Origin: Methanobrevibacter sp. | Lineage (GTDB): Archaea; Methanobacteriota; Methanobacteria; Methanobacteriales; Methanobacteriaceae | Assembly: GCF_030539555.1 (NCBI RefSeq) | Contig: NZ_JAUNXX010000002.1 | Span: forward strand, 1 to 64,000 | DNA: 64,000 nucleotides | Direction of reading: 5' to 3' | Shown: positions 1-64,000 of the stretch, one piece after another | Layout: the number at the start of each line of letters is the position of its first letter | Position numbering within the stretch: the stretch's first letter is position 1 | Translations under genes and position numbers: made by a program | The notes under the pieces: generated by a model | Databases searched by the model: none | The model's input: the letters and a program-made list of their open reading frames with translations, nothing else | Told to the model about the DNA's origin: nothing

Positions 1-360
1 GTTGACTTAGGAAATGAACCGAACTAGATTGAAAAAATCTGGGAGGATTCATTCCCCCTCTTTTTTTAATTTTTCACATAAATGAGGACATGACTAAAGC
101 TTTTGGTTTAACTCATTTAAATTGACTGAATTCAATACTATTAATCAGGAGTTTATAGTTGATTAAAAAAAATTCTTTTCGTTCTAAAACATCATGGCTA
201 TCGGTTTACCTGTTTAAGCACTACTGAATTGAGAATATGGCGGAAAACAACATTATTGACAACAATACACTAAAACCGAAATAATCCGTATGGGAAACAA
301 TTCTGCATTGAACACCAATCCAGAAATCACTGACGAAGCAACAGAATAGGGGACAGTATA

Positions 361-594
361 TTGTATAGACTCACCGACAAGAATGCAACAAAAAACCCTG
401 TCAAATGTTGAATATGCAGTCTGCAAAAACTAACGACAATGATAATAAAAAAAATCCTTACAGATTCAGGAAAAATAGCCATCTATAAACTCCTTTCAAA
501 TTGAGATGCAAATCGCCGCAAGTCATGGATGAAACAGGCCGGCAAAACATCACAAAAACATGACATTACTTTTAAAATAAGCTCGCCACAATGA
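361..594 (+). pseudogene. Decayed adhesin-like (Ig-repeat) gene fragment
   Basis: One reading frame, interrupted by stops, still reads LYRLTDKNATKNPVK and, further on, ILTDSGKIAIYK. The second piece closely resembles ITTDSNGIAIYT in the intact adhesin that follows, and both are signatures of the Ig-like repeat family (a 'ligand, next strand, TDSNGxAxY' pattern). Stops fall between and after these pieces and no start is evident. The rest of bases 1-661 is A/T-rich with only very short frames. I infer a dead paralogue or an eroded upstream part of the surface-protein locus. The similarity is read by eye from short stretches. Confidence 0.55.
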
Positions 595-661
595 AAGCAT
601 TTTCTTTAACTGACTTAATATGTCATCCGTCCAATATATTACCAGTTAAGGAGTTTTTATT

Positions 662-2410
662 ATGGCCAATAAGAAATTTTATATTTTTACACTGATTCTA
701 GTCATAGTCTCCATCAGCCTTGCTTCGGCCGTTAGCGCAGGTGACAACACTGCAGATTCACTCGCCAACATTGAAAATGGCAATGATGTCGACGGACTGC
801 TTCCAGATGATGATTATGACCCTGATGACGACTGGGAAGATGACGATGACTGGGAAGAGAAAATTATAACTGCCAAACTGGAAATAATCGACTATCCAAA
901 ACAGTATGGTGAAAACAAGGTTACATTCAAATTAACAAATGAAGCGGACAATTCCTCATTGGCAAACGTTGACTTATCCGTCATAGGATATGTTCCTAAC
1001 TCACCAAAAAACGTTTCAGGCAATGACAAGTTAGGCGCCGATTCAAATTCAAAACCGTTGACATTCCTGGGAGACATATATAACCTCACCAAAATAACTA
1101 CCGATTCAAACGGGATTGCCATCTACACAATCCCGGAGATATTCACAGACGATTTCTGTTTAATGGCAGGATTCTATATTGATGACGGCATCTCTTCATC
1201 AACCACAATCAACTACAATGGCGTGGAAACAGAAGTATACCTGACAGACTTTGTAAATGCAAACATGACCAGTTTTGCAACTGTCGCATCAATAGGTCTT
1301 TCAAAGGAAGGCTCATATTACGGTGATGTTGTCCTGAAAGTTTCAATGATTACCGTTCTCAACCATCCTCTATCAAACAAGACTGTTGAAATCAGATTTT
1401 CAAATGGAAAAACCGTAAGATTAACCACAAATTCCAATGGAACCGCTACATATAAAATTCCATTCGGCGCAGGAACCTATTCTGCCACTGCGAATGTTGT
1501 TTCAGAAAGGATTGTTGCAAATTCCACAAAATTGGATGGCATAGTGATTTCAAAAGCGCCGGTAAATATCAAGCCAACCAAAATAGCAACCACTTATGCT
1601 TCCGGAAAATACTTCCAGATAAAACTGATAAACACACAGACCAACAAGGCAGTCAGTGGAGCCCGATTGACTTTAAAAATATACACAGGAAGCAAATATA
1701 AAACAGTTACAGTGACCACCGATTCCAAAGGCGTTGCAAAGTATTCAACATCATCATTAAGTGTCGGTGCACATAAGGTGGTCATAAGCATTAAGGACAC
1801 TGCATATTGCACAGGATCATCAAAAACCAGTTCAATTACAGTTTCCAAATCAGCAATTTCCATTTCCGCTCCAAAACAGTATTCAGTGTACAAGAAAGGT
1901 CCTGCTTTCAAGGTTACAGTTACTAACAAAGTATCCAAAAAAGCTGTCAATGGAATTGCAGTTACAGTTAAAATCAAAAACGGAAAAACCTATCAGACAT
2001 TGACTGCAAAAACAAACAGCAAAGGTGAAGCTAGCTTTTCAACAAAAGCGCTCACAAAAGGCAGCCATGTGGTTTCAATCACTACAAAAGCCAATAGCAA
2101 TTACAAGGCTGCAAGCGCAAAAAGTTCTGCGGTTGTTCTGGCCAAAAAAATAACAACCTCATTAAGTGTATGGGAAGGCGTTCGTTTCATTGCAAACGGC
2201 TATGTAATGTCATATACATTCGGCCCAACCTTAAGGGATGCTAATGGAAAGGAATTAGTCAAGCCGATTAAGATTTATTCCGGAGCGTATACCTGGACTG
2301 AAAATTCCGGCAGCATCTTCGGACTTCCTCCATCAGGCTATAACACATATACCTTCAGATTCGAGGGAGATGGCCTCTACGAGGGATCCCATTGGATAGT
2401 GACTGTGTAA
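662..2410 (+). CDS. Secreted adhesin-like protein with repeated Ig-like domains
   Basis: A 582-residue surface protein. Residues 1-26 form a signal peptide (charged MANKK, hydrophobic core, cleavage near SAVSAG). An acidic Asp/Glu/Trp-rich stretch follows at about 45-66. The remainder is a series of beta-sandwich modules of the archaeal/bacterial Ig-like type, each carrying a TTDSNG(I/T)A or NSKGEASF turn and ending in a G-T/S-Y/H-x-V strand (about 155, 260, 350 and 455). No C-terminal membrane anchor or sorting tail is visible, so it is probably held non-covalently to the pseudomurein wall or released. A role in adhesion is inferred from the family. AAGGAG lies just before the ATG. It is transcribed away from the decayed copy upstream. 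Confidence 0.8.
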   Translation: MANKKFYIFTLILVIVSISLASAVSAGDNTADSLANIENGNDVDGLLPDDDYDPDDDWEDDDDWEEKIITAKLEIIDYPKQYGENKVTFKLTNEADNSSLANVDLSVIGYVPNSPKNVSGNDKLGADSNSKPLTFLGDIYNLTKITTDSNGIAIYTIPEIFTDDFCLMAGFYIDDGISSSTTINYNGVETEVYLTDFVNANMTSFATVASIGLSKEGSYYGDVVLKVSMITVLNHPLSNKTVEIRFSNGKTVRLTTNSNGTATYKIPFGAGTYSATANVVSERIVANSTKLDGIVISKAPVNIKPTKIATTYASGKYFQIKLINTQTNKAVSGARLTLKIYTGSKYKTVTVTTDSKGVAKYSTSSLSVGAHKVVISIKDTAYCTGSSKTSSITVSKSAISISAPKQYSVYKKGPAFKVTVTNKVSKKAVNGIAVTVKIKNGKTYQTLTAKTNSKGEASFSTKALTKGSHVVSITTKANSNYKAASAKSSAVVLAKKITTSLSVWEGVRFIANGYVMSYTFGPTLRDANGKELVKPIKIYSGAYTWTENSGSIFGLPPSGYNTYTFRFEGDGLYEGSHWIVTV

Positions 2411-2428
2411 ATCGAAAAATATATCAAA

Positions 2429-2470
2429 TGTAAAGGAAATTAAAACCTTTACACTTCTCTTTTTTTAAAA
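2429..2470 (+). terminator. Hairpin plus U-run after the adhesin gene
   Basis: TGTAAAGG and CCTTTACA form a perfect 8-bp stem with a 9-nt loop, followed by CTTCTCTTTTTTT. It lies about 18 nt after the stop codon. Confidence 0.6.
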
Positions 2471-2662
2471 TATTCATCATTATGATTTTTTTAAGAATCG
2501 ACCGAATTTTAGGCAAACTTAAATAACTAAATCTTTAAATAAAATCCGATTGAAACTATTAACTGTAACTCCCAAGTTACACTAAAAAAATTTTTAGTTT
2601 AAGTCTGGAAAACTTGTTTTTCCAGACAATCTTGTTTTAGAAATTGACAGAGGTGATTTTTT

Positions 2663-2872
2663 ATGAGTGCATTGACCAATGCAGTTCTTTCATTCATTAT
2701 ACCAGGACTTGGCCAGGCAATTAACGGAGACCGACAGAAAGGAATTATAATGTTTGCAATAGTGATTTTCCTCAACATCTTCATATACTTCTTCATAAAC
2801 AACCAGTTCGGGCATTTCATAAGCATAATCTATTCCGCATATGCCGCATATGATGCATACAGAACATACTAA
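2663..2872 (+). CDS. Small TM2-like membrane protein
   Basis: Sixty-nine residues, preceded by an AGAGGTGAT ribosome-binding site. The sequence has the pattern of TM2/DUF5683-type proteins: a first hydrophobic helix with the PGLGQxxNGDRxKG motif (residues 14-27), a second helix (about 28-45) and an aromatic tail SAYAAYDAYRTY. No catalytic residues are evident. It probably sits in the cytoplasmic membrane; function unknown. It stands alone, convergent with the symporter gene downstream and separated from the adhesin by a terminator. Confidence 0.7.
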   Translation: MSALTNAVLSFIIPGLGQAINGDRQKGIIMFAIVIFLNIFIYFFINNQFGHFISIIYSAYAAYDAYRTY

Positions 2873-3041
2873 TCAAAAAGCATCAGTAATTCTTAAAGTA
2901 CCGGACAATAATTTTATAAGTTTCATTGATAACTATAATAATAATCAATTAAAACATTAATTAAAACATTTCAAATAACAAAAGAGACTCTTTTTAAAAA
3001 AGGAATATATATTAAAAAATAAAAAAAGTGAATAAAATTGA

Positions 3042-4496
3042 TTATTCACGTGCAGGTTTGATTTTGGTCAGCACCACAGCAAAGACCAAAACGGCAATGA
3101 TGATAATCAAATCAATAATTATCTCAAACTGTTTTGCTGTGCTGAACAGTGAAACAATACCGATTATCCACATTATGATTAAAACAATCGGAAGAAGGTA
3201 TTTAATTACAAAAGACCATGTTCTGCCAACTTTAAATGTTGAATATTCGTTTAAAGCTGGAAGGAAGTGTTCCACACCATAGAACCATGCAAATATTATA
3301 CATTGAATTCCAATCAGGAGCAATATTCCGAATTCGTTGACGAATGAATCAACGATACCGACCAGATAACTGCTGATACCGGTAGTCAAAACAATTGAGC
3401 ATGCGCAGCCTATAACCGCCAGCACTGTTGCGGTTTTCTTACGGGACCATCCAAGTTTGTCGGATGTTGAGTTCAGCATCGGCTCGAAAAATCCCAATGC
3501 TGAAGTTACTCCTGCAAATAAAATAGCCAGGAACAGCAATGGAGCCAATATACGTCCAATAGGACCCATTATGTTAAAAATCATTGGGAAAACAATGAAA
3601 ATCAAACCGGTTCCTTCAGTAATAAGCTGAACCATAGGGGTTCCGGCAGTAGCTGACATATAACCCAAAATTGAAAATACACCAAATGCAGTGAATATTT
3701 CAAAAGCAGAATTGGATGCCACCACAATCAATACATTGTCAATCAGTTTGGAGTTTTCAGGCAGGTAGCTTGCATATGTAAGTGCAATGGCCTGACCCAT
3801 ACTTAGTGAAAATATGATTTGGGCAAATGCTGCAAGCCATATGTTTACATCAAGAAGCATTCCCCAGTTAGGAGTAAGAAGAGTGCTGATACCAATGCCC
3901 GCACCAGGCAGGGTCAAGGCATATACAACAATGATTCCCATTATGACAAACAATGCTGGAATGAGTATTTTTGAAGCTTTTCCGATACCCTTATCAACAT
4001 TCTTATGGGCGATGAACCATAAGATAACCCATAATATCAAAACGCCGACAGTTGTAGGAATAAGCAGGAAGCTGGCATTGGAGAGGTTTGAACTTCCACC
4101 TACAGTCTGTGTAAAGTAAGCCGCAGCATCGGTTCCCCAACTAAATGTAAAGCTGCTTAACAGGTAAACCAAATCCCAGCTCAGGATTACCATATAATAA
4201 ATTGTTACTACAAATACAAAAAGAACCAGTATCCAAGCAATGATTTCAAATTGCGGCTTGATTTTGCGCATTATCTTTGAAAAAGACTCCTTGAAACTGA
4301 ATCCCACACCATATTCCAATATTAAAAACGGAATTCCCATAATAGCTATCGCTGTAAAGTAAGGAATAAAAAATGATCCCCCACCATTAGAATAAAGAAC
4401 ATAACTGAAACGCCAGATGTTTCCAAGACCCACTGCCGCTCCGATCATTGCAAAAATAAATGCTATTGATGAATCCCACTGAGCTTGTTCAGACAT
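3042..4496 (-). CDS. Sodium-dependent symporter, SLC6/NSS family
   Basis: A membrane transporter of the neurotransmitter:sodium symporter family (LeuT fold), expected to import an amino acid or related small molecule with Na+. About twelve hydrophobic segments are visible. The family signature GLGNIWRF is at residues 23-30, where the unwound part of helix 1 binds Na+ and substrate, followed by NGGGSFFIPY. The longest open frame has 39 extra N-terminal residues, but GAGGG lies 7 nt before the ATG chosen here, which gives the usual N-terminus (MSEQAQWDSS). Length 484 is normal for prokaryotic members. Substrate cannot be told from sequence. It is divergent from the small gene that follows it on the map. 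Confidence 0.85.
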   Translation of the reverse strand: MSEQAQWDSSIAFIFAMIGAAVGLGNIWRFSYVLYSNGGGSFFIPYFTAIAIMGIPFLILEYGVGFSFKESFSKIMRKIKPQFEIIAWILVLFVFVVTIYYMVILSWDLVYLLSSFTFSWGTDAAAYFTQTVGGSSNLSNASFLLIPTTVGVLILWVILWFIAHKNVDKGIGKASKILIPALFVIMGIIVVYALTLPGAGIGISTLLTPNWGMLLDVNIWLAAFAQIIFSLSMGQAIALTYASYLPENSKLIDNVLIVVASNSAFEIFTAFGVFSILGYMSATAGTPMVQLITEGTGLIFIVFPMIFNIMGPIGRILAPLLFLAILFAGVTSALGFFEPMLNSTSDKLGWSRKKTATVLAVIGCACSIVLTTGISSYLVGIVDSFVNEFGILLLIGIQCIIFAWFYGVEHFLPALNEYSTFKVGRTWSFVIKYLLPIVLIIMWIIGIVSLFSTAKQFEIIIDLIIIIAVLVFAVVLTKIKPARE

Positions 4497-4569
4497 AATA
4501 ATTCCCTCAATGATACTAATTATGGAAATAATATATAATAAATCTAACATAATAATTACTAGTGAAAAA

Positions 4570-4947
4570 ATGAATGTCTTCGATAAATTTATGGTGGGAG
4601 ATACTGCAGGCATAAACTGGTGTTTTGAAAACAGACACTTTCAACAGAGACTTGATGAAAACGGCCTTCAGAGAAGCTACATTATAGACTGCCTAATGAA
4701 TGAAGAACCTGTCAGCTGGGAACATGTTGAAAAAGACATCTATGCTGTAGTATACAAAGCTCCAAAGTCCAAGGAATATAAAGAAATCAGAATTCTGATG
4801 GCATGCAGCGGTAACTCAATAGATTTGGTAACCATCATGAGAAATAACGAAACAACAACCAATCGCCAAAATAAGCAGTTCCAGTCCGAAAAAAAGAAAA
4901 ATATAGAAAAAAAGAGATTGAAGGCTCTCTCAAAAAGAAAATGGTAA
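4570..4947 (+). CDS. Uncharacterised small protein, DUF4258/RelE-like pattern
   Basis: A 125-residue soluble protein. The core reads as one alpha helix and a beta sheet (RSYIIDCLMNEEPVSWEHV, then YAVVYKAP, then EIRILMACSGNSIDLVTIM), which resembles DUF4258 and RelE-superfamily folds. A highly basic tail rich in Lys/Arg/Gln (about 98-125) could bind RNA or DNA. The start at MNVFDKF is chosen because the longer frame would run through the promoter of the divergent symporter; AGTGA precedes it weakly. No antitoxin-like partner is adjacent, so I do not call it a toxin. It converges with the next gene, with 7 nt between the stops. Confidence 0.5.
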   Translation: MNVFDKFMVGDTAGINWCFENRHFQQRLDENGLQRSYIIDCLMNEEPVSWEHVEKDIYAVVYKAPKSKEYKEIRILMACSGNSIDLVTIMRNNETTTNRQNKQFQSEKKKNIEKKRLKALSKRKW

Positions 4948-4954
4948 AAAAGAA

Positions 4955-6526
4955 TTATACCAGTTTAAAGTTAAGATATTTTGATATGCCTATTCTGAAC
5001 AGCACTATTCCTTTTGCACCCCCGCTTTTAGCGGCTTTTGCATCTTTAAGCAACTCAGAATATGACAGTGGGTTTGTATTGTCATCAGAATGGTATGCTT
5101 GCAGTCCTGTCCAGATTTGAGCGCCCATGGATTGCTTTACAAAAGTGTTGGTGACGCCTTTAATCCAATTGGTATTTTTGCCGTAATTGCCTTTGTATGC
5201 CATTGGAATCAATGCATCGACATATTTGCTTAGGGAAGGAACATCCTGACCGTAATAATAATGCATCATGCTAGGTTCAGGCATCAAAGCTACAGAAACT
5301 ATGCAATTTTTATTTACCTTATGGACACTATAGCTTATCTTTTTAACGATATAGTTTATTGAAGCGATCGCATTGATGTGCTTGTGGGCGGTTCCGCCGT
5401 ATCTCATATAATCAAGGTGAATTCCATCCACTCCGGCAATTTTGGCGTATCGAACAGCACTGTCAATCTTCTGATTGATAAAGTAGTACTTGAAGGATCC
5501 GTCATCCCTTACTGGAGAAACCCAATTTTCACCGTCACTGCATACGCACATCCATATATGAACCTTAATACCGTAGCTGTGTGCCTTTTTAATCCATGAT
5601 GCAACATAGGAAGTTCCATATGCGGATATTGCATAGCTTTCTAGGAAAATGTGTTTTGTTCCTCTGCTTGCAAGAGTCTTGAGGTTTGTGGAGCTCATGT
5701 GAGACGGCCACATCCAATAGCCGTTACCTTTTGCCATTGGATGTTTGAAAAACAATTTGGCGCTTCCTTTTGAAGACAGGTAAGGGCTGTCCTTAACAAA
5801 ACAGTAATAGACCATATGGTTTCCATATTTGAGGTTAAGATAAATCCTTGCATTTCCTTTTGAATCCGTTTTCGCAGTGTAGGTTTTTCCAAGCACCTTG
5901 AAAATGACTTTTTTTGACTTTATGGGATTTCCTTTAACATCAGTCAGCTTGACATAAAATATTGTTTTCAGACCCTGACGGTAACTGATGTAGTTGTCTC
6001 CCACCTTCAACTTGGTTTTTATGGCATCCTTGATATTGATTGAGCCAACACCGCTTGAAGCGCTGGTGTTCTTATCTCCAGCATATGAGTAGATGACCTT
6101 ATAATTTCCTTTTGCAAGATAAATATTCAATGTGGCATCACCGTTTTTATCAGTGAGTCTTGTGTAATTTTTGTTATTTACAAAAATATTGACTTTCTTT
6201 CCGGCTATTTTCTTACCGTCGACTGTTAGTTTGACTGTAAATTTTGTTGGAAATGTTGTGTAACCCACTGCTTTTGAAGCTGATACCTTAGAGCTTGCTT
6301 TGGAAACATCTGAAGTGGAATTACTAACACTAACCTCATCTGAAATTTCACTGGCCTGAAGAGGCTCCGTATCATCACCAGACTGAATATCTTCAACTGT
6401 CTGAAGAGCTTCGATATCATCACCGGTATCAGTGAGGTTATCTGATATATCCTCGCCGGCAGATACGGAAGATATCGCCAAAAGAAGCGTTAATGAAAAT
6501 ATTAGAATTAAAAGAATTTTTCGCAT
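4955..6526 (-). CDS. Secreted Ig-like / glycoside-hydrolase-like TIM-barrel protein (copy 1)
   Basis: A 523-residue exported protein. Signal peptide at about 1-24 (MRKILLILIFSLTLLLAISS), an acidic low-complexity linker to about 80, two Ig-like modules (about 85-165 and 170-260, each with a TDxNGxAxxxL turn), and a C-terminal (beta/alpha) barrel from about 270. Barrel signatures include KHIFLESYAI, GIKVHIWM, GVDGIHLDYMRY, VSVALMPEP, ALIPMAYKGN and GIVLFRIG. These match the GHL10/DUF4015-type glycosidase-like fold, where Asp/Glu at strand ends would be catalytic. A wall- or polysaccharide-acting enzyme is inferred, substrate unknown. The start is the ATG 3 codons inside the frame, because the upstream GTG is part of the AGGTG ribosome-binding site. 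Tandem paralogue of the next gene. Confidence 0.75.
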   Translation of the reverse strand: MRKILLILIFSLTLLLAISSVSAGEDISDNLTDTGDDIEALQTVEDIQSGDDTEPLQASEISDEVSVSNSTSDVSKASSKVSASKAVGYTTFPTKFTVKLTVDGKKIAGKKVNIFVNNKNYTRLTDKNGDATLNIYLAKGNYKVIYSYAGDKNTSASSGVGSINIKDAIKTKLKVGDNYISYRQGLKTIFYVKLTDVKGNPIKSKKVIFKVLGKTYTAKTDSKGNARIYLNLKYGNHMVYYCFVKDSPYLSSKGSAKLFFKHPMAKGNGYWMWPSHMSSTNLKTLASRGTKHIFLESYAISAYGTSYVASWIKKAHSYGIKVHIWMCVCSDGENWVSPVRDDGSFKYYFINQKIDSAVRYAKIAGVDGIHLDYMRYGGTAHKHINAIASINYIVKKISYSVHKVNKNCIVSVALMPEPSMMHYYYGQDVPSLSKYVDALIPMAYKGNYGKNTNWIKGVTNTFVKQSMGAQIWTGLQAYHSDDNTNPLSYSELLKDAKAAKSGGAKGIVLFRIGISKYLNFKLV

Positions 6527-6570
6527 ATTTTTCACCTAAAAAAAAATTAAAAAAAATAGAAAATTAAATT

Positions 6571-8430
6571 CTATAGTTTAGAGAAATCAAAGAAACTGCT
6601 TAATCCCCATCTGAACATTATAACTCCAGTTGCTCCACCTGACACTGCAGCATTGGAATCCTTTAAAAGGGCAGATGCAGACAGTTTGCTCACATCATCG
6701 TCAGAGTTATATGATTGCAGTCCTGTCCATACTTGGGCTTTTTTGGAATTTGTAACAAACCATTTGGTTGTTTTTGTAATCCAAGAGGAAGATGCACCAT
6801 AATTTCCTTTATAAACCATTGGAATCAGCACATCAAGTGACTGGCTAAGTGAGGAGATATCCTGACCGTAATAATATTTGTTGCTGGTTGTTTCAGGCAT
6901 TAATGCTGCGGAAACTATGAGTTTGGAATTCACTTTATGGACTGCAGTTGCCAGTTGCTTGGTGAAGTAATTGATTGCGGATACACCATTTTTATAATTG
7001 TATGCAGTTCCGGGGAATCTAAGATAGTCCAGATGAACGCCGGCCACACCTTTGAGAGATGCGTATTTTTTGGCCTCGTTTATCTTGGATGTGAAGAAGG
7101 AATACTTATAGGACCCATCACTGTTTACCGGAGAGACCCAATTTCCATTATAAAAGACCTGCATCCATATATGAACTTTTATGCCTTTAGCGTTCGCATT
7201 TTTGATGAAAGTCTCAACAGCGGATTTTCCATGCAATTCCAGAGCGTAGTAATTTAGGAAAATGTGTTTTGTATTGTACTTGGCCAGAGTGTTCAGGTTG
7301 ACATTTTTCATATCTGAACCGAATAGCCAAAATCCGTTGTTTTTGGCATGGGATTTGACTGCGAGTTTGACTGATCCTGTGCTGGCGGCATATTTGTTTG
7401 TCCTGTAAAAAGTGTATGTTATCTTATAGGTTCCTGCACTTAACTTGACGCCCAGCTGCGCAATACCTTTTGAATTGAGATTTCTTGTATATTTCTTACC
7501 GTTCAATGTAAAAATGACTTTACCTGAAGCAGGATTTCCCTTTCCATCGATTACCCTGACCTTAAACGGAGTCAATACATTAGGGGAGTATACCTCAGAA
7601 TTTGCCCTGGATATTTTAGTGGAAATTCTTTTGAAGGTCACAATTGCCTTGCCGCTTGAAGATTCAATATTATCTTCGCCTTCAAAGTAATACCTGATGG
7701 TGTGTGAGGAAACACGGCTGTAGCTTAAATACAGGCAGGCTACGCCTTTTGAATTTGTGTACCTGTAATATGTTTTACCATTGATTACAAATTTAACCCT
7801 TTTATTTTTTAATACTACACCATCTGCAGTCAGGGTTACCTTAAATGGATTTTTATAACCGACATATGCAACGGTGTTTGAACCTTTGATTTTTGAAGCA
7901 GAATCGGATATTAAAAGAATTGTGCTTTTGGATGTGAGTGTATTGTAACCGCTTTCCGCGAACTTATAGAATATGGCATAATATTTGCTATCACCATATA
8001 ATTTCAGATAAGCCGCACCGTTTTTTTGTGTGACTGATTTGTGAACTGCTCCATTGAATGAAAATACCACAGTTTTGCCAACCAAGGGGTTTCCATTTTC
8101 ATCCAAAAGTTTTACATAAAAATTGCTTCCGTTAAGAATGGTTGAGCCTGAATACGGACTGAATGAAGCATTCTTATTGGAAGTGGCCAATACTTCTTCA
8201 TTTACTGCAGTCAGATTATCTTTACTTTCATCATCAACTGCATCAACCACATCCAACTTGGCAGAAGCGCTTAAATTTTCATTAGCGGATGATTCTAAAT
8301 TCAAATCATCGCTTACAGATAATAAATCATGATTATCATAAGAATTTTCAATACTTGAAACATTGCCGTCATCACTTGCACATGCGCTACCGAGCAGCAT
8401 GAAAAAAATCAAAGCGAATGATATGAACAA
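6571..8430 (-). CDS. Secreted Ig-like / glycoside-hydrolase-like TIM-barrel protein (copy 2)
   Basis: Paralogue of copy 1, with the same order: export signal, acidic Ser/Asp/Asn-rich linker, three Ig-like modules (one more than copy 1) and a C-terminal barrel (KHIFLNYYALEL, GIKVHIWMQVF, GVAGVHLDYLRF, VSAALMPET, VLIPMVYKGN, GVIMFRWG). The 5' end is odd. The first standard start in frame is a TTG giving MFISFALIFF, a signal peptide without a basic N-terminus. The ribosome-binding site AAGGTGA lies 26 nt further upstream, and the frame between them reads KISIKTKA with ATT or ATA as the only near-start codons. Translation may begin at one of those (about 8445-8451). Role in cell-surface glycan binding or turnover is inferred. 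Confidence 0.72.
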   Translation of the reverse strand: MFISFALIFFMLLGSACASDDGNVSSIENSYDNHDLLSVSDDLNLESSANENLSASAKLDVVDAVDDESKDNLTAVNEEVLATSNKNASFSPYSGSTILNGSNFYVKLLDENGNPLVGKTVVFSFNGAVHKSVTQKNGAAYLKLYGDSKYYAIFYKFAESGYNTLTSKSTILLISDSASKIKGSNTVAYVGYKNPFKVTLTADGVVLKNKRVKFVINGKTYYRYTNSKGVACLYLSYSRVSSHTIRYYFEGEDNIESSSGKAIVTFKRISTKISRANSEVYSPNVLTPFKVRVIDGKGNPASGKVIFTLNGKKYTRNLNSKGIAQLGVKLSAGTYKITYTFYRTNKYAASTGSVKLAVKSHAKNNGFWLFGSDMKNVNLNTLAKYNTKHIFLNYYALELHGKSAVETFIKNANAKGIKVHIWMQVFYNGNWVSPVNSDGSYKYSFFTSKINEAKKYASLKGVAGVHLDYLRFPGTAYNYKNGVSAINYFTKQLATAVHKVNSKLIVSAALMPETTSNKYYYGQDISSLSQSLDVLIPMVYKGNYGASSSWITKTTKWFVTNSKKAQVWTGLQSYNSDDDVSKLSASALLKDSNAAVSGGATGVIMFRWGLSSFFDFSKL

Positions 8431-8460
8431 TGCTTTAGTTTTTATCGAAATTTTTTCACC

Positions 8461-8828
8461 TTCTTTGATTATATTAAAAAAAATATATTGTAAGTAAAAT
8501 TATATCATTAAATGATATATAAATGTTTTTAAAACTTAAAACAAGCCAAAATAGACCAAATTAGCTAAAAAATACTGAAAACATATAGAAATAGAAAATA
8601 AAACAATTATTCAGTTGAAATAAGTTATAATAAGCTTAAATAAAGTGAATTTAAATTAAAAAAATACTCGCCTAATCATCAATGAAACATTAATATTAAC
8701 AAAGTTTATACATTAAAACACATCAATTCAACGGACAATATAAACAAATACCTGATTTAAAATGATTTTCAAAAAAATAAGATGATTTAATGATAAAAAA
8801 AAGAAAATAAAGAATTTATTAAAAAATT
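8461..8828. other. A/T-rich intergenic region without visible genes
   Basis: No open frame of note and no structured RNA seen. It should hold the promoter of copy 2 of the barrel protein on the minus strand (repeated ATATA-type boxes at about 8480-8525). At its other end an imperfect hairpin (AGAATTT/AAATTCT, about 8811-8830) touches the stop codon of the CapA-type gene, with a U-run on the minus strand. Confidence 0.5.
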
Positions 8829-9902
8829 CTAGTTTTCAGTTAAATTAAAGCTCAGCTTTCCGACACCATCTTCAATATGAAGTTCACTGCATTGTGGAGA
8901 CAATCCTTCAAGAAGTGAAGTTCCGTCCTCTGCAGACATGAACTGTGGAAGGTAGCCAGAAATATGAATCGGGTAAACGCTGCATTCACCGGTATTTCCA
9001 ACGAGATCTATCTCAACAAAGTATGCAACATGAGTATCTTCATTTGATTGGTCGAATATGAAGTTTCCAAGACTGTAAAAGATCGGTTTTCCGTTGTACA
9101 TCTCAATACCCTGCGGAACGTGAGGATGTGAGCCGATTACAACATCTGCACCATAATCTATCAGTTCATGTGCAATTTTGGTCTGATCCTCATTTGGAGA
9201 TGTTGAATATTCGTTTCCGAAATGCATATATGCCACAATCAAATCAGAATCGTTTCTGGCATCTGCAACCTGTTTTTGTGCAACCTGAGAGTTGTACGCT
9301 GAATAACCAGGTGAAGACCCGTTGGCATAAGGCATCACATCATAGTCATATTCTGCGAAATTGTTTGAATCCATATAATTCAATATGGTTATTTTACGGC
9401 CGTTGACATCTTTGACAACCGCATTGTGAGCATCACTTTCGTTTTCACCGGCACCGATAGGAGTTATTCCCGCATCCTCAAGATTTCTGACTGTATCTCT
9501 CATTCCATCAACACCATAATCAAATGCATGATTATTTGCAAGAGATGCAACAGTGTTTTCATTAGCTTTGGCCAATGGAACATAACTTGGGTCGCATTTT
9601 AAAGGAACATCCCCTTTTACAGCATTTTCAGAAGTGGTTGCCGCATTTTCAAAGTTAATCAAAAGCAAATCCACATTTGAAGTTACATTGCTTACACCCT
9701 CAAAGGGACTTGAATCCAAACTTAAAACACCAGGCATGTTACGTGCAAACATGACATCCCCTGTCACCGCCATGGAAGCGTTTTCCTTAACTTTTAAAGA
9801 TTCAGCTAACGGATTGTTATTTTTAAAACCCATCAAAGTGAAGGCTGCCGCCATTATGATTAGGATTATTAAAACTATTAACAGTACTTTTTTGATGTCC
9901 AT
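8829..9902 (-). CDS. CapA/PgsA-family metallophosphatase-like membrane protein
   Basis: A 357-residue protein of the poly-gamma-glutamate capsule synthesis family. One N-terminal transmembrane segment (residues 5-25) anchors an extracytoplasmic calcineurin-like domain. Conserved metal-site blocks are seen: GDVMFARNM at 48-56, NFENAATT, SLANNHAFDYG near 122, AYMHFGNEY, and GSHPHVPQG near 259, then SLGNFIFDQ. In bacteria CapA proteins act in polyglutamate capsule export or attachment; the archaeal role is not established. Four nt separate it from the ftsY stop, so it is co-transcribed as the last gene of that cluster. No capB/capC partners are in the window. Confidence 0.85.
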   Translation of the reverse strand: MDIKKVLLIVLIILIIMAAAFTLMGFKNNNPLAESLKVKENASMAVTGDVMFARNMPGVLSLDSSPFEGVSNVTSNVDLLLINFENAATTSENAVKGDVPLKCDPSYVPLAKANENTVASLANNHAFDYGVDGMRDTVRNLEDAGITPIGAGENESDAHNAVVKDVNGRKITILNYMDSNNFAEYDYDVMPYANGSSPGYSAYNSQVAQKQVADARNDSDLIVAYMHFGNEYSTSPNEDQTKIAHELIDYGADVVIGSHPHVPQGIEMYNGKPIFYSLGNFIFDQSNEDTHVAYFVEIDLVGNTGECSVYPIHISGYLPQFMSAEDGTSLLEGLSPQCSELHIEDGVGKLSFNLTEN

Positions 9903-9906
9903 ATAA

Positions 9907-11406
9907 TTATTCCTCAGCTACTTCTGCCTCTTCGCTTTCACTGAACAGCTGATCCAGCATCCATTCAGCATCATATTCCTTAATGTCATCATAACCCTGT
10001 CCTACACCTAAAAACATGATAGGCCTTTTGATTACATAACCGATTGAAAGGGAAGCTCCCCCTTTACTGTCGGCATCTGCCTTGGTTAAGATAACTCCAT
10101 CAATATCAATTGCATCGTTGAATTTGACTGCCTGCTCGGTAGCATCGTTACCTGTCAATGCATCACCTACAAATATAACAAGGTCAGGTTTTGCAACCCT
10201 CTTAATCTTTTTCATTTCGTCCATAAGGTTTGTGTTGGTTTGCATCCTTCCTGCAGTGTCAATCAATACCAGTTCTTTTCCCTGTGCTTTTGCATGTTCA
10301 ACGGCGTCAAATGCAACAGCGGCAGGATCTGATCCTTTTTTATGTTTGATTATTTTAACTCCAACATTGTCAGCATGATATGTTACCTGTTCGATAGCTC
10401 CTGCTCTGAATGTATCTGAAGCAGCTATTACCGGAGTATATCCTTTTTTAAGATAATAGTTGGCCAATTTACCGATAGTTGTTGTTTTTCCGGTTCCGTT
10501 GATTCCGACAAACATGACGACAAGAGGCTCTCCCTGAGCTTTTTTCTCTTCAATCATTTCTGTCATGGATTTGCCAGGAATGTCTATGATTTCGCCAACA
10601 GCATTTCTCAAAGCAAGGAAAGTGTATTCAGTGATGTCATTGCTTCTTTTGATTTTTTTACCGACCAAATCATTTTTAACACTTTCAACAACTGCATTAG
10701 CCACTTCCATAGCAACATCGCCCTGTAAAAGTTCCATTTCAAGTTCCCATAGAATATCTTCCACATGCTTTTCGGAAATGGTTTTTTCACGAACGAATGA
10801 GAAAATACCGCCGGTAGCTTCACCGTCAGCAGAGACATCATCTTTTTTATCCTTATTCCTGCTCCAGAAGTGAGATTTCTTTTCTTCGTCTTCTTCGCTT
10901 TCTTCATCTTCTTCAGGAACCTTTTCTTTTTTATCCTTATTCCTGCTCCAGAAATGGGATTTCTTCTCTTCCTCAACTTCTTCAGCATCTACTGACTCAT
11001 CCAAATCGTTCTCATCATCAGTTTCATCTTCATCAGACTTGTCCTTATTCCTGCTCCAGAAATGGGATTTCTTCTCTTCCTCAACTTCTTCGGTTTCTTC
11101 TATCGCATCACTTTCCTCATCTTCATCGGATTTACTTTTAAAACTAAAGAAACCTGATTTTTTCTCTTCATCTTCTTCAACGGTTTCTTCTTCGATTGAT
11201 TCGGCTTCCACATCATCACTAGCTTCCGGAAGTAAATTGGAATCATCTTCTTTTTCATCCTCTTGTTTTTTGCGTCCGAATGAGAAAAATGAAAATCTTT
11301 TACCCTCTTCTTCCTGGAGGTTGTCCTCTTTTTCCGCTTCTTCTATAAGTTCCTCTTCTAATTTTTCACTTGTGCGTGAAAATTTCTTTTTTAATGATTC
11401 AAACAA
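9907..11406 (-). CDS. ftsY: Signal recognition particle receptor FtsY
   Basis: SRP receptor GTPase that docks SRP-ribosome complexes at the membrane for co-translational insertion. The C-terminal NG domain (about residues 205-490) holds the P-loop GINGTGKTTTIG near 302, the DTAGR box, TKADADSKGG and a GVGQGYDDI end. The N-terminal A domain is about 200 residues of Glu/Asp/Lys-rich sequence, which is longer than in most archaeal FtsY. It contains three copies of KKSHFWSRNKDK and related KKSGFFSFK blocks. The start is a TTG preceded by AAGGTTGGG. It lies downstream of the ribosomal/prefoldin cluster as in other Methanobacteriales. Confidence 0.95.
   Translation of the reverse strand: MFESLKKKFSRTSEKLEEELIEEAEKEDNLQEEEGKRFSFFSFGRKKQEDEKEDDSNLLPEASDDVEAESIEEETVEEDEEKKSGFFSFKSKSDEDEESDAIEETEEVEEEKKSHFWSRNKDKSDEDETDDENDLDESVDAEEVEEEKKSHFWSRNKDKKEKVPEEDEESEEDEEKKSHFWSRNKDKKDDVSADGEATGGIFSFVREKTISEKHVEDILWELEMELLQGDVAMEVANAVVESVKNDLVGKKIKRSNDITEYTFLALRNAVGEIIDIPGKSMTEMIEEKKAQGEPLVVMFVGINGTGKTTTIGKLANYYLKKGYTPVIAASDTFRAGAIEQVTYHADNVGVKIIKHKKGSDPAAVAFDAVEHAKAQGKELVLIDTAGRMQTNTNLMDEMKKIKRVAKPDLVIFVGDALTGNDATEQAVKFNDAIDIDGVILTKADADSKGGASLSIGYVIKRPIMFLGVGQGYDDIKEYDAEWMLDQLFSESEEAEVAEE
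10851..11090 (-). repeat. Three in-frame repeats in the FtsY acidic domain
   Basis: Near-identical DNA units starting CCTTATTCCTGCTCCAGAA occur at 10851, 10935 and 11043 (plus-strand reading). They are 84 and 108 bp apart, both multiples of 3. Each encodes KKSHFWSRNKDK followed by a variable acidic stretch. The aromatic FW inside a basic patch is conserved while the acidic spacer varies, which suggests a selected short motif. Confidence 0.85.
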
Positions 11407-11525
11407 AAATAACCCAACCTTAATAGTTAGTCAATGAAATTAATTATTAGTATTTTATATCTTTAATATTATAAATAATTATGAAAAAATTGAAAAAAAA
11501 GAAGACTTTGATATAAAGCCTTAAG

Positions 11526-11942
11526 TTATTTCCTGCGTTTTAATGAAGATATACCAATGCCTGCTACAGCAGCCAGCAATACCACTAAAGGATTACCTGT
11601 GGCGTAGGTATCCTGAATCGGAGTGGATTCTGCACCAGCAGAACCTGATTCATTGGTTTCATTATATGTTGCCGCATCGATGACACTGCCTTCCTGCATG
11701 CTATCTTCAAAATCATTGGTTTCATCGGCATATGCACCTGTTTCACCTACAGTCTCTTCAACATCATCAGCATCTCCACCAGTTTCATCTACAGTCTCTT
11801 CAGTATCATCAAGAGTGGTTTCTTCGCCGTCATCATCCTGATTTTGTGAAGCATCATCTGCTGAAACCATACCTGCACTTAAAATGAGCATGAAAACTGC
11901 TAAAAGTGCAATTAATACCTTACTTAACTTCAATATTGTCAC
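11526..11942 (-). CDS. Small acidic secreted protein with C-terminal anchor
   Basis: A 138-residue protein with a signal peptide (residues 1-28, ending SADD) and a Thr/Glu/Asp-rich middle with repeated ETV(D/G)ETG(G/A) units. The tail has the pattern TGNP, a 15-residue hydrophobic helix (VVLLAAVAGIGISSL), then KRRK. That layout (short Pro motif, membrane helix, basic end) looks like a surface-protein sorting signal, so the protein may be wall-anchored. The processing enzyme is not in this window. It sits between prefoldin alpha and ftsY, which are usually closer to each other. Function unknown. Confidence 0.65.
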   Translation of the reverse strand: MTILKLSKVLIALLAVFMLILSAGMVSADDASQNQDDDGEETTLDDTEETVDETGGDADDVEETVGETGAYADETNDFEDSMQEGSVIDAATYNETNESGSAGAESTPIQDTYATGNPLVVLLAAVAGIGISSLKRRK

Positions 11943-12048
11943 CTCATAACATGTAGTTAAGTATACTTTGAGAGTAATTTAAAATAAATGTTTTGAAAAA
12001 AATAGTTGAAAATAAAAAAAAATAGAAAAAAGAAAAAATTGTATGGTA

Positions 12049-12483
12049 TTATCTCATTTGAGTCATGTTGCCTTGAGCAGCGGCTGCGATTTGTTCAGCC
12101 TGAGCCTGAAGATTGCCGACAATGTCTGTGACCTGTTGCAAGTTAGCCAACATTTTGTCCAAGCTGTCTTTCAAGTCGTCTTTTTGCCCAGAGATAATTT
12201 CGCGAGCACCGTCTGCATCTTTTTTAACAGCAAAACCTGATCCAATACTTACAATAATTTCATCAGTACTTTTAAGTTCTCCTTTAATGAAAGAACCAGC
12301 ACCTACAGGAACAAAAGCTTCAATAGACTCTTTTCCTTCGATGTCGTCTAAAGTGTTGGACAATGCATCGATTTCAGCCATGGAAGCCTGAATCAATTCA
12401 ATCTGTTGTTTGATTAATTCCGCCTGTTGTGAATATGCATTGATTTCATTAAGAAGATTGTTTAATCTTTGCTGATCTTCCAT
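12049..12483 (-). CDS. pfdA: Prefoldin alpha subunit
   Basis: Alpha subunit of the archaeal hexameric prefoldin (two alpha, four beta), which carries unfolded proteins to the thermosome. The 144 residues form two long coiled-coil helices (about 1-45 and 95-140), joined by a beta-hairpin region with the family motif FVPVGAGSFIKGEL. Length is typical. It is in the conserved order L31e-eIF6-LX-prefoldin. Confident identification. Confidence 0.93.
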   Translation of the reverse strand: MEDQQRLNNLLNEINAYSQQAELIKQQIELIQASMAEIDALSNTLDDIEGKESIEAFVPVGAGSFIKGELKSTDEIIVSIGSGFAVKKDADGAREIISGQKDDLKDSLDKMLANLQQVTDIVGNLQAQAEQIAAAAQGNMTQMR

Positions 12484-12502
12484 GTTAACACCTTAAATGC
12501 AT

Positions 12503-12727
12503 CTATAAAATTTCTTTTACGATTGGGTCTAAAACATCTTCAGGAGCAATTTCCTCGATTTCATTAATAGAAATTTGGTTCCTGTTAATACCATGTTTAC
12601 TTCCGAAACGTTCGTAGATTTTTTGTTCTACATCAGCTTCACAAGTAGCTTTGTATTCTTTAGTAAACTCATGATATTCATCGCCCATTACAAAAGTACC
12701 TTTAACTCTGTAAATTTTTGTTATCAT
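12503..12727 (-). CDS. rpl18a: Large-subunit ribosomal protein LX (L18Ae/eL20)
   Basis: A 74-residue archaeal ribosomal protein of the LX/eL20 family, a short counterpart of eukaryotic L18a. Family features seen: KIYRVKGTFVMG at the N-terminus, EKIYERFGSKHGINRNQISI in the middle, and an acidic C-terminus. It lies 19 nt upstream of pfdA and 24 nt downstream of eIF6, the order found in many archaea. Confidence 0.92.
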   Translation of the reverse strand: MITKIYRVKGTFVMGDEYHEFTKEYKATCEADVEQKIYERFGSKHGINRNQISINEIEEIAPEDVLDPIVKEIL

Positions 12728-12751
12728 ATTAAATCCCTCATGATATATTAA

Positions 12752-13426
12752 TTAAAAATCATCATCCAAAAAGCCTAATGCTTCTTCAACTCTAGCCATT
12801 TCAGGACCAGTACTGTCTTTAGCCACTATTGCACCGTTTGAATTGGAAATAGTGCATGCGCCAACCAAAGGAATACCTTTACCAACAGTACCAATATCTC
12901 CTTCTACACCAAATACTTCTTGAGCAAAATTAATTTCACTTTTAACAGCCCGGCTACTAATTAAAAATCCTTTATTAGTAACGGTAATTAAAGAACCTAT
13001 TATATCGCTTCCGACCATCGAAGTGGACTCGACATTAACATCCAAAGTTTCTTCAACCACCTGAATAGCTTCAGAATCTAAAAATGGGCTTACAATAGCT
13101 CCAGTATCATTTGCTGCGATAATGTTGCCGACAGCAGTGTACTGACCTGGAAGTGTAGCGACATTCAAACCAAGCTTTTCAAACTGTTCTATTTCTCTAT
13201 CTAAAACATGTGGGGAAACAACGATACCATTTGAATTAGCTACAGCTAAAGATCCGATGAGACTGCTACCTGATATAGAAGATTTAACAACATCTACTTC
13301 TAATGTTTCCTTAATAATTTCCGCTTTTTCATCTAAAAGGGTATAAGGGACAATAGCTAAATCATCAGTTGCCAGAATAAAAACTCCTACATTCGGATTT
13401 CCTACAATATCTACTCTTTTTAACAT
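12752..13426 (-). CDS. eif6: Translation initiation factor 6 (anti-association factor)
   Basis: aIF6 binds the large ribosomal subunit near L14/L23 and prevents premature joining with the small subunit. The 224 residues show the five quasi-repeats of the pentein fold, with recurring blocks such as SNGIVVSPHV, NDTGAIVSPFL, NKGFLISSRAV and SNSNGAIVAKD. Length matches the archaeal family. It is part of the L31e-aIF6-LX-prefoldin operon. Confidence 0.95.
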   Translation of the reverse strand: MLKRVDIVGNPNVGVFILATDDLAIVPYTLLDEKAEIIKETLEVDVVKSSISGSSLIGSLAVANSNGIVVSPHVLDREIEQFEKLGLNVATLPGQYTAVGNIIAANDTGAIVSPFLDSEAIQVVEETLDVNVESTSMVGSDIIGSLITVTNKGFLISSRAVKSEINFAQEVFGVEGDIGTVGKGIPLVGACTISNSNGAIVAKDSTGPEMARVEEALGFLDDDF

Positions 13427-13471
13427 ATTGTTACCTCACATTACTCAATAGCATGGTAAAAGGTACTATAG

Positions 13472-13717
13472 CTATTCTGCTAAAGTAGCTTTAACAACAC
13501 CATCATCATCTTTGACTGCTTTTACAGTAATTTTAGAAGGTATTTTTTGAATACCTCTTTCCCAAATAGCATGATTGATAGATTCATCAATTTTAACTTC
13601 TTCAGCTTTCATGTGTTTGGTTAAAAAGTTTTTAACTTCTCTGATAGCTCTAGGAGCTCTGATAGTCCTTTTAACATTTTTAACATTTCTAAGTGGAATT
13701 GTGTAAACTCTTTCCAT
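13472..13717 (-). CDS. rpl31e: Large-subunit ribosomal protein L31e
   Basis: An 81-residue eL31 protein of the exit-tunnel rim. It begins [18 protein letters not shown] and has the conserved [25 protein letters not shown] block. It starts 11 nt after the L39e stop, so the two genes are co-translated. Confidence 0.95.
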
Positions 13718-13728
13718 AATAACCCCTC

Positions 13729-13884
13729 TTATAATTTAAGACTGTTTCTTCTCCAATGTCTAGGTTTTGGTCTGTATCTAAGTTTACGGTTAGTTTTAGC
13801 ATAAGCCCAGATTGGAATTCTCCTATTTTGTTTGTTTGCTTTAGCCATTCTTAATTTTTTAGCTAATGGTTTATTTCTACTCAT
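13729..13884 (-). CDS. rpl39e: Large-subunit ribosomal protein L39e
   Basis: A 51-residue, strongly basic protein that lines the peptide exit tunnel. Reading the minus strand gives [18 protein letters not shown], then [17 protein letters not shown] and the end [11 protein letters not shown], which is the standard archaeal eL39 sequence and length. AGGTGATAAA precedes the ATG. It lies between the PP-loop gene and L31e. Confidence 0.96.
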
Positions 13885-13904
13885 TTTATCACCTGTAATA
13901 ATAA

Positions 13905-14489
13905 TTATTTTTTGTATCCAATAACACGAGTTTGATAATGTTCTGGGAATATATCTAGAGAATTTCCTCCCTTTTCGTCAATTAAAGTCCTGATTTCAAC
14001 CTCATAATCTGAACTGTTGTCCTTATTTGATTTCTCATGGGAAATCTCAAAGAGATTGGAGGTTATTAGCTTGACAGATTTATGTCCGAAACTGTCCAAA
14101 TTTATATATTGGACGTTTTTTCTGTCTTCAAGACTTCTGATTTGATTGACGTTCAATTTAGGAGTTCTGTCATCCCTTCTTGTCCCGTCTGCAATAATAT
14201 CATATTTTTCTGCAACCTGTTCCACGACATTTTCATGAATGAACTTTATTCCGTCATTCGGAAATCCGTCTTCCATTATCATATCACAAGTCTTATCTAA
14301 AAGGTCAATATCCAAATTTAAAACCTTATGGGTAAACCCTAAAGATGCAGCTGATTTGCTGGCTGGAACATATGAATCATAAACGCCAAAATTGGCTGTG
14401 CACAATTCTACATCAAGACCTAATCTTTTGAGCATGACTGCCATGAAAGATGAGTCTTTTCCACCACTATATAGTACACCAGCTTTCAT
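13905..14489 (-). CDS. PP-loop ATP-binding protein (adenine-nucleotide alpha hydrolase family)
   Basis: A 194-residue protein with the PP-loop pyrophosphatase motif SGGKDS at residues 8-13 after a beta strand (MKAGVLY). A second conserved block [15 protein letters not shown] lies near 105-120. The family activates a substrate by adenylation, as in tRNA-modifying and amide-forming enzymes; the substrate of this archaeal subgroup is not known to me. Its fixed place inside a ribosomal-protein operon suggests an RNA- or translation-related role. Five nt separate it from the PDCD5 gene stop, so it is in the same transcript. Confidence 0.8.
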
Positions 14490-14494
14490 CGATA

Positions 14495-14860
14495 TTATTT
14501 CCTTGTAATTTTAATTTCTCTTTTTTGACCGGAAATCTGCCTTAAGAGCACTTTTAACTGATCGTCAGTTACTTTTCCTCTTAGACTTCCTGCTTGAGCT
14601 GATTGAATTAATTGAAGTTCAATGTTTTCAACGAGTTCAGGTTTGGTCAATTTAAGATTGCTTAATCTAGCACGAGCTTCAGGAGTCATAATCTGACCCA
14701 AAATCTGTTTTTTCTGAGCTTCGAACTGTTGCCTTTGTGCTTCTTGCTGTTGTGCCTGCATAGCAGCCTGTTGTTGCTGCATTTGCTGATTTTGCATAGC
14801 AGCTTGTTGAGCTTGTAATTCTGCCATTCTTTTTTGACGAATTTCATCTAAATCGCTCAT
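14495..14860 (-). CDS. PDCD5/TFAR19-family DNA-binding protein
   Basis: A 121-residue homologue of eukaryotic PDCD5. The N-terminus is a Gln-rich helix (about residues 12-60, many QQ and AQQQ) and the C-terminal three-helix bundle carries LTKPELVENIELQLIQ and ISGQKREIKITRK, the family signature. The archaeal proteins bind DNA in vitro; their cell role is unclear. It lies 21 nt downstream of S19e, a conserved pair. Confidence 0.93.
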   Translation of the reverse strand: MSDLDEIRQKRMAELQAQQAAMQNQQMQQQQAAMQAQQQEAQRQQFEAQKKQILGQIMTPEARARLSNLKLTKPELVENIELQLIQSAQAGSLRGKVTDDQLKVLLRQISGQKREIKITRK

Positions 14861-14881
14861 ATCAAACTCTCCGAAATATAA

Positions 14882-15319
14882 TTAGTATTTTTCAAGTTCA
14901 GGAATATCTTTAATGATTTCACCAGAAAGTTTATCTAAGAATGATCTTCCTGCTGGGGAAACAACTCTTCCACCTTCAACTTTTTCAACATATCCTGCGT
15001 CTTCTAATTGATGGAGTGCAGTTCTAACAATAGATCCGCTTCCTTTTCTGAAAACTTCAGGACGTACACCACGGTCTTTTTTACCACCGTAGAAAGTTCT
15101 TAAACTCATAACTCCTACTGGACCATCCATGTAGACTCTTCTAATGATAGAAGCAGTTCTTATATACCACCAATCAGCATTTTCTGGTTTTCTTTCTTTG
15201 TGAACACCAGTTTTAACAAAATTGGACCATGCAGGGGAATTGATTTTTTCATTATTTTTAAATTCTTCTGCGACTTTTTTAATTAATAAATCTGCAGGTA
15301 CATCAAATACAGTAGTCAT
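14882..15319 (-). CDS. rps19e: Small-subunit ribosomal protein S19e
   Basis: A 145-residue eS19, with a winged-helix fold. Conserved blocks: [31 protein letters not shown] near residue 55, [15 protein letters not shown], and [10 protein letters not shown] near 112. In archaea it contributes to small-subunit assembly. AAT-rich leader with GGAGAATTAAT before the ATG. Confidence 0.95.
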
Positions 15320-15417
15320 ATTAATTCTCCAATATTTATTTTTAAATAATTGTAGCTTAATCCACTGTAAATTTAAGACCTAAAAAAATAGGGCCTGTAA
15401 CTCTAAATTTAAAATGT

Positions 15418-15675
15418 TTAAGGCTTTTTCTTGTAGATTACAGCAACGTGTCCTCTAACATCTATGAGCTTTGCTCTGGTTTTAGTGACAATTTCATCGA
15501 TGTAATCATCTTTATCTCTAGCGATATTTTTTGCAAATTTAAGTTTAACAATTTCATTAGCTTTAAGTTGGCGTTTAATCTCTTCAATTACATTTTCATT
15601 GACACCAGCTTTACCAATATTAATTGTCATCGCGGAAAGAGCTCTATTCATCATTTCTTTTTTTGATTGACTCAT
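15418..15675 (-). CDS. YhbY-family (CRM domain) RNA-binding protein
   Basis: An 85-residue CRM-domain protein: alpha-beta fold with the family GxxG-type segment (INIGKAGVNENVIEEIKRQL) and a basic face (KLKFAKNIARDK). Bacterial YhbY associates with pre-50S ribosomal particles, and the archaeal version is thought to act in rRNA maturation. AAAGGAGAG precedes the ATG. The coding region overlaps the 3' end of the RNase P protein 4 gene by 32 nt in another frame. Confidence 0.88.
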   Translation of the reverse strand: MSQSKKEMMNRALSAMTINIGKAGVNENVIEEIKRQLKANEIVKLKFAKNIARDKDDYIDEIVTKTRAKLIDVRGHVAVIYKKKP

Positions 15676-16009
15676 ATTTAGCTCTCCTTTTATTTTTCTT
15701 TTCCTTGCGATAAGGAATCTTCATAACATGGCCACATTCACCACAAAAAATATTAACTTCTGAGTTAATTAGCCGGACGGTGCAATTATGACCAGGGTAA
15801 AGGAATTTCTTGCATTTTCTACAATACCTTTTTCTCCATTGCTTGGGAACCTTGGTATTGTATTTTGTGGACAGCTTTAAGGCAAGCTCAACATAGCGGT
15901 CACTGCGCTCAGGATGGGTGATGAATTCCATCTCAGCACGTTCAAAAAGAATATTCATTCTTTCAGTTGCTATATCAATCATCCACTTCGGTCTTTTTCC
16001 TCTACTCAA
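15644..16009 (-). CDS. rnp4: RNase P protein component 4 (Rpr2/Rpp21 homologue)
   Basis: Zinc-ribbon protein subunit of archaeal RNase P, which trims tRNA 5' ends together with the catalytic RNA. The four zinc-binding cysteines are in CRKCKKFLYPGHNC and CGECGH, and the N-terminal helices read WMIDIATERMNILF. The longest frame starts with ATG AGG AGG, but that AGGAGG is the ribosome-binding site for the TTG 15 nt later, which gives MSRGKRPKWMID, the normal family N-terminus. Length 121 is typical. It is the first gene of the information-processing run. Confidence 0.92.
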   Translation of the reverse strand: MSRGKRPKWMIDIATERMNILFERAEMEFITHPERSDRYVELALKLSTKYNTKVPKQWRKRYCRKCKKFLYPGHNCTVRLINSEVNIFCGECGHVMKIPYRKEKKNKRRAKYESIKKRNDE

Positions 16010-16225
16010 AAATATCCTCCTCATAATTATGAAAATAGGATATAATATTCAAAATTGAATTAAAATGATTTGCGCAAATTAAAACAAAAACCATAGTTAA
16101 AATAAACCTTAGGTTAATATGAATATTAAGAATAATTATGTTCATTACCATTTATAAAGGTTATGGATTTTATTGTCATTAATATTCAAATTAAGTATTT
16201 TGAAAAATAAAAAAATAAATGAGTT

Positions 16226-16297
16226 TTAAAACCCACTTATTCTTTCAATGCCTTTGACTTTATCGAAATCCCCGTCAAATGATGCTATTTTTGTTAT
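16226..16297 (-). pseudogene. Remnant of a VapC-type PIN-domain toxin
   Basis: In the 384-nt gap between rnp4 and the AK6 kinase, the minus strand has an open stretch reading IASFDGDFDKVKGIERI, then SGF and a stop. This is the usual C-terminus of VapC PIN-domain ribonucleases (conserved SFDxDF aspartates, then a short helix and strand). An in-frame stop lies just upstream, and no start, PIN core or VapB antitoxin remains. The rest of 16010-16393 is A/T-rich without genes. I infer a dead toxin-antitoxin locus. Confidence 0.55.
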
Positions 16298-16393
16298 TCA
16301 AATATTGAAAAATAAGAAAAATTGTAATGACTTAGAAAAATTAAAGTGATTTAATAAAATTGTTACGACATGGTAAAATTGATGTAAAGCAGA

Positions 16394-16930
16394 TTAAATC
16401 AGCCAGTCCATAAAATCGATTTCACCAACCGGAAAATCAGTCTTGCCATCCACCACATCAGTCAGCAGTTCAACAATCTCATCAACAGTCAAATCACTTG
16501 CATCGATTTCACAGACACTTTCACCGTAAATATCATAAGCCTCAGCAGTGCATACACCCATTGCTTCCGCTTCCAGGTTTTCACGGATTTTCGCTTCGGA
16601 ATAGTTGCGTGCTTCCAACCTTTCGCGTAAAATCTCAGGTCTAACCCTTAAAACAATTATTTTGTCTGCACCGTTGCACAAATGGGCCAGGTGCCCTTCA
16701 AAAATAATCAATTCATCACTGGATTCGATGATTTGTGAAACCTTCCCCTCCAAAGCGTCAATGTCGATGATTTTATATCCCTTTTCATCATCTATTCCAA
16801 GAACAAAGTCATTTTCGATTGCCAAATCGTTGATTTTGATTAGTTTACAGTTTAAACTAGAAGCTAAAACTTCACTGACAGTGGTTTTACCAGTACATGG
16901 AGTACCACTAATAAAAACAGTATTTCTCAT
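16394..16930 (-). CDS. AK6/Fap7-family adenylate kinase-like ATPase
   Basis: A 178-residue NTPase of the AK6 family. P-loop GTPCTGKTT at residues 9-17, and the later block RPEILRERLEARNYSEAKIRENLEAE, which is the lid/NMP-binding part typical of AK6. In eukaryotes Fap7/AK6 works with Rps14 in small-subunit maturation, and archaeal members bind the uS11 homologue. An ATG three codons inside the longest frame is preferred over TTG; no clear ribosome-binding site precedes either. It lies 27 nt after the DRG GTPase and is probably co-transcribed. Confidence 0.85.
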   Translation of the reverse strand: MRNTVFISGTPCTGKTTVSEVLASSLNCKLIKINDLAIENDFVLGIDDEKGYKIIDIDALEGKVSQIIESSDELIIFEGHLAHLCNGADKIIVLRVRPEILRERLEARNYSEAKIRENLEAEAMGVCTAEAYDIYGESVCEIDASDLTVDEIVELLTDVVDGKTDFPVGEIDFMDWLI

Positions 16931-16957
16931 AATAATCAAAAAATAAAAAAAAGAGAA

Positions 16958-18052
16958 TTATTTCTTTAAAATAATCCTTAATACATCCTCATCCTCAAGT
17001 ACATGGTCTGGACCGACTTTTTGACCTGGGAATTTAACGGATGTTCCCCAGACCTTGGCGTGACGGAAGTTTTTAACAAATTCCCTGTGTAATTTCCTAC
17101 AGGCGTCAATGACTGTAGAACCTTTTTTGATAACTAAAGGGTCTTCCATGTCTGCCTTTCTTCCCTGCGGTTTTAGATACACACGAACCAAGTCCAGATT
17201 ATCAAAAATGATATCCTTCAGTTCGTCTATGTTTGTATTTTTATCTGCAGAAATCGGAATGAAATCAGGAATATATTTTTTTAACTCCTTAATATATGCA
17301 TCATCAACCAAATCCACCTTATTCAACAGGACCAGCATCGGAACATAGGATTTGTTTCTGTCCAAAACATCTATGAACTGATCCATTGTTACATCATCTC
17401 TGAAGAGCACATCTGCATTGATATAACCGTATTCATTCAGAATAGACCTTATTGTTTTTTCATCCATATGAGTCAGCGAACAAGTGGAAGAAACCTTTAC
17501 ACCACCTAATTTTTTTCTTTTAACAGTTACATCAGGAGGCTGTTCATTTGGCCTGATTCCAATGGCTCTCAACTCTTTAATAATAACGTCGATATGTTGT
17601 GGATTTAGAGTATCCAATACAACCAATATCAAATCGGCAGTTCTTGCAACAGACAGAATTTCCTTACCTCTTCCCTTACCACTACTTGCACCAGTAATAA
17701 TCCCAGGAATATCAAAAACCTGAATTTTAGCGTTTTTATGCTCCATTACACCGGGAACAATATCCAATGTGGTAAACTGATAAGCGCCGACTTTACTTTC
17801 AGCATTGGTAATATTATTTAAGAGAGTAGATTTTCCAACAGAAGGAAATCCTACAAGGACTACGGTAGCGTCACCGGATTTTTTAACATGAAATCCCTGG
17901 CCTTTAGACCCTCCGCTACTTCTTTGCAGTGATTCCTCTTTAAGTTTTGATAATTTCGCTTTAAGTTTACCTATATGGTGAGAAGTAGCTTTATTATATG
18001 GTGTCTTTTGAATCTCTTCTTCAATATCTTTTATTTTCTCTTCTATCCCCAT
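16958..18052 (-). CDS. drg: DRG-family GTPase
   Basis: OBG-HflX-superfamily GTPase similar to eukaryotic developmentally regulated GTP-binding protein. Domains in order: helical N-terminus (1-55), G domain with G1 GFPSVGKST at 68-76, G3 [19 protein letters not shown]4 NKVD near 245, an S5D2-like insert, and a C-terminal TGS domain (about 290-364) ending [11 protein letters not shown]. Members bind ribosomes or RNA; the exact archaeal role is uncertain. Length 364 is normal. Confidence 0.92.
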
Positions 18053-18064
18053 TAAATCACCATA

Positions 18065-18102
18065 ATAAAATAAAAAAAGAAAGATTAGGAAACTCCTAAT
18101 CT
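18065..18102 (-). terminator. Terminator of aglB
   Basis: AGATTAGGA and TCCTAATCT form a perfect 9-bp stem with a 3-nt loop at 18082-18102. It overlaps the aglB stop codon, and on the minus strand it is followed by TTTCTTTTTTTATTTTATT. Confidence 0.7.
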
Positions 18103-20812
18103 AATTGCTTGATGTTGTATTTTCACTAGTTGAGTTGCTGCTACCATCAAAGTTTACTTTGAACAGCATTACACCAGGTTCTGTGTGAACATTGGTGAAC
18201 ACATCCTGTCCGGCTCCACCCATAAGGTAAAGTCTGGTAAACATCGAATTTGCCAATTCATTGCTAATCAGGAACGGAGTGTAGTCATCTCCAGTACCCA
18301 TCAGGAAAATAGTGAAGTTTCCGTTTTCAGCACCCTTAATCGATTCGTTTTTCATGATGTATCCATCTTCTATAACAATGATGTTGGATGCATTGTAAGG
18401 ATTGTATTCGGAATTGTTTACCATAATCTTTTCACCGCTTTCTGTGTATACTGATTCTATGTGAGCTGAAGTTGTATTGTTGCCAGCTCCTCTTTGAATG
18501 ACAGCATTTACAGTCAATCCTTGATCTTCCATCAGGGTCAAGTTAGCGGTCTGATTAGCCTTGACAGTTACTGTGCTTGTTGGAACCAGATAGTTGTAGT
18601 TTTGGGAAGATTGGTTTTCGAAGTTCCATTTACCGAAGTAACTCCACCAGCCAGCTTTTTGAAGCATATCTGAAGATGCTACAAATATCACAGGGCGTGG
18701 ATTGTCAGGGTGTGTGTAATTTACAACATCACTAGCCTGAGCTGAAGTCAATTTATACTTATCGACCAATGTTTTTTGAGCATCACTTGATGATTTAGGC
18801 AGGATATCAATTAATATATCGGTTGCCTTACCGGTATCTTCATTGGTTACATTTTCAACCAGATACTGAGTTGCCCTCTCACCAGTGGTGTCCAACATTC
18901 TAAATATACCTGCAGACAGATCCAGGTTATCGGTACTCATTGCCTGACCCAACCAGAAAGCACGGCTTCCTGTCTGGGAACCCCCATCGAATGTTACTTG
19001 TTTGTCAGCAGCAATCTCAAAGAGGTAACCGAAGTCCCACCAGGATGTGATTACAGTATCATTAGATTGAGTTTCGTTAATCCATTGCATTGCATTCCAC
19101 ATTGAATCACTGGTACCCGGAACTACATTTTCTGAAGTCTGATAAGCTCCGCATACGGTCGGAGTGATAAGTGCAATTACAATTGCAATGATAACAACAT
19201 ATTTTTTAATTGGAACTTTAACAGAAGCACTGGATTTAATACCATAGACAGTTATTAAACCGGCTGCAACGATTACAGCAAATATTGCAATTCCATAAAC
19301 GGTATTGATAGTTGCTAAAGGAACAGCAGCTAAAAATGCGCAAAATACTGTAATTGCAATAAGCCATCTGTCATCGGACAATCTGTTTTTAATGTAATCG
19401 GTAGCGTAAGTTACAAATACACCAGCCAACAAACCAAATGGCAATACGATTGTGGTAATGAACCTTGAACCTCTACTTACCGCAAGGGCTGTGATTACAA
19501 TCCACACTACGAACAATGTAGCGTACAATATTGTCAAACGTTTATCGGCTAAAATATCTATATTTTCACCGAATTTCAAATCGGTCAATGAAAGTTTGAA
19601 TCTACGGTCATTATCAATTTTCTTGGAAGCTGAAAGCCTGTTTCCTTTCTGTGGTTTTCCAACTGATTTGATAGTCTCTTTGACAGAGCGGAATTTTAAA
19701 GATCTTGAAACTAAAATATAAGCTGAAGTCAAAGCGGCAAAGAATACTGCAATACCACCAATACCGTTGATGAAACCACTGGTATTAGCTAAGAACATTG
19801 AAGTCATTCCACTGCCCAGCATAGAAGGCATTTGCATCTCTGCAACAGAAATAAGAACATTCGGGAATCCACCCACAACTCTTGAAGCAGATTGCAAGCT
19901 TAATAATGAAGTTAAACTTCCAAATATGCCAAATACTCCATCTACACCTTTAAATACTGCAAGACCTGCAAATCCTAATACTCCTAAGAGTACAATTGAT
20001 AACAGTTCTTTATTATGGACAAACCAGGAGATTTTGCTTGGATAATCACTTTGGTCATCACCCACATTAAAGTAGTAGCATGCAATTAAGTACACGATTG
20101 AGAATATTCCCATTAAACCTATATAAAAGATATAACCAGTCCAAGATTGTGAGAACAATCCAATTGAAATAATGGACAGTGCAGCATAGATTACTTTAAG
20201 AATAATATTATCTGTCCTTATACATTCAACAAAGAAGAATATGAAGAACAGTGAAAATATGTAATAGAACATATCTGTATCGAAGAATCCTGGGAATGTG
20301 TGTGCAAAGTAGTTTGGAGCAAGAACGATGATTATTGTTGCAACGATTGCACCATAATCATTGGAAATTCTTCTAGAAAATATAAATGCCGGAATTACGG
20401 CAAGTGTAGAAATTAATGCACCAGTCCAAAATGCAGTCTCCTTAATAGAATAGTTTCCTCCAAAGAAACTGTTTGCCACATCATGCAACCAGTTAGTGAC
20501 ATATACGATACCCAGTTCATAATTAATTTCATTTCCGTCAGGAGCATATCTGTGCATATCCCATGCACTATCATTTATCAATACATCTCCCACATGACCA
20601 TGATCTACATAATTCTCTGTCAACCTTAAGTTATAATATGAATCCATTTCACTGAAATAAGGAAGACCAGATGAATCAACATATTCTGCCTTAATATCAT
20701 TGCCTAACATAGGCAAATCAGCTGCAGGAGCTTTTAACGCGAAAACAACAGCTAACAAAATCAAAATAATGATTATTGATTTGCTTATTGTTAAAATTGT
20801 TTGTTTATTCAT
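18101..20812 (-). CDS. aglB: Dolichyl-phosphooligosaccharide-protein glycotransferase (STT3)
   Basis: Membrane oligosaccharyltransferase that moves a lipid-linked glycan to Asn in N-x-S/T sequons of surface proteins. About 13 transmembrane helices (residues 10-560), the first external loop motif EMDSYYNLRLTENYVDHG with catalytic acidic residues near 55, and the diagnostic WWDFGY motif near 590 (WWDYG in the family), then a soluble C-terminal domain. Length 903 is typical of methanogen AglB. Monocistronic: terminator after it, 194-nt promoter gap before it. The many N-x-S/T sites of the window's adhesins would be natural substrates. Confidence 0.94.
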   Translation of the reverse strand: MNKQTILTISKSIIIILILLAVVFALKAPAADLPMLGNDIKAEYVDSSGLPYFSEMDSYYNLRLTENYVDHGHVGDVLINDSAWDMHRYAPDGNEINYELGIVYVTNWLHDVANSFFGGNYSIKETAFWTGALISTLAVIPAFIFSRRISNDYGAIVATIIIVLAPNYFAHTFPGFFDTDMFYYIFSLFFIFFFVECIRTDNIILKVIYAALSIISIGLFSQSWTGYIFYIGLMGIFSIVYLIACYYFNVGDDQSDYPSKISWFVHNKELLSIVLLGVLGFAGLAVFKGVDGVFGIFGSLTSLLSLQSASRVVGGFPNVLISVAEMQMPSMLGSGMTSMFLANTSGFINGIGGIAVFFAALTSAYILVSRSLKFRSVKETIKSVGKPQKGNRLSASKKIDNDRRFKLSLTDLKFGENIDILADKRLTILYATLFVVWIVITALAVSRGSRFITTIVLPFGLLAGVFVTYATDYIKNRLSDDRWLIAITVFCAFLAAVPLATINTVYGIAIFAVIVAAGLITVYGIKSSASVKVPIKKYVVIIAIVIALITPTVCGAYQTSENVVPGTSDSMWNAMQWINETQSNDTVITSWWDFGYLFEIAADKQVTFDGGSQTGSRAFWLGQAMSTDNLDLSAGIFRMLDTTGERATQYLVENVTNEDTGKATDILIDILPKSSSDAQKTLVDKYKLTSAQASDVVNYTHPDNPRPVIFVASSDMLQKAGWWSYFGKWNFENQSSQNYNYLVPTSTVTVKANQTANLTLMEDQGLTVNAVIQRGAGNNTTSAHIESVYTESGEKIMVNNSEYNPYNASNIIVIEDGYIMKNESIKGAENGNFTIFLMGTGDDYTPFLISNELANSMFTRLYLMGGAGQDVFTNVHTEPGVMLFKVNFDGSSNSTSENTTSSN

Positions 20813-21006
20813 ATAAATCCTCTGTATATCTCATTAAGATTAAAATCCCATAAAATACAAGATTTTAAATAAATTTAATTAAAATTATTAAAAACAAATA
20901 AAAATATTCATAGTTGATGTGAAAAAATATTTTTATTGAATAGTATATATTTAATTCACCATTATTAAATATTATGGATTAATCTAAAAAGAAGAAAAAT
21001 TAAAAA

Positions 21007-23160
21007 TTAATTTAATTTTGATTCAAGTTCATCAACAGAACACGTGAAGTTGCATTTTGGAAAACCTTTGCATCCTATAAATTCTCCAAACCTACCAGAT
21101 CTTTTCAAAAGAGGTTTTCCACATTTTGGACACTTGCCAACCTCTTCAGGTTTGTATTTTTTCGTATTGTCCTTACCACAGTTAGGATCAAGGCACATTT
21201 CGCGCCTGTTTTTACCTTTTCCCGCAGCAATCATTGGAAGGCCGCACTTTTCACAGGTCTTTTTAATAACTGAAGCATTTTTCGGAAGAGAATAAGTGAC
21301 ATTGCAATCCGGATAATTTGTGCATCCCACAAAACTCCCATAACGGCCTGATCTTTTAACAAGCTTGCCTCCACACTCACATTCGCCAACAATATTTGTT
21401 GCCTGATAAGCTTCATACAATTTAGAACCTATTCCTTTCTGATTTTTATCAATGTCAACCAGAATACCTTTAACGTCCTTTTCACCTTCATTGATGACAC
21501 TTTCTTTAGTGGCTTCATCCTTATTGATGCCCTCAAGCTTGTTTTCCAAATCTCTTGTGAGTTCCTCACTTGTCAGATTACTACAATAGGTATTCAAAGT
21601 ATCGATAAGGTCCTCACCCAATTTATTGACTTCTATTTTGGTACCTTCTATATATTTCCTATCATAGAGTTTGTCAACGATGTCTGCCCGGGTTGCCTTG
21701 GTTCCGAGGTTTTTCTTTTCAAGCTCTTTTATTAGAGATGCCTGGTTATAGCGAGCAGGAGGTTTGGTTTCCTTTTCATCTTTGATAAGCTCCTTAACGC
21801 TCATCAAATCCCCTTCACTGACTTCCGGGAATCTCTCATCATCGATTTTTTTAAACGGATAATGCTCCATCCATCCCTTATGAGTAACCCGTCTGCGCTT
21901 GAATTTGAATTTCTCATCTTCAATGTCCAAAGTTGCACTCATGGTTTCAAATTCTGCAGATTCGAAAAATACCGCAATAAACCTATAAACAATTAACTCA
22001 TAAATCTTCTTCTCGTCACTGTTAAGAGACTTAGGAAGTATTCCTGTTGGATGGATTGGAGGGTGAGCTGCATCCTCTTTTTTACCATTGTTAGGTTTTA
22101 ATTTTGAAGGCAATTTAGAAATATGCTTTTTAAACTCAGGGTTTGCTGACAATTGCTTAAAAATATTGTCAAAACCTAAGCTTTCAGGTAATTTTTGAGA
22201 TGAAGTACGTGGATAAGAAGTATAACCTGCACTGTAAAGGTTTTGAGCGGCAACCTGAGTTCTTTTTGGTGAAAAACCAAATACACTATAAGCTTCGGCC
22301 TGAAGACCGCTTAAGTTAAAAGGAACAGGAGGTCTTGTTTTTGATTTTGTAAACTTTATTTCATCAACAACAGCATCCTTGCCTTTGCATTTATTATAAA
22401 TCTCATCGGCACGGGCCTTATCAAAGATATTCCTATCCACATGCCTGATTTCAATATCTTCAAAGTCCAGAATTGCTCTTATAACCCAGTAAGGTTCAGG
22501 GACAAATTCCCTAATTTCTTTTTCACGTTTTACTAAAATTGATAGAGTAGGAGTCTGAACTCTTCCAACAGATAATTTTAAGAATCTGTGCTTTGTTTTT
22601 TTAACGGAATCTGATAAAGCAATGGAAATGTTCATTCCAAAGTAATAGTCAAGGATATGACGTGCAATACCATTATCCACCTGATGCATGTCAATGTCAA
22701 TTCTGTTTTCGTAAGCATCGACAATGTCCTTTTTAGTTAAAGTGGAAAACTTCATTCTTGAAACGTTATTTAATGAATCCTGGCCACAAGCATATTTTAA
22801 AGCATTGTAACCAATTAAAGTTCCTTCAACATCATAATCGCAAGCATGAATATAGGAATCAGCATTTTTACCAAATTTTTTAATAGCTCTAAGGTAGTCC
22901 CGTGTAAAAGCACTGCTTTTGTTGATTTCATGGGAAGGAGCCCAATGAAGATCAAAAGAAACTCTGTACCTTTTGTTTTTTTCAGGAACCAATGAATACA
23001 AATGGCCAACACCAGATAAAACTGTTATGTCCTTTGAATCTCTTTTAAGTTCCCAATATTTAACTTTTTTATTATATACCTTCTTTTTTGCACTTGGTGA
23101 AAGTGCTTTTGCTATTTTTTCTGCTGAACTCGGTTTTTCGCAAATTATTACTTCATGCAT
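21007..23160 (-). CDS. topA: DNA topoisomerase I (type IA)
   Basis: Relaxes negatively supercoiled DNA through a 5'-phosphotyrosine intermediate. TOPRIM domain at the N-terminus (IICEKPSSA at about 5-13; HACDYDVEG acidic triad near 110), strand-passage core, and catalytic Tyr in SAGYTSYPRTSSQ near 315. Three C-terminal zinc fingers (CECGG...CTNYPDC; CEKCG...CLDPNC; CPKCG...CKGFPKC) lie at about 590-710. The start is the ATG six codons inside the longest frame because AGGTAAGAG precedes it. 717 residues, normal for archaeal TopA. Confidence 0.95.
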   Translation of the reverse strand: MHEVIICEKPSSAEKIAKALSPSAKKKVYNKKVKYWELKRDSKDITVLSGVGHLYSLVPEKNKRYRVSFDLHWAPSHEINKSSAFTRDYLRAIKKFGKNADSYIHACDYDVEGTLIGYNALKYACGQDSLNNVSRMKFSTLTKKDIVDAYENRIDIDMHQVDNGIARHILDYYFGMNISIALSDSVKKTKHRFLKLSVGRVQTPTLSILVKREKEIREFVPEPYWVIRAILDFEDIEIRHVDRNIFDKARADEIYNKCKGKDAVVDEIKFTKSKTRPPVPFNLSGLQAEAYSVFGFSPKRTQVAAQNLYSAGYTSYPRTSSQKLPESLGFDNIFKQLSANPEFKKHISKLPSKLKPNNGKKEDAAHPPIHPTGILPKSLNSDEKKIYELIVYRFIAVFFESAEFETMSATLDIEDEKFKFKRRRVTHKGWMEHYPFKKIDDERFPEVSEGDLMSVKELIKDEKETKPPARYNQASLIKELEKKNLGTKATRADIVDKLYDRKYIEGTKIEVNKLGEDLIDTLNTYCSNLTSEELTRDLENKLEGINKDEATKESVINEGEKDVKGILVDIDKNQKGIGSKLYEAYQATNIVGECECGGKLVKRSGRYGSFVGCTNYPDCNVTYSLPKNASVIKKTCEKCGLPMIAAGKGKNRREMCLDPNCGKDNTKKYKPEEVGKCPKCGKPLLKRSGRFGEFIGCKGFPKCNFTCSVDELESKLN

Positions 23161-23273
23161 TATACTCTTACCTAACAAAAATTTTTTATAAAATATTTTA
23201 ATGAAATTTTTAATATAAAAATATTACTATTTTTTCAGCTAACAGCAAAACAGTATTAAAATCTTAAAATTAG

Positions 23274-23435
23274 TTATTCCTTTTTGGTTGGAATGTCTTC
23301 ATTGTAGAAACGGTAGAAATCAGCGCAAAAATCACAAATCGGAAACTGACCATTTCTGTAGTAAGCAAGGTCCGCTTTGTTCATGTCAAATTTTTTACCG
23401 CAAATAAAACAAGTTTCAATTTTCTCTTCGCACAT
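23274..23435 (-). CDS. Small zinc-binding protein with two CxxC pairs
   Basis: A 53-residue protein, MCEEKIETCFICGKKFDM and so on. Two pairs, CFIC at 9-12 and CDFC at 34-37, would bind one zinc ion in a short treble-clef or ribbon. AAGGTC lies before the ATG and the frame is intact. It sits 44 nt after the SerB fusion gene and its terminator, ahead of topA on the same strand. No function can be assigned; length and layout recall the small zinc proteins common in methanogens. Confidence 0.75.
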   Translation of the reverse strand: MCEEKIETCFICGKKFDMNKADLAYYRNGQFPICDFCADFYRFYNEDIPTKKE

Positions 23436-23444
23436 GGTATGACC

Positions 23445-23487
23445 TTAAAAAAAAGTAAAAAAAAGTAGGTTAAATGAATTTAACCTA
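23445..23487 (-). terminator. Terminator of the tbp-serB operon
   Basis: TAGGTTAAAT and ATTTAACCTA form a perfect 10-bp stem with a 2-nt loop at 23466-23487. It overlaps the stop codon of the SerB fusion and is followed on the minus strand by two T8 runs. Confidence 0.75.
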
Positions 23488-25183
23488 TGTTGTATTTTTG
23501 CAAGAGTAAAATCTCTTCGGTAGATACTTTTCCACCTTTTTTGAATTTTTCAAAGATTTCTTCAGCTCTTTCTTTTTCTTCACGGTTTTTATTAGCACCA
23601 GGTGAAGATTTGTTATCGGATTTTCTGCGTTTAGGTTTGTTGGAACCTAACTTTTTGTTGATAACATGAATATCACTTAAGATAGCTTTGAATTCTTCAT
23701 GTTTAGCTGAAGCGTTTTTACGAGCTTCAATAAATTTTTTGTGAGCTTCATCAGCTGCAGTTCTGATATCATCAGTTTTTCTGAAGTAAGTGAGCATTTC
23801 TTCGTGAGCTGCTTGAGCTTTTTCGGAAAGTTCAATTACTTTAGTGTGTTCTTCTTCAGATAATTTTTTGAGCTCTTGAGCTTCAGATTTAACGGATTCA
23901 TCTTCATGAATTTCCATTAATTGTTTTCTTAAATCATTAGCATTTTTAACAAGCTGATTTTCTTTTTTAATGTCTAAAACGCGAGTTTCAATGATTTTAT
24001 CAATTTTTTTGATTTCATTTTCTATTTTAATTTTGTCACGTTTACCTGAAGACCATTCGAGATTTTTGATCTTGGTATTAGCATCGTTACGAGCCTTTTT
24101 AGCAGCTTCAACAGCTTTGTTGATTTCATTACGCTCGTTTCTGAATTCGATAGCTTTGTTTAAGTTTTCTTTTAAAGATGCATTTAATTCATCTCTAATT
24201 TTACGTTGTTCTTTAGCTATTTTGTTGAATTCTTCCCTTTCTTCAGCAACTTTGGAGATTTCAGCTTCTTTTTCATCTTTTTGTTTTCTTACACCTTCCA
24301 TGGTGTCAGCGAGAACAAAATTGGATTCAGGAAGACCTTTATCAGCTTTTTTAGATTTTGCTTTTTTAGCTTCAGCATCTTCTTCTGCAGGTTCAGCAGC
24401 ATCTTCAACAACTTCTTCCCCTACAGCTTCTTCAGCATCTTCTTCTGCAGGTTCAGCAGCATCTTCAACAACTTCTTCCCCTACAGCTTCTTCAGCTTCA
24501 GCTTCTTCAGCAATTTCTTCTTCTACAGTTTCAGTTTCAGCATCATCAGTGGTTAATTGATTAAGGATTTCATCTAAGACTTTGCATAAGTCTTTTTCTT
24601 CTACTACTACATCAGCAATTTCTTTTACGGAATCTTTTGCATTGAATGCAATACCGCAACCTGCTGATTCGATCATGGAAATGTCGTTAGCGCCATCTCC
24701 AACAGCAACTACTTCATCCAAAGTAATTCCTGCTTCTTCAACATGGTCTTTTAATACATCCAATTTGGAACCTGATACTAAAGGACCAGTCACTTCACCA
24801 GTTAATTTACCATCTTCGACTGTGAAACTATTTGTGTAAACTGTGTCAACTCCAAGTTTATCTTTAATTTTATCAGCCACTACATCAAAACTACCACTAA
24901 TGATAGCTACATCTACATCTTTGTCTTTTAAACATTTGACGGTTTTGCAAGCTCCAGGCATTAATGGAAGTTCATCAGCAACTTTTTCGATTTCTTCAAT
25001 TGAAGTTCCTTCAAGAAGTTGTACTCTGTCTTTAATAGAAGTTTCAAAGTCTATTTCACCTTGCATAGCTTTTTCAGTAATTTCAGCTATGTCATCTTCA
25101 ACATTTGCTAATTTTCCTATCTCATCTATCGCTTCACCATCAATAATAACGTTATCTAAGTCAAATACTACAAGTTTAATCAA
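23480..25183 (-). CDS. serB: Phosphoserine phosphatase fused to an acidic repeat and a long coiled coil
   Basis: Residues 1-210 are a HAD-family SerB domain: DLDN nucleophile motif at 8-11, SGSF near 93, K in the GSKLD region and VGDGANDISM near 165. This would make serine from phosphoserine. Residues about 215-275 are Glu/Ala/Val-rich with a 20-residue unit repeated in tandem. Residues about 290-535 are Lys/Glu/Ala-rich with continuous heptads, a predicted coiled coil of some 240 residues, and the end is basic (KPKRRKSDNK). Start: GGTGG lies 5 nt before the internal TTG that gives MIKLVVFDLDN. The ribosome-binding site overlaps the tbp stop, so tbp and serB are coupled. A normal SerB is about 210 residues, so the tail is an added function. 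Confidence 0.85.
   Translation of the reverse strand: MIKLVVFDLDNVIIDGEAIDEIGKLANVEDDIAEITEKAMQGEIDFETSIKDRVQLLEGTSIEEIEKVADELPLMPGACKTVKCLKDKDVDVAIISGSFDVVADKIKDKLGVDTVYTNSFTVEDGKLTGEVTGPLVSGSKLDVLKDHVEEAGITLDEVVAVGDGANDISMIESAGCGIAFNAKDSVKEIADVVVEEKDLCKVLDEILNQLTTDDAETETVEEEIAEEAEAEEAVGEEVVEDAAEPAEEDAEEAVGEEVVEDAAEPAEEDAEAKKAKSKKADKGLPESNFVLADTMEGVRKQKDEKEAEISKVAEEREEFNKIAKEQRKIRDELNASLKENLNKAIEFRNERNEINKAVEAAKKARNDANTKIKNLEWSSGKRDKIKIENEIKKIDKIIETRVLDIKKENQLVKNANDLRKQLMEIHEDESVKSEAQELKKLSEEEHTKVIELSEKAQAAHEEMLTYFRKTDDIRTAADEAHKKFIEARKNASAKHEEFKAILSDIHVINKKLGSNKPKRRKSDNKSSPGANKNREEKERAEEIFEKFKKGGKVSTEEILLLQKYNIG
24370..24496 (-). repeat. 60-bp tandem repeat inside the serB fusion
   Basis: Plus-strand sequence from TTCAGCATCTTCTTCTGCAG repeats exactly with period 60 for just over two copies. 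It encodes EEAVGEEVVEDAAEPAEEDA twice. Exact identity means a recent duplication or ongoing length variation in this linker. Confidence 0.9.
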
Positions 25184-25195
25184 TAATACCACCAA

Positions 25196-25741
25196 TTATA
25201 TTAAATCTAGCTCACTTAATCTGTCGTAAGCTCTTTCGACACCAAGTTTAGCGTCGCTTTTTGTTTTAGCTCCAGTACATACAACCTTACCGGAACCGAA
25301 TAATAATAAGACCACTTTAGGGTCTGATAATCTATATACCAAACCAGGGAATTGTTCTGGTTCGTATTCAGTATCTTCAAGTTCTAAAGCTACTGCTTCT
25401 AAATTTAATGTGGATTCTAAGTTAGCAGAAGCCACAATGTTTTGAATTTTAATTTCAAACTCATGAGGAATTTCCGTATCGACAGTCCTCATTAAATCTA
25501 CAGTTTTTTTGATTGCCAATTTGGAATCATCTATAGATTTTGCTCCAGTACATACAAGCTTACCAGAGCTGAAAATTAATGCTGCGGTTTTAGGATCTTT
25601 AAGTTTAAAAACTAATCCCGGAAACTGTTCACGATTAAAATTAACCCCTTCCAAAGCTTGTGACACTTCAGTAAGAACTATGTCTTTACCAATGCTTGCA
25701 GAAGCAACAATGTTTTCAATTTTTATGTCAACATCGGTCAA
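25196..25741 (-). CDS. tbp: TATA-box binding protein
   Basis: General transcription factor that bends promoter DNA at the TATA box and recruits TFB. The 181 residues are two direct repeats of the saddle fold: FPGLVFKLKDPKTAALIFSS and FPGLVYRLSDPKVVLLLFGS, each followed by GKLVCTGAK-type strands. The start is TTG with a strong GGAGGT 6 nt upstream, giving MTDVDIKIENIVAS. Length matches archaeal TBP exactly. First gene of the operon with serB. Confidence 0.97.
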   Translation of the reverse strand: MTDVDIKIENIVASASIGKDIVLTEVSQALEGVNFNREQFPGLVFKLKDPKTAALIFSSGKLVCTGAKSIDDSKLAIKKTVDLMRTVDTEIPHEFEIKIQNIVASANLESTLNLEAVALELEDTEYEPEQFPGLVYRLSDPKVVLLLFGSGKVVCTGAKTKSDAKLGVERAYDRLSELDLI

Positions 25742-26201
25742 TTTAAAACCTCCAATTATGTTATTAAAATAAGAAAGTAAAATTTAAGAAAACAAAAAAA
25801 ATATGTTAAATTTTTACTAATAAAATATTTAATTTAAATAGTATATAAATGTATGTTTATATAACAGATATATCGAATTTTTTAAAAATTATTGAAAATT
25901 TATTTTTTCAAAGATGACAAAAAATAATCAGAGCATTTATAAAACAAATATGATAATTAAAGTCCTGCTTAAAAACATCCTTATATAAAGACTTATAAAT
26001 AAAATCAAAAAATTATATAAATATTCCAAAAAAATCATTTTCAAAAAAAATCATACAACCTTTAAAAAAGAAAATTAACAGCACACATCATCATGAAACC
26101 AAAAAATGTAAAAATTAGAGATTTGAACTGAGAAAAAATACCTGTTGGAATAACATAATTTTTTAACCACAAAACATCAAAAAATTAACCAGTTGATTAA
26201 A
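25742..26201. other. Divergent promoter region of tbp and cyaB-like gene
   Basis: Very A/T-rich. A likely TATA box for tbp reads TTTATATA on the minus strand at about 25844-25852. One short frame at 26093-26158 reads MKPKNVKIRDLN, a TGA, then EKIPVGIT and a stop in the same frame. It looks like a scrap of a former gene, but I recognise no family. No RNA gene seen. Confidence 0.4.
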
Positions 26202-26750
26202 ATGATAGAAGTTGAAGTCAAAGCCAAGATTAATAGTTTCGATGAAATCGAAGAAAAGCTCGCACAAATAGGTGCCAGGAAAACTAAAAATGAATTTCAG
26301 GAAGACATTTACTTTAATAGCCCAGTAGTTGATTTTGCAGAAACTGATGAGGCGTTAAGAATCAGAACCACAAAACAGAACAATGAAACCAATATTTTCA
26401 TAACATACAAGGGTCCAAAGATTGACAAATCATCGAAAACACGAAAAGAAATAGAAATGGGCATTGCGAACAGCAGTCAGTGCAGTGACATATTTGAAGC
26501 AATCGGATTTAGAAAAGTCAGAACTGTGAGAAAAAACAGACAATACTTTACTTATGAAAATTTTGAAATATCTCTTGATGACATTGAAGGTTTGGACCCC
26601 TATATGGAAATTGAAATAGCTTTAGAAGATGGTGAAGATTACAGTGAAGCTCAAAAGTCCATATTCAAATTATTTGAAAAATTAGGAATTACTGATGGAT
26701 TTGAGAGAACTTCATATCTGGAACTTTTAGAAAAGTTAAATAATGACTAA
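26202..26750 (+). CDS. cyaB: CYTH-domain protein, class IV adenylate cyclase-like
   Basis: A 182-residue CYTH (CyaB/thiamine triphosphatase) protein. The N-terminal EVEVK at residues 3-7 is the ExExK signature, and charged strands follow that line the triphosphate tunnel (RIRTTK, TYKGPK, RKNRQYF, ISLDDIEGLDPYMEIEI). Members act on triphosphate substrates with divalent metals; whether this one makes cAMP, hydrolyses triphosphates, or something else cannot be told. ATG chosen over an upstream TTG. It precedes aksA by 46 nt on the same strand. Confidence 0.85.
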   Translation: MIEVEVKAKINSFDEIEEKLAQIGARKTKNEFQEDIYFNSPVVDFAETDEALRIRTTKQNNETNIFITYKGPKIDKSSKTRKEIEMGIANSSQCSDIFEAIGFRKVRTVRKNRQYFTYENFEISLDDIEGLDPYMEIEIALEDGEDYSEAQKSIFKLFEKLGITDGFERTSYLELLEKLNND

Positions 26751-26796
26751 ATAATAATATTATATATTAAATTTATATTCCAGAGAAGTGATTATA

Positions 26797-27960
26797 TTGC
26801 AATATTTCATAAGTCATTATAATAAGGAAAGTGAAATTGCTTTTCCAGAGGATTTCATTATTTATGATACAACATTAAGAGATGGTGAACAAACCCCTGG
26901 TGTCTGTTTCAGTCTTGATAATAAATTAGAAATAGCCAGGAAACTTGACCAATTCAAGATTCATCAAATTGAAGCCGGTTTTCCGATAGTTTCACAAAGA
27001 GAACGTGAATCAGTGAAAACAATAGCCAACGAAGGTTTAAGTGCAGACATTCTTGCTTTGACCAGGACAAAACCTGAAGACATTGATGCGGCACTCGATT
27101 GTGACGTGGACGGAATCATCACATTCGTCGGAACATCCGACATTCACCTGGATCACAAAATGCACATCACACGCCAAGATGCGATTAATCTATGTGAAAC
27201 TGCAGTGGATTATGCTAAGGACCATGGTTTATATGTTGCATTCTCTGCGGAAGATGCTACCAGAACAGACATTGACTTTTTGAAAAGAATCTATTCGAAG
27301 GCACAGGAATGCGGAGCTGACAGGGTGCATATTGCAGACACCACAGGCGCAATCACACCACAGGGAATCGATTATCTGGTAAGGGAACTTGTTAAGGATA
27401 TTGATATCAACATTGCCCTTCACTGTCACAACGACTTCGGTCTTGCTGTCATCAACTCAATTACTGGAGTTTTAGCCGGTGCAAAAGGAATTTCCACAAC
27501 AGTGAACGGTATCGGTGAAAGAGCAGGAAATGCATCACTTGAAGAATTGATCATGGCTTTGAAAATATTATACGGCAAAGATTTGGGATTCAAAACAAAA
27601 TACATTAAGGAATTATCCGACATCGTATCCAAAGCAAGCGGGCTTCCTATTCCATACAACAAACCTGTCGTTGGAAACAATGTATTCAGGCATGAATCAG
27701 GAATCCATGTTGATGCAGTTATTGAAGAACCTTTATGCTACGAACCCTATGTTCCGGAACTTGTCGGTCAAAAAAGGCAGCTCGTTTTAGGAAAGCATTC
27801 AGGATGCAGAGCAGTGAGGGCAAAATTGAATGAATGCGAATTGGATGTAAGTGACGATGAGCTAATTGAAATTGTCAGACAAGTTAAAAAGCAAAGGGAA
27901 GAAGGAAAATACATTAACGACACTGTATTTAAAGAAATCGTTAAAAATACAAAGAAATAA
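26797..27960 (+). CDS. aksA: Homocitrate synthase AksA (coenzyme B pathway)
   Basis: Condenses acetyl-CoA with 2-oxoglutarate, and then with the longer 2-oxo acids, in the chain extension that builds the 7-mercaptoheptanoyl part of coenzyme B. TIM-barrel signature DTTLRDGEQTPGV near 25-37, AFSAEDATRT, RVHIADTTG, LHCHNDFG (metal-binding HxH), and GIGERAGNASLEELIMAL. It resembles methanococcal AksA rather than leucine or citramalate synthases, including the LGKHSGCRAV region and short C-terminus. The start is a TTG after GAAGTGAT; a GTG three codons earlier is an alternative. Ten nt before the homoaconitase gene. Confidence 0.88.
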   Translation: MQYFISHYNKESEIAFPEDFIIYDTTLRDGEQTPGVCFSLDNKLEIARKLDQFKIHQIEAGFPIVSQRERESVKTIANEGLSADILALTRTKPEDIDAALDCDVDGIITFVGTSDIHLDHKMHITRQDAINLCETAVDYAKDHGLYVAFSAEDATRTDIDFLKRIYSKAQECGADRVHIADTTGAITPQGIDYLVRELVKDIDINIALHCHNDFGLAVINSITGVLAGAKGISTTVNGIGERAGNASLEELIMALKILYGKDLGFKTKYIKELSDIVSKASGLPIPYNKPVVGNNVFRHESGIHVDAVIEEPLCYEPYVPELVGQKRQLVLGKHSGCRAVRAKLNECELDVSDDELIEIVRQVKKQREEGKYINDTVFKEIVKNTKK

Positions 27961-27969
27961 GGTCATATT

Positions 27970-29223
27970 ATGAACATTACTGAAAAGATATTATCTTCAA
28001 AAGCAGGTCATGAAGTAAGTCCCGGCGAGATTATAGAAATACCTGTTGACCTTGCAATGTCACATGACGGAACATCACCGCCAGCAATTAAAACTTTTGA
28101 AAAGGTTGCTGATAAAGTATGGGACAGTAATAAAATAGCTATTATCTTTGATCATAACGTTCCGGCAAATACAATCGGTTCTGCGGAGTTTCAAAAAGTT
28201 TGCCGTGATTTCATTAAAACCCAGAATATCACCAAAAATTTCATCCACGGCGAAGGAATCTGCCATCAGGTGGTTCCTGAAATGGGATTGGTGGAACCTG
28301 GAAAAGTCATTGTAGGTGCAGATTCACACACATGCACATATGGTGCATTTGGAGCATTCTCAACAGGAATGGGTGCAACAGATCTTGCAATGGTTTGGGC
28401 AACAGGTAAAACCTGGTTTATGGTTCCAGAAGCCATCAGAATGGAAATTGAAGGTGAATTCAATCCGTATATTGCGCCAAAAGATATAATTTTAAATATC
28501 ATCGGAGAAGTTGGAATAGCCGGTGCGACTTATAAAACTGCTGAATTTTGCGGTCCTACAATAGAGAACATGGGCGTTGAAGGAAGGGCGACCATGTGCA
28601 ATATGGCCATTGAAATGGGGGCTAAAAATGGAATAATGGAACCCAACAGAGAGGTCATTGATTATATCTGCCAAAGAACAGGCAAAAAAGAATCGCAATT
28701 GAATATCATCAAATCAGACCGTGATGCTGTTTACGAAAAGGAAATGCACTTTGACATCAGCGATATTGAACCTCAAATTGCATGTCCGAATGATGTTGAC
28801 AATGTCAAGGACATCTCAAAAGTTGAAGGAACACATATTGACCAATGTTTGGTCGGTTCCTGTACCAACGGCAGATTGTCCGACCTTAAAGATGCTGCAG
28901 ACATTCTAAAAGATAATAAAATCAACGATGATGTAAGATTACTGATACTCCCAGCATCCCGTGAAATCTACAGACAGGCAATGCATGAAGGATATATCGA
29001 AACATTCATCGATGCCGGAGCAATCATTTGCAATCCCGGTTGCGGACCTTGCTTAGGAGGACATATGGGAGTGCTGTCAGAAGGAGAAGTCTGCATATCA
29101 ACAACAAACAGAAATTTTAAGGGAAGAATGGGCGATCCTGCTTCCTCAGTATATTTATCCAACTCCAAAGTGGTGGCTGCCTCAGCAATCACAGGAGTTA
29201 TTACAAATCCGAAAGACATATAG
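27970..29223 (+). CDS. hacA: Homoaconitase/isopropylmalate isomerase large subunit
   Basis: Aconitase-superfamily large subunit of 417 residues. The [4Fe-4S] cluster cysteines lie in LVGSCTNGRLSD near 293 and in CNPGCGPCLGG near 353. Other blocks are SHDGTSPPAI and FDHNVPANT. Directly after aksA, so the methanogen homoaconitase (HACN/AksD type) that isomerises homocitrate homologues for coenzyme B is the best call. LeuC for leucine synthesis cannot be fully excluded because the two are close paralogues and the small subunit is not in this window. Confidence 0.83.
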   Translation: MNITEKILSSKAGHEVSPGEIIEIPVDLAMSHDGTSPPAIKTFEKVADKVWDSNKIAIIFDHNVPANTIGSAEFQKVCRDFIKTQNITKNFIHGEGICHQVVPEMGLVEPGKVIVGADSHTCTYGAFGAFSTGMGATDLAMVWATGKTWFMVPEAIRMEIEGEFNPYIAPKDIILNIIGEVGIAGATYKTAEFCGPTIENMGVEGRATMCNMAIEMGAKNGIMEPNREVIDYICQRTGKKESQLNIIKSDRDAVYEKEMHFDISDIEPQIACPNDVDNVKDISKVEGTHIDQCLVGSCTNGRLSDLKDAADILKDNKINDDVRLLILPASREIYRQAMHEGYIETFIDAGAIICNPGCGPCLGGHMGVLSEGEVCISTTNRNFKGRMGDPASSVYLSNSKVVAASAITGVITNPKDI

Positions 29224-29232
29224 CTGGTTAAA

Positions 29233-29793
29233 ATGACAGGAAAAAACGAAGCGAACAAAGCATTAATTGACAAGATAAACGAAGTGGAAAAAGAAAACAA
29301 CAAGAAATTCTCCAATACTCAAAAAATTCTTCTGACAACAGACGGGTCCATTACAGCCATTTTGGATGTGCTGTACGGCAAAATCACACTGACAACTATT
29401 GACCAACACTTTGAAAATGCCGATGCTGAACATGCCCAATTGGTTAACGTTCCAATAGGAGAACAGATTAACTTTAGAGAAGTTATAATGCACAAGGACG
29501 ATAAACCGTTAATATATGCAATATCACACATTCCCCTATCAAGATGTAACGATGAGATATGTGCGGATTTAATCAGGGCAGACATACCTATCGGAAGAAT
29601 ATTGAAAAACTATGATATCGAATCAAGAAGGGAAATCAATAATATATACATTGAAAAGCCAAATGACAAATTAAAGGAGATATTCGGCACCGATGAGGAA
29701 ATGCTGGCCCGCGATTATGTTATTATTAATTGTGATAAAATTTTAATGTGGATTAAAGAAGTATTCCCAATAAGCCAATTTACTGAAATCTGA
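29233..29793 (+). CDS. DUF98 / chorismate-lyase-like protein (copy 1)
   Basis: A 186-residue protein of the DUF98 family, which shares the chorismate pyruvate-lyase/UTRA fold. Seen: SNTQKILLTTDGSITAILDVLYG near 25-48, INFREVIMHK near 78 (conserved Arg-Glu), ISHIPLSRC, and YVIINCDKILMWIKEVFP at the end. In methanogens a lyase of this type is expected to make 4-hydroxybenzoate for methanopterin; that role here is inference. Stop and next start are 9 nt apart, and copy 2 is a clear paralogue. Confidence 0.75.
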   Translation: MTGKNEANKALIDKINEVEKENNKKFSNTQKILLTTDGSITAILDVLYGKITLTTIDQHFENADAEHAQLVNVPIGEQINFREVIMHKDDKPLIYAISHIPLSRCNDEICADLIRADIPIGRILKNYDIESRREINNIYIEKPNDKLKEIFGTDEEMLARDYVIINCDKILMWIKEVFPISQFTEI

Positions 29794-29802
29794 GTGATAG
29801 GA

Positions 29803-30363
29803 ATGACAACCGAAGGCGAATCTATAAACAATGAAATTAGAGAGAAAATAATGGAACTGGAGGAGCAGCATGATGTATCCCTTTCAACTATCCAAAAGAT
29901 ATTATTAACAATCGAAGGGCAGATTGTAACAATATTGGACGTCTTATACGGGAACGTCAAATTGTTCATAATAGACCAGTGCATGATAAAAGCTGACAAA
30001 CAGACCGCTGAAAAACTGGACGTGAGTGAAGGAGACGAAATAGATTTGAGAGAAGTCATTGTCCATAAGAAAGGTCATCCGTTAGTTTATGCAAAATCCT
30101 ATATTCCTAAAGACCGCTGCAGCGACAGAGTTATCGATGAACTGTTTAAAGAAGAGTCAACGACAAGCCGAATAATGTTGGCCCATGAAATCGAGACTAC
30201 AAGAAAAATCAAGGAAATTTCAATTGAAAAACCAACAGCACTACTGAGAGAATTATTCAATACAACCGAAGACATGTTATCACGCGAATATGTAATGATA
30301 CACAAAAAGAAAGTTGTAATATGGACTAAAGAGTTATATCCTTTAAGTCATTTTAAAGAATAG
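29803..30363 (+). CDS. DUF98 / chorismate-lyase-like protein (copy 2)
   Basis: Tandem paralogue of copy 1, with the same blocks: STIQKILLTIEGQIVTILDVLYG, IDLREVIVHKKGHPLVYAKSYIPKDRC, and YVMIHKKKVVIWTKELYP. The basic His-Lys-Lys in the VIVHKKGH strand replaces HKDD of copy 1, so the pocket may differ. ATG preceded by GTGATAG is preferred over GTG three codons earlier. Eight nt before fen1. Either copy could be the methanopterin-pathway lyase, and the other may have changed substrate or become regulatory. Confidence 0.73.
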   Translation: MTTEGESINNEIREKIMELEEQHDVSLSTIQKILLTIEGQIVTILDVLYGNVKLFIIDQCMIKADKQTAEKLDVSEGDEIDLREVIVHKKGHPLVYAKSYIPKDRCSDRVIDELFKEESTTSRIMLAHEIETTRKIKEISIEKPTALLRELFNTTEDMLSREYVMIHKKKVVIWTKELYPLSHFKE

Positions 30364-30371
30364 GTGATATT

Positions 30372-31355
30372 GTGGGTGTTAAACTGAAAGACATTGTGGA
30401 ACCAAAAGCGATTAGCTTTAAAGACCTTGAAGGCAGAAGCGTTTCAATAGATGCATTTAACACACTATATCAGTTTTTATCCACAATCAGACAGAGAGAT
30501 GGCAGACCCTTAAGCGATGAAAATGGAAACATAACATCCCATCTAAGTGGAATACTATACAGAAACTCTTCAATGATTGAAAAGGATATAAAACCAATTT
30601 ATGTTTTTGACGGCAAAGCCCCAGAGCTTAAAAGTGAAACTCAGGCAAAAAGAAGAGAAATAAGAGAGGAATCAGAGAAAATCTACAAGGAAGCTTTAGC
30701 CGCAGGAGATACTGAAAAGGCCCGTAAATTCGCAATGAGGTCATCAAAACTTTCACCGGAAATTATCGAATCATCTAAAAAACTGTTAACATTAATGGGC
30801 ATCCCATATATTGAAGCCAAAGGAGAAGGAGAAGCCCAAGCGGCATATCTGGTAGCGAATGGGGACGCATATGCTGTAGCATCACAGGATTACGATTGTC
30901 TACTGTTTGGAGCAAAAAGGGTTGTAAGAAACCTTGCAGTCAGTTCCAACTTGGGAAATCTGGAATTCTATGAACTGGACAAAGTGCTAAGACAGCTTGA
31001 CATTACCCGTGAAGAGCTTGTTGACATGGGAATATTAATCGGTACTGACTTTTGTGAAGGTCTGAAAGGAGTGGGAGCCAAAACCGCTCTAAAATTAGCC
31101 AAAAAAGGACAGCTTAAAGAGAAATTGGCGAAACTTCAAAAGGAATCAACTCATGATTTGGAGGAAGTTCGTGACATTTTCCTAAACCACCATGTTAACA
31201 CAGATTATAAAATCAAATGGGAAAAACCAAAACAGGACAAGATTATTGAGTTTTTATGCTATGAACATGGTTTTTCAGAAGACCGCGTTATTAAAGCATC
31301 AGACAAACTTAAAAATTTAAGTTCATCACAAGGCAGTCTTGATGCATGGTTTTAA
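30372..31355 (+). CDS. fen: Flap endonuclease 1
   Basis: XPG/Rad2-family structure-specific nuclease that removes 5' flaps in Okazaki maturation and repair. N- and I-regions with the metal-binding acids: SIDAFNTLYQF near 27, YVFDGKAPELK near 80, GEGEAQAAYLV near 150-160, ASQDYDCLLFG near 175, and GTDFCEGLKGVGAKTALKL (H3TH motif) near 230. The last residues, QGSLDAWF, are a PCNA-interacting peptide. GTG start with AGGTGATATT before it. 327 residues, typical of archaeal FEN1. Confidence 0.95.
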   Translation: MGVKLKDIVEPKAISFKDLEGRSVSIDAFNTLYQFLSTIRQRDGRPLSDENGNITSHLSGILYRNSSMIEKDIKPIYVFDGKAPELKSETQAKRREIREESEKIYKEALAAGDTEKARKFAMRSSKLSPEIIESSKKLLTLMGIPYIEAKGEGEAQAAYLVANGDAYAVASQDYDCLLFGAKRVVRNLAVSSNLGNLEFYELDKVLRQLDITREELVDMGILIGTDFCEGLKGVGAKTALKLAKKGQLKEKLAKLQKESTHDLEEVRDIFLNHHVNTDYKIKWEKPKQDKIIEFLCYEHGFSEDRVIKASDKLKNLSSSQGSLDAWF

Positions 31356-31394
31356 ACCTCCCAACATGTAAACGACGACAAATAAAGTTAAATA

Positions 31395-31567
31395 ATGAAA
31401 TCAACTAATATTATAATTGATTCAGATAATTTTGTCTACAATATCACCACAAACCACGTTGTAGATGATTAGTAATGGCTGCTGTAATGGATGCAGGAAA
31501 GCTATTGCATTTTAGTTATTTGAATCTGGTTGATGATTCCTCACCACCCTTAGACAGGAATCATTAA
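31395..31567 (+). other. Gap with two short frames and a perfect 9-bp hairpin
   Basis: The 216-nt gap between convergent genes contains a 25-codon frame (MKSTNIIIDSDNFVYNITTN) and, in another frame, a 30-codon frame (MAAVMDAGKLLHFSYLNL, ending DRNH). Near the end ATGATTCCT and AGGAATCAT pair perfectly with a 14-nt loop (31533-31564), and TCTACAA/TTGTAGA pair upstream. It is less A/T-rich than the other gaps. It could be a frameshifted gene remnant or a small structured RNA; I recognise neither. Confidence 0.35.
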
Positions 31568-31571
31568 CTAT

Positions 31572-32222
31572 CTAATAAGGTGGAAAATCCTCACCAAAGA
31601 CTTTTTTTGCATATTGAATAGCCAAATCAACTTGCTCCCTGTATCGAATCATCATCTCCCTTTCAAAATGCTGCCTGGAAGGAGATTCTAAAATTAGCTT
31701 AAGCAGATTTTCATAAGTTTCAATAGCCGCTTTTTTATCAAATCCGTATTCTTTAACAATTTCCGGATTCAGTTTTTCAATGCAGGGAAATTCCAATGTT
31801 TTACAAACGGTTTCTGTTGAAAAATAAGTCATTCTGATTAATGGAGATACTGATGACACCAGAACATGATTTCCCAATTTAATCAACGGAGGAATGCCTG
31901 TACGTTTATATCTTCCCATTGAAGTCAGCCGATTATAATTTTTAAGGTTATAGCAGTGAAGTTCCGTATAAAAATCAGGTTCAAAGTATTTAATCAAATC
32001 AAGAATTTTCAATCCCAGTTCGGATTTATAATACTCTTTTTTAATTGTTGAGATATATTCTGTCTTATCAAAATTATAAAAATAGAATTGTCCGTCGGAC
32101 AGGTCATCAGTTTTAATTCTTTTGATGAACTTTAGAGAAGTTACACCTTCATTTCCGTGAATTCCGCCAATGAATAACTTGGTTGGACCTTCACCATTGT
32201 CAATGTATCTAAAATAAGACAT
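31572..32222 (-). CDS. DUF2119 family protein, M14-like fold
   Basis: A 216-residue protein of a methanogen-restricted family (DUF2119). FIGGIHGNEG near residue 17-26 and YTELHCYN near 91-96 give an H-x-x-E ... H pattern like zinc carboxypeptidases and succinylglutamate desuccinylases (M14/AstE fold), so metal-dependent hydrolysis is possible. No substrate is known to me. It lies 23 nt downstream of ahcY and its hairpin, on the same strand. Confidence 0.72.
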   Translation of the reverse strand: MSYFRYIDNGEGPTKLFIGGIHGNEGVTSLKFIKRIKTDDLSDGQFYFYNFDKTEYISTIKKEYYKSELGLKILDLIKYFEPDFYTELHCYNLKNYNRLTSMGRYKRTGIPPLIKLGNHVLVSSVSPLIRMTYFSTETVCKTLEFPCIEKLNPEIVKEYGFDKKAAIETYENLLKLILESPSRQHFEREMMIRYREQVDLAIQYAKKVFGEDFPPY

Positions 32223-32236
32223 AAAAATAAAAAGTT

Positions 32237-32257
32237 GAAGGAATTTTATGTTCCTTC
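32237..32257 (-). terminator. Hairpin at the end of ahcY
   Basis: GAAGGAA and TTCCTTC form a 7-bp stem with a 7-nt loop overlapping the ahcY stop. On the minus strand it is followed by CAACTTTTTATTTTTAT, which leads into the DUF2119 start, so it may only partly terminate. Confidence 0.55.
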
Positions 32258-33496
32258 TTGCCAGTTAGCCATGTAAGCTTTTTGTTTATCTGTCAATAGG
32301 TCGATTTCAATGCCCATTGCATCCAATTTCATGCTTGCGACAGTGTAGTCGATTTCGTCAGGAGCTTTTGTTACGCCTACAGGCAAATCGTTTTCAAGGA
32401 TGTGTTTTGCGGACAATGCCTGTACTGCAAAACTCATGTCCATGATTTCGGCAGGGTGTCCTTGGCCTCTTGCTGCTGACAAGTTAACCAATCTTCCGTC
32501 AGCCAACAGATAGATTTTTCTTCCGTCTTTGGTGGTGAATTCCTCGATGCTTTCACGCACTTCTTTAACACCGGTTGAAATTGCTTCCAAATCAGGTCTG
32601 TTGATTTCAACGTTGAAGTGTCCTGAGTTTGCAAGCATGCATCCGTCCTTCATATATTTGAAGTCATCACCTGAAATGATATCGGCATTTCCGGTTACGG
32701 TAATGATTAAATCTGCCTGTTTTACTGCTTCTCTGATGGTCATTACTCTGTATCCGTCCATTCTTGCTTCAAGTGCTCTTATAGGATCAACTTCTGTTAC
32801 TATTACATCTGCACCTAAACCGGCCGCACGTAAAGCGAGGCCACGACCGCACCAGCCGTATCCGCAGACAACTACTGTTTTTCCTGCAATCACCATATTG
32901 GTTGTTCCCATGATTGCATCGAAACTTGATTGGCCAGTACCGTATCTGTTATCGAACAGGTATTTTGTATAAGCGTCATTCACTGCGATTACCGGGAATT
33001 TCAATGCTCCGTCTGCATGCATTGCCTGTAGCCTGTGCACACCGGTTGTGGTTTCTTCACAGGCCCCTTTAATATGGGACAATAACTCTTTTCTTTCGTT
33101 GTGAAGCACCATAATCATGTCTGCTCCGTCATCAATGATTATGTCCGGTTTGTGGTCAAGAACCATGTTGATAGTTTGATAATACTCTTCATCGTCCTGT
33201 TCTCTCCAACCGTAAACGTTCAATCCAAGGTCAGCCGCTCCGGCAACTGCATCGTCATGAGTGGATAACGGGTTGCATCCGGTCATTGCAACTTCAGCAC
33301 CACCGGCCATTAAAGTCAAACCTAAATTGATTGTTTTAGGCTCCAAATGCAAACATGACCCAATTGTAATACCTTTGAACGGTTGAGTTTCAATATATTC
33401 TTTTTTAATGGATTCCAAAACAGGCATATGTTTTTGAACCCATTCAATCTTTCTAACACCTTCCGGCGCTAAAGACATGTCCTTAACTTTACTCAT
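32246..33496 (-). CDS. ahcY: S-adenosylhomocysteine hydrolase family enzyme
   Basis: Recycles the by-product of SAM-dependent methyl transfer. NAD-binding motif VCGYGWCGRGLA near 210, catalytic region NDAYTKYLFDNRYGTGQSS near 180-198, SGHFNVEI, and NLSAARGQGHPAEIMD. In methanogens such as Methanocaldococcus the homologue prefers S-inosylhomocysteine; I cannot tell which substrate applies here. 416 residues, normal for archaeal enzymes. GGTGATTT precedes the ATG. Confidence 0.93.
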   Translation of the reverse strand: MSKVKDMSLAPEGVRKIEWVQKHMPVLESIKKEYIETQPFKGITIGSCLHLEPKTINLGLTLMAGGAEVAMTGCNPLSTHDDAVAGAADLGLNVYGWREQDDEEYYQTINMVLDHKPDIIIDDGADMIMVLHNERKELLSHIKGACEETTTGVHRLQAMHADGALKFPVIAVNDAYTKYLFDNRYGTGQSSFDAIMGTTNMVIAGKTVVVCGYGWCGRGLALRAAGLGADVIVTEVDPIRALEARMDGYRVMTIREAVKQADLIITVTGNADIISGDDFKYMKDGCMLANSGHFNVEINRPDLEAISTGVKEVRESIEEFTTKDGRKIYLLADGRLVNLSAARGQGHPAEIMDMSFAVQALSAKHILENDLPVGVTKAPDEIDYTVASMKLDAMGIEIDLLTDKQKAYMANWQEGT

Positions 33497-33642
33497 TTTA
33501 AATCACCATATATAAAAATAATATTAATATTATATAATTTGAAGTAATTAAATATATCTCAAAATTTCAAAAAAATATGGATTATAATAAAAAAAAACAA
33601 AAACTTTAAATGTAATGATAAAAATAAATATATTTGTTAGAT

Positions 33643-33752
33643 GCCGGGGTGGCTCAGCTGGTTAGAGCGCACGGCTCATAGGGTAATAAAGCAGTGCTCT
33701 GACTTATTCCTGGGATACCGTGAGATCGCGGGTTCGAATCCCGCCCCCGGCA
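33643..33752 (+). tRNA. tRNA-Met(CAU), elongator, with a 36-nt intron
   Basis: Acceptor stem GCCGGGG/CCCCGGC, D-arm GCTCAGCTGGTTAGAGC, anticodon stem CACGG/CCGTG, T-arm GCGGGTTCGAATCCCGC, discriminator A. The anticodon CAT is at 33677-33679. An insert at 33681-33716 follows position 37, the canonical archaeal intron site, and base-pairing near its ends suits a bulge-helix-bulge substrate. The mature length is 74 without CCA, which is not encoded. A simple G-C first pair and this D-arm fit elongator rather than initiator tRNA. TATA-like AAATATATTT lies about 20 nt upstream. Confidence 0.93.
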
Positions 33753-33869
33753 TCCTAAATCCCAGGAATTTCCATCTTAACTACTTTTTTTAAAAATCAT
33801 TTTTCAAATCATAACAATTTTATATTTTTATTGATTAAAATAATCATGTTAAAGAATTGGGGTTTGAAA

Positions 33870-35036
33870 ATGTTATATAATACACTTGGAAAAACTGGTT
33901 TGAAAGTTTCAAGACTGGGTTTTGGAACCATGAGACTTCCAACAAAAGGTTCTAACGACAAAATCATGGAAAATGAAGCATCAGAAATGTTAACCTACGG
34001 AATAGAAAATGGGATTAATCTAATCGATACCGCTTATCCCTATCACAGCTCCACTTTAGAGGGTAGCGGAAATAGCGAAATATTCCTTGGTGAATTCTTG
34101 AAAGAAAATAGCTACAGGGACGATGTTTTAATTTCAACAAAATCCCCCTCATGGGCTATTGAAAAAAATGAAGATTTTGAATATTACCTTGATAAACAGC
34201 TTAAAAAACTCCAGACTGATTTTATAGACATTTATCTGCTCCACTCACTCACTGTTCCCGACTGGTTAAAGGTTAATGAACTTGGCGTTTTGGATTTTTT
34301 AGACGACTGTCTTTCAAGCGGTGTTGTAAAACACGTTGGATTTTCATCACATATTGAAGTTGACTATCTGATTGAGATTTTAGATGAATATCCAAAATGG
34401 GAAGTTGTCCTAACCCAAATGAACTATCTTGACGAGTATTACCAATCAGGAACAATGGGCCTTGATTATCTAAAAGAGGTCAATGTCGGAAGCATGATTA
34501 TGGAACCCCTTAGAGGTGGCAGATTAGTTCAAAACATTCCTCAGCAAGTTAATGACCTATGGAACCAAGCGGATGTAAAAAGAACACCTGTAGAATGGGC
34601 ACTGCAATATTTATGGAACAGGGATGACGTTGACTGTGTTCTAAGCGGAATGACAAGCCTTGAACAGGTAAAAGAGAATGTGAAACTTGCATCAACTGAA
34701 GACACAATCAATGAACATGACAGCGAACTGATCAGGGAAGTTGCACGAACTTACAGAACATTTTTGGGAAACAACTGCACCAGATGCGGTTATTGCATGC
34801 CATGCCCACAGGGAGTGGATATCATTAATTGCCTTACCGAGTACAATATCGCACATATGCTGAATGACCCTAAAGCCAGTGCCATGCAGTATTTTACATT
34901 GATTGATGACGATTCAAGAGCAGACAGCTGTATTCAATGTATGGAATGCATACCTTTCTGTACACAGATGCTCGATATTCCGGAAGAGCTGGTGAAAGTT
35001 CACGAATATTTCGGAAGTGAATTTGATCACTTTTAA
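33870..35036 (+). CDS. Aldo/keto reductase with C-terminal ferredoxin domain
   Basis: A 388-residue protein. Residues 1-290 form an aldo/keto reductase barrel (LGKTGLKVSRLGFGTMR; DTAYPYHSS with catalytic Asp/Tyr; STKSPSW with Lys; YLLHSL with His). Residues 310-385 carry CTRCGYCMPCPQGVDIINC and CIQCMECIPFC, enough cysteines for two [4Fe-4S] clusters. This fusion is common in anaerobes; the physiological substrate and electron partner are not known. The ATG after GGGGTTTGAAA is used rather than the frame 13 codons longer. It stands alone. Confidence 0.88.
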   Translation: MLYNTLGKTGLKVSRLGFGTMRLPTKGSNDKIMENEASEMLTYGIENGINLIDTAYPYHSSTLEGSGNSEIFLGEFLKENSYRDDVLISTKSPSWAIEKNEDFEYYLDKQLKKLQTDFIDIYLLHSLTVPDWLKVNELGVLDFLDDCLSSGVVKHVGFSSHIEVDYLIEILDEYPKWEVVLTQMNYLDEYYQSGTMGLDYLKEVNVGSMIMEPLRGGRLVQNIPQQVNDLWNQADVKRTPVEWALQYLWNRDDVDCVLSGMTSLEQVKENVKLASTEDTINEHDSELIREVARTYRTFLGNNCTRCGYCMPCPQGVDIINCLTEYNIAHMLNDPKASAMQYFTLIDDDSRADSCIQCMECIPFCTQMLDIPEELVKVHEYFGSEFDHF

Positions 35037-35221
35037 ACCTTCCAAATTTTCAAGATTCATTAAACAGTGAATCAAATTTTTAATCAAATTTCATCAAATA
35101 TTATACAAAAATGTATTGTTTTTAAAAATAGCTAATAAATTATCCATTAAAAAAAATAAATGCTATATATTAATATACTAAAAGCTAAAAAATAGATAAT
35201 AATCACTAATTTTTCAAAATA

Positions 35222-35272
35222 TTTATATACTATTGCGTGGAAAAATATTTCCAAGGTAGGAAAATAGTTTCC
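35222..35272 (+). promoter_or_regulatory. glnA promoter with two NrpR operators
   Basis: TATA box TTTATATA at 35222-35229 is followed by two matches to the NrpR operator GGAA-N6-TTCC: GGAAAAATATTTCC at 35239-35252 and GGAAAATAGTTTCC at 35259-35272. Centres are 20 bp apart (about two helical turns), both at or just after the expected transcription start. This tandem layout is the known one for nitrogen-regulated glnA in methanogens, where NrpR represses when nitrogen is ample. The repressor gene is the next gene downstream of glnA. Confidence 0.92.
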
Positions 35273-35319
35273 GACTAATTTTTATAACTCAATATTCAAG
35301 GAATATTGGAGCTGATTAA

Positions 35320-36675
35320 ATGAGCGATATTAATGAAGAAAAAATGCAAGCAGTAATCGAACAAATGAAAGAGGACAATATTAAATTTATCCGTTTACAA
35401 TTTGTTGATATAAACGGTACCGTGAAAAATATTGTTATTCCATTTAACGAAGAAGATATTGAAGAGTTATTCAATGAAGGAATGTTATTTGACGGATCAT
35501 CAATTGAAGGATTTGTTGGAATCAATGAAAGTGATTTAGTACTAAAACCGGACATCAACACATATTCAAGATTATCCTGGAGACCTGAAGAATCTGCTGT
35601 ATGCAGATTTATATGTGACGTATGGACTCCTGAAAAAGAGCCTTTTGTTGGTGACCCAAGAAGCATCCTAAAAAAATCCTTGGCGAAAATTGGAAAAATG
35701 GGATTACAGTACAACATCGGTCCTGAACCTGAGTTTTTCATTGTTGATATTGATGAAAACGGATATCCGATGCCTTACGATGAAGCAGGTTACTTTGATG
35801 TGGAACCGCTCGACAAAGGTCCTGATTTCAGAAGAGAATTAACTTTAAACCTTGAGGAATTGGATTTTGAAGTTGAAGCTTCACACCACGAAGTGGCACC
35901 TGGACAAAACGAAATTGCATTTAAATTTAAAGATGCTCTAAAAACTGCTGATGCCGTAATTACCTTTAAACAGGCTATTAAAGCTATTGTAGACAATATG
36001 GCAACATTTGATCAGATGGACTATAGAGTAACATTTATGCCGAAACCATTCTTTGGTGTGAACGGAAGTGGTATGCACTGTCACCAATCCGTATTCAAAG
36101 GCGACAAAAACTTATTCTCCGATCCTGATTCTGAAACAGGCTTATCAAAAGATGCACTTCATTTCATGGGAGGACTGTTAAAACACGCTCCTGCTGTAAC
36201 TGCAATTACAAACCCTATTGTAAACTCATACAAACGTTTAGTGCCTGGATATGAAGCTCCAGTATACAGGGCATACGGACTTAAAAATAGGTCCGCTTTA
36301 ATCAGAGTCCCTGCAGCACGTGGAAAGGCAACCCGTATTGAATATCGGTCCCCAGACCCTGCATGTAACCCATATTTAGCATTTGCCGTGATGTTGGAAG
36401 CAGGTATTGACGGTATCCAAAATAAAATTGACCCTGGAGAACCGATTGAAGCAGACATCTACAAAATGACTGAAGAAGAAAGAGAAAAAATGGGCATTAA
36501 AGTCCTGCCATCAAGTTTATGGGAAGCTTACCATGCTCTTGAAGAAGACCCGCTCATATTGGGGGCTTTAGGTGACCACATTTCAGAAAAATTTCTTGAG
36601 CTCAAATATCAGGAATGGGACGAATACCGTGTACAGGTATTCGGATACGAACAAAGAAAATATTTAGATATCTAA
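35320..36675 (+). CDS. glnA: Glutamine synthetase
   Basis: Ammonia assimilation: glutamate + NH3 + ATP to glutamine. 451 residues of type I glutamine synthetase. Motifs: DGSSIEGF near 62-69, [17 protein letters not shown] near 247, and [13 protein letters not shown] near 318. The NRSALIRVP loop and AFAVMLEAG follow the usual order. Controlled by the two NrpR operators upstream. Ends in a terminator, with nrpR 83 nt further on. Confidence 0.97.
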
Positions 36676-36702
36676 ATCTAAATATTATTTTTATTTTTTG
36701 AA
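36661..36702 (+). terminator. Terminator of glnA
   Basis: ATTTAGATATCTAAAT (36662-36677) is a perfect inverted repeat that contains the stop codon, followed by ATTATTTTTATTTTTTG. Confidence 0.6.
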
Positions 36703-36758
36703 TCTAATGATAACTAATGCGTTAATTATGATTAGATTTAAAAAAGGGAGCTTTTTTT

Positions 36759-38441
36759 ATGTCAGAATCTGAACACAGAATGATTGAAATCTTAAGAATA
36801 TTGAATGCTCAAAACAAGCCAACAGGATCTAAATTAATTGCCGATGAACTAAAGAACAAAGGATTTAATTTAGGTGAACGTGCAGTTCGATATCATATGC
36901 AAATTTTAGATGAAAAAGGATACACTGAGAGAATGGGATACTCAGGCAGACAAATTACTGACCTCGGTCGTGAAAAACTAGAAAAGGGACTGATATATGA
37001 CCAGGTTGATTTTATCCATTCAAAATTTGAAGAAATGATATATTTAACTGACTTTAACTATATCAACCAGAGCGGAAATGTTGTTGTAAATACTTCAACC
37101 ATTTATAACGAAGAGTCAATTAATATACTTGAACATATTTTTGAAAGTGGTCTTTCTGTTAGTCCTTATGTTAATTTAAACAGAGTTGGAAACAAGGATG
37201 AAATTGAAGTGACAACAATATGCGGAACAACAATAGACGGCATACTCTTAAATGAAGGAATACCTTCACAACTCCAATATGGAGGACTTCTGAAAGTTGA
37301 AGATTCAAGACCTGTGAAATTCACAGAATTGATTTCATACAAGAAAACCTCCTTAACTCCACTGGATGCATTTGCAAACTCCAATTTAACATCAGTTCTG
37401 GACGTCATAACCAAAGGTTCCGGAATCATTCCTGCAAACTTCAGATTAATACCTGGAGTCAGCCGTCAAAAAACTATTGAAATCCTAAATAACCTGGATA
37501 GAATTGGTATTGGAGGAATAATAGCCATTTCAGAAGAGGGAAAAGACATTTTAGGACTACCTGTTCCTGATGGAATGGTGGGCATAAGCATGATTGGAGG
37601 AATAACCCCATTTTGCGCACTTAAAGAATTAGGGCAAGAGATTGACATAAAAATAGCAGAAGAAATAAAAGATTTTAAATCATTATCTCCGATTACATCA
37701 TCCATAAGCTCCACTTTAAATCCAATAAAAGAAATTAATGAACCCAAAGTACCATTTTTACTTTCAAAATCCTGGAATTTGATACAGCAAGTTAATTTTG
37801 ATGTTGAAAAAAGAAAAGGAGACATAATTACAAATATATCATACATATCCAAAGATGACCAGGACAATGCGTTAGGCATTATGGAAGAGACATACAACAA
37901 CAACCCTAAATTCATCAATCCCTATTATAAACTAATTGACCATCCCACAGATGATGAAAAAATCGGGATTGCAACAATATGCAGTTTAAGTATTGACGGA
38001 CTGTTAATAAACAATGGAATAATGAGTACACCAAAATACGGAGGGTTACTTGAGCTGACTGAACCGCCATTATTCATTGACCTGATATCCTACAACGGTA
38101 CAACACTTGACCCCCATATAATATTCCTGTCCAAAAAAATGACATCAATCAGCAGAAATATCGGACCGAATAAGATTTTAGCCAGTGTAAAGGAAATTCC
38201 ATACATTTCACGTGATTATGCAGTTCAATTATTGGACAGATTGAACAACATAGGATTCTCCATTTATAAAATCGGAAAACCAAGAGAACTGGTATACAAT
38301 GCTAAAGTGGACAATTATAATTTCGGCATTGTCGCCGGGGGCGGACTTAACTCAATAGGTGCAATTAAAGAAAAAGGCGTAGATATAGAAGTTAAGGCTA
38401 TTGAAAAATTAATTCCTTTTGAGGATATGGATAGACTGTAA
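36759..38441 (+). CDS. nrpR: Nitrogen regulator NrpR
   Basis: Repressor of nitrogen-assimilation genes, released by 2-oxoglutarate. Residues 1-75 form a winged helix (PTGSKLIADELKNKGFNLGERAVRYHMQILDEKG). Two homologous NrpR effector domains follow (about 85-310 and 325-560), each with ICG/ICS-L-IDG-LLxNGI, YGGLL and GxxP(A/S) strands, that is TTICGTTIDGILLNEGIPS and ATICSLSIDGLLINNGIMS. This is the fused two-domain type of Methanobacteriales. No GGAA-N6-TTCC site is seen before nrpR itself. GGGAGC precedes the ATG. Confidence 0.95.
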   Translation: MSESEHRMIEILRILNAQNKPTGSKLIADELKNKGFNLGERAVRYHMQILDEKGYTERMGYSGRQITDLGREKLEKGLIYDQVDFIHSKFEEMIYLTDFNYINQSGNVVVNTSTIYNEESINILEHIFESGLSVSPYVNLNRVGNKDEIEVTTICGTTIDGILLNEGIPSQLQYGGLLKVEDSRPVKFTELISYKKTSLTPLDAFANSNLTSVLDVITKGSGIIPANFRLIPGVSRQKTIEILNNLDRIGIGGIIAISEEGKDILGLPVPDGMVGISMIGGITPFCALKELGQEIDIKIAEEIKDFKSLSPITSSISSTLNPIKEINEPKVPFLLSKSWNLIQQVNFDVEKRKGDIITNISYISKDDQDNALGIMEETYNNNPKFINPYYKLIDHPTDDEKIGIATICSLSIDGLLINNGIMSTPKYGGLLELTEPPLFIDLISYNGTTLDPHIIFLSKKMTSISRNIGPNKILASVKEIPYISRDYAVQLLDRLNNIGFSIYKIGKPRELVYNAKVDNYNFGIVAGGGLNSIGAIKEKGVDIEVKAIEKLIPFEDMDRL

Positions 38442-38732
38442 CTAAATTACAGTTACCTCCACATCTTCACCATCTTTAGGCTTATGAATAAACTCAATAA
38501 TGTCTTCTTCTACCTCATAAATATCAATTTCGATTGTTCCACCCAAATCACTTTCATCAAGAGAAACCAATAATTTAAATCCTGGTTTTCCAAAATATTC
38601 TGAAAAATCAACATTTAAAACTTCTCCTTCTGCAAAAATTCTATCGTAGGCAATTTCCAAAACATCATGAATTTTTACATTTTCTTTTAAGTAATTGATA
38701 GCTTCTTGTGTTGTTAACTCTAATTCTTTCAT
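38442..38732 (-). CDS. Small acidic protein, DUF2097-like (copy 1)
   Basis: A 96-residue protein, MKELELTTQEAINYLKENVKIHDVLEIAYDRIFAEGEVLNV and on. It alternates an N-terminal helix with a beta-rich acidic half. It is paralogous to the next gene along its full length (VHDVLE(I/V)xY(D/N)RIFAxGEVL). I believe this is the methanogen-specific DUF2097 family, of unknown function. The start is set by GGAG 9 nt upstream of the ATG; the longer frame would cover the promoter. Tail-to-tail with nrpR, sharing a small hairpin (CTGTAA/TTACAG, 38436-38452) across both stop codons. Confidence 0.6.
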   Translation of the reverse strand: MKELELTTQEAINYLKENVKIHDVLEIAYDRIFAEGEVLNVDFSEYFGKPGFKLLVSLDESDLGGTIEIDIYEVEEDIIEFIHKPKDGEDVEVTVI

Positions 38733-38855
38733 GTCAATCAACTCCGCAATAACTATAATTATATCCGCAAGCATATAAAAGTTTGTTTGTATACAATGAA
38801 ACAAATAATTTTTTCTATAAAAAATCAAATAAAATAATAAATATAAAAAAAGAGT

Positions 38856-39146
38856 TTAGATAACTTCGATGACGACTTCGTTACCATCATGAATATGGCG
38901 CATTTCCAATAAATCGTCTTCTATTTCTTTAAGGTCAATTTCAATAGACTGATTTAAGATTTCGCCTGTCAATTGCAAACCAATTCTTAGACCTTCACCA
39001 GTTACTTCATCTTCTTCAGTTATGCCCAATACTTCACCTGGAGCAAAAATACGATTATATGAGACTTCTAAAATGTCTGTTACATGAACATTATTTCTAA
39101 CATATTCAACTGCTTCATCAAAGGTCATTTGAATTTCTTTAACCAT
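38856..39146 (-). CDS. Small acidic protein, DUF2097-like (copy 2)
   Basis: A 96-residue paralogue of the gene downstream: MTFDEAVEYVRNNVHVTDILEVSYNRIFAPGEVLGI. The SYNRIFAPGEVLGI segment is the most conserved. It is followed by a short predicted beta region ending in VVIEVI. GGGCGAT precedes the ATG. Located right after fwdC, on the same strand, so it could be read through from the fwd operon; a terminator hairpin lies between. Confidence 0.6.
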   Translation of the reverse strand: MVKEIQMTFDEAVEYVRNNVHVTDILEVSYNRIFAPGEVLGITEEDEVTGEGLRIGLQLTGEILNQSIEIDLKEIEDDLLEMRHIHDGNEVVIEVI

Positions 39147-39186
39147 TATATCGCCCTAATCATTATTAAAAAAAAAGAAAAGGAAT

Positions 39187-39205
39187 TAGGAATTATAAAT
39201 TCCTA
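39187..39205 (-). terminator. Hairpin at the end of the fwd operon
   Basis: TAGGAATT and AATTCCTA form a perfect 8-bp stem with a 3-nt loop overlapping the fwdC stop region. A CCTTTTCTTTTTTTTT run follows on the minus strand. Confidence 0.65.
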
Positions 39206-40068
39206 TATTCTCTAATTGAAGTATATTCGTCGTCAAGTTCGCCGTATGAAGATAATTTTTCTTTGTTTGCTTCAGCATCCAAGTATAAATTACCTTTACC
39301 GTTAAGACCAATATCTCCAGTATATTTAATATATTTACCTTCGAAAGTAGTTCCTTCAACTTCAGGATCAACAACTATACCATCGAGAACAAATCCTTCG
39401 AGTAATCTTCCGAGGAATCCGTGGATAACAATGTTACCGTTTTTCATTTGTCCACCAGGCCAACGGTTTACGTTACCGTCGATTTCAATAATACCTTTGG
39501 TCATGTGAATACCAGCTAAGATATCACAGTTACCTTTAACGTGGATTCTACCACCGGTTAAACATTCACCACATTGTTTACCAGCGTTACCGCCGACAAC
39601 AATTTGTCCTCCAGTCATACCTCTCCATTCACCAATGTAAGAAGCACCAGTGAATTCTTTGGTGTTTCCTTCAATTTCAAGGTAACCACCAGACATTTCT
39701 CTTCCAGCGTGAGCAGCTGCATCACCTTTAACGAGAATGGATCCGCCAGACATTTCAGCACCAACGTGTAAATCTACACTGCTGTTACATACGATGTTTC
39801 CACCACTCATTTTACAACCGATGTATTTTACTCTGTTCAAATCACCGTTGAGAATCATTTCAACTTCATCAGGTCCGTTAGCTTCTCCAACTACAGTAAT
39901 TTTGAAGAAGTCAGTGATTGGGAATCTTGAATTTCCAATAGGAACTTGATATTTTGCGAAATCAGCTTCAGTCCATGAATAAATTTCATCAGGAATTAAT
40001 TCATCAAATTCTAAAGCGATTGAAGAAGTTTTTATTTGATCAAATGTAATAGTTTTCAAATTAAACAC
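39193..40068 (-). CDS. fwdC: Formylmethanofuran dehydrogenase subunit C
   Basis: Structural subunit of the CO2-reducing, formyl-methanofuran-forming complex. The 291 residues are a right-handed beta helix built from repeated G-x-x-M-(S/T)-G-G-x-(I/L) turns ([55 protein letters not shown]), related to the GXGXG domain of glutamate synthase. It holds FwdA against FwdBD and anchors methanofuran. Stop-to-start spacing to fwdA is 2 nt. Confidence 0.95.
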
Positions 40069-40070
40069 CC

Positions 40071-41783
40071 CTATTTACCTTCAACATCTATTCTAATTGG
40101 GTTAGATACATAGTGGTCGTGTACTGGATAGTTTTCCCATTTTACTGAGTAGTATTGAGTGAAGAACGGCATGATGTTGTCGATTACTTTTTGTTCTTCT
40201 CTTTCCCATCCTTTTACGTTAACCCAAACATTTTGACTTTCTTTAACTTTAACGATTTCTTTATCTTTTACCAATATTTGACCATCTTTAATAGTGTATT
40301 CAGCTACATTGAAACCTTTTTCAATTTCATCAGCTTGTTTGGATGGATCAATATCATTAGGATTTATGTCATATACTGCAATGTCTGCTCTGTATCCAGG
40401 AGTAAGTGCACCTTTATCAGTGAATCCGTAGATTTTAGCTGGAGCAGCCCTAGTAATAGTTGCAATATCGTAGAAATCATATTCTCTTTCGAGAGTTGGG
40501 AGAAGAGTTCTTTTGTGTACCCATTTGTGAACTTCATTGTCACACATGTCTTGTCTTTTCTCATTACTCATCAACCAAGAGATAATTCTAGGATATCTAG
40601 TAAATGGTCCTGCGTTAGGGTGGTCAGTAGTTAAACATACTCTCCATGGGTCTTCGATTAAGAGGAATAATTCAAGACCGATAGCCCATTGTAATGTACT
40701 AACAGGACTTTTCTTGGAGTAAATACAAGGAATGATACCTGCAGCAGTTTCACATTCAATATCCTTGTTGGTCCATTTAAGACCGGATAATTTGAATAAA
40801 TCGTATTCCATAGGAGCGTCTGCAGTCATTGTAGTGGTTTCATCGAAGGTTACTTGACCGATATCACAAGTTATGTTGTCTTTTTTGTTGAAATGTTTAG
40901 CAACTTCTTCAGCACCGGAAGTTACATCTCTCCAGCTGTTACCTAAGTAAGAGTGGAACTGCAAGTGAGTCATGTGCATAACTTGGTCCCTGATTTCAGC
41001 TGCACCTTTACCTTTTTTAATGCCGTCCATAGCATCCATGGTTTCTAAGGTTGTAGGTACGTTACCTGGGTGTCCTAAGTCATTAGGGTGAATGTGTATA
41101 GAGTGAGGTAAGTTTAACATTTCGTTAGCTTTTGCTAAAGCGATAACAACTTCTTTTGAAGTTACGTCAAAGTATGGTGCTTTGTCGTTGAAACCGTGTA
41201 CGTTCATACCCCATCCCCATGCTTCACTTCCACATGGGTTTACAATTTTTACACCGTAACCTTTGGAGATTTTTAACCATGCTGCAATGAATGCTGCAAT
41301 GTCTTCAATATTATTATCTTTTGCGTATTCCATTACAAACCAGTTGTTACCGAATAATGGTAAAGCTGGAATATCTAATTGAGGAATAGTTGCAATTTCT
41401 TCGTGAGTGTGTTTTGCTTCAAGAGGAGGCATAGCTGCTTCTACAACAGTACCGTAACCTAATCTTGAGTATCTGTAACCAGTTGCAGGACAACTTGGAA
41501 TAGAGAAACCAGATTCAGATCTTAATACGCTAGTTTTTTGAGTAACACCTCTTCTGGAATCTTCAGGTCTGTATAATCTTCCTACTACTAATTTAGGACC
41601 TGCAACGTGTGCGTGAGGGTCAATACCTGCTGGCATGACAATTTTATCGGTAACGTCTAAGACTTTAGCATCTGCAGATACGCTATCTACAATTTTGCCA
41701 TCTTTGAACATGACATCCATCTTTTCCCCGTTAACTTCGTTAGCTGGGTCGTAGACTATACCATTTTTAAGAATATATTCCAT
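40071..41783 (-). CDS. fwdA: Formylmethanofuran dehydrogenase subunit A
   Basis: Amidohydrolase-type subunit with a dinuclear metal centre, which condenses formate from the FwdB site with methanofuran. 570 residues. Metal-ligand motif [12 protein letters not shown] near 56, further His/Lys/Asp ligands in [11 protein letters not shown] and [10 protein letters not shown]. The longest frame has 12 extra residues; AGGTGATATA directly before the chosen ATG settles the start. It follows fwdB with a 10-nt gap. Confidence 0.95.
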
Positions 41784-41793
41784 TATATCACCT

Positions 41794-43170
41794 TTAGAGT
41801 GCGTTTGGATTTGGCACATATTTTGGAGCTACGTTTGGCTCTTCTCTGAGTTTCATTACTCTTTCTTTCAATTCACGGACAATCCATTCGTCATCACGAC
41901 AGGTTTCTGGTTTGTCGATAGCTTTCTTCATGTAGATAGGAACTCCATCCATACGATAACTGGTACCGGCACATTCTACAGCAATGAATGAACCTGGCAA
42001 TACTACATCAGCGAGTTCTGTTGATGGACCCCAGTGAATATCGATTTGAATAACAGGAATGTTAGCTAAGTGTTGGTTTGCTCCATTAGGGAAGTGAGCA
42101 CCTGGGTCAGCTGCAATAACCATGAAACAGTCAGGTTCTTTCCTTACTAATAAATCGATGGTGTTGGTTTCTCCCATCATATATCTTGGGTAACCTCTAC
42201 AGTAGTCAACACCGAAAGCAAATCCACATTCGAATGCCATGAAAATGTTGAATCCGTTTACGTTAAAGTGACCTCTCATTGGAGTAAGACCCCATTTACT
42301 GTATTTGTTTAAGTCTTGTACCATTTTAATTGCAATATCAATGTTTCTTTGTTTTGATAAAGTGTGGGTTAAACCTAAACCGAAGAAGAGAACACCGAAT
42401 TCAGCGTTTTTCATTTCTTCTGCTAATTCATAAATATCTTCTTTAGGAATTCCAGAAATTACGTCTTGGTATAATTCTTTTCCTCTGAGAACTGCTCTAA
42501 TAGCATTGTAGAAACCGTAGTCTCCGTTTTGTTCAAATCCAATCCATTTGTCTGAACATTTTGCAGTATCTGAGAATTTTGGATCCATTGTTACAACAGT
42601 TCTGTCGAATCTTCCTCTTTGTCTGAAGTATCCACGACAGAATACAGCATATCTTGCCATGTGTCTTGGGTGAGAGTTCATAGCGTTACTTCCAGAGTAA
42701 ACAACCATGTCAGCTCTGTTTTGTACTTCACCTAAAGTTTGGATAGGGTAACCTGCGTTTTGTACAGCTTGCAGGGAAGGACCGTGACAGATAGTAGCTT
42801 GGTTATCCAATACAGCACCAATGTATTCACCTAATGCTACTCCTTCTTTCATACATTCGGTAGAAGTTTCAGACCAACCGTAAAATACCGGTCTGATGGA
42901 GTTAGCAATGTATTCAGCAGCTTTATCTAAAGCAGTATCCCAATCTACTTCTTTAAGTTCTCCGTTTTCATCCCTAATCATTGGAACAATTAATCTTTGA
43001 TCCATATCTTCCATAATTTTACTTGCACCTAATCTGCATGCGTGTCTTACAGCAACAACATGATTGTTTTTAACTAAGTAATCTAAGTCGTCACAGTTAC
43101 AACCACAGAAAGCACAGGTACAGTTTTCAACAATGTAATCATAATCAGTTACAGGTGGTTCATAAGTCAT
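41794..43170 (-). CDS. fwdB: Formylmethanofuran dehydrogenase subunit B (Cys form)
   Basis: Catalytic subunit that reduces CO2 to formate at a bis-pyranopterin W (or Mo) centre. 458 residues. [4Fe-4S] ligands in [10 protein letters not shown] at 17-26 and the RHACRLG Cys near 45. The metal-ligating Cys is in [11 protein letters not shown] near 128; selenocysteine would appear as an in-frame TGA, which is absent. Molybdopterin oxidoreductase fold through the rest. The ATG after GGGAGGAG is chosen over a TTG two codons earlier. Overlaps the fwdD stop by 11 nt. Confidence 0.94.
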
Positions 43171-43729
43171 GATCAATCAACTCCTCCCATTTACGTCCGT
43201 GATAAACAGGTAATTCACCTAAAGATTCCATGTTTTCAACAACATCGTCATCTTCTTCATCAACGTATTTTTTGTATACCCATCTCATTAAGTCAGCCAT
43301 GAGTAATACTTTTCTGTCTGTTTTTTCTACGGTACAGCGAATACCTTTGTAAGTAGGGTCAGAACAACAGTAAGTGTCGTGACTTACAATAGTGTTAGCC
43401 CATGGACCTTTACAAATGAATACAGTACCTTCGTGAGGTGCATCTCTTGAAACTGCACAGTTTACAACTACTTCACCGAAATCGGTTTTAACAAGTACAG
43501 TATCCCAGTTGTTTACACCTAATTTTGCCATATCTCTAGGATCCATGTAACAAGTACCTGAAGCGTTTTTGTATTCTTGTTTTAAGGTGGATCCTCTTTT
43601 TTTACAAGCACCTTGGTAGATGTCAGATCCGGTGTTTAACATACATTTTAAAACATCGGTAGTTCCTTCACCAGTGATTTTTACATCAGGCACTACAGGT
43701 TTTTCTAAATAAGTATTAGCATAATGCAT
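43160..43729 (-). CDS. fwdD: Formylmethanofuran dehydrogenase subunit D
   Basis: Carries the molybdopterin-dinucleotide-binding domain that completes the FwdB active site ([21 protein letters not shown], then [13 protein letters not shown]). At 189 residues it is longer than the roughly 130-residue core, with an acidic C-terminal part ([17 protein letters not shown]) that overlaps the fwdB start. GGGGATTATTAT precedes the ATG. Confidence 0.92.
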
Positions 43730-43741
43730 ATAATAATCCCC

Positions 43742-43972
43742 CTATTCTAACCATATAGCATTTACTGGGCAAAACATTTGACATGTTCCACATTTTTCAC
43801 ATTTTTCAGGACTGAAAAGTTTAATAAATCCGTTTTCTACCATCATAATAACTTCTTCAGTCTTTGCACCATTACCACCAGCATTTTCCGGACTGATAGC
43901 TGCATTAACAGGACAAGCAATTACACAAATCCCGCATCCTAAACAATTATCTTGTTCTACTTTAAGTTCCAT
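43742..43972 (-). CDS. fwdG: Formylmethanofuran dehydrogenase subunit G (ferredoxin)
   Basis: Small 2[4Fe-4S] ferredoxin, 76 residues, that passes electrons to FwdB. Clusters: CLGCGICVIACP at 10-21 and CEKCGTCQMFCP near 58-69. The start is the internal ATG with AGGTGATTT ahead of it, which gives MELKVEQDN. Confidence 0.92.
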   Translation of the reverse strand: MELKVEQDNCLGCGICVIACPVNAAISPENAGGNGAKTEEVIMMVENGFIKLFSPEKCEKCGTCQMFCPVNAIWLE

Positions 43973-43981
43973 CCAAATCAC

Positions 43982-45079
43982 CTAGTCTTTAATAGCGTCT
44001 AAAGCTTCTTTCCAAGTAGCTGAGTTTATAGGAGTGTGATCAATTGCAGTTCTTTTAACTGTAATAGCACCGTTAGGACATGCATTTGCACATGCTTTAC
44101 ATTTAATACAGTAATCAGCATTAACAATAACATGTTCCATTCTGGAACCAGGACCGGTTGATACAGGGAATGCTAAAGCATTACAACTACAAATATCTAC
44201 ACAAGCACCACAAGCTTGACATTTGTCTTGGTCTACTTCTATAGTTCCTTCAAATGGTTTTTTGTGTTTTGCTGCATCAGTAGGACATACTCCTTCACAC
44301 CATCCGCAGTATACACATGCATCTGAATCAATAACAGAGTTTCCGGTAACTACTGCTTTTGCAGGGTCTAAGTCATATTCTCCGTAAGAACAAGCTCTAC
44401 ATAGTGCTTTGATAGCTTTAGTAGGACAAGATTTTTTACATACAAGACAATATACACATTTCTCTTTGTCTATGACAATAGATTCTTTTCCGGTTTCACT
44501 GTCAACAACTATAGCTTCTGCAGGACATAATTCTTGGCATACACCACAGTAAATACAGTCATCTTCATTTACTTCAATTTCACCAGTTACTAAGTCTGCA
44601 CGACTTGGTAAAACTCTTTCAATGACGATTGCATCACGAGGACATGCAACTTCACATCTTTTACAGTAAATACATTCATCATCATCAATTTCTGAGAAAG
44701 CATTATAATGAGGATATGCTTCAATTTCGCGGATAGGAACATCATTAATGGTTAATACTAATGCATCAACAGGACATAATCCGCTGCACATACCGCACAA
44801 TACACATTTACTTTCGTCAATTTGAATTCTTTGAACATCAAAATCATCTTTGAAGTTTTGAGCAATCTTTTCATGACCACTGAAGTAAATGTCATTTGAA
44901 AGTCTGTGACGAGCATCGACAGCAATTGAATTTAATGTAATTGCTTCAACAGGACAAGTGGACTCACAAATTCCACAACCTAAACAGGTTTGGTCATTGA
45001 AAGTTAATTTCCTTACTTCTTCAGCATCTCTTGTGATGTCAAAGTTATTGTCATTAACCTCTTTTAAATTTCTAATCAT
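43982..45079 (-). CDS. fwdF: Polyferredoxin FwdF
   Basis: Electron wire of the Fwd complex. 365 residues with eight CxxCxxCxxxC motifs: CLGCGICESTC, CVLCGMCSGLC, CIYCKRCEVAC, CIYCGVCQELC, CVYCLVCKKSC, CVYCGWCEGVC, CQACGACVDIC and CIKCKACANAC. A further CRAC pair lies between the fifth and sixth. That agrees with the 8 x [4Fe-4S] content known for FwdF. It abuts fwdG with no gap, and fwdH ends 2 nt upstream. Confidence 0.95.
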   Translation of the reverse strand: MIRNLKEVNDNNFDITRDAEEVRKLTFNDQTCLGCGICESTCPVEAITLNSIAVDARHRLSNDIYFSGHEKIAQNFKDDFDVQRIQIDESKCVLCGMCSGLCPVDALVLTINDVPIREIEAYPHYNAFSEIDDDECIYCKRCEVACPRDAIVIERVLPSRADLVTGEIEVNEDDCIYCGVCQELCPAEAIVVDSETGKESIVIDKEKCVYCLVCKKSCPTKAIKALCRACSYGEYDLDPAKAVVTGNSVIDSDACVYCGWCEGVCPTDAAKHKKPFEGTIEVDQDKCQACGACVDICSCNALAFPVSTGPGSRMEHVIVNADYCIKCKACANACPNGAITVKRTAIDHTPINSATWKEALDAIKD

Positions 45080-45080
45080 A

Positions 45081-45530
45081 TTAAATCTCCAAAATTTTTA
45101 TAGAATCAGTTGGGCACTCATCTTCACAAAGCTGACAACCGCAACATTGTATGGAGTCTGCATGTGCTTGTAACGATTCTAATTGAATAGCTTTCATTGA
45201 ACATGCATTTACACATAATCCACAACCAATACAAGAATCTTTTATAGTTACTTCGAAATTTCTTTCTTGGCAAATATTCACAATTTTTCGACTCTGTTCT
45301 GGTTCATCAAATATAACTTCAGCCATTTTCAAAAAATCCCTGGGATAAAGTTCCACTATAGTTCTTGCAACATCGATTGAGTTCCAGGATAAGTTGCTGC
45401 CATTCAAATAGTGTGAAATGGTAGACCTGTCAACTCCCAACTCATTTGCAATCGCCTGGTGACTTTCACCGGCATCCTTTAACTTGACTGCCGCCAAATA
45501 TTTCAAACCAGATGCAATATGTTTTGGCAT
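45081..45530 (-). CDS. fwdH: FwdH: helix-turn-helix fused to a 2[4Fe-4S] ferredoxin
   Basis: First gene of the fwd operon. Residues about 1-50 form a clear helix-turn-helix (LKDAGESHQAIANELGVDRS, then TISHYLNGSNLS), about 50-95 a linker, and about 95-149 a ferredoxin with CIGCGLCVNAC and CCGCQLCEDEC. In Methanothermobacter fwdH also heads the operon. The DNA-binding half plus clusters suggests a redox- or metal-responsive autoregulator as well as, or instead of, an electron carrier; this is inference. A perfect palindrome sits just before its ribosome-binding site (GGTGG), which also sets the start at the ATG four codons inside the longest frame. Confidence 0.88.
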   Translation of the reverse strand: MPKHIASGLKYLAAVKLKDAGESHQAIANELGVDRSTISHYLNGSNLSWNSIDVARTIVELYPRDFLKMAEVIFDEPEQSRKIVNICQERNFEVTIKDSCIGCGLCVNACSMKAIQLESLQAHADSIQCCGCQLCEDECPTDSIKILEI

Positions 45531-45540
45531 TTGAACCACC

Positions 45541-45559
45541 ATGTGTAATGATTACACAT
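45541..45559 (-). promoter_or_regulatory. Perfect palindrome at the fwd operon start
   Basis: ATGTGTAAT-G-ATTACACAT, 9-bp arms around one base. A TATA-like box (AATATATTTATATAAG, minus strand, about 45565-45582) places the expected transcription start within or next to the palindrome, which is the position of a repressor site. Confidence 0.75.
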
Positions 45560-45619
45560 ATGTTTACTTATATAAATATATTTGCCTAAAAGAATTAAGA
45601 CACAATCTTTATATATAAC

Positions 45620-45634
45620 TGTGTGGATACTACA
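45620..45634. promoter_or_regulatory. Degenerate copy of the fwd/mobB palindrome
   Basis: TGTGTGGATACTACA resembles the central TGTGTAGTTACTACA of the mobB-side palindrome, with two mismatches. It lies between the two promoters, next to a TATATATA stretch. Confidence 0.4.
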
Positions 45635-45739
45635 ACAAAAAAATTCAAATAAAAGTTATAAATCAATATATAAAACTATAAATCATTCAAATTATTTAAT
45701 TAATAAAAATAAAAAATAATAAGCATTTATATTAAAATT

Positions 45740-45760
45740 AAATATCGATTATCGATATTT
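45740..45760. promoter_or_regulatory. Second-type palindrome AAATATCGA/TCGATATTT
   Basis: Perfect 9-bp arms with a TTA centre in the middle of the fwd-mobB gap. A further half-site ATATCGA follows about 20 bp away (45771-45777). ATATCG/CGATAT half-sites also flank the TATA box before fdhD. No gene is seen in the 413-nt gap 45531-45943. Confidence 0.55.
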
Positions 45761-45864
45761 AAAATGGTTTATATCGAGTATTTTTTAATAAAAAATTATG
45801 AAAAAGTATTAAAAAAATGAAAAAAAATCTCAGAAAGTGTCAATTTTTAGGCCATCCAAAATTA

Positions 45865-45883
45865 ATGTGTAGTTACTACACAT
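45865..45883 (+). promoter_or_regulatory. Perfect palindrome upstream of mobB
   Basis: ATGTGTAGT-T-ACTACACAT, same architecture and nearly the same arms as the site before fwdH, 306 bp away. It lies about 60 nt before the mobB start and next to an A/T-rich CATAAAAAATAG box. Confidence 0.7.
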
Positions 45884-45943
45884 CACATAAAAAATAGTAT
45901 TATTAATGTTGAAATACTAATAATATTATAGGGGGAAAATGAG

Positions 45944-46981
45944 ATGAAAATCGCATCTATTGTAGGTAAAAAGAATACCGGAAAAACTTCACTAACAGTG
46001 AAGGTAATTAGTGAACTAACAAAAAGAGGTTATAATGTTGCTTCCATAAAACATTCCCACCATTCAATAGAGATGGATAAGGAAAACACAGACACATGGA
46101 AACATAAACAGGCCGGAGCAAATTTGGTTGTCGGTGTGGGATCAACTACTTTTTTCAATGCGCGAAAAGAGCATGACCTCAATAGAATATTATACTTACT
46201 GAAACATTTCGACAATTTTGATTATGTAATAATTGAAGGCTACAAAAGCTACAACTATCCGAAAATCATCACTTCCCCTGAAGTCAGAGACGAATACACA
46301 ATAAAAGAAGTGGATTCATTCACAATAGATGATGAAGGCATTAGAGAACTTGCAGACTTAATAGAACAGAGAGGTCACGACATTGTGGACACCCTATTTG
46401 CAAACAACTGCGGATACAACAATGGTGAAGTTATCGCAGGAGATATACGTAACGGAAACTTAAGTGTCGAAAATCTTGACGATGTCTGCTGCTACATGTC
46501 AATAGACGATAAAGTTGTTGGACTGAACAGATTTGTCAGTGATTACTTAAAGCAAAATATTTTGGGAATCATTAACACATTAAATCTTGATGATTATGGT
46601 GTTGAGGATGTTAAAAAGATTGAATTGATTGTGCCCGATTCACAGTCAAGGCCCAATAAAGCAAATAAAAGAACTACTGTTTTAATCAATGGCAAAAATC
46701 TTGTGATAAATAAATTTACAATGGACATTGTAACAAATTCAATTGCTGCAATGGTTAACTCCCTTAAAACACAGGAGGATGTAAATTCAATAGATATCGA
46801 AATATCAGGTATAAGTGATGACAATCTGATTGATGCTGAAATTGTCCTTAAAACAAACGGTAATGATGTAAAAATCAATGAATTCACCAGAGGAATTTTA
46901 AAAGAAACTATTTTTGCAATCATCAGTACTCTAAAAACAGATGACAAAATCAGCGATATAAAAATTAAGGTGGAAGAGTGA
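45944..46981 (+). CDS. mobB: MobB-type GTPase fused to three small repeats
   Basis: Residues 1-150 match MobB, the P-loop GTPase that assists guanine-dinucleotide attachment to the molybdenum/tungsten pterin: [12 protein letters not shown] at 7-18, [31 protein letters not shown] linker with [12 protein letters not shown] follows. Residues about 193-345 contain three copies of a 38-residue unit: [40 protein letters not shown] and [20 protein letters not shown], each followed by L(N/K), a charged turn and an IxIxI strand. I know no function for this unit. GGGGG precedes the ATG. Four nt before moaA. Confidence 0.88.
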
Positions 46982-46985
46982 TTGG

Positions 46986-47915
46986 ATGGTTGATGAATAT
47001 GTAAAAGATAACTTTGAAAGGCCAATAATATCACTCAGAATAACCATTACAAACAGATGCAATGAAAATTGCATTTATTGCCATCATGACGGCATGGTTT
47101 CTTCGAAAGATGAAATGACACCCGATGAAATTTACAAAATATGTCAAATAGCTAAAAAATTGGGAGTTAAAAAGATTAGGCTTTCAGGCGGTGACCCGCT
47201 GGTCAGAAAAGATATCGTGGAAATTGTTGAAAAAATCGGCAGTCTGGATTTCAAGGATATTTCTCTTACCACAAATGGCGTTCTGCTTGAAAAATATGCT
47301 GAAGGCTTAAAGAATGCCGGCCTCAACAGGGTAAACGTAAGTTTGGACACCCTCGATCATGATACCTACAAATTTGTTACAAAAAGAGATTATTTGGATA
47401 AAGCCAAAACAGGCATATTGAAAGCTGTTGAAGTTGGAATGAATCCTGTTAAAATCAACATGGTAGTAATGAAAGACCTCAATCAAAACGAAGTAAAAAA
47501 TATGTTTAAATTCTGTAAAGATAATAACATGGTGCTTCAATTAATTGAATTGATTGAAAGTGAAAACTGTGATGACGATAAATTCAATGCCGAATACCAC
47601 TACCCATTAGATTCCATTGAAAAAAGATTAATTGATATGGCTGATAATGTGAGAGAACGTAAGTTTATGCAAGGCCGTAAAAAATATTACATAAACGGTG
47701 GAGAAATCGAGGTAGTTAAACCTATGGACAACACTAAATTTTGCGCAAATTGCTCCAGATTAAGGATAACACCTGACGGGAAAATCAAACCCTGCCTGCT
47801 TAGAAACGATAATCTTGTTGAGTTGATTTCACACATCAGAAATGGTGAAAGTGATGAACAGTTAGAAGAAGTTTTCATGAAAGGTATCGCCAACCGTGAG
47901 CCTTACAATACCTGA
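46986..47915 (+). CDS. moaA: GTP 3',8-cyclase MoaA
   Basis: Radical-SAM enzyme for the first step of molybdopterin synthesis. 309 residues. N-terminal cluster CNENCIYC at 25-32 (CxxxCxxC), GGDPLVR, and the second C-terminal cluster with [14 protein letters not shown] then PCLLR (CxxC-x13-C). Co-transcribed with mobB. Together they would supply pterin cofactor to the Fwd and Fdh enzymes encoded on either side. Confidence 0.94.
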
Positions 47916-47984
47916 TTTATTTTATATTTTTTGACAGACTTATATAACAATGTTATTTATTATGGTTAAAAAAATAAAAAGGAA

Positions 47985-48000
47985 ATAGGGTAAACCCTAT
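47985..48000 (-). terminator. Terminator of fdhCAB
   Basis: ATAGGGT and ACCCTAT form a perfect 7-bp stem with a 2-nt loop spanning the fdhB stop. On the minus strand it is followed by TTTCCTTTTTATTTTTTT. Confidence 0.7.
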
Positions 48001-49202
48001 AACCATTTAGCTTTGGATACGTGATCAGTGAATGGAAGTGGGTCGTCACTACCCATACCTGGGATGTATCCGTAGATTTCTCTTACTTTGTTGTTTACGG
48101 TACTCCATACTTTAGCTACAGGAATTTCACATGGACATACTTCGGAACATTGACCACAGTTGGTACATGCGTCAACCATGTGCACTAAACGTGTTAAGTG
48201 GAAGAATGGAGCTGCAGGAGTGTATCCACCAGGTACCCATTCAGGACCTTCAGCTTCAAGACAGCAGTCTTCACAGAAACATAATGGACATGCTTCACGA
48301 CAACCGTAACATTTCATACATTTGGAGAATTCATCTTCGTATTGGTAGAATACATCAATGATGTCTCCAGTGGTACCTGCGTAGTCTACGTCTTTTTTAG
48401 CTTGAGATTCTTTTAACATGAAGTTGTTAATGTTTTCTCTGATTTTGATACCTTTTTCGATTGGTTCAGCGGTTTCAATTAAACCTGCTTCAATAACTTT
48501 GTCTAATACTTCAGCACCAGTTTCTGAGAATACTTCTACGAAAGTAGCTTTACCAGCTAATTGACCGATAACTCCCCAGTTACCTAAAGCTAAGTCAGCG
48601 TTGGAAGGGATTTTGAGGTTACATCTTTGACAGTTTTCTCTTCTACCCATGCCTTGTTCTTCTAATTCATCGATTTTGAAACCTTTTTCACCATCAGCTG
48701 TTTCCATGATGAGTTTTCCTTTTGAGATTTCTTCTTTGATAACATCTTTAGGATCTAATTCGTATACATCTCTAATCATGTTCATGGTAGGAACAGGTGA
48801 CATAGTTCCTCCACAGTTTACTCCAATCATAATTACGTTATCTTCGATGATTTTACCTTTTTTCATTAATTCTCTGATGGTCATTGCGTCACAAGGTTTA
48901 CATGCAACAGCGAGTTTCATGTATCTTGCACCATCTAAGTATTTGGATACAAATTTAGCAATGTTTAATGTACCACAGTGAATTGAACCTGCAGTTTTGA
49001 TTACATCAGCAGGATCAGTTACAAGGGTTGGTACACCATCATAAATATCGTGACCTTCGGTTACACCTACAACACCGTCAACGATACCTTCTTCTAATAA
49101 GTATTTCATGATAGTAGTTACTACTCCACCATATTCTCCTTTTTCTTTGATATCTTCGATAGCAGAGTATGCGTAGTACATATCGTTAATTTTTGCGCTC
49201 AT
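47997..49202 (-). CDS. fdhB: F420-dependent formate dehydrogenase beta subunit
   Basis: FrhB/FdhB-family flavoprotein that transfers electrons from the FdhA clusters to coenzyme F420. 401 residues. N-terminal FrhB domain ([37 protein letters not shown]). C-terminal Fe-S part with [19 protein letters not shown] near 290 and [13 protein letters not shown] near 345. Last gene of fdhCAB, 17 nt after fdhA. Confidence 0.94.
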
Positions 49203-49219
49203 TTAAATCTACTCCTCAT

Positions 49220-51385
49220 TTATTTTCCTACTTGTACGGTAGTAGTTGACATGTTTTCAGCTTTAATTTCAGTGTCAGTACCATCTTTGTAGACTTCTCC
49301 TTTCATTTCTAATACTTCAGGGAGTTTTTCTACTTGAATAGCACATGCTTTTAATTCAACCATTTTGGATTTAGGGTCGAAAGAATCGGAGTTGGTTAAT
49401 ACATTAGCTGCACATTCTACAAAGTGCATTGGAATGTTTACAATACCTTCTCTGATGTCATCGGTTACACGTGCAGGAATAGCGATTTCTCCTCTTCTGG
49501 AGAATGCTCTTACTACTTCACCGTTGAGAATTCCTCTAGCTTCAGCATCTTTGGTGTTGATTTCGATGAATCCAGTTTTAACTTCGTTGTTTAAGGTTTC
49601 ACATCTTCTGGTCATTGCAGCGTGATAGTGGAATAAGATCCTTGTAGTAGTTAATAATAATGGGTATTCATCATCTACAGTTTCAACAGGTCCTTTGTGT
49701 TCTAATGCTTGGAAGACTCCTAAACCGTCAGGGTGTGCGAATTTTTCTTTGTGCATTAATGGTTGACATGGGTCATCTTCAGATGGGCAAGGCCAGTGAA
49801 GTGCTTCAGGAGTGTCTAATCTTTCACGGTTCATACCAGCCATGATAGGAGCACATTCTCTGATTTCATTGAAGATATCTTCAGAAGTTTCGTAGTGGAA
49901 TAATTCTCTTGGAACTCCCATTCTGACTGCGATTTCTTCCATGATTTTCCAATCTAACCATGCGCCTTCAGGAGGTTCTTGAGCTTTGTGTAAGCATTGT
50001 ACTCTTCTTTCACCACTGGTGAAGGTACCTTCTTGTTCACCCCAACCTGCTGCAGGAAGAACTACATCAGCACATTGTGCAGTATCGGTTAAGAAACATT
50101 CTTGAACAACTAACATTTCTAAGTTTTCAAGTGCTTCTTTGGTGTGAGCTACGTCAGCATCAGAGAGAACTGGGTCTTCCCCGTGGATGTATAATACTTT
50201 TAAGTCACCAGCGTGAGCAGCATTCATCATTTCTACTAAGGTTAAACCAGGAGTGGTTGGTAAGTTTACTTCATAACCGTATCCACTGTAGTAGTCGTTG
50301 AACCATGCAGTAGTTTCTGGGTCTTTAACTTTTCTGTATCCTACGTAATCGGAAGGTAATGCACCCATATCACAAGCACCTTGTACGTTGTTTTGTCCTC
50401 TTAATGGGTTTACACCAGTACCTTGTCTACCAATGTTACCAGTTAACATTGCGAGGTTTGCAGTGGACATAACGTTGTCTGCACCGTGGGAGTGTTCGGT
50501 AATACCTAATGAGTATACGATAGCTGCTTTGTCAGCAGATGCGTATTCTACAGCTAAGTGTTCGATTACTTCAGGTTTGATACCGGTAATTTCAGAAGCC
50601 ATTTCTAAAGTGTATTTTTGAACGGTTTCTTTCATTTCTTCGTAACCTTTGGTTCTGTTTGCAATGAATTCGTCATCTTGTAAGTCTTTGTCGATGATAA
50701 CTTTAATCATTGCGTTCATTAAAGCTACGTCAGTACCGGTTTCGAATTGTACATATTCATCTGCGATTTTAGCAGTAGGAGTGAATCTTGGGTCTAATAC
50801 AACTAATTTAGCACCGTTTTGTTTAGCTTGGATCATTTTACGTCCAAATAATGGGTGTGCTTCCATGTTGTTTGAACCAATACAGAATATGTAGTCAGCT
50901 TCTTTGATACTGTCGAATCCGTTGGTCATAGCACCTGATCCGAAAGTGTTAGCCAAACCTGCTACAGTAGGACCGTGACAGATACGTGCACAGTGGTCTA
51001 CGTTTTGAGTTTGACAAGCTACTCTTGCTAATTTTTGAGTAATGTAAATGTTTTCGTTTGGTGAACGAGCACATGCGTAGAATCCAACTTTGTTAGGATC
51101 TTCGTCAGATACTTCTTTGAGTTTTTTAGCAACCATGTCGAGTGCTTCATCCCATGAAGCTTCTCTAAATTCGCCATTTTCTTTTATTAAAGGAGTAGTT
51201 AATCTGTCTTCCCTATTAATAAATTGATATCCAAAATTACCTTTTGGACATACTTTACCCTCATTTACAGGGTGTCTTTTTAAAGGTTCTACACCAACAA
51301 TTTTTCCGTCTTTTACAACGAAGTTGAGACCACAACCAGTCCCACAGTACGGACAGATTGTTGGTACATATTTTATTTCAACCAT
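49220..51385 (-). CDS. fdhA: Formate dehydrogenase alpha subunit (Cys form)
   Basis: Molybdopterin enzyme that oxidises formate to CO2. 721 residues. [4Fe-4S] ligands CPYCGTGC at 11-18 and VCPKGN at 45-50. The metal ligand is Cys in HCARICHGP near 136; no in-frame TGA, so no selenocysteine. Cofactor-binding blocks GSNNMEAHP and [18 protein letters not shown], and a C-terminal dinucleotide-binding domain. In Methanobrevibacter it lets the cell use formate as electron donor. Confidence 0.95.
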
Positions 51386-51469
51386 TTTATAATCTCCAAA
51401 ATATATTATATGATAAAATAATTTAGAAAGAAGCTTTAAAAAGCTTCTTTAAATTTAAAATTTACTAGC

Positions 51470-52264
51470 TTAGTCTTTGAGGTAAGTGTACCAGTATATA
51501 CATGCTACAAAGACTGCTCCACCGATGATGTTTCCGATTGTAACTGGAATTAAGTTGTTAATGATGATACTTCCCCAGTTTACACCTTCAGCACCTAAGA
51601 ACATACCTAATGGTATGAAGAACATGTTTGCAACACTGTGCTCAAATCCGATACATACAAACGCCATGATTGGGAACCAGATACCAACGATTTTACCAAT
51701 GATGTCGTCGGATGCGTTCGCTAACCATACAGCTAAACATACAAGCCAGTTACAACCAATACCTCTAATCATTGCTGTTACGAAGTCTAATTTAACTTTA
51801 GCTTCTGAAACTGCAATAGCTTTAGCAGTTATTGCGTTAGTTGGGTCAGCAGGAGCAATTCCTCCCATGAAAGCTAAAACGTAAGCAACAAATAATGCAC
51901 CTACGAAGTTGAAAATCCAACTGAGTACCCAATTTTTAGCGAGACCTCCTACAGATGCATTACCATCTAATACACCTAGAGTCATGAACATTACGTTTCC
52001 TGTGAATAATTCAGATCCGGCAAGTACAACAATAATCAAACCTACAGGGAACACTGCACCGAATACGAATTTTTCTAAACCCATTGGTGCACCTGCTTTT
52101 AACATACCGGCACTTGCTACTACAGCTAATAAACCACCGAATGCAATATATGCTCCTGCTAAAAAGGAGAGTAATATTACATTTACAATATTTGCAGAGT
52201 CTTTTGCTCCAGCTGTTGCAGAAATTGCTTTTGCAGTTTCTACTGGACTTTTGAATGAACTCAT
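51470..52264 (-). CDS. fdhC: Formate transporter FdhC (FNT family)
   Basis: Pentameric formate/nitrite-type channel, 264 residues, six transmembrane helices plus the broken helices of the fold. Family blocks [14 protein letters not shown] near 35-48, [21 protein letters not shown] near 92-112, [11 protein letters not shown] near 172 and [15 protein letters not shown] near 203. First gene of fdhCAB. AGAGGTTGAT precedes the ATG. A perfect hairpin (AGAAGCTT/AAGCTTCT, 51429-51448) lies in the fdhC-fdhA gap and could set the ratio of transporter to enzyme. Confidence 0.94.
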
Positions 52265-52780
52265 TTTATCAACCTCTTTATCCCTTTTTTATAATTTATT
52301 ATAATACTAATGAATCCCAAATTAAAATAGTTCAAAGTATTATGAGTAATATTATATCTTTTAATATATAAAAAGGGTTTGTTATTAGACTCTAAAAGAA
52401 ATATTTAAATAGGATAAACGAGTTATATATAATTGTAATAATAAATCATTATAAAAGTTCCATCATATCGGAAAAAAACTTTTTTTTAGAAGAATAATAA
52501 CTCATAACATTATTTAGAGAAATCAATTATTTTTAAACTCCAAATATTTAAAATTAATAGCAAATATCGTTTTTAAAGTTAAAATTAGATTTATTAGTAT
52601 TTTATGTAATTTTCGAATTGAATAATATATCATGTCATATGTTTATATATACCTTGTATATCTACGTTGATAAAAATTTTATAAATCGGAGTGAAAAATA
52701 ATAATAATTGAATTAAATCTAAAAAAAATAATTGAAAAAATTTAACTTAAAAAATGAAAAATTTCGAGTCAAATGATAAT
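52265..52780. other. Noncoding gap upstream of fdhC
   Basis: 516 nt, extremely A/T-rich, no open frame. TATA-like boxes for fdhC occur on the minus strand at about 52363-52370 and about 52640-52655 (GTATATATAAAC); if the latter is used the 5' leader exceeds 350 nt. CATATCGG at about 52464 resembles half-sites before fdhD. No recognised riboswitch. Confidence 0.4.
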
Positions 52781-53080
52781 TTAACCCGATACCATTACCA
52801 GTTCACCAGTGTTGGGATCCTGATAAACCTTACCGACCTCACTGTAACCGCTGTCTTCAAGTCCACCAGCATCAGTGTAATTCTGTGTGAACGTATCGGC
52901 AGTAGAAACATCCTGTGTTGTAGAAGTATTGGAAATCATGTCCGGATTTGCAGACAAAGCCATGATTGCAAAAATTAAAAAACCTAACGCTAAAACAAGC
53001 ATTGCATCTGAAAGGTTATTTAATCCACTCATAGGGTCATCATCGGCAGATTCAGAAATTCTCCTTTTCTTTCTAAGCAT
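52781..53080 (-). CDS. DUF2149-like membrane protein, possible ExbD counterpart
   Basis: A 99-residue protein. Basic cytoplasmic start (MLRKKRR), acidic SADDDPMSGLNNLSDAM, one transmembrane helix (about 27-46, LVLALGFLIFAIMAL), then an external Thr/Asp/Gly tail. The short charged N-terminus with an Asp just before one helix resembles ExbD/TolR/MotB topology. I place it in DUF2149, a family seen in methanogens beside MotA/TolQ/ExbB-like genes. Five nt after the ExbB-like gene. Confidence 0.65.
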   Translation of the reverse strand: MLRKKRRISESADDDPMSGLNNLSDAMLVLALGFLIFAIMALSANPDMISNTSTTQDVSTADTFTQNYTDAGGLEDSGYSEVGKVYQDPNTGELVMVSG

Positions 53081-53084
53081 AATT

Positions 53085-53726
53085 TCACCATTTACTTATA
53101 GCTTCAAGTTCTGCTTCCGCTATTGTTTCTGTAACAATTAAATCAGACTCATACCATTGTTTCTTAAATCTGGAAATAACATAAGCAAGCGCACCTACAG
53201 ACAGACCAGTGACAGTAGTGTCAAATGCAATGGTTAGAGATTGTGCCAGTGTTGAAATATCCCCAGTTCCCAAAGCGGCTAAACCAGGTCCTAACGGAAT
53301 TAAAGTTCCTAAAAGACCCAAAATAGGTCCTACTTTAACAAGAATGTCTGTTTTGTTAGTGCTTTTAATTAATTTTGTTTCCTCATCTGAAATTAACTCA
53401 CTGGCAAGGGCTTTTCTTGCCTCATTACCGATGTCATGATTATCTGCAATTCGACTAAGGACATTTTTTTGATAGTCGAACAGGCTGCTTTTGCCAATAA
53501 CTTCCTTCATTTGAGATACATTATTTGAAAATGAAACGTTTCTAACTAATTCTTCCAATTCCTTAGAACTGATTGCCTTTCTTGAAATAAACTCATTAAT
53601 TATACCACCAAAAGCCAACAGAACGATAATCACTGAAATCACAAGCAGTATAATGACCGGTGTTAACAAGCTTTCAGATATAATATGAATCAATGAGGTT
53701 AAAGTTTGGGTTCCTTCAAGTATCAT
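53085..53726 (-). CDS. MotA/TolQ/ExbB-type proton channel protein
   Basis: A 213-residue membrane protein: one N-terminal helix (about 18-40), a long cytoplasmic region (ISRKAISSKELEELVRN and on), then two helices (about 130-150 and 165-190) with KVGPILGLLGTLIPLGPGL and TVTGLSVGALAYVISR, the TolQ/ExbB signature. Such proteins form proton-driven motors with ExbD/TolR/MotB partners. Overlaps the upstream gene by 4 nt. What it drives in a cell without outer membrane is unknown. Confidence 0.85.
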   Translation of the reverse strand: MILEGTQTLTSLIHIISESLLTPVIILLVISVIIVLLAFGGIINEFISRKAISSKELEELVRNVSFSNNVSQMKEVIGKSSLFDYQKNVLSRIADNHDIGNEARKALASELISDEETKLIKSTNKTDILVKVGPILGLLGTLIPLGPGLAALGTGDISTLAQSLTIAFDTTVTGLSVGALAYVISRFKKQWYESDLIVTETIAEAELEAISKW

Positions 53727-54373
53727 AAACTTCCCCCTTTATTGTCATTATAAACTACACCAATTACCAAAACGACAATTATCCCTATAATAATATATAT
53801 TAATTGATATGTTGGAGTCAGAATTAAGAATGGGCTGAACATTGAATAAACAAGATGTCTTGTGGATTCATATGTCAAACCAAAAATAAACAGCAATAGT
53901 GAAAATAAACACATGTACTCTCCAATAATAACCGGGTAGTCTCTTTTTGCATGAATTAATAATTTTGTAAGTTGATAAACAGAAAATAATGTTAAAAAAC
54001 TGAATAAAGAATATAATGAGAAATCGAATAATGATAGCTCGGATTGTGATGAAAGACATATCAGCGAAATAATAAATAGTATCATGACTGAAACAATTGA
54101 AAACCTTAAATTATTTTTTTTAAAATAGCATATGAATGTTAAAAATACAAATATGCACAGTATCATGAAAAAATAGCTATAATAATCAAGTAAAAAAGAT
54201 AGAGTATTTTCAAAATAGCCTGAAATATTCATTGAAACGAATGAAATGATTAAAATAGCAAATGATACTCCAATTAGTTTAAAATTATTAATTTTAAGAT
54301 TTCCAATCAATAAAGAAATATTGGCCGTGAACAAGATTAAAATTACTAATAAATATCCTCCAATTAAATCCAT
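53723..54373 (-). CDS. Multi-pass membrane protein, DUF2162-like
   Basis: A 216-residue protein with about six or seven hydrophobic helices, Ser/Phe/Leu-rich and few charges. Ends in NDNKGGSL. I recall DUF2162 proteins beside ExbB/DUF2149 pairs in methanogens, and this fits in place and topology, but the sequence match is from memory only. First gene of the three-gene operon; the 4-nt ATGA overlap with the ExbB-like gene implies coupled translation. Confidence 0.55.
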   Translation of the reverse strand: MDLIGGYLLVILILFTANISLLIGNLKINNFKLIGVSFAILIISFVSMNISGYFENTLSFLLDYYSYFFMILCIFVFLTFICYFKKNNLRFSIVSVMILFIISLICLSSQSELSLFDFSLYSLFSFLTLFSVYQLTKLLIHAKRDYPVIIGEYMCLFSLLLFIFGLTYESTRHLVYSMFSPFLILTPTYQLIYIIIGIIVVLVIGVVYNDNKGGSL

Positions 54374-54606
54374 ATCACTGCAACTCTCATATCTTTATTA
54401 CTTTTATTTTATCCATATAATTATTTAAACATATCGCAACGATAAATTTAAATAAAATAAAATTACTTAAAAATTTTTTAATAGATAAAATAAAGATTTA
54501 AACTAAAATAATTGAAAAAATAAAAATAATAAGCAAATATTTAGCAAAATAAAAAAATATAAAGAAAAATTATAAAATCCAATTAAAGATTAAAACATAT
54601 TGCTCA

Positions 54607-55176
54607 TCAATCTTCAATCAGTTCATAATATGATTCCTCTGCACAGGATTTGCACACGGGTTTTCCGCCTCTGAGCACGTGACGCCCATCAGATACTTTT
54701 TCACCGCAAACAGAACAGAATGTGGTTGTGTAAGGTTTGCCCGGCATGTCACCTAAAGACAATTCGATTTTAACCTTGTCAACTTTAAATAATTCTTCAG
54801 GAGGAGTCCTTCTAAAACGAGCGATCATCTCTTCTTTAGTTTCCTCATCCTTGAATTTTTTATTTGCATCCGCATCAGTTATCCTCAAAGCCTCTCCTGT
54901 ATCCTGATTATAAAATGTTGCTGCAAATTTGCCGTAATACATCTGTTTAAGTGTTCTTTTACCCATAGAACAGCCAGTAACAGATTGAACCGCATCGGAC
55001 ATGCACCGGTCGATTTCCAAAAATACAATCAGATTTTTATGCCTTTGATTTAACTCCATTCCCAATAGTTCAAGACCGTACATTGCCAGTTTTGTTCCAA
55101 TAGCAATACCTCCGCAGATATGACCATGAAACTCAGCGGCTTTTGCAAGTTGTTCATCATAATCTTGTTCATTCAT
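54607..55176 (-). CDS. fmdE: FmdE-family protein with zinc ribbon
   Basis: A 189-residue protein. FmdE domain first (EFHGHICGGIAIGTKLAMYG near 15-34, CMSDAVQSVTGCSMGKRTLK near 58-77) with conserved His/Cys that bind metal. The last 45 residues form a zinc ribbon (CSVCG then CKSC). FmdE was found associated with molybdenum formylmethanofuran dehydrogenase, but its role is not clear. Here it follows an ABC importer, 10 nt after the ATPase gene, so it may handle the imported metal or metal complex. AAAGGTGAT precedes the ATG. Confidence 0.88.
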   Translation of the reverse strand: MNEQDYDEQLAKAAEFHGHICGGIAIGTKLAMYGLELLGMELNQRHKNLIVFLEIDRCMSDAVQSVTGCSMGKRTLKQMYYGKFAATFYNQDTGEALRITDADANKKFKDEETKEEMIARFRRTPPEELFKVDKVKIELSLGDMPGKPYTTTFCSVCGEKVSDGRHVLRGGKPVCKSCAEESYYELIED

Positions 55177-55186
55177 TTTATCACCT

Positions 55187-55990
55187 TTATAAATCTAATT
55201 TTAAGTTTGTCTTTAAAGGTACACATACCTTTCTTTCATTATCCAATTCTATTAATTTAACATCGATAGAATAAGCTTTTCTTAAATTTTCTTCAGTTAC
55301 AACATCTTCCGGCGTTCCAAAATCAATGAATTGCTTATTTTTCATTATGGCAACTTTTGTTGAGCTTAAAAATGCGTGATCCGGGAAATGAGAAGACATT
55401 ATAATCGAAAGACCGGATTTTGATAAATTATCGATAATTTCCAAAAGTTTGATTTGATTGCCGAAGTCCAAGTGAGATGTCGGTTCATCCAATATAAGAA
55501 TATCTGGCTGCTGACATAAGACACGCGCCAAGAATACCAATTGTCTTTCACCGCCACTCAAATTCGTGTATTCCTTATCCTTCAAATGATCTATGCCTAA
55601 TGTTTTTAAAGAATTGATGGCTATGTCAATGTCCTTTTCTTTTGGAGAATCTGTTAAATTTAAATATGGTGCCCTTCCCATCACAACAACATCCAAAACA
55701 GTGAACGGAAATGAGGGTACGTGAGATTGTGGGATATAACCAATGTGTTTTGAAATCTCGGCAAAGGATAAATTTTTAATGTTATCCCCATTAACCAGGA
55801 TTTCACCGCTTGCAACATCATTCAATCCATTGAGACATTTTATCAAAGTGGTTTTTCCAGTCCCGTTCGGACCAAGAATGCACAATACGTCCCCTTTATC
55901 AATTGAAAAACTGATATTACTGAAAATTTCTTCACCGCCATAAGAAAATGAAATGTTTTTAACTTCAAATAGCTTATTATCTACGACCAT
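55187..55990 (-). CDS. ABC importer ATPase, FecE/BtuD type
   Basis: A 267-residue ATPase. Walker A LGPNGTGKTT at 39-48, Q-loop YIPQSHVPSFPF, signature LSGGERQLVF near 145, Walker B ILILDEPTSHLD near 166. Its start overlaps the permease stop by 10 nt. The family imports chelated iron, cobalamin, and in the MolBCA subgroup molybdate or tungstate. Next to fmdE and fdhD, molybdate/tungstate is a good guess, but the sequence alone does not decide. Confidence 0.9.
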   Translation of the reverse strand: MVVDNKLFEVKNISFSYGGEEIFSNISFSIDKGDVLCILGPNGTGKTTLIKCLNGLNDVASGEILVNGDNIKNLSFAEISKHIGYIPQSHVPSFPFTVLDVVVMGRAPYLNLTDSPKEKDIDIAINSLKTLGIDHLKDKEYTNLSGGERQLVFLARVLCQQPDILILDEPTSHLDFGNQIKLLEIIDNLSKSGLSIIMSSHFPDHAFLSSTKVAIMKNKQFIDFGTPEDVVTEENLRKAYSIDVKLIELDNERKVCVPLKTNLKLDL

Positions 55991-56994
55991 TCTGAATACC
56001 CCCTCTTAAGCAAGTATAAAAATATTGGAACGCCTATTACCGCTGTCAGAATACCAATTGGAATTTCGATTGAAATTACTGCACGTGAAATATTGTCCAC
56101 AAGCAATAAGAAACAAGCTCCCAAACTTAATGAAGCGGGGATTAAAATTTTATTGTCCGGACCTACAATCATCCTTGCCATATGTGGAATGATTAAACCA
56201 ATCCAGCCTATAATACCGCTTATTGAAACGGCAGCGGATGTGAGTAAAGTACATCCGGCAATGATCAGTAATCTGACTCTAACAGGGTTAACACCTAATG
56301 ATTGAGCTTCTTCATCACCCATGGCAAGCAAATTCATATGCCACCTAAGCAATAGCAATATGACCGCGCCGATTATCACAGGTATTGCAATCATCAGCAA
56401 TTTCTCCATTGTTACAGAAGCAAGACTGCCCATAAGCCAATAAACGATTTCGGGCAGTTTATCATCAGGGTCGGCTATGAATTTTATGGCTGAAATCAGT
56501 GCATTGAAAAATGCGGATATGGCGACACCGGATAAAACCAAAACTAGTATTCCTCCGGCTTTATAACTTCTTGAAATAATATACGTAAATGAAACGGAAA
56601 TCAATCCGAAAATAAAAGCAAATATTTGAGTTACAACATTTGCCCCGCTGATTAAAATAGCCAGGGCCGCTCCAAAACCTGCCCCGTTAGAAACACCTAA
56701 CAGATCTGATGAAACAAGAGGGTTTTTGAATATGCTTTGAAAAGCCGCACCAGCCATTGCAAGGCAAGCCCCGACAACCAATGCAGCGATGATTCTTGGA
56801 AGTCTTATTTCAAAGACAATTGTGGTTATTGTAGATGAAACTTCCAACTGTGGAAAAATAGGAGATAGGATTGTACTAACTACATCAATCGGACTGATAG
56901 GATATCTTCCCATTAAAAATGAAGCGAAAAATAAAATAATTGGAAGGAAAACTAGAAGTACAAAACTAGCAATTTCCTTTGTTTCCTTATCCAT
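55981..56994 (-). CDS. ABC importer permease, FecCD family
   Basis: A 337-residue permease with about ten helices. Family blocks RLPRIIAALVVGACLAMAGA near 49, NPLVSSDLLGVSNGAGFGAA near 77, and GIIGWIGLIIPHMARMIVGPD near 261 (contact with the ATPase). It forms a homodimer with the ATPase gene product. Nine nt after the binding-protein gene. Confidence 0.92.
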   Translation of the reverse strand: MDKETKEIASFVLLVFLPIILFFASFLMGRYPISPIDVVSTILSPIFPQLEVSSTITTIVFEIRLPRIIAALVVGACLAMAGAAFQSIFKNPLVSSDLLGVSNGAGFGAALAILISGANVVTQIFAFIFGLISVSFTYIISRSYKAGGILVLVLSGVAISAFFNALISAIKFIADPDDKLPEIVYWLMGSLASVTMEKLLMIAIPVIIGAVILLLLRWHMNLLAMGDEEAQSLGVNPVRVRLLIIAGCTLLTSAAVSISGIIGWIGLIIPHMARMIVGPDNKILIPASLSLGACFLLLVDNISRAVISIEIPIGILTAVIGVPIFLYLLKRGYSEWS

Positions 56995-57003
56995 AAAATT
57001 CCC

Positions 57004-58110
57004 CTACAAATTAGACTCCTTAAGACCTGAATCCAATAATATCTGCTTAGCATTATCGTCATTTAAGTCGAAATGATAGAAATTACTATAAAATTCTTTA
57101 GTGGTTGAAACCATGTCAATGTCCTTATAGTCATCCGGATAGATTACTTTTGCAGTCCATGGAACGCCAATAATCATGTTTGCTCCAACCGGCCTATCAA
57201 ACCATTTAAATGGAGATTGTGGGGATAAATAAACTTCCTTATTTTTAACGGCATTTATTTGCGCCCAGTTAGAATCAGAATAAACTTTTGCATAAAATTC
57301 AGGGTCTGTAGTGATAATTACATCAGGATTCCAGCTGATTACCTGTTCAATGGATACCTGAATGCCTGTTGTTGTATTGGCCTGATTGGCTGAATCCGCA
57401 ACATTTTTTCCGCCAACAAGATCAATCAACTGGCCGTGAGTGGAATGAGAAGGATTGGTTTGGAGTCCGTCATCACCTTGAGCATAATAAACTGTTTTTT
57501 TATCGCTGTCTGATAATTTTGAAGCTCTGTCCTTAACCATCTTTAAATACTTATCATTGAATTCATTGAGTTGACCGGCCTTATCCTGAGCGCCGACTAC
57601 TTCTCCCATAAATGTTATTGATTCACCGACAGTTTCAACATTGGTGGTGTCTTTAACTGCAACTACCGGCAGAGTACCGAATTTCTGTTGACGTTCCTGA
57701 ACAGTGGAATTGTCACCGTCTCCACCTTCATCAATTGATTCTATGATGATTTCCGGTTCGGATGCAATGAACTCTTCATAACTGCCGTCCTGTGTACCAT
57801 ACCAGCCGCCAACAACCGGAAGATTAGCATATTGGCCCGGAACATATTTCAATTCATCATCAGTCCATTGAAAGTTAACAGCCTTTAATTTGTCCGGTGC
57901 TATCATATACAATACTGTAGTCATAGGAGGGCTTGTAGCAACAACATTGTCAACGGAAGCAGGTATTTCCAAAGACCTTCCAATCATATCGGTTATATTT
58001 TTAGACCCTTTAGTCTCAACAGTTGAAGGGGTTAAAAATAAGTGGGTGGCAGCAGCCGCCACAACCAGAATAACCAATACAAGAATAACGATTTTACTTT
58101 TTTTATTCAT
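57004..58110 (-). CDS. ABC importer substrate-binding protein, class III
   Basis: A 368-residue extracytoplasmic binding protein. One N-terminal hydrophobic segment (about 5-25, after MNKKSK) acts as signal or anchor; no lipobox Cys. Two lobes joined by a long helix: NITDMIGRSLEIP, VATSPPMTTVLYMI, SEPEIIIESI, then SWNPDVIITT and SPFKWFDRPVGANMIIG. Such class III proteins bind siderophores, haem, B12, or oxyanions. The ATG 15 codons inside the longest frame is chosen (GTGAT before it, normal signal N-terminus). First gene of the four-gene unit with permease, ATPase and fmdE. Confidence 0.87.
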   Translation of the reverse strand: MNKKSKIVILVLVILVVAAAATHLFLTPSTVETKGSKNITDMIGRSLEIPASVDNVVATSPPMTTVLYMIAPDKLKAVNFQWTDDELKYVPGQYANLPVVGGWYGTQDGSYEEFIASEPEIIIESIDEGGDGDNSTVQERQQKFGTLPVVAVKDTTNVETVGESITFMGEVVGAQDKAGQLNEFNDKYLKMVKDRASKLSDSDKKTVYYAQGDDGLQTNPSHSTHGQLIDLVGGKNVADSANQANTTTGIQVSIEQVISWNPDVIITTDPEFYAKVYSDSNWAQINAVKNKEVYLSPQSPFKWFDRPVGANMIIGVPWTAKVIYPDDYKDIDMVSTTKEFYSNFYHFDLNDDNAKQILLDSGLKESNL

Positions 58111-58314
58111 AATAATCACATAGCTTTTTACGATAAGAATATATGTAAATAACATTTTAAATAATTTACTAAAAACAAATATTGATTTAAAGAAGTTTAA
58201 ATTAAAAAAAATGATTTAAAATCTTCAAAATTGAAATAAAAGAATAAATTGATTGTAGATACTGTCATGAAAAATAATGATTAAAATTTATAATCCTCAG
58301 TGATAATTATCAAC

Positions 58315-58345
58315 ATATCGGACTATTTATATACATATTCGATAT
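58315..58345. promoter_or_regulatory. Divergent promoter with ATATCG/CGATAT flanking a TATA box
   Basis: Between the importer operon and fdhD. ATATCG (58315-58320) and CGATAT (58340-58345) form an inverted pair around TTTATATACAT, a TATA box that would serve fdhD. The same half-sites build the palindrome in the fwd/mobB gap. A role for the nearby ModE/LysR-like regulator is a guess. The rest of the 259-nt gap is A/T-rich. Confidence 0.5.
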
Positions 58346-58369
58346 AATAACAAACAAAGGAGCCAAATC

Positions 58370-59116
58370 ATGAAAATTGAAGAAATAGATGCCATTAATT
58401 ATAAAAACGGCAAAGCAACCGAAGCAAAGGAAATGGTTGTTAAAGATGAAACAATTACATTAACAATTAACGGAACCATCAGCCGCAGTTTATCTGCAAT
58501 CGAAGACTCTCTTGAAGAATTTGCAGTAGGATATTTATTTAATGAGAATATGGTAAATTCAATGGATGCAATTAAAAAGATTGAAGTTGATGGAGTCCAA
58601 ATTAATGCAGAAATTGATGACACTCTCTTAAAGACAAATGAAACAGTATTATGTTCCGATTCCGCTGGAGGATGGAGAAGTAAAATTAAAACTGTAAACC
58701 CCGTAGAATCCGATTTTCAGGTTAAGGTCGAAGAACTGATTTCAAGAATTGAAGAGCTGAAGGACAATGCCGAAATCTGGCAAGCGACCGGGGGAACACA
58801 CGTTGCAGGAATTGTTTATAAAGACCACTTTATCGTAAAAGAAGATGTGAGTCGCCACGTTGCTGTTGATAAAGTAATCGGATACGGATTACTGAATGAT
58901 TTTGATTTGTCACATTCATATGTAATTTATAGTGGAAGAATGCCTGCTGACATGGTAATAAAAATGACTAGGGCAGGCGTACCGATATTAGCATCAAATG
59001 CTGCGCCTGCAAATTCAGGATACAACATTGCAAAAAAAGGAAATATCACATTAGTTGGCTTTTTAAGAGGTCAAAGATGCAATATCTATAATAATCAGAA
59101 TAGAATAATCTTTTGA
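58370..59116 (+). CDS. fdhD: FdhD-family sulfurtransferase for formate dehydrogenase
   Basis: FdhD takes sulfur from a cysteine desulfurase and sulfurates the pterin-bound metal of formate dehydrogenase. 248 residues. Blocks: SLEEFAVGYLFNENM near 48-61, WQATGGTHVAGIV near 140, EDVSRHVAVDKVIG near 162, IYSGRMPADMV. The loop where E. coli has a CxxC pair reads VLCSDSAGG, with a single Cys at 95. AAAGGAGCC precedes the ATG. Stops are adjacent and tail-to-tail with hxlB. Confidence 0.92.
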   Translation: MKIEEIDAINYKNGKATEAKEMVVKDETITLTINGTISRSLSAIEDSLEEFAVGYLFNENMVNSMDAIKKIEVDGVQINAEIDDTLLKTNETVLCSDSAGGWRSKIKTVNPVESDFQVKVEELISRIEELKDNAEIWQATGGTHVAGIVYKDHFIVKEDVSRHVAVDKVIGYGLLNDFDLSHSYVIYSGRMPADMVIKMTRAGVPILASNAAPANSGYNIAKKGNITLVGFLRGQRCNIYNNQNRIIF

Positions 59117-59707
59117 TTATTCCAATACTGTGTGTCTTGCTTTCAAATCACTTTCTGTCTGTTCCATTTTTTCCATCAATTCTGATACGATGGCATCCAA
59201 GAACACCAAAGTGGTCAATTCAAAAGCGGTTCCCAGGGGAGTTAAAGAAGTGTAATTCCCATGAATTTGACGTTTCATATAATTTTCATCGTCAACTTCC
59301 TTTTTGGTTCTTCCTTTAACAAAAAGATAACCATCAGCCAATTGGCCTAAAGTTGATTCCGGATAAGATGTAACGGCCAATACCTTAGAACCCCTATTTT
59401 TAGCTATTCTTGCTGCAGAAACAATCGTATTGGTTTCACCTGAACCGGAAATTGCTATTATGCAGTCATCCTCATTAATGGCCGGTGAAATTGTCTCGCC
59501 TACAACATATGATCTCAAACCCAAATGCATTAATCTCATCGCAAACGCTTTAGCTGCAAGCCCGGATCTTCCCGCTCCAGTAACAAAAATATTATCGGCA
59601 CCAATAATAATATCTTCAAATTGGTCGATAGTATCCTCATCTAAAAATTCTTGAGCAGCCTCAATATTATCCAATATAGCCCTAATAGAAGTTTTCATTA
59701 TATCCAT
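59117..59707 (-). CDS. hxlB: 6-phospho-3-hexuloisomerase
   Basis: SIS-domain sugar-phosphate isomerase of the ribulose monophosphate route (fructose 6-phosphate and hexulose 6-phosphate), which in archaea makes or removes pentoses. 196 residues. FVTGAGRSGLAAKAFAMRL near 40 and AISGSGETNTIVSAA near 80 bind the sugar phosphate. The start is the ATG 8 nt after GAGGA, five codons inside the longest frame. hxlA is not in this window. Confidence 0.9.
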   Translation of the reverse strand: MDIMKTSIRAILDNIEAAQEFLDEDTIDQFEDIIIGADNIFVTGAGRSGLAAKAFAMRLMHLGLRSYVVGETISPAINEDDCIIAISGSGETNTIVSAARIAKNRGSKVLAVTSYPESTLGQLADGYLFVKGRTKKEVDDENYMKRQIHGNYTSLTPLGTAFELTTLVFLDAIVSELMEKMEQTESDLKARHTVLE

Positions 59708-59809
59708 TTTATCTGTCCTCAAAGTTTGAACTTATTTTTAATATATGTAAACAATTTTATAAATAATTATTCATGTAAAAAATATAATTCAAAAATTATT
59801 TTTTATGCG

Positions 59810-59825
59810 TTCTATAAATATAGAA
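59810..59825 (+). promoter_or_regulatory. Palindrome TTCTAT-AAAT-ATAGAA before the regulator gene
   Basis: Six-base perfect arms, ending 5 nt before the ATG of the ModE/LysR-like gene. A site so close to the start suggests autoregulation. It could also be chance in A/T-rich DNA. Confidence 0.4.
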
Positions 59826-59830
59826 ATAGT

Positions 59831-60697
59831 ATGAATCTTAAAAGCAAAGGGCTGATAAGTCTGGATATTGATGGAAAGATATATGATTATAAATTGTTTG
59901 AAAGTTTAGAATCATTAGTTAGGACAAAATCCCAAAGAAAATCTGCAAAAGAGTTAAACATCTCACATACTGTTTTTAACAGAAGATTGCTTAAAGCCGA
60001 AGACAAATTAGGTTTAAAGCTTACCGAAAAAGTTGGTAATGGCACCCGATTAACACAGGACGGTATTGACCTGCTTAATGAGTTTAGAAAATACGATATC
60101 CAAATTCAAAAAACATCAAACATCAATATTGCCGGAGGCCACATCAGTTCCGGGCTTTTGGAAAGCATTTCACATCCATTTAATGTCAATGTATACAGCA
60201 GCAGCGACAGGGATGCATTTGATCTTGCAAAAAGAGGTGCTGTAGATATTTTAACCCTTGATGACCCTTTACTTGCCTATGAATTAAACATTGATTTTAC
60301 ACCAATTGCCTACGATTACCTTGTTTTGATTTCAAGCCCCGATGCTGAAGAGATTAAAAGCATTAATGATTTGGAAGGCCTTGAATTTGTAAATGTTGAA
60401 GGTTCAGCTCAAAGACTTGCCTGGAACAGTTTAGAACACTATGATATTGATTACAGCTTAAAATATACTGTAAATTCACAATTTGATGCCTTCAAACTAG
60501 TTAAAAATTCCAATAATCTACATAGCTTCTTGAATGCCAGTTATTTTAAAGGAAATGAAATTTTAAAATTCGATACAAGACATGTTATCAGCATCATTAA
60601 AGTTAACGAAGATAAGCCAAAAGTAGATGAATTCATTGAATTTTTATTGAATGACGGTCAAAAAAGCATTGAAAACCAAGGTTTTACATTAATGTAA
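59831..60697 (+). CDS. ModE/LysR-like regulator with substrate-binding-protein-like domain
   Basis: A 288-residue regulator. Residues 1-85 form a winged helix of the ModE/LysR type (SLVRTKSQRKSAKELNISHT, then NRRLLKAEDKLGLKLTEKVG). Residues about 100-285 read like one type II periplasmic-binding fold (NINIAGGHISSGLLE; FDLAKRGAVDILTLDDPLL; LVLISSPDAEEI; INDLEGLEFVNVEG; IEFLLNDGQKSIENQGF), as in ModA-like sensors. Context (fdhD, importer, fmdE) suggests it senses molybdate, tungstate or formate status. The frame continues 60 codons upstream into the promoter, so the ATG at the winged helix is chosen; no ribosome-binding site, possibly leaderless. Confidence 0.8.
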   Translation: MNLKSKGLISLDIDGKIYDYKLFESLESLVRTKSQRKSAKELNISHTVFNRRLLKAEDKLGLKLTEKVGNGTRLTQDGIDLLNEFRKYDIQIQKTSNINIAGGHISSGLLESISHPFNVNVYSSSDRDAFDLAKRGAVDILTLDDPLLAYELNIDFTPIAYDYLVLISSPDAEEIKSINDLEGLEFVNVEGSAQRLAWNSLEHYDIDYSLKYTVNSQFDAFKLVKNSNNLHSFLNASYFKGNEILKFDTRHVISIIKVNEDKPKVDEFIEFLLNDGQKSIENQGFTLM

Positions 60698-60775
60698 TAG
60701 TTTTCAAATGCTCTCAGAAAAAAGGGATTATATATTATATATAAAACTATCACTTACCCGTGGTGACTTTGTGCA

Positions 60776-60793
60776 AAATCATACATATGATTT
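60776..60793 (+). promoter_or_regulatory. Palindrome AAATCATA-CA-TATGATTT before the PfkB kinase
   Basis: Perfect 8-bp arms. It lies about 35 nt after a TATA-like TTATATATTATATATAAAA and 60 nt before the kinase ATG, a position suited to an operator. Confidence 0.45.
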
Positions 60794-60853
60794 GTCAAAA
60801 CATTAAATAATGATAAGAACAAATATTAAAATGAAATATTAAAAGGCGATATT

Positions 60854-61768
60854 ATGGCAAAAAACAGAGATTTACTAGCAATTGGCCACTCTGCTCATGA
60901 TTATATAATAAGAGTGCCTGAATTTCCAAAAGCGAACTTTTCAGCTCCCATCACCAACATGAAAACATTTAATGGTGGAGCAGCTGCGAATGTAGCTTGT
61001 GTTGGAGCAAACTTAGGACTAAAAACTTCATTGGTATCCGCCGTTGGTGGAGACTTCAAAAAAACTGAATATTATGAACATATGCAAAATTTAGGCATCG
61101 ACACCGAAAATCTAATTATTGTTCCAGGTGAAGCGACACCTACAGCATTCGTTTTAACCGATGATAATGAAGACCAGATTAGTTACTTTTATTGGGGAGC
61201 TGCCCGTGAATTTGCAGAAAGTAAAGTACCGATATCTGCAATAAAAAATGCTGAAGCAGTTCATTTGGCTACTGGAGACCCTAACTTTAACTGGAAATGC
61301 TCTGAAGAAGCTAAAAATGAAGACTTATTAGTTTCATTTGATCCTGGACAAGACCTTGGAATGTACGACACTAAAAAATTAAAAGACGTTATCGAAAATA
61401 CTACAATACTTTTCGGAAACCATCATGAAATTGAAAGGATTTTGGATGCCCTTGAAATTGACCTTGACGGTTTAAGAGAATTAGGTCCGAAAATAATCGT
61501 CAAGACCTGCGGTGCAAACGGCAGTGAAATCTATTCAAGCGAAGAGAAAATCAAAATCGATGCAATAACTAGAGAAGCTGTTGACCCTACCGGTGCCGGA
61601 GACTCATACAGGGCAGGATTTTTATCAAGATTCTTGAATGGTGCATCTTTAGAAGAATCCGCCAAATTTGCATCTTCCGTTTCATCATTTATTGTAGAGC
61701 ACCAAGGTTGCCAAACCAATATGCCTAGTTTTGATGATGCGTTTGAAAGAATGAATGAATTCTATTAA
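60854..61768 (+). CDS. PfkB-family carbohydrate/nucleoside kinase
   Basis: A 304-residue ribokinase-fold enzyme. FNGGAAANVACVGANLG near 37-53 binds the sugar part, and DPTGAGDSYRAGF near 242 holds the anion hole and catalytic Asp. It resembles the archaeal nucleoside kinase type (as in Methanocaldococcus), which phosphorylates guanosine, inosine or cytidine; ribokinase is the alternative. AAGGCGAT precedes the ATG. Single gene between its own promoter and a T-rich end. Confidence 0.87.
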   Translation: MAKNRDLLAIGHSAHDYIIRVPEFPKANFSAPITNMKTFNGGAAANVACVGANLGLKTSLVSAVGGDFKKTEYYEHMQNLGIDTENLIIVPGEATPTAFVLTDDNEDQISYFYWGAAREFAESKVPISAIKNAEAVHLATGDPNFNWKCSEEAKNEDLLVSFDPGQDLGMYDTKKLKDVIENTTILFGNHHEIERILDALEIDLDGLRELGPKIIVKTCGANGSEIYSSEEKIKIDAITREAVDPTGAGDSYRAGFLSRFLNGASLEESAKFASSVSSFIVEHQGCQTNMPSFDDAFERMNEFY

Positions 61769-62013
61769 TTTCATTCTTTTTACTATTTTTTAAAGTACAC
61801 TTTATTTTTCTCAATAGTGCTTTAATTTTAATATAAAAAATGAACCTAACTTATTTTCTAAAATAAACTTTATATATTTAAAATTATATAAAATTAAAAA
61901 TAATCCTATTAATTTAAATAGTATTAAATAAAAATAACAGATTATCAATTAGATATGAGAAAAAATTAAATTAAATTTGACTGTTATAAATCTTAATTGA
62001 GGGATGATTTAAG

Positions 62014-63312
62014 ATGACACAAATTAGTGATGCAAAAAAAGGTATTTTAACCGATGAGATGAAACATGTAGCGGAAATAGAAAATGTTTCAGAAGATTTT
62101 ATTTTAAGATCAGTGGCTGAAGGTACTATCGTAATACCTAGCAATGTAAACAGAGATATTGAAGCATCAGGTATTGGTGCAGGGCTCAGAACCAAAGTAA
62201 ATGCAACTGTAGGTACTTCAACTGATATTGTAAACTTTGATGAAGAAGTTTTAAAAGCACAAATTGCAATCGACAATGGTGCAGACTGTTTAATGGAATT
62301 AAGTATCGGCGGAGACTTAGACGTAATCAGAAACAGAGTTTTGGATATGTCTCCATTGCCAGTGGGTTCCGTGCCGGTTTATCAGGCAGCTATTGAAAGT
62401 ATCAGAAGAGACGGTTCCGTAATTTACATGACTGAAGATGATTTATTTAACACCATCGAAAAGCAGGCAAAAGATGGTATTGACTTTATGGCAGTCCACA
62501 GTAGTATCAACATTGAAACCTTAACAAGACTCAAAAGACAGGGCCGTGTAACCGGACTTGTTTCAAGAGGAGGTTCATTCATGTCAGGATGGATTGTCGA
62601 AAACGAAAAGGAAAATCCTTTGTATGCAAACTTCGATTACGTTTTAGAAATTGCCAAAGAACATGATGTTGTTCTTTCACTTGCAAACGGTATGAGAGCA
62701 GGATCTATCGCAGACTCAACAGACAGGGCTCAAATACAAGAATTGATCATCTTAGGAGAATTAATTGATAGATCCCGTGAAGCCGGAGTACAATGTATGA
62801 TTGAAGGGCCGGGACACATTCCAATCAACGAAATTCCAACAAACGTAATGATACAAAAGAAAATGTGTTCCAATGCTCCTTTCTACATGCTCGGACCTAT
62901 TGTATGTGACGTGGCACCGGGTTATGACCACATCGTATCTGCAATCGGTGCAGCATCCTCTGCAAAAGCAGGAGCAGACTTCATCTGTTACGTAACTCCT
63001 GCAGAACACTTGGCTTTACCTAACCCTGATGATGTAAAAGAAGGTGTTATTGCAACCAAAATAGGGGCTTATGCTGGAGACCTTGCAAGCGGCCAAATTG
63101 ACGGTTCACAGGACTTGGCTATGGCTCAGGCAAGGAAAAATCTCGATTGGGAAGCACAATATGCATGTGCAATGTTCCCGGAAGCTGCACGTGCAAAAAG
63201 AGATCAAAGACCTCCTGAAGAAGAAGACACATGTACAATGTGCGGTAACTTCTGTGCAGTGAAAATCGTTAACGAATGGTTGGATCAATCCGATTCCGAC
63301 CTGATTAAATAG
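62014..63312 (+). CDS. thiC: Phosphomethylpyrimidine synthase ThiC
   Basis: Radical-SAM enzyme that converts aminoimidazole ribotide to the thiamine pyrimidine. 432 residues, the archaeal length. Barrel blocks [20 protein letters not shown] near 91, [14 protein letters not shown] near 263, [15 protein letters not shown] near 292. The C-terminal cluster motif is CTMCGNFC (Cx2Cx3C), one residue shorter than the Cx2Cx4C common in bacteria. GAGGGATGAT precedes the ATG. No TPP riboswitch is visible in the 245-nt leader region, which has only an inverted repeat TAAAGT-AC-ACTTTA (61791-61804). Confidence 0.95.
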
Positions 63313-63345
63313 ATACTCTTATCTATTTAACTTCTTTTTTTATTC
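63305..63345 (+). terminator. Terminator of thiC
   Basis: TTAAATAGATA and TATCTATTTAA form a perfect 11-bp stem with a CTCT loop, containing the stop codon, followed by CTTCTTTTTTTATTC. Confidence 0.75.
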
Positions 63346-63523
63346 TTTTTTTTCAATACAATTTTTTAAAGTGGCAACAATTTTACCAAATGACTTCAAT
63401 TTTACCATAAAGTTGTAATATTAACTTATAATCCATATGCAACAACGTATGGTTCTTATTTTTCAAAATATTTATATATGATGTGAGTCATAATGATATC
63501 CAACCAAAATTAAGGTGAAAATT

Positions 63524-64000
63524 ATGTATAGCAATATTGATGCAAAACCGACCATTGTTTATGACCCAAAAATCTTAACTAAAATAAAAGAAATGATAAC
63601 AGAAGGATTTGAAAAACTTAAAACACTACTCAAATCAAAATCCAAATCTGATTTTGAAATTTATTATGAATTAGATAAAAATTTTAATAATATAGCATTA
63701 AAACTAGAAAAATATGAAATTTTACATGAGGAATTGGATTATTTCCTATTAACTTCAGACAAAATATTATATATTGTTTATAAAAATTGTGAAAACAATT
63801 CATTTGGTCATTATGAGTTCGCATTAGATTTATTCGACTTTTTCATCGATATATGGAATGCAAAACTCGATTTACTTAATAATTTTTCAACTTCAGAAAT
63901 CGAAAAGCATGAAAAATTAAAAGAGGAATTTGACAAAAAATATTTTGAATTTAACAAAAAATTTCACACTGCAATTTATGAGCCTAGCGATAGCTACTGT
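63524..64000 (+). CDS. Hypothetical protein, cut by the window end
   Basis: An open frame from ATG (TTAAGGTGAAAATT before it gives a good ribosome-binding site) through the last base, 159 codons so far, no stop. It begins MYSNIDAKPTIVYDPKILTK and is Lys/Glu/Phe/Tyr-rich with predicted long helices (KEMITEGFEKLKTLLKSKSK; EIEKHEKLKEEFDKKYFEFN). No domain recognised. TATA-like ATTTATATATGATG lies about 55 nt upstream. Codon use is like its neighbours. Confidence 0.7.
   Translation, partial: MYSNIDAKPTIVYDPKILTKIKEMITEGFEKLKTLLKSKSKSDFEIYYELDKNFNNIALKLEKYEILHEELDYFLLTSDKILYIVYKNCENNSFGHYEFALDLFDFFIDIWNAKLDLLNNFSTSEIEKHEKLKEEFDKKYFEFNKKFHTAIYEPSDSYC

Follow-up and report, generated by a model that had tools for sequence, protein, structure and literature searches.

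Our analyses of the fwd/mobB region of a Methanobrevibacter sp. genome suggest, with a probability of roughly two in three, that FwdH, the product of the first gene of the fwd operon, is not a structural subunit of Fwd but an autoregulatory iron-sulfur (Fe-S) transcription factor of this operon, whose helix-turn-helix (HTH) dimer would bind the palindrome TGTGTnnTnAnnACACA and whose ferredoxin domain would act as the sensor. Formylmethanofuran dehydrogenase (Fwd) opens the pathway from CO2 to methane and is very rich in [4Fe-4S] clusters. If correct, this reading gives the Methanobacteriales, including the gut and rumen members of Methanobrevibacter, a candidate redox or iron switch for the initial step in reducing CO2, and the exact candidate operators of FwdH, which are now defined, are open to immediate testing. 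A literature search found no paper describing FwdH as a regulator.

The fwd operon of the window (viz. the whole stretch of 64,000 nucleotides that was analysed) has the order fwdHFGDBAC and occupies positions 39193-45530 of the minus strand, with fwdH (45081-45530) as its first gene. The open reading frame (ORF) called for fwdH extends over 45081-45542; the start conserved across the order is the ATG inside this ORF at 45530, with GGTGG in front of it, and an alternative start at the ATG at 45542, which overlaps the proximal palindrome described below, is possible. The first enzyme gene after fwdH is that of the polyferredoxin FwdF (43982-45079, minus strand; NF042909), and the remaining genes fwdG, D, B, A, and C (39193-43981, minus strand) were named by inspection from their ORFs and sequences. 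A tandem pair of DUF2097 genes is found directly after fwdC (38442-39146). Divergent from the operon, on the plus strand, are mobB (45944-46981; PF03205, TIGR00176) and moaA (46986-47915; TIGR02668, NF001199), which together span 45944-47915 and make the tungsten/molybdenum cofactor. The MobB domain is followed by a C-terminal extension of ~115 aa (46634-46981), consisting of two similar segments without a Pfam match, and a separate 86-aa ORF after mobB in the related locus L067 resembles this extension. The fwd order of Methanothermobacter, in comparison to that of the window, is fwdHFGDACB (PMC3087415).

FwdH is a protein of 149 aa that combines a Cro/C1-like HTH in its N-terminal part (residues 24-43; 45402-45461, minus strand), located from the alignment and an AlphaFold model, with a C-terminal 2[4Fe-4S] ferredoxin domain (residues 97-149; 45084-45242, minus strand), located from Pfam and the alignment. 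The ferredoxin domain matches Fer4 (8.8e-10) and contains two CxxCxxCxxxC motifs, whose eight predicted cluster cysteines (100, 103, 106, 110, 129, 132, 135, and 139) are all invariant in an alignment of 34 FwdH sequences; an extra cysteine, Cys130, is at least 90% conserved in the same alignment. When FwdH alone was searched, its Pfam matches to HTH models were weak and HTH_3 remained below the gathering score, and the model PF01381 (HTH_3, Cro/C1) was matched by 28 of the 28 family members that were searched (E <= 0.01, best 2.9e-10). The architecture described for the first fwd gene in the initial annotation is thus borne out. The AlphaFold model has a pLDDT of 93.1 and a pTM of 0.85. A Foldseek search with the modelled HTH returned XRE proteins among its matches, but these were weak (E >= 0.5, TM ~0.35), and the lack of a confident whole-domain structural match in this search weighs against FwdH being a regulator. 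Outside the class, a scan of our collection and of one other archaeal phylum yielded, among those listed, matches at the level of the ferredoxin domain only.

FwdH has been named as a component of FwdA-DFGH, and its position as the first operon gene and its ferredoxin domain would also suit a protein that transfers electrons at the periphery of Fwd or helps to assemble it (PMC3087415), in which the HTH would be a protein-interaction module and the palindromes would be unrelated to it. We consider this improbable. Few stretches of FwdH are as conserved as the predicted DNA-recognition helix, with R35, S36, T37, S39, H40, Y41, N43, G44, and N46 invariant in the 34 sequences, and operator-like palindromes occur at fixed positions in the fwdH promoter. 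Furthermore, deposited assemblies (5t5i, 7bkb, and 9sw6) contain other Fwd subunits, but the ferredoxin part is the only one in FwdH for which a matching PDB chain was found, and a regulator fits this pattern better than a subunit does; conversely, if FwdH is a dedicated Fe-S regulator, the lack of a PDB chain matching its full length is explained.

Two exact 19-bp palindromes occur in the window, as the initial annotation had stated: a proximal palindrome (ATGTGTAATGATTACACAT, 45541-45559) and a third palindrome (ATGTGTAGTTACTACACAT, 45865-45883), the latter ~352 bp from the fwdH start and ~62 bp before mobB. Within 3 mismatches these are the sole matches in the window, both with 0 mismatches; shuffled versions of the window gave a mean of 0.24 matches, and 3 of 100 shuffles reached two matches within 3 mismatches. 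In the whole genome (2.08 Mb), no other match has fewer than 3 mismatches. The fwdH TATA box (TTTATATAA, 45568-45576, minus strand), recognized from the sequence and from an order-wide alignment, lies 8 bp upstream of the proximal palindrome, and from this spacing the palindrome should cover the fwdH transcription start, which agrees with the placement originally proposed for it; a literature search found no transcription-start map for fwd. A site over the fwdH start suggests a place for repression. The weaker copy that had been reported between the two exact ones corresponds to a degenerate distal palindrome (GTTGTAGTATCCACACA on the minus strand, 45620-45636), ~78 bp from the proximal site, which has mismatches at 3 of the 12 core bases and whose position is conserved order-wide. 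Adjoining it is a conserved TATATATAA block (45610-45618), which may be a TATA box oriented opposite to fwdH; the segment 45597-45618, in which TATATATAA is accompanied by a TTTCTATTT-like block, is best read as a BRE/TATA pair facing away. This pair was considered as a possible divergent promoter at the distal site, but in Methanothermobacter-like genomes transcription from it would be antisense to the gene that precedes.

A match to fwdH was found in 112 of the 151 genomes of the order, one of these being a ferredoxin-only match, and the arrangement of two sites at fwdH is seen in three families of the Methanobacteriales. The spacing between the proximal and distal sites in 77 loci, many of them closely related and hence not independent, is 78 bp in 56, 77 bp in 14, and 79 bp in 5 (75/77 within 77-79 bp). 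In a non-redundant profile (49 distal and 21 proximal sites), the half-sites carry strong information, which all but vanishes in the 35 bp past the distal site, where conservation stops sharply, the DNA farther out being unconserved. In G151, a genome of another order and the sole class member examined from outside the Methanobacteriales, TTGTAGTAACTACAT and TTGTAGTAAAAACACAT are found at the matching places. The palindrome, whose absence upstream of fwdH and mobB in related genomes had been named as a ground for abandoning the idea of a FwdH operator, is present: throughout the order it precedes fwdH, and in genus g1 (Methanobrevibacter-type) it also precedes mobB. The ~230 bp between the distal and third sites held no conserved RNA or small gene and are unconserved except for one element, TAATACTTTT...TATTAC, which is conserved in the intergenic DNA of g1 at about -300 of fwdH.

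The right half of the proximal palindrome (ACACA) is intact in 76 of the 77 loci, whereas the left half has decayed in ~20 of them, and this decay counts against the proposed regulator. The same pattern bears upon the explanation that the proximal palindrome, which directly precedes the fwdH ribosome-binding site, forms an RNA hairpin in the fwdH leader that controls translation. Its location immediately 5' of the ribosome-binding site speaks for such a hairpin, but loss of one half destroys a hairpin and leaves a DNA half-site in place, and two more copies of the palindrome lie outside the expected fwdH transcript; we regard this explanation as extremely improbable.

The exact core TGTGTnnTnAnnACACA is present in 88 of the 151 genomes, and the control, the same pattern read backwards, gave 10 matches in two genomes. 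Among the exact core sites listed in the order, 71 of 75 are at the fwdH/mobB locus. Judged from the sequences, the palindrome is specific to its locus, lies at the promoter of fwdH and is conserved with this gene, as would be expected of an autoregulator. The four listed off-locus exact sites, in four relatives, were considered as members of a regulon and set aside, as they look like chance occurrences: three are inside ORFs, and the fourth lies in intergenic DNA flanked by unrelated genes. A wider regulon was also sought through sites with 3 mismatches in the window's own genome; the one at the por operon (L003) proved to be part of another conserved element, TTTATAATGATTA, and was therefore left out of the count of FwdH-type sites. 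This element, TTTATAATGATTA(T)ACA followed by GGAGG, is strongly conserved at the start of the por operon in three families (L003 1495-1530; L248-L277) and is a different regulatory site, possibly one bound by another regulator.

The motif is nearly exclusive to a locus that holds an HTH gene and is lost along with that gene, and on these grounds also we consider it unlikely that the palindromes are operators of some other, unlinked regulator, with fwdH as just another of its target genes. The gene of an HTH regulator can lie far from the sites that the protein binds, the contact of FwdH with DNA is deduced from sequence, and the iron-type box described below indicates that another regulator probably acts here in many g1 genomes. 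However, if the regulator were a global one, other sites should exist, and in the genomes of family f3 (Methanothermobacter-like) whose loci were read, the exact sites found genome-wide are all accounted for at fwdH. In genus g12, 20 of 20 genomes are without fwdH and without an exact site. The absence of the motif in g12 and in some g1 genomes was rejected as an independent test of FwdH, because mobB and the locus are gone too; since mobB is lost along with fwdH, this absence shows linkage of the motif to the locus and not to FwdH alone.

The palindrome noted earlier before mobB-moaA is indeed present, and in g1 it lies upstream of mobB, but its position proved to be tied to fwdH. Throughout g1, the third site is 350-364 bp from the fwdH start, and in those g1 genomes that have extra DNA before mobB, it keeps its place at fwdH, and mobB is preceded, at ~60-125 bp, by an additional exact copy. 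In some g1 genomes, the DNA inserted between the third site and mobB holds a FwdF paralogue (NF042909, 416 bits), a polyferredoxin gene seen between fwdH and mobB at L109 2002-3015 and L108 4518-5534. In genus g9, mobB-moaA is codirectional with fwdH rather than divergent, and upstream sites are nonetheless present, as tandem palindromes 24 bp apart at ~-386 and ~-410 of fwdH (loci L067, L071, L074, and L075). As the third site is fixed relative to fwdH and not to mobB, it belongs first to the fwdH control region; that mobB has a copy of its own where it is separated from fwdH speaks for mobB as a second real target. The palindrome at mobB is upstream of a probable BRE/TATA, which is a place where archaeal activators bind, whereas at fwdH it is over the predicted start.

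The third palindrome of the window is adjoined by a degenerate box (TAGGTnnACCTA, 45848-45859) that is intact in many relatives. Its intact form, TTTAGGTnnACCTAAA, is an inverted repeat, which we take to be an iron box of the DtxR/MntR type; it occurs beside the third palindrome with 0-2 mismatches in 32 of 69 listed site rows, which include other genera and duplicate sites. In the window's own genome, the TTTAGGTnnACCTAAA core has ten matches, compared with one for the control, and it precedes two feoB genes (L160 and L165; named by inspection). In many g1 genomes, the fwd/mobB control region thus probably carries an iron-type repressor box.

In the mechanism that we propose, the Cro/C1-like HTH of FwdH would bind TGTGTnnTnAnnACACA as a dimer, and FwdH on the proximal site, at the fwdH transcription start, would block initiation. 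A second candidate FwdH site lies 77-79 bp upstream and a third ~350 bp upstream, in Methanobrevibacter just before the divergent mobB-moaA, and FwdH bound at these sites may cooperate. The 2[4Fe-4S] domain would be the sensor, its reduction state, or the presence or loss of its clusters, altering DNA binding, and expression of fwd and of the cofactor genes would then track ferredoxin redox or Fe-S status. Since Fwd is packed with [4Fe-4S] clusters and a two-cluster ferredoxin regulator would be encoded in the same operon, redox or Fe-S status is the simplest signal, and sensing of this kind would fit both the ferredoxin domain and the adjacent iron-type box. Only tentatively, and at less than even odds, do we extend this to a broader picture, in which an operon-encoded Fe-S sensor governs Fwd in the Methanobacteria through two or three operators of fixed spacing, possibly with DNA looping, represses fwd, acts on mobB-moaA from upstream, and does so jointly with an iron-type repressor in many Methanobrevibacter-type genomes.

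The initial annotation had also allowed that FwdH responds to tungsten or molybdenum (W/Mo). FwdH appears to control mobB-moaA, genes of the tungsten/molybdenum cofactor, and Tfx at fmd provides a Mo/W precedent (PMC3087415). However, Pfam searches with the single sequence and with the 28-member family found neither a metal-oxyanion (molybdate/tungstate-binding) domain nor a Tfx-family match in FwdH, and none of the four listed off-locus exact sites is at an evident metal-transport gene. The tungsten enzyme (Fwd) is, moreover, described in a review as being formed constitutively (PMC3087415), which counts against the proposed autoregulator as well. We therefore regard a W/Mo response as very improbable, and what is retained of the earlier reading, on the strength of the conserved palindromes, is a locus-specific regulator of fwd and mobB-moaA, most plausibly FwdH.

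An autoregulatory Fe-S factor of this type has partial counterparts among several known systems. Controller proteins of the C.Esp1396I type and lambda CI resemble FwdH in their Cro/C1 HTH, to which the profile matches are weak, and, as proposed for FwdH, in their autoregulatory palindromic operators, and they differ in being without an Fe-S domain and in having other targets. IscR-type regulators couple Fe-S status to DNA binding and autoregulate an Fe-S gene operon, as is proposed here for FwdH, but they are bacterial and of an unrelated fold (Rrf2, with one [2Fe-2S] cluster). The methanogen redox regulator MsvR has, to our knowledge, no ferredoxin domain. Its DNA binding, first characterised in Methanothermobacter, is redox-sensitive and, unlike what we propose for FwdH, is described as modulated by cysteine residues (PMC3729527). 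Tfx, the fmd regulator of Methanothermobacter, is, as proposed for FwdH, a DNA-binding protein whose gene lies next to a formylmethanofuran dehydrogenase operon (PMC3087415); FwdH differs from it in lacking the Pfam Tfx match and in carrying predicted Fe-S clusters, and among the f3 genomes that were read, the exact FwdH-type palindrome turned up nowhere but at fwdH. In design, the nearest known system is the cyanobacterial CnfR/PatB, in which an XRE-type HTH is fused to a ferredoxin-like domain with two 4Fe-4S sites and which controls a large Mo-enzyme gene cluster (nif), as FwdH may do at fwd (PMC8510180). CnfR has the reverse domain order, with its clusters N-terminal and its HTH C-terminal, serves another enzyme in another domain of life, and is an activator, whereas the FwdH site over the transcription start suggests repression; hence, the resemblance between them is a likeness of design and not of membership.
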